NCBI GenBank assembly: GCA_934254755.1
Contig: CAKQMM010000013.1
Coordinates: 1-13,064 of the forward strand
Direction of reading: 5' to 3'
From: an uncultured Clostridia bacterium
GTDB taxonomy: Bacteria; Bacillota; Clostridia; Christensenellales; Borkfalkiaceae
Length of the DNA stretch: 13,064 nt
The notes under the pieces are model-generated. The model ran no database searches. It was not told the origin of the DNA and saw only the letters and a program-made list of their open reading frames with translations. Every line of letters starts with the position of its first letter. The first letter of the stretch is position 1. Shown piece by piece: positions 1-13,064 of this stretch. The position numbers were made by a program, and so were the translations under genes.

Positions 1-1
1 G

Positions 2-1405
2 AGCGAAGCGAACCCCTTTGCGGGCACGGGCGGGCTTGCCGACGTTATCGGGTCTTTACCGAAAGCCGTCGCCGAAAACGACGAGTTTGACGTAAGGGTC
101 GTTATGCCCCTTTATAAAGATATACCTACCGCTTACAGAGATAATCTTAAATTTTTAGGCAATTTTAACGTACCTCTTTCATGGCGCAACCAATATTGCG
201 GGTTGTTTTATATAAAGCGCGACGGCGTTACCTATTATTTTTTGGATAACGAATATTATTTTAAGCGCGACGGGCTTTACGGTTATTACGACGACGGCGA
301 AAGGTTTGCGTTTTTCTCGAAAGCGGCTCTTATAATGCTCGGCTTTTTAGATTATTATCCGTCCGTTTTGCACGCGCACGACTGGCAAAGCGCGCTTTCA
401 GTTATCTATCTTAAAACGGAGTTTAAAAATTCTTACGGATACGATAATATTAAGGCTGTTTTTACCGTCCATAATATCGAATATCAAGGTAAGTACGGCA
501 AAGAGTGTTTGGGCGACTTGTTCGGGCTTGACGATATGTACTACGACATCGTCGAATTCGACGGGTGCGTCAATTTAATGAAAGGCGCGATGATTTGCGC
601 CGACAAAATTTCGACCGTAAGCCCCTCATACGCCGAAGAGATTAAATTCGACTATTTTTCGCACGGGCTTACGCCTATCACGAACTCTTTCGCGTTTAAA
701 ACGTTCGGCGTGTTAAACGGGATAGACGAAACGGTCTACAACCCCGCAACCGACCCCCGCGTGTTCAAAAATTACAGCGCGAAAGATTTGAGCGGCAAAG
801 CGGTTTGTAAAAAAGAACTTCAAAAAATGTTAGGGCTTCCGGAGCGCGAAAACGTGCCGGTTATAGCCGTAATTTCCAGATTGGCGGGGCATAAAGGGCT
901 TGACCTTATTAAAGGCGTTATCGACGAAATTCTCGCCGAGGACGTTCAGTTTGTAATTTTAGGCAAAGGCGAAGCGCAGTATGAAGACTTCTTTAAATAC
1001 GTCGCCGACCGCTACCAAAACAAAATGCGCACGATAATCGCTTATAATAAAGACTTGTCGTCAAAAATATATTCGGGCGCGGATATTTTCTTGATGCCCT
1101 CTAAGCAAGAGCCTTGCGGGCTTTCGCAAATGATAGCGGCAAAATACGCGACCGTACCCGTCGTAAGGCGCACGGGCGGGCTTCGCGACAGTATTACGCC
1201 GTATAATTACGACCGTAAAAGCGGCAATGGCTTTGCGTTTGAAAACTACAACGCGCACGAAATGCTTTACGTTTTAAAGGACGCAATTTTTACTTACGGA
1301 AACAAAGCGGAGTGGGATAAAATTCGTTTATCTGCGATAAACACAGATTTTTCGTGGAAAAATTCCGCTAAACAATACGAAATAATTTATAAAGAACTAC
1401 TTTAA
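2..1405 (+). CDS. glgA: Glycogen synthase (GT5), 5' end truncated by the window
   Basis: Cytoplasmic glycosyltransferase that extends alpha-1,4-glucan chains, by family knowledge from ADP-glucose. The frame is open from base 2 and begins SEANPF, followed by GTGGLADVIGSLPK, the family's N-terminal nucleotide-sugar loop. The true start therefore lies just upstream and the ATG at 104 is internal. There are 467 visible residues. Offset by seven they match E. coli GlgA numbering: visible R293 and K298 in ISRLAGHKGLDLI correspond to R300/K305, and E370 in EPCGLSQM corresponds to catalytic E377. The N-terminal GT5 domain includes HAHDWQS and FTVHNIEYQG. An oddity is that the usual Lys of the KTGGL motif (Lys15 in E. 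coli) is Gly here. First visible gene of a glycogen operon; its stop overlaps the glgP ribosome binding site (AAGGAGA, 1404-1410). GT5 assignment is secure. Confidence 0.95.
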   Translation, partial: SEANPFAGTGGLADVIGSLPKAVAENDEFDVRVVMPLYKDIPTAYRDNLKFLGNFNVPLSWRNQYCGLFYIKRDGVTYYFLDNEYYFKRDGLYGYYDDGERFAFFSKAALIMLGFLDYYPSVLHAHDWQSALSVIYLKTEFKNSYGYDNIKAVFTVHNIEYQGKYGKECLGDLFGLDDMYYDIVEFDGCVNLMKGAMICADKISTVSPSYAEEIKFDYFSHGLTPITNSFAFKTFGVLNGIDETVYNPATDPRVFKNYSAKDLSGKAVCKKELQKMLGLPERENVPVIAVISRLAGHKGLDLIKGVIDEILAEDVQFVILGKGEAQYEDFFKYVADRYQNKMRTIIAYNKDLSSKIYSGADIFLMPSKQEPCGLSQMIAAKYATVPVVRRTGGLRDSITPYNYDRKSGNGFAFENYNAHEMLYVLKDAIFTYGNKAEWDKIRLSAINTDFSWKNSAKQYEIIYKELL

Positions 1406-1420
1406 GGAGAACGATTTTTA

Positions 1421-3853
1421 ATGGCTAAACTCAGTATGACCACGACCGAAGCGGAAGAGATACTTTCAGGCAAGCTTTCAAGATACTTCGGCATAACTTT
1501 CACCGAAGCAAGTCAAGAGCAGATGTATAAAGCCGTCGCTATGGCGGTCAGGGATATTTTGCTTGAAAAACGCAAAAGTTATCACGATAAAGTAAAGGCG
1601 GCAAAAGGTAAACGCGTTTACTATATGTGCATGGAATTTTTACTCGGCAGAAGTTTAAAAAACAACGTTTATAATCTCGGAATAGAAAAACAGCTTACCC
1701 AGGTTCTTAAAAACCACGGCTTTAATCTCGAAGATTTATACGAGTGCGAACCCGACGCAGGTTTAGGCAACGGTGGCTTAGGTCGTCTTGCCGCGTGCTA
1801 TATGGACGCGCTTGCAAGCGGAAATTATCCCGCAATGGGATTTTCTATAAGGTACGAATACGGTCTTTTCAAACAGAAAATCGTTGACGGCTGGCAAATG
1901 GAACTCCCCGACGTGTGGCTCCCGGGCGGTGAGGTATGGCTCACTCAGCGTCAAGACAAGACTTTCAGGGTTAAATTCGACGGCAGAGTAGTTGAAAATT
2001 GGACTGAAAACGGAATGAAAGTAAGTCAGGTTGATTGCACCGAAATCGAAGCGCTCCCCTACGATATGATGATAAGCGGCAAAGATTCCGCCGCCGTATC
2101 CGTTTTAAGGCTTTGGGTGCCGAGGGCGGTGCAGACTTTCGATATGAATTCTTTCTCGCAAGGAAAGTATATGGAAAGTATGAAAGACGACAACGAAGCC
2201 GAACTTTTAGGTAAGGTTTTATATCCATCCGACAACCACTTCGAGGGTAAATCTTTAAGACTTAAACAGCAATACTTCCTCGTGTCGGCAAGTTTACAAA
2301 ACATTATTGCCGACCACCTGAAGCGTTACGGCACGCTCGATAATCTGCCCGATAAAGCGGCGATTCATATCAACGACACTCACCCCGCGCTTTGCGTGCC
2401 CGAACTTATGCGCCTTTTGATGGACGAACACGGGTATAGTTGGGATAGTGCGTGGGATATCGTCACCAAAACGGTTGCGTACACCAACCACACCGTTATG
2501 CCCGAAGCTCTTGAAAAATGGAACGAAGACCTTATCGAAAGAAGGCTTCCGCGCATTTACAGCATAATAAAAGAAATCAACCAACGCTTCTGCGGGCAGA
2601 TGTGGAACCGCTTCCCCGGCAACTGGGATAAGATTGACAGAATGTCTATACTCAGCCACGGTCAGGTCAAAATGGCTAACCTTGCCGTTATCGCGTCGCA
2701 TAAAGTAAACGGCGTTTCCGCGCTCCACAGCGAAATTATAAAAAACAGCATTTTCAGCGATTATAACGAAGTTTTTCCCGATAAATTCACTAACGTGACG
2801 AACGGTATAGCCTACAGAAGATGGCTTTGCCAATCGAACAAAGAGCTATCCGCTTTAATTAAAGATTTAATCGGCGACGGGTTCGTTCTGGACGGTTCCA
2901 AACTTGCGGGGCTTAAAGCGTATACGGAAGACGATTCGGTTTTAAAACGCCTTAACGAAATAAAGAGAATCAAGAAGGTTCAGCTTGCAAATTATTTAAA
3001 AGAAAAGCAGAATACATCTATCGACCCCGATACTCTTTTCGACGTACAGGCTAAGCGCTTGCACGAGTATAAGCGCCAGCTTTTAAACGCAATGCACGTT
3101 ATCGCGCTTTATAACGATTTAAAGGAAAACCCCGACCTTCCCGTTCAGCCCAAAACCTTTATTTTCGCAGCAAAAGCAGCCCCCGGCTACTATTTTGCAA
3201 AGCAGATAATTAAACTTATATGCTACCTTCAAAAAGATATCGAAAACCACCCGAATCCGAAGATTCGCGAAAAATTAAGGGTCGTTTATCTTGAAGACTA
3301 TAACGTAACTTTGGCTGAAAAACTTATGCCCGCTGCGGAGGTAAGCGAACAGATATCCCTCGCGGGTAAGGAAGCGAGCGGCACCGGCAACATGAAGTTT
3401 ATGATAAACGGCGCGCTTACGATAGGTACGCTTGACGGTGCTAACGTCGAAATGCTTGAAAACGTCGGTAAAGATAACATCTTTATTTTCGGTTTGCATG
3501 CGGACGAAGTGGACGCGCTTTGGGCGCGCGGTTATAACTCGACCGAGTTCTATAACAACAACGTGCGTTTAAGAAAGGTTATCGACGCGCTTAAAGTCGG
3601 CTTTAACGGCGAAAGCTTCCAGATGATTGCCGACTACCTTATAACGGGCAACCGCGTAGCCGACCCCTATATGTGCATGGCAGATTACAGCGACTATGCG
3701 CACGCGCACGAAACTATAGACTTAACTTATCAAGATAAAATGTCGTGGGCGCAAAAATCTCTTTGCAATATTGCTTCCGCGGGCGTGTTCTCTGCGGACA
3801 GAGCGATTAAAGAGTACGCCGAAAATATCTGGGACTTGAAAGTTATCAAATAA
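1421..3853 (+). CDS. glgP: Glycogen/maltodextrin phosphorylase (GT35)
   Basis: Phosphorolyses alpha-1,4-glucan ends to glucose-1-phosphate, using pyridoxal phosphate; cytoplasmic. At 810 residues it has the normal bacterial length. Visible family motifs in order are MEFLLGRSLKNN (about 72), EPDAGLGNGGLGRLAA (about 110-125), MELPDVWLPGG, HINDTHPAL, YTNHTVMPEALE, VQAKRLHEYKRQLLN, and the cofactor site EASGTGNMKFMINGALTIG with the PLP-binding lysine at K659 (codon 3395-3397). The start ATG lies 11 nt after AGGAG at 1405-1409, and that ribosome binding site overlaps the glgA stop, so translation is probably coupled. Pairing synthesis (glgA) with breakdown (glgP) is typical of bacterial glycogen operons. 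Specificity for glycogen versus maltodextrin cannot be decided from the sequence. Confidence 0.97.
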   Translation: MAKLSMTTTEAEEILSGKLSRYFGITFTEASQEQMYKAVAMAVRDILLEKRKSYHDKVKAAKGKRVYYMCMEFLLGRSLKNNVYNLGIEKQLTQVLKNHGFNLEDLYECEPDAGLGNGGLGRLAACYMDALASGNYPAMGFSIRYEYGLFKQKIVDGWQMELPDVWLPGGEVWLTQRQDKTFRVKFDGRVVENWTENGMKVSQVDCTEIEALPYDMMISGKDSAAVSVLRLWVPRAVQTFDMNSFSQGKYMESMKDDNEAELLGKVLYPSDNHFEGKSLRLKQQYFLVSASLQNIIADHLKRYGTLDNLPDKAAIHINDTHPALCVPELMRLLMDEHGYSWDSAWDIVTKTVAYTNHTVMPEALEKWNEDLIERRLPRIYSIIKEINQRFCGQMWNRFPGNWDKIDRMSILSHGQVKMANLAVIASHKVNGVSALHSEIIKNSIFSDYNEVFPDKFTNVTNGIAYRRWLCQSNKELSALIKDLIGDGFVLDGSKLAGLKAYTEDDSVLKRLNEIKRIKKVQLANYLKEKQNTSIDPDTLFDVQAKRLHEYKRQLLNAMHVIALYNDLKENPDLPVQPKTFIFAAKAAPGYYFAKQIIKLICYLQKDIENHPNPKIREKLRVVYLEDYNVTLAEKLMPAAEVSEQISLAGKEASGTGNMKFMINGALTIGTLDGANVEMLENVGKDNIFIFGLHADEVDALWARGYNSTEFYNNNVRLRKVIDALKVGFNGESFQMIADYLITGNRVADPYMCMADYSDYAHAHETIDLTYQDKMSWAQKSLCNIASAGVFSADRAIKEYAENIWDLKVIK

Positions 3854-3877
3854 AAGTTACAAAACTACGACTTAGCA

Positions 3878-5680
3878 ATGAATTTTTACTACAACCCGCT
3901 CGATAAAAAGTGTAAATCTCAAATCGGTGCGGTAAAATCGGGTCAAGCGATAAAAATATCGGTGTACGGCGACTTTCAGTCGCTCGATATGGCGATTATA
4001 TCGGATAAAACCAATCAAAAACTCGTTTACGGTATGCAAAAAACCGTAAACGGGTTTACTGTTGACTTGAAAATCGAAAAAGCGGGGCTATACTGGTATT
4101 ATTTCGTATCGAACGGCTTTATTTACGGGCGCGACGACGATTTGAATCTTTTGGGCGGAAGTTTAGCTAGGTTCCAGCTTCTCGTTTATAACGAAGAATA
4201 CGGCTTGCCCGAAAATTATTCGGGCGGGGTAATTTACCAGATATTTCCCGATAGGTTCAGAAACAGCGGCGGCGTTATAAAAGGCGGTCATAAAATTTTC
4301 AGAGAGTGGAGCGAACAGCCCTACTATAAGCCCGACGAAAACGGCAAAATTTTAAACGACGACTTTTTCGGCGGCAACCTTGCGGGCATAGAAGAAAAAC
4401 TGCCCTATTTAAAATCTCTCGGCGTTACGGCGATATATTTAAACCCGATAACCAAGGCTTTTTCAAACCATCGCTACGACACGTCCGACTACTTAAAAAT
4501 CGACGAAACGCTCGGAACGGAAGAAGATTTTGCCAGCCTTGCAAAATCTGCAAAATCGTTGGGAATATCTTTGATTTTAGACGGCGTGTATAACCACACC
4601 GGCGACGATAGCGTTTACTTTAATAAGTACGGGCATTTTAGTTCGCTCGGCGCGTATCAGTCGAAAAAATCGCCTTATTATAGTTGGTATACTTTTGATA
4701 AATTCCCCGACAAATATAAATGTTGGTGGGGTATAGATATATTGCCCACTATAAATAAAGAAAGCGTTGAGTTTGAAGACTTTATTGCGGGTGAAAACGG
4801 GGTCATCGAAAAATACTTAAATTTAGGCGCAAGCGGAATTCGGCTTGACGTGGTGGACGAGCTACCGCCCGCGTTCGTGAAAAAGATACGGGAGCGGGTT
4901 AAAACCGTGAACCCGGATGCGATAATAATCGGCGAAGTGTGGGAGGACGCTACCAATAAAATCGCCTACGACAGCCGCCGCGAGTATTTTGAAGGTAAAG
5001 AACTCGATTCGGTTATGAATTACCCGCTTAAAAACGCGATAATTTCTTACCTTAACTCGGCGGACGCTTTGCCGCTTGCGAGGGTTATAAAAGAGCAGCT
5101 AAACAACTATCCGCACCCTGCGCTTAATTTGCTTATGAATATTTTGGGTACGCACGACACGCCGCGAATTTTAACGGTTTTGGGGCGAAAAATCGAGCCT
5201 GAAACGCGGGATGATATGGCGCGGGCGAAGCTTAGCGATTGTGAGCTTTTTAAGGCGACAAAAAAATTAAAAGCAGCCGCGGTTTTAGAGTATACTTTGT
5301 ACGGGCTACCGAGTTTATATTACGGCGACGAAATTTTGACCGAGGGCGAAAAAGACCCCTTCAACCGCACTTGTTTTGACTGGGATAAATTAAATAAACC
5401 GTGCGAAATATTCGAGCTTTATAAAAAACTCGGCGAAATTCGCGCGAGTGAAGCCGTTTTTAAAAGCGGCGAAACAGAAGTTATTTACAGCAAAGACGGG
5501 GCGTTTTCGTTCAGAAGATTTGCGGGCGACGAAGAAATTATCGTCGTCGTAAACGCAAGCGAATACGCGTATTCCGTTAATTCAGATAAGCAAGCCGTTG
5601 ACCTTTTAAGCGGCAAAATAAGTAAAAAATTTACGATAGAGGGGGTTGGCGCGCTGGTGTTAAAGCCGCTTAACCGATGA
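3878..5680 (+). CDS. GH13 alpha-glucan hydrolase, neopullulanase/cyclomaltodextrinase-like
   Basis: Alpha-amylase-family enzyme of 600 residues. An N-terminal beta-rich domain (about 1-105) resembles the CBM34-type module of neopullulanases. The TIM barrel follows from GVIYQIFPDRF. All catalytic regions are intact: region I DGVYNHTG (235-242), region II GIRLDVVDE with nucleophile D324, region III IIGEVWE with acid/base E353, region IV LGTHDT with D427. The C-terminal part (about 520-600) fits the beta-sandwich domain C. No signal peptide is visible, so it probably acts in the cytoplasm on maltodextrins or glycogen limit dextrins. Exact specificity is inferred; alpha-glucosidase or cyclomaltodextrinase activity is possible. 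No convincing ribosome binding site precedes the ATG. The gene is in the same frame as glgP, with eight sense codons between the glgP TAA and this ATG. Start chosen because MNFYYNPLD is the first Met in the frame. Confidence 0.92.
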   Translation: MNFYYNPLDKKCKSQIGAVKSGQAIKISVYGDFQSLDMAIISDKTNQKLVYGMQKTVNGFTVDLKIEKAGLYWYYFVSNGFIYGRDDDLNLLGGSLARFQLLVYNEEYGLPENYSGGVIYQIFPDRFRNSGGVIKGGHKIFREWSEQPYYKPDENGKILNDDFFGGNLAGIEEKLPYLKSLGVTAIYLNPITKAFSNHRYDTSDYLKIDETLGTEEDFASLAKSAKSLGISLILDGVYNHTGDDSVYFNKYGHFSSLGAYQSKKSPYYSWYTFDKFPDKYKCWWGIDILPTINKESVEFEDFIAGENGVIEKYLNLGASGIRLDVVDELPPAFVKKIRERVKTVNPDAIIIGEVWEDATNKIAYDSRREYFEGKELDSVMNYPLKNAIISYLNSADALPLARVIKEQLNNYPHPALNLLMNILGTHDTPRILTVLGRKIEPETRDDMARAKLSDCELFKATKKLKAAAVLEYTLYGLPSLYYGDEILTEGEKDPFNRTCFDWDKLNKPCEIFELYKKLGEIRASEAVFKSGETEVIYSKDGAFSFRRFAGDEEIIVVVNASEYAYSVNSDKQAVDLLSGKISKKFTIEGVGALVLKPLNR

Positions 5681-5687
5681 GGAAATT

Positions 5688-7850
5688 ATGGATATTTTAG
5701 AAAAACTGCGTACGGAGTTTAATTTAACCGAAACCCACACCGAAAATATAGTTAAACTTTTGGACGAAGGGGGAACGGTCCCCTTCATCGCCCGTTACAG
5801 AAAAGAAATGACGGGGCATATTGACGATCAGGTTTTGCGTTCTTTTTCGGAACGCCTCGAATACCTCCGTAATCTTGAAAAGCGCAAGGAAGAAGTTAAA
5901 AAGAGCATAGCCGAGCAAGATAAATTGTCGGATGAAGTCGTTGCCGCGCTTGAAAAAGCCGAAACGATGACGGAAGTAGAAGATATTTATCGCCCGTTTA
6001 AGCAGAAAAAGAAAACCCGCGCAACCGTTGCCGTTCAAAAAGGGCTTTTGCCGCTTGCAGAAATTATTTTAGAGCAAAACAAAAACGGCGAACCGCTTGA
6101 AAAACTTGCCGAAAACTATATAAACGAAGAACTCGGCGTAAAAACCGCGAAAGAAGCGATACAAGGGGCTCTCGATATCGTCGCCGAAAAAATCAGCGAC
6201 GACGCTGAAATTCGTAAACTTCTCCGCCGCATGTTTATGCGCCTCGCGGTCGTCACCGCGGAGTTTACGAAAGCCGCGGCAGAAGACCCCGAAAAGTCCG
6301 CCGTTTACGAAACTTATAAGAATTTCAGCGGCGCGATAAGCGGGCTTAAGTCTTACAGAGTGCTTGCCCTTAACCGCGGCGAAAAGGAAGGGTTTTTAAA
6401 AGTTAAGGTTAAAATCGACGAAGATTTTGCCGTCAATTTAGTTGAAAATTCCGTTATTAAGAACGAAAGTCCTTATAAGGAAGCTCTGAAAACAGCTTGC
6501 GCCGACGCGTACGACAGACTTATCGAACCGTCGATAGAGCGCGAAGTAAGAAGCGTTTTAACCGACGGAGCGCAGGAACGTGCCATTAAAACGTTTGAGG
6601 GTAACTTAAAACCCCTTTTAATGCAGCCTCCCCTTAAAGGTAAAACGGTTATGGGGTTTGACCCCGGTTACAGAACGGGGTGCAAGGTCGCCGTCGTTGA
6701 CGAAACGGGCAAGGTGCTCGATAAAACCGTCGTATATCCGACCATCGGCACCGACCACGAAAAAGACAAGATAAAAATAAAAGCGTTGATCGATAAATAC
6801 GGCGTAAACGTCATATCTATCGGCAACGGCACCGCGTCGAAAGAAAGCGAAGTGTTCATCGCCGACCTTATTAAAGACTACGGCGGTAAAGTGCAATACA
6901 TCGTCGTTAGCGAAGCGGGCGCGTCCGTTTACTCGGCAAGCGAACTCGGCGCGCAGGAATTCCCGGATTTCGACGTGTCCGAACGTTCTGCCGTGTCTAT
7001 CGCAAGGAGGCTTCAGGACCCTCTTGCCGAACTCATAAAAATCGACCCGAAGTCTATAGGGGTTGGGCAGTACCAGCACGATATGCCCGCCGCGCGGCTC
7101 GATCAGGCGCTTGACGGCGTTTTGGAAGACTGCGTTACGAGCGTCGGCGTAGATATAAACACCGCAAGCGCGTCCCTTTTAACGCATGTTTCGGGGCTTA
7201 ACGCGGGCATTGCCAAAAACATCGTCGCTTACCGCGAAGAGTACGGCAAATTTAAAAACAGAAAGCAGCTTTTAAAAGTTGCAAAACTCGGCGAAAAGGC
7301 GTTTTTGAACGCGGCGGGCTTTTTGCGCGTCGCAGGCGGCGATAACGTTCTCGATAACACCGCCGTACACCCCGAATCTTACGTGGGGGCGGAAAAACTT
7401 TTGACGGAATTTGGGTATAGCGAAGCCGACGTCGTCGGCGGCAGGCTTTCGGATCTCCCCCAAAAAGTTAAACAAAAAGGCTACGCCGTCGTCGCCGAAA
7501 CTTGCGGGCTTGGCGAAGATACGCTTAAAGACGTGTTGACCGAAATAGTTAAGCCGGGGCGCGACGTGCGCGACGATTTGCCAAAACCCGTTCTCCGTGC
7601 CGACCTTATGAGTTTAAGCGATTTAAAACCCGGGATGGTCTTAAACGGAACGGTCAGAAACGTAACCGACTTCGGCGCGTTTATTGACATAGGCGTTCAC
7701 CAGGACGGGCTCGTTCACGTCAGCGAAATAAGCAACAACTTCGTATCGCACCCGTCAAGCGTTTTAAAGGTCGGCGAGAGCGTTAAAGTCAAGGTTTTGG
7801 GCGTTGACGAAAAGAAAAACAGAATAAGCCTCACCATGAAAAATATTTGA
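5688..7850 (+). CDS. tex: Tex-family S1 RNA-binding transcriptional accessory protein
   Basis: Bacterial Tex/Spt6-like nucleic-acid-binding protein of 720 residues, the usual length. Domain order fits the family: a helical N-terminal region with FIARYRKEMTG near residue 34 and EVEDIYRPFKQKKKTRAT near 95-112; a YqgF/RNase H-like fold from about 322 (MGFDPGYRTG); a helix-hairpin-helix region about 485-550 (SVGVDINTAS through KFKNRKQLLKVAKLG); and a C-terminal S1 domain about 648-718 (GTVRNVTDFGAFIDIGVHQDGLVHVS). Family members bind RNA or DNA and influence transcription; the exact molecular role is not settled. GAGG at 5678-5684, overlapping the stop of the GH13 gene, gives a 7-nt gap and probable translational coupling. 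Its place behind glycogen genes looks like operon hitch-hiking rather than a pathway link. No terminator is visible after it. Confidence 0.96.
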   Translation: MDILEKLRTEFNLTETHTENIVKLLDEGGTVPFIARYRKEMTGHIDDQVLRSFSERLEYLRNLEKRKEEVKKSIAEQDKLSDEVVAALEKAETMTEVEDIYRPFKQKKKTRATVAVQKGLLPLAEIILEQNKNGEPLEKLAENYINEELGVKTAKEAIQGALDIVAEKISDDAEIRKLLRRMFMRLAVVTAEFTKAAAEDPEKSAVYETYKNFSGAISGLKSYRVLALNRGEKEGFLKVKVKIDEDFAVNLVENSVIKNESPYKEALKTACADAYDRLIEPSIEREVRSVLTDGAQERAIKTFEGNLKPLLMQPPLKGKTVMGFDPGYRTGCKVAVVDETGKVLDKTVVYPTIGTDHEKDKIKIKALIDKYGVNVISIGNGTASKESEVFIADLIKDYGGKVQYIVVSEAGASVYSASELGAQEFPDFDVSERSAVSIARRLQDPLAELIKIDPKSIGVGQYQHDMPAARLDQALDGVLEDCVTSVGVDINTASASLLTHVSGLNAGIAKNIVAYREEYGKFKNRKQLLKVAKLGEKAFLNAAGFLRVAGGDNVLDNTAVHPESYVGAEKLLTEFGYSEADVVGGRLSDLPQKVKQKGYAVVAETCGLGEDTLKDVLTEIVKPGRDVRDDLPKPVLRADLMSLSDLKPGMVLNGTVRNVTDFGAFIDIGVHQDGLVHVSEISNNFVSHPSSVLKVGESVKVKVLGVDEKKNRISLTMKNI

Positions 7851-7872
7851 AAGGCGAAAGGCTTAAAATTTA

Positions 7873-7901
7873 TTGACAACAGCCGCGCTTTTTGTTAAAA
7901 T
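7873..7901 (+). promoter_or_regulatory. Sigma-A-type promoter of acpP
   Basis: TTGACA at 7873-7878 and TAAAAT at 7896-7901 are separated by exactly 17 nt. The -35 box is perfect and the -10 box is one base from consensus. Transcription would start near 7908, giving a leader of about 55 nt before acpP. This makes acpP independent of the upstream glycogen/tex operon. Confidence 0.8.
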
Positions 7902-7963
7902 TATCCCGTAACGTGAAATTTGTAAAAATAGTTTTGTTTCCGTTCGGCTTTTAGGAGGAGCAA

Positions 7964-8191
7964 ATGAACACTTTTGATAAAATAAAAGAATTATTGGTTG
8001 AAAAATTAGGCGTTTCGGCGGATAAAGTCAAGCCCGAAAGCGAAATTATTAAAGATTTGGGTGCGGACTCGCTCGACCTTGTCGAAATGCTTCTTACGCT
8101 TGAAGAAAGTTTCGGCATCACCGTCAGCGACGAGCAGACCGAAAATATTTCGACCGTTCAGGACATCGTTGATTTAATCGACAAAAAGTAA
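7964..8191 (+). CDS. acpP: Acyl carrier protein
   Basis: Small acidic cytoplasmic carrier of 75 residues that holds growing acyl chains on a 4'-phosphopantetheine arm during fatty acid synthesis. The attachment motif [10 protein letters not shown] is intact with Ser36 as the modified residue. The helical pattern, and ILE/VAL-rich segments such as [23 protein letters not shown], match primary-metabolism ACPs. A strong ribosome binding site (AGGAGG, 7952-7957) precedes the ATG. The gene has its own near-consensus promoter and terminator and no fab, plsX or rnc gene beside it, so it is probably monocistronic and highly expressed. A specialised ACP (lipoteichoic acid or polyketide) cannot be excluded, but no partner enzyme is nearby. 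Confidence 0.95.
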
Positions 8192-8199
8192 TAAAAACT

Positions 8200-8224
8200 G
8201 CCGCGGGCTTCCGCGGCTTTTTTT
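8200..8224 (+). terminator. Intrinsic terminator of acpP
   Basis: A perfect 7-bp stem GCCGCGG/CCGCGGC (8200-8206 and 8211-8217) with loop GCTT is followed by seven T residues (8218-8224). It starts 9 nt after the acpP stop codon. Confidence 0.95.
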
Positions 8225-8228
8225 GTTA

Positions 8229-8254
8229 GGCGTTTCATTTAACGCCACTAATTA
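8229..8254 (+). repeat. Left terminal inverted repeat of the 235-bp element
   Basis: Begins GGCGTT and ends ACTAATTA; 22 of 26 bases match the reverse complement of 8438-8463. It can also form its own hairpin, GGCGTT (8229-8234) with AACGCC (8241-8246), which the right copy forms only in part. Confidence 0.75.
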
Positions 8255-8287
8255 TTTTTGTGGCGATAAGTCGATTTATGCTGCGTT

Positions 8288-8328
8288 AAACGCCGCTCGT
8301 AGTACGGCAAGTACAACGTCGGGCGTTT
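8288..8328 (+). repeat. Internal hairpin of the 235-bp element
   Basis: AAACGCC (8288-8294) pairs with GGCGTTT (8322-8328). After a 3x3 internal loop, CGT (8298-8300) pairs with ACG (8316-8318). After an A/A mismatch, GTAC (8302-8305) pairs with GTAC (8311-8314) around the loop GGCAA. This gives 14 base pairs in all, unlikely to be chance. Confidence 0.7.
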
Positions 8329-8382
8329 GCCTTGCCTAAACAAGCCGCAAGCGGTCGACTTCTCGCGCCAAAAACGCTTGCG

Positions 8383-8437
8383 CCATAAAGCCGCTATTGA
8401 AAACCTGTTCAAGTAAATATAAAATGCGGCTTTATGG
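8383..8437. repeat. Perfect 12-bp inverted repeat within the element
   Basis: CCATAAAGCCGC (8383-8394) is the exact reverse complement of 8426-8437. The 31-nt loop holds a candidate outward promoter. There is no T-tract after it, so it is not a standard terminator. Confidence 0.85.
8397..8425 (+). promoter_or_regulatory. Candidate promoter inside the element, facing the peptidase gene
   Basis: TTGAAA (8397-8402), a 17-nt spacer and TAAAAT (8420-8425) fit a sigma-A promoter with one mismatch in each box. It would give a transcript starting near 8432 and a leader of about 85 nt before the peptidase ATG. Prediction from pattern only. Confidence 0.5.
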
Positions 8438-8463
8438 TAATTAGTTTCGTTAAATTCAACGCC
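8438..8463 (-). repeat. Right terminal inverted repeat of the 235-bp element
   Basis: Read on the minus strand it begins GGCGTT, contains ATTTAACG and ends ACTAATTA, mirroring the left terminus. TTA follows immediately at 8464-8466. Confidence 0.75.
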
Positions 8464-8475
8464 TTATTTATAAAT

Positions 8476-8509
8476 TTTAATAATTATAAGACTTTAATAA
8501 TTATAAGAA
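8476..8509 (+). repeat. Two tandem 17-nt AT-rich repeats before the peptidase gene
   Basis: TTTAATAATTATAAG followed by AC, then the same 15 bases followed by AA (8476-8492 and 8493-8509). Each copy contains the palindrome ATAATTAT. The second copy runs into the ribosome binding site AGAAGGA (8506-8512). It could be a duplicated operator, an upstream -10-like region or a replication slip. Confidence 0.75.
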
Positions 8510-8516
8510 GGACAAT

Positions 8517-10214
8517 ATGAAAGTAAGTGAAATTCCGTACCTTAGGTACGACGTGAATAAAATAATTACCGTATTTTTCGCCGCCGAGAAAGAACTGAAA
8601 ACCGCAAAATCAAGCGAAGAAGTCAAAAAAATAAGAGAAAAAGTCGTTGAAGAGGAAGTTCAGCTCGACACCGCTTTTAATCTGGCGTTTATCCGCTGGT
8701 CAATAAACACGGCGGACGAGTTTTACGTCGCCGAAAAGGAATATTACGACCAAAACCTTCCAAAAACGTATAAAAGCAAAAACGCATACCAGAAGGCGTT
8801 TTTAAGCGTGGTTGAAAAATTCGGCGGGGACTATCCGCCGTCGCTTTTAAGCGTAATAAAATATAAACTTATCTCCGAAAACGAAAAAATCGAAAGCGAA
8901 GCCGCCGCCGAGAATGCTCTTGTCAGCGAATATTCCGACTTTATGAGCGCGCTTACAGTAGACTATAACGGCGAAAGTTTGCCCGTAACCATAATTAAGG
9001 GCTATATGTGCGACGGGGATAGAAAAGTTCGCGAAAAAGCGCACAACGCGCTCGGCGCGGCTCTTAAAACAAACGCCGAATTTTTGGATAATAATTTTGA
9101 CGCGCTCGTTAAAAACCGCGATAAGCAAGCGAAAATTTTAGGGTTTAAAAATTTCACGGAACTATCCTGCTATCGCATGAACCGCACGAGTTATAAAGAA
9201 GCGGAATTAAACTCGCTTAAAAACTCTATTAAAAAATACGTAGTGCCCGCGCTTACCCGTCTGCGCGGCGAAATAGCCGAAAAGCTAGGGATAGAAACCC
9301 TTAAAATTTACGACCTTTCCGCCGTAACTAAAAGCCTTCCGCCAAAACCCGTCGCAAGCGGCGCAGACCTTCTTGAAAACGGGCGGAAAATGTATCGCGA
9401 AATGAGCGAAGATACCGGCAAATTTTTCGATTTTATGTTAAATAGCGACGCTTTTGACGTTTTGTCGAAAAAGAATAAATGGGGCGGTGGTTACGAAACG
9501 GATATTGCGGGGTATAATCAGCCGTTTATTTTGGCGAACTTCAACGGAACTTCCGCCGACGCCGACGTTTTAACTCACGAAGCGGGGCACGCTTACGCAA
9601 GTTATAAAATGAGCGAATCTAGGAAGGATAAAGAACTCGGCCTTCCGTTTATGGACGTTGCCGAAACCCATTCGATGAGCATGGAATTTTTCTGCTATAA
9701 GTTCATTAGAGAGCTGTTCGGTAACGAGTCTGAAAAGTACAAATTCTCGCATTTAATCGATAGTTTTACCTTTATCCCGTACGGTGCTATGGTTGACGAA
9801 TTTCAAAAAATCGTTTACGAAAAACCGTCGCTTACTCCCCTTGAAAGAAAGGCTGAGTGGCTTAAACTCGAAAGCGAATATCGCCCGTTTTTCAGTAACG
9901 ACGGCGTTACTTATTTTGAAGACGGCGGCAGGTGGCAATATCAGATGCACATCTACGAAAACCCGTTTTATTATATCGACTACGTTATCGCGGGACTTAC
10001 CGCAATGCAGTTTTTGATTTTATCGCTTGAAAATTACGACGCTGCATTTGAAAAATATTGCAAGTTTATATCTTTCGGCGCAGACGAAGGGTACTTGAAT
10101 TTAATTGAAAAGTGCGGGTTAAAGTCGCCTTTCGTTGAAGAAACCATTAAAGAAATTACCGAAAAAATTTCTGTGGTTATAGACGATTTTATAAGCCGCG
10201 GCGCGTGCGAATAA
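8517..10214 (+). CDS. M3-family zinc oligoendopeptidase
   Basis: Cytoplasmic metallopeptidase expected to cut short peptides. At 565 residues it fits the M3 oligoendopeptidase branch close to, but distinct from, PepF. The zinc site is HEAGH at 354-358, with E355 as the catalytic base. The third ligand is probably E383, exactly 25 residues after the second His as in the M3 family, in the segment DVAETHSMSMEFF typical of this subgroup. The long helical N-terminal half (about 1-300) is the usual channel-lining region. There is no signal peptide. AAGGA (8508-8512) lies only 4 nt before the ATG. The gene stands alone between the 235-bp element and its own terminator, so its promoter is probably in 8397-8500. 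The substrate is unknown. Confidence 0.93.
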   Translation: MKVSEIPYLRYDVNKIITVFFAAEKELKTAKSSEEVKKIREKVVEEEVQLDTAFNLAFIRWSINTADEFYVAEKEYYDQNLPKTYKSKNAYQKAFLSVVEKFGGDYPPSLLSVIKYKLISENEKIESEAAAENALVSEYSDFMSALTVDYNGESLPVTIIKGYMCDGDRKVREKAHNALGAALKTNAEFLDNNFDALVKNRDKQAKILGFKNFTELSCYRMNRTSYKEAELNSLKNSIKKYVVPALTRLRGEIAEKLGIETLKIYDLSAVTKSLPPKPVASGADLLENGRKMYREMSEDTGKFFDFMLNSDAFDVLSKKNKWGGGYETDIAGYNQPFILANFNGTSADADVLTHEAGHAYASYKMSESRKDKELGLPFMDVAETHSMSMEFFCYKFIRELFGNESEKYKFSHLIDSFTFIPYGAMVDEFQKIVYEKPSLTPLERKAEWLKLESEYRPFFSNDGVTYFEDGGRWQYQMHIYENPFYYIDYVIAGLTAMQFLILSLENYDAAFEKYCKFISFGADEGYLNLIEKCGLKSPFVEETIKEITEKISVVIDDFISRGACE

Positions 10215-10233
10215 TACCTAAACGTTATCAAAA

Positions 10234-10263
10234 AGCCGTCTTTCAAAACGAGGCGGCTTTTTT
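10234..10263 (+). terminator. Intrinsic terminator of the peptidase gene
   Basis: AGCCGTCT (10234-10241) pairs with AGGCGGCT (10251-10258), including one G-T pair, and is followed by a run of T to 10263. It begins 20 nt after the stop codon. The A-run upstream (10230-10234) could extend the stem and may let it work on both strands. Confidence 0.88.
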
Positions 10264-10317
10264 CGTGCGCTTAATAATTTTATCCGTCGTCAACATTTTT
10301 ATCTAATTTTTAAAAAC

Positions 10318-10336
10318 GCAAGTAATTATAACTTGC
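10318..10336. repeat. Inverted repeat GCAAGT-N7-ACTTGC upstream of ftsK
   Basis: A 6-bp inverted repeat with a 7-nt AT spacer (AATTATA), 14 nt before the 20-bp palindrome. It may be a regulator site, but it could be chance in AT-rich DNA. Confidence 0.45.
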
Positions 10337-10350
10337 TAAAACGCGCGGGT

Positions 10351-10370
10351 TATGTTATTATAATAACATA
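10351..10370. promoter_or_regulatory. Perfect 20-bp palindrome with central TATAAT, probable ftsK promoter/operator
   Basis: TATGTTATTATAATAACATA is its own reverse complement. The central TATAAT (10359-10364) is a perfect -10 box, but the best -35 candidates (TTGCTA at 10333, spacer 20; GCTAAA at 10335, spacer 18) are poor. A dimeric regulator bound here would cover the -10. The core TGTTA-N6-TAACA resembles clostridial Rex sites, though flanking positions differ, so the regulator is a guess. Confidence 0.55.
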
Positions 10371-10419
10371 TTCGTTTCAAGGTATGCTTGCATAAGACTT
10401 AGGGCATAATCAAACGACA

Positions 10420-10434
10420 AAAGGTGCTAATTTG
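10420..10434 (+). promoter_or_regulatory. Ribosome binding site that fixes the TTG start of ftsK
   Basis: AAAGGTG (10420-10426) lies 5 nt before TTG at 10432-10434. There is no ATG or GTG in the frame between the stop at 10393-10395 and this TTG. The first in-frame ATG (about 10648) would delete the first membrane segment. Confidence 0.75.
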
Positions 10435-13064
10435 AAAGACGTTAAGGTAAAAGATTCTGAAAATAAGTTTTTTACGGTTGAATTTTTCGGTGTGGCGATA
10501 ATCGTCGCAACTTTTTTGCTGCTCGTCGCGCTTTTGTTCGGCAAAAGCGTGCTTTTCGAGTTGGGTGCGGAAGTTCAGGCGTTTTTGTACGGGTTTTCGG
10601 GATATTTTTCTTACCCCCTTTTAATCGCGCTTAATTACGTCGGTTTTATGATGGTGCTCGGCAAAAAAATACAAAAGTCTTCCACCAAAACGAACGTCAG
10701 ATTCGCGCTTTTATTTTTAATTGCTCTTTTGTGCCTGCTTACGACGATAGGCGGGGCAAGGTCTGCTACCTCTTACGGCGAATATTTAAAGCACGCCTTT
10801 TCGGCGGGAAGGCAGGGGCTGTCGTCCGCGGTTGCGGGCGGATGGCTTTTCTCGCTTATAACTTACCCGTTCGTTAAAGTTATCAAATACGTCGGCGCGA
10901 TAATCTTTTTCTCCCTTTTAACGGTTTTAATCATCGTTTTATATGTGTTAAAGCGTAAAAAAGGCGCGGTTAAAACGGAGGGAGTGAGGGCGTATCCCGG
11001 CAAACTCCCCGGGGAGAACGACGCGGACGGCGGCGCGCGCGCCGAGCAGGGAACCGCCGCTTATCCGTCGGGTGCTAACAGCGAAGAAAGAGGCGGATTT
11101 GCCGCACAAAACGGTTACAATCAGAACGCTTATAATCAGGGCGGTTATGGCTATAACCCGTTTGAAAAGTACGCGCGTAACGGCGCGGGTGAGAGCGGGA
11201 ACGGTCAAGCCGCTTACGGCGGGCAAAGCGCGCAAAATTACGGCGGCTCGCAAAACCCGCAAAACTTCGGCGGTATAAACGGTCGCAACGACTATAGTCA
11301 AGGTTATAATAACGGAGGTTTTTCGGCGAGCGCAGGCGGTTATAATCAGAACGCTAACGCTTACGGCGGTAACTATAACCGTTCCGCTTACGAGCCTCAA
11401 AACGGCTACGCCACGCGTGAAGATAATCGCGGCGGCTATAATTCGGGCTACAATCAAGGTTACGCCGCGGGCGGGTATTCCGAATATAACCAAAATAACA
11501 ACGCTCAGCAGGAAGCGCAAGATCCGCGCTTCGTCAGCGTTGACGGGCAGAATAGATACGGTAACGACGAGAAGTTTGACGAAAACATGCGTACCATTTA
11601 CGGTAAGCCCGTAACTTACAGCGAGGCATACAGAAGCGATTTCGACCCGCAAAAAAACGTTTCGAGTTTCGGCGTAAGCGAAAAATTCGAGCAAAACGAC
11701 GGCGTTTCCGACCCTATTGACAAAACGTACTTAAACAACGAAAGTCCTTACGGCGGCAATGCGTACGACAATAACTTTGACGCGCCGAATAATTACGCCA
11801 CGAAGGAAGAAGCGTTTGAAAAAATAGACGAAGATACGGTTGACGTAGAAGATCCGTTCGCGCCTATCGAAGACGAAAAACCGAAGGTTGACGTTAAAAA
11901 ATTCTTTGAAGGGCGGGCTAAGAAAGAAGCGAGTATATTGTCCGGCAAATCGCCTATTAACGACGGCGAAGTTTCTGACGCGCCCAAATCTACCAAAGCA
12001 AGCGGCGGCGTAAACTTCGTTTCCGACGAAGAGGAAGACGACGGGCGCAAAATGATCGAAAAAATGCCCGTCAACTATAAATACACTCCGCCGCCGATAA
12101 CTCTTCTAAAATCGGTCGATACGCGCGAAAACGACGCAAAGTACGAAGTGTATCGTCAAACGATAATAAACCGCATTTTGTCAACTCTCGCCCGTTTCGG
12201 AGTGGAAACGACGATAGCGCAAAGTTTCCGCGGACCTGCAGTTTCCCGCTTCGATATCGAAGTGCCGGAAGCCGTTCCGATGAAAAAAATCACGCAACTT
12301 TACGACGATATCAACTTGCGCGTTAAAGCGGCAAGCGCGATTCGTATGATTGCGCCCGTGCCTAACACCGATTACGTCGGCATCGAAGTTCCTAACGAAA
12401 AGCCGGACTCCGTCGCGCTTAAAGAACTTATCGCGTCGCCTTATTTCGATACGAGCAAGCCTTCGTCTTTAAACTTTATTTTGGGTAAAGATATAGTCGG
12501 CAAACCCGTTTGCTTAGATTTAGCCGAAATGCCCCACGTTCTCGTTTCGGGTACCACTGGGTCGGGTAAAAGCGTGTGCATAAACTCTATGATAGCAAGC
12601 CTTATTTTCCGCTATTCACCCGCGGAATTAAGGTTTATAATCGTCGATCCCAAAAAGGTTGACTTCGTAAGCTATCAGGATCTTCCGCACATGTTGTTCA
12701 ACGAAATTATCGAAGACGTGCCTGTCGTAAACGCAATGCTTACCTGGGCGGTCAACGAAATGAACGAACGCTATCGCATCCTGCGCGAAAAGGGCGTTAA
12801 AAAACTCAGCGAATATAACGCGAAAGCTTCCGCCCGCGGCGAAAAACTTATGCCGAGGCTCGTCATTATAATCGACGAGTTTGCAGACCTAATGAAGCAG
12901 GACCAGCGCGGCATAGGCGACAAAATTTGTATGCTTGCGCAAAAATCGCGTGCGGCGGGCATACACCTCGTGCTTGTCGCTCAGCGCCCGTCGGCGGATA
13001 TAGTAGAAGGACCCATAAAATCGAACTTGCCTGCAAGGCTCGTATTTAAAGCGGCGTCTAAAAC
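10432..13064 (+). CDS. ftsK: FtsK/SpoIIIE DNA translocase, 3' end cut by the window
   Basis: Membrane-anchored ATPase that pumps double-stranded DNA at the division septum during chromosome segregation or sporulation. The frame is open for 877 codons to the window end. Order: a 4- or 5-pass membrane domain (about 13-37, 52-77, 90-107, 130-148, 153-173) ending KRKK; a Tyr/Asn/Gly/Gln-rich linker (about 224-360); an acidic charged stretch (about 400-510); the alpha domain starting near PPPITLL; then the RecA-like motor with Walker A GTTGSGKS (707-714, K713) and Walker B LVIIIDEFADLM (D815, E816). AQRPSADIVEGPIKSN is also a family hallmark. The rest of the motor and any winged-helix gamma domain lie beyond the edge. 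Start is TTG. SpoIIIE versus vegetative FtsK cannot be told from this part. Confidence 0.95.
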   Translation, partial: MKDVKVKDSENKFFTVEFFGVAIIVATFLLLVALLFGKSVLFELGAEVQAFLYGFSGYFSYPLLIALNYVGFMMVLGKKIQKSSTKTNVRFALLFLIALLCLLTTIGGARSATSYGEYLKHAFSAGRQGLSSAVAGGWLFSLITYPFVKVIKYVGAIIFFSLLTVLIIVLYVLKRKKGAVKTEGVRAYPGKLPGENDADGGARAEQGTAAYPSGANSEERGGFAAQNGYNQNAYNQGGYGYNPFEKYARNGAGESGNGQAAYGGQSAQNYGGSQNPQNFGGINGRNDYSQGYNNGGFSASAGGYNQNANAYGGNYNRSAYEPQNGYATREDNRGGYNSGYNQGYAAGGYSEYNQNNNAQQEAQDPRFVSVDGQNRYGNDEKFDENMRTIYGKPVTYSEAYRSDFDPQKNVSSFGVSEKFEQNDGVSDPIDKTYLNNESPYGGNAYDNNFDAPNNYATKEEAFEKIDEDTVDVEDPFAPIEDEKPKVDVKKFFEGRAKKEASILSGKSPINDGEVSDAPKSTKASGGVNFVSDEEEDDGRKMIEKMPVNYKYTPPPITLLKSVDTRENDAKYEVYRQTIINRILSTLARFGVETTIAQSFRGPAVSRFDIEVPEAVPMKKITQLYDDINLRVKAASAIRMIAPVPNTDYVGIEVPNEKPDSVALKELIASPYFDTSKPSSLNFILGKDIVGKPVCLDLAEMPHVLVSGTTGSGKSVCINSMIASLIFRYSPAELRFIIVDPKKVDFVSYQDLPHMLFNEIIEDVPVVNAMLTWAVNEMNERYRILREKGVKKLSEYNAKASARGEKLMPRLVIIIDEFADLMKQDQRGIGDKICMLAQKSRAAGIHLVLVAQRPSADIVEGPIKSNLPARLVFKAASK
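11101..11511 (+). repeat. Low-complexity Y/N/G/Q-rich linker coding region in ftsK
   Basis: Codons 224-360 are built from degenerate GGYNQN, NQGGYGYN and GYNSGYNQGY-like units. An 18-base segment GGTTACAATCAGAACGCT (11113-11130) recurs at 11338-11355 with one change, which suggests growth by duplication. The long open frames on both strands here come from this biased composition. Confidence 0.85.

Follow-up and report, generated by a model that had tools for sequence, protein, structure and literature searches.

Introduction

In ordinary MITEs the enzyme reads the ends of the element and the inside drifts, and MITEs of the Stowaway type (Tc1/mariner) combine a TA target with a foldback structure. 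The bacterial elements RUP, Correia/NEMIS and ERIC are short and have terminal inverted repeats, TA ends, intergenic spread and strong folding, and the accessible part of the source quotes bacterial MITEs with 5'TA3' ends as < 200 bp (PMC2229807). Among the elements covered in that part, RUP is linked to IS630-Spn1 and is the only one listed with a matching resident transposon (PMC2229807). The accessible parts of two further sources describe REPINs (RAYT / TnpA-REP) as extragenic, inverted doublets of palindromes with compensatory changes (PMC3116915, PMC8266576).

The window, i.e. the whole 13,064-nt stretch of DNA that was analysed, contains between acpP and a peptidase gene a folded block that is probably a partly decayed, non-autonomous palindromic mobile DNA of the MITE-like type, inserted at TA behind the acpP terminator. 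Its relatives form a dispersed, multi-copy and mainly intergenic superfamily with mostly TA ends, complementary termini, one or two hairpin arms and a conserved core. This MITE-like superfamily is without a description in the literature searched, most subscription journals lying outside the reach of that search. With Stowaway-type MITEs the elements share the TA target and the foldback. In contrast to ordinary MITEs, the inside is kept here and the ends differ. The features named above for RUP, Correia/NEMIS and ERIC recur in the superfamily; unlike in the described part of that group, two-arm copies exceed the quoted length (the measured copies span 165–317 bp, and shorter remnants occur), and a hairpin-arm core is common to families with unmatched ends. 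As in REPINs, the palindromes are inverted, extragenic and marked by compensatory changes.

Results

Structure and state of the window element

The features of the locus are listed in Table 1. The layout that had been proposed from the sequence (26-bp termini, TTA flanks, an inner hairpin and a 12-bp arm) proved accurate on reading the sequence. TTA stands at 8226-8228 and again at 8464-8466. The mismatches between the left terminus and the reverse complement of the right one fall into two doublets, TC/GA and CC/AA. The repeat search returned the perfect 12-bp arm (8383-8394/8426-8437), and the termini were absent from its list. The pairing of 8261-8274 with 8355-8370 consists of 5 + 7 bp with a small internal loop between them. 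No ORF of 60 aa or more in the window ORF list overlaps 8226-8466.

Table 1 Features of the acpP–peptidase spacer in the window.
Feature	Position	Strand	Basis
Terminator-like hairpin following acpP, immediately before the insertion point	8200..8217	+	Sequence
Whole element, TTA on either flank (TA = likely duplicated target)	8226..8466	.	Sequence, folds, end comparison
Left terminal inverted repeat	8229..8254	+	22/26 positions pair with the right one; closing stem in folds
Arm 1, intact long branch, 120 nt	8255..8374	+	Minimum-energy fold branch; aligned with relatives
Conserved core of arm 1, apical GTAC-loop-GTAC hairpin	8280..8338	+	Scores 74.1 bits with model R1
Possible mini-hairpin CGC-TT-GCG between the arms	8375..8382	+	Sequence; absent from the window's own minimum-energy fold
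Arm 2, perfect 12-bp base and A+T-rich loop	8383..8437	.	Repeat search, folds
Right terminal inverted repeat	8438..8463	-	Sequence; closing stem in folds

The fold of 8226-8466 has an energy of -92.7 kcal/mol, compared with -61.2 (SD 4.9) in 200 dinucleotide shuffles (z -6.5), and the reverse strand gave z -7.4. No shuffle was as good on either strand (0/200 each), which bears out the earlier impression that the block is too ordered for ordinary spacer.

The window copy carries one extra T at its right end, and the flank repeated in related copies is TA, so the window TTA may consist of that TA and a T that is there by chance. TTA as the true target was considered and set aside, since none of the other extracted copies repeats more than TA. 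The window element escaped the scans for TA-flanked inverted repeats because its ends are worn by the extra base and the terminal mismatches. Only the base of arm 2 is retained, where full-length relatives have an arm of 107–118 nt. Since arm 2 is without its inside, four terminal positions are mismatched and a base has been added, this copy is probably immobile. The block most likely represents a worn and partly decayed copy of a small non-coding mobile DNA rich in hairpins.

Some smaller features were also seen. The left terminus alone (8229-8246) resembles a terminator, with a GGCGTT/AACGCC hairpin followed by a T-rich tail. The arm 2 loop contains a promoter-like TTGAAA-17-TAAAAT (8397-8425) directed toward the peptidase gene, a match that is not above chance (2 sites in 7850-8600 vs a shuffled mean of 1.4). 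Pairing of a GGCAA loop with a downstream TTGCC was noticed by eye and is lost in the genome G019.

Related copies and their ends

A search for dispersed copies in related Clostridia had been proposed as a check of the original prediction, and such copies were found in a sample of 201 genomes from the family of the genome of locus L001, the nearest family. The element matched 21 of the 201 at E <= 0.01, where about 2 are expected by chance, and seven of them below 1e-6. Among the 14 weaker genomes the one inspected, G070, has a full-length copy. With all candidates scored, G080 has 7 strong copies, and at E <= 0.001 there are 12 copies in G019, 6 each in G107 and G065, 2 each in G119 and G087 and 1 in G071. 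Four of the G107 copies are 94–98% identical. With one mismatch at most, the pattern TAGGGATTCCATTC was counted 34 times in G080 (reversed control, 1) and 38 times in G019 (reversed control, 0). The copies of the relatives are thus dispersed, multi-copy, non-coding repeats as in bacterial MITEs of the TA class. Phage and plasmid collections gave short matches only (E 0.09 or worse), and two exact core patterns had 0 hits each in viral contigs, where diverged copies would escape exact patterns.

A scan of 80 stretches for TA-flanked inverted repeats revealed three families of ends in G080 (A, B and C), with full-length elements of 280–295 bp and shorter forms. Twenty-three copies, the window element and 22 from seven genomes, were extracted as delimited by their ends. 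The window copy is 0.54–0.71 identical to the other 22 in gapped global alignments (highest with A_L211), a scale on which unrelated flanks reach about 0.5. The window element and its relatives also have terminal inverted repeats, a further mark of bacterial MITEs of the TA class. The predicted TTA flank was not found in the relatives, and TA instead stands at both the start and the end of 19 of the 23 copies, a count biased by the choice of copies with visible ends. The departures are the window (TTA/TTA), G019_L106 (CA/TA), G070_L091 (CA/TG) and E_L110 (offset by one base). Two A copies abut with one TA in common.

All 23 copies fold better than their shuffles (z -2.8 to -15.7, 40 shuffles each), and the minimum-energy fold has two branches of more than 40 nt in 21 of them. 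One long arm only is present in A_L211 and A_L241, and G019_L106 has two arms with arm 1 placed differently. A small junction hairpin between the arms appears in 9 of the 23 folds. The description of one closing stem with two branches therefore suits most of the extracted relatives and fails for single-arm relatives elsewhere in the class. In some copies the profile of the arm 1 core also matches arm 2 on the opposite strand, with E from 2e-4 (L246) to about 0.1 and weaker elsewhere, and for this reason the two arms look like inverted paralogues.

In two places (L207:2473-3040 and L235:9284-9536, the latter meeting the contig end) a C-type element is nested in arm 2 of an A-type one, its position being similar in both, and this recurrence suggests that the A/C composite itself has moved. 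Two 42-bp, TA-flanked, near-perfect palindromes that begin TAGCC (L238:108-149 and L290:3382-3423) are possibly terminal repeats without an inside.

Spread in the class, target and placement

Among 391 genomes sampled from the class of G080, model R1, built from 25 core sequences including that of the window, matched 31 at E <= 0.001, one of them G080 itself; the E-values are rough, and copy counts are at least those recorded, as at most 14 candidates were scored per genome. In G351, G538, G276 and G414 a common terminal repeat flanks apparent single-arm elements (reversed-pattern control, 0), and the loci examined hold 18 distinct copies with both ends. Thirteen of these are exactly 168 bp long and one is 167 bp; those of G276 measure 165, 229, 231 and 237 bp, and in G351 and G538 together the length is 168 bp in 12 of 13 copies. 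Mean identity is 0.93 for the 6 copies of G351, 0.95 for the 7 of G538 and only 0.67 for the 4 of G276. Their flanks average 0.51–0.54 identity, the value being 0.80 in a single pair of G351 flanks. AG precedes TA in 14 of the 18 copies and CT follows TA in 14 of the 18, which gives AGTACT as the preferred target of the single-arm family.

The copies are mainly intergenic. The mean ORF overlap of 57 intervals was 0.14 by simple ORF calls, where ORFs cover 0.84, and 8 of the 57 overlap ORF calls by more than half.

Pairing within the termini, arms and core

Termini pair well inside a group and barely between groups. The mean duplex energy was -32.8 kcal/mol for the two ends of one copy, -29.8 for ends of the same group (n=108) and -9.2 for ends of different groups (n=398), and 8 of the 398 cross-group pairs reached the weakest own duplex. 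The left terminus of the window element gave -23.2 with its own right end and nearly as much, -17.4 and -20.2, with the right termini of elements from A and G019, a cross-pairing that is expected if the window element derives from that group. The arm-base duplexes show the same trend in a weaker form (-17.2 vs -8.0 and -14.5 vs -7.7); cross-group duplexes reached the weakest own one in 168 of 334 cases for arm 1 and 105 of 334 for arm 2, and the bases are less distinct than the termini.

The inner hairpin core is common to families whose terminal repeats do not match. In the alignment of the same 25 cores, 97.0% of 300 cells are paired. Changes on both sides of a pair were found at 7 of the 12 core pairs (27 cells), 1 of the 300 cells has a one-sided change, and none of 500 shuffles scored as high on pairing and two-sided changes. 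Compensatory changes, whose absence had been named with the prediction as an argument against an RNA, are present in the core. The number of further pair types was not in excess (8 vs a shuffle mean of 9.8), and pair 20-40 fails in 7 of the 25 sequences. When the partner column was slid by 1–3 positions, pairing fell to 20–48%, a comparison favoured by the structure having been drawn from the same sequences.

The locus in gene-order relatives

The element sits between the terminator-like hairpin of acpP and the peptidase gene at 8517. Relatives of the peptidase were collected (best 80 of 185; several loci were too short upstream to judge gene order), and tex and acpP were also matched in 2 of these best 80. 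The two loci, L001 and L002, are Clostridia bacterium records from yak colon and roe deer cecum, and their peptidases are distant (51% and 48% identity, 51% being the highest among the peptidase relatives). L001 and L002 have 35 and 129 bp, respectively, between the acpP stop and the peptidase start, compared with 325 bp in the window, and the window element is absent from this spacer in both distant relatives. The L001 and L002 genomes gave only 15–19-bp chance matches to the element (E 0.17 or worse). Model R1, applied to the best 80 peptidase loci and the window, matched the window alone, whose core was model input. The search for an empty site yielded two distant relatives of the same gene order without the element and no base-exact empty site. 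Dispersed copies, TA at both ends of 19 of the 23 copies, these two relatives and the outcome of the literature search agree with the original prediction of a MITE-like element of an unnamed family.

For locus L116 an empty site was sought in 15 genomes of the genus of G080 and none was found; the flanks were 68–77% identical with partial coverage. The nested pair at L207:2473-3040, where a C element interrupts the second arm of an A element, was tried as an empty site and rejected, the left flank differing by several bases. In L002 the acpP–peptidase spacer (1795-1870) contains by eye a separate palindrome unlike the window element.

Search for a mobilising enzyme

No close convergent pair of A ends in G080 or G019, or of the common ends of G351, G538, G276 or G414, encloses a transposase-sized stretch; convergent ends in the last four genomes enclose 165–237 bp only. 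The longer units are a nested copy of 568 bp, two abutting copies of 661 bp and, in L280, two A copies in opposite orientation separated by some 4.5 kb. The scan listed other long TA-flanked pairs, e.g. L235:256-1140.

The genomes examined, whose assemblies are incomplete, yielded no resident autonomous transposon with matching ends, a result that weakens the case for a named parent and not the case for mobility. Repeated genes are easily and often lost from metagenome assemblies, so the missing enzyme says little either way, and the autonomous parent may be missing from the metagenome data.

Discussion

A transposase encoded elsewhere would move the element, which would be excised and then joined into a TA target that becomes duplicated. 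The arm core is conserved from family to family, whereas the termini vary greatly. On this ground we tentatively propose that recognition by the enzyme depends on the hairpin core, in the form of folded DNA, no less than on the terminal repeat. Extended to all relatives, the proposal, which is equally tentative, describes a mobile superfamily across the class Clostridia in which an internal folded core, single or as an inverted pair, would be recognised, the terminal repeats could have almost any sequence if paired, and a new enzyme would carry out structure-guided transposition into TA. Several transposases, each with its own ends, are about as likely as core reading. It is quite conceivable that the elements are ordinary MITEs that go back to several unrelated insertion sequences; each terminal-repeat family would be moved via its ends by its own TA-specific transposase, and the common core would be a passenger descended from one old element. 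This agrees with our proposal on mobility and differs over what the enzyme reads. Small bacterial mobile repeats typically show TA ends with terminal repeats in the accessible part of PMC2229807, copies of one family in one genome keep the same ends, and the preference for the palindromic AGTACT resembles an ordinary transposase target. However, the three families of G080 and others keep one core with two-sided changes while their ends diverge, and a passenger should decay faster than the ends. In addition, DDE_3 (IS630, Tc1/mariner) was found in 0 of the 7 element genomes and 0 of the 201 genomes of the family, a difference both from Stowaway-type MITEs and from RUP with its link to IS630-Spn1. 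It is unlikely that the elements are REPIN-like, i.e. pairs of inverted hairpins that a REP-associated tyrosine (Y1) transposase mobilises in single-stranded form, even though inverted doublets with compensatory changes and the opposite-strand match of arm 2 to the arm 1 profile are what such elements would have. Y1_Tnp gave three matches in 2 of the 7 genomes, all interrupted by stops, and no uninterrupted match. One of them, in L244, we take from its look to be an IS200 remnant, and since a C-type end begins at TA inside it (L244:1440-1750; an A-type end follows downstream), the element appears to have invaded it. The single-arm family moreover has TA flanks with the AGTACT preference, and B, C and the 168-bp family do not preserve the GTAG that stands beside REP palindromes in the accessible part of PMC8266576.

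Two further readings were weighed. That the block is a structured non-coding RNA or a cis-regulatory block kept for its transcript is highly improbable. The very stable fold and the core covariation would suit an RNA, and plus-strand stems lean the same way with 32 G-T against 15 A-C mismatches; the figures for the minus strand (24 vs 26) and for the termini (30 vs 35) show no such lean, and all these counts come from related, hence non-independent, copies. We read the pairing as one of DNA, which is favoured over RNA because the termini have G-T and A-C mismatches in near-equal numbers. Rfam gave no match at the gathering cut-off inside any element and four sub-threshold hits around that of the window, and the claim of a structured RNA was thus not upheld, with the termini showing no G-U preference and the folded stems mixed. 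The single one-sided change in 300 core cells and the absence of the element from the two gene-order relatives also stand against an RNA. A dead palindrome is improbable as well: template-switch repair could keep stems paired without selection, and two-sided changes almost without one-sided ones fit the copying of strand onto strand during replication. Template switching leaves unexplained the unpaired core letters that are kept, the constant 168 bp of G351 and G538 and the AGTACT preference. Mobile DNA of this kind explains folded intergenic blocks that resemble RNA in these genomes. If the core is indeed read, the superfamily would represent another route, besides REP elements, to the structure-directed mobility of tiny bacterial DNA.

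Known RNA motifs were matched at the Rfam gathering cut-off in positions adjoining elements or core, a pan motif at L090:1306-1388 and a TPP riboswitch at L339:1344-1448. In the window, TTTAATAATTATAAGA occurs twice and exactly between the element and the peptidase start (8476-8508), with starts 17 bp apart, and a long minus-strand open frame of biased composition faces shorter plus-strand frames at 10948-11694.
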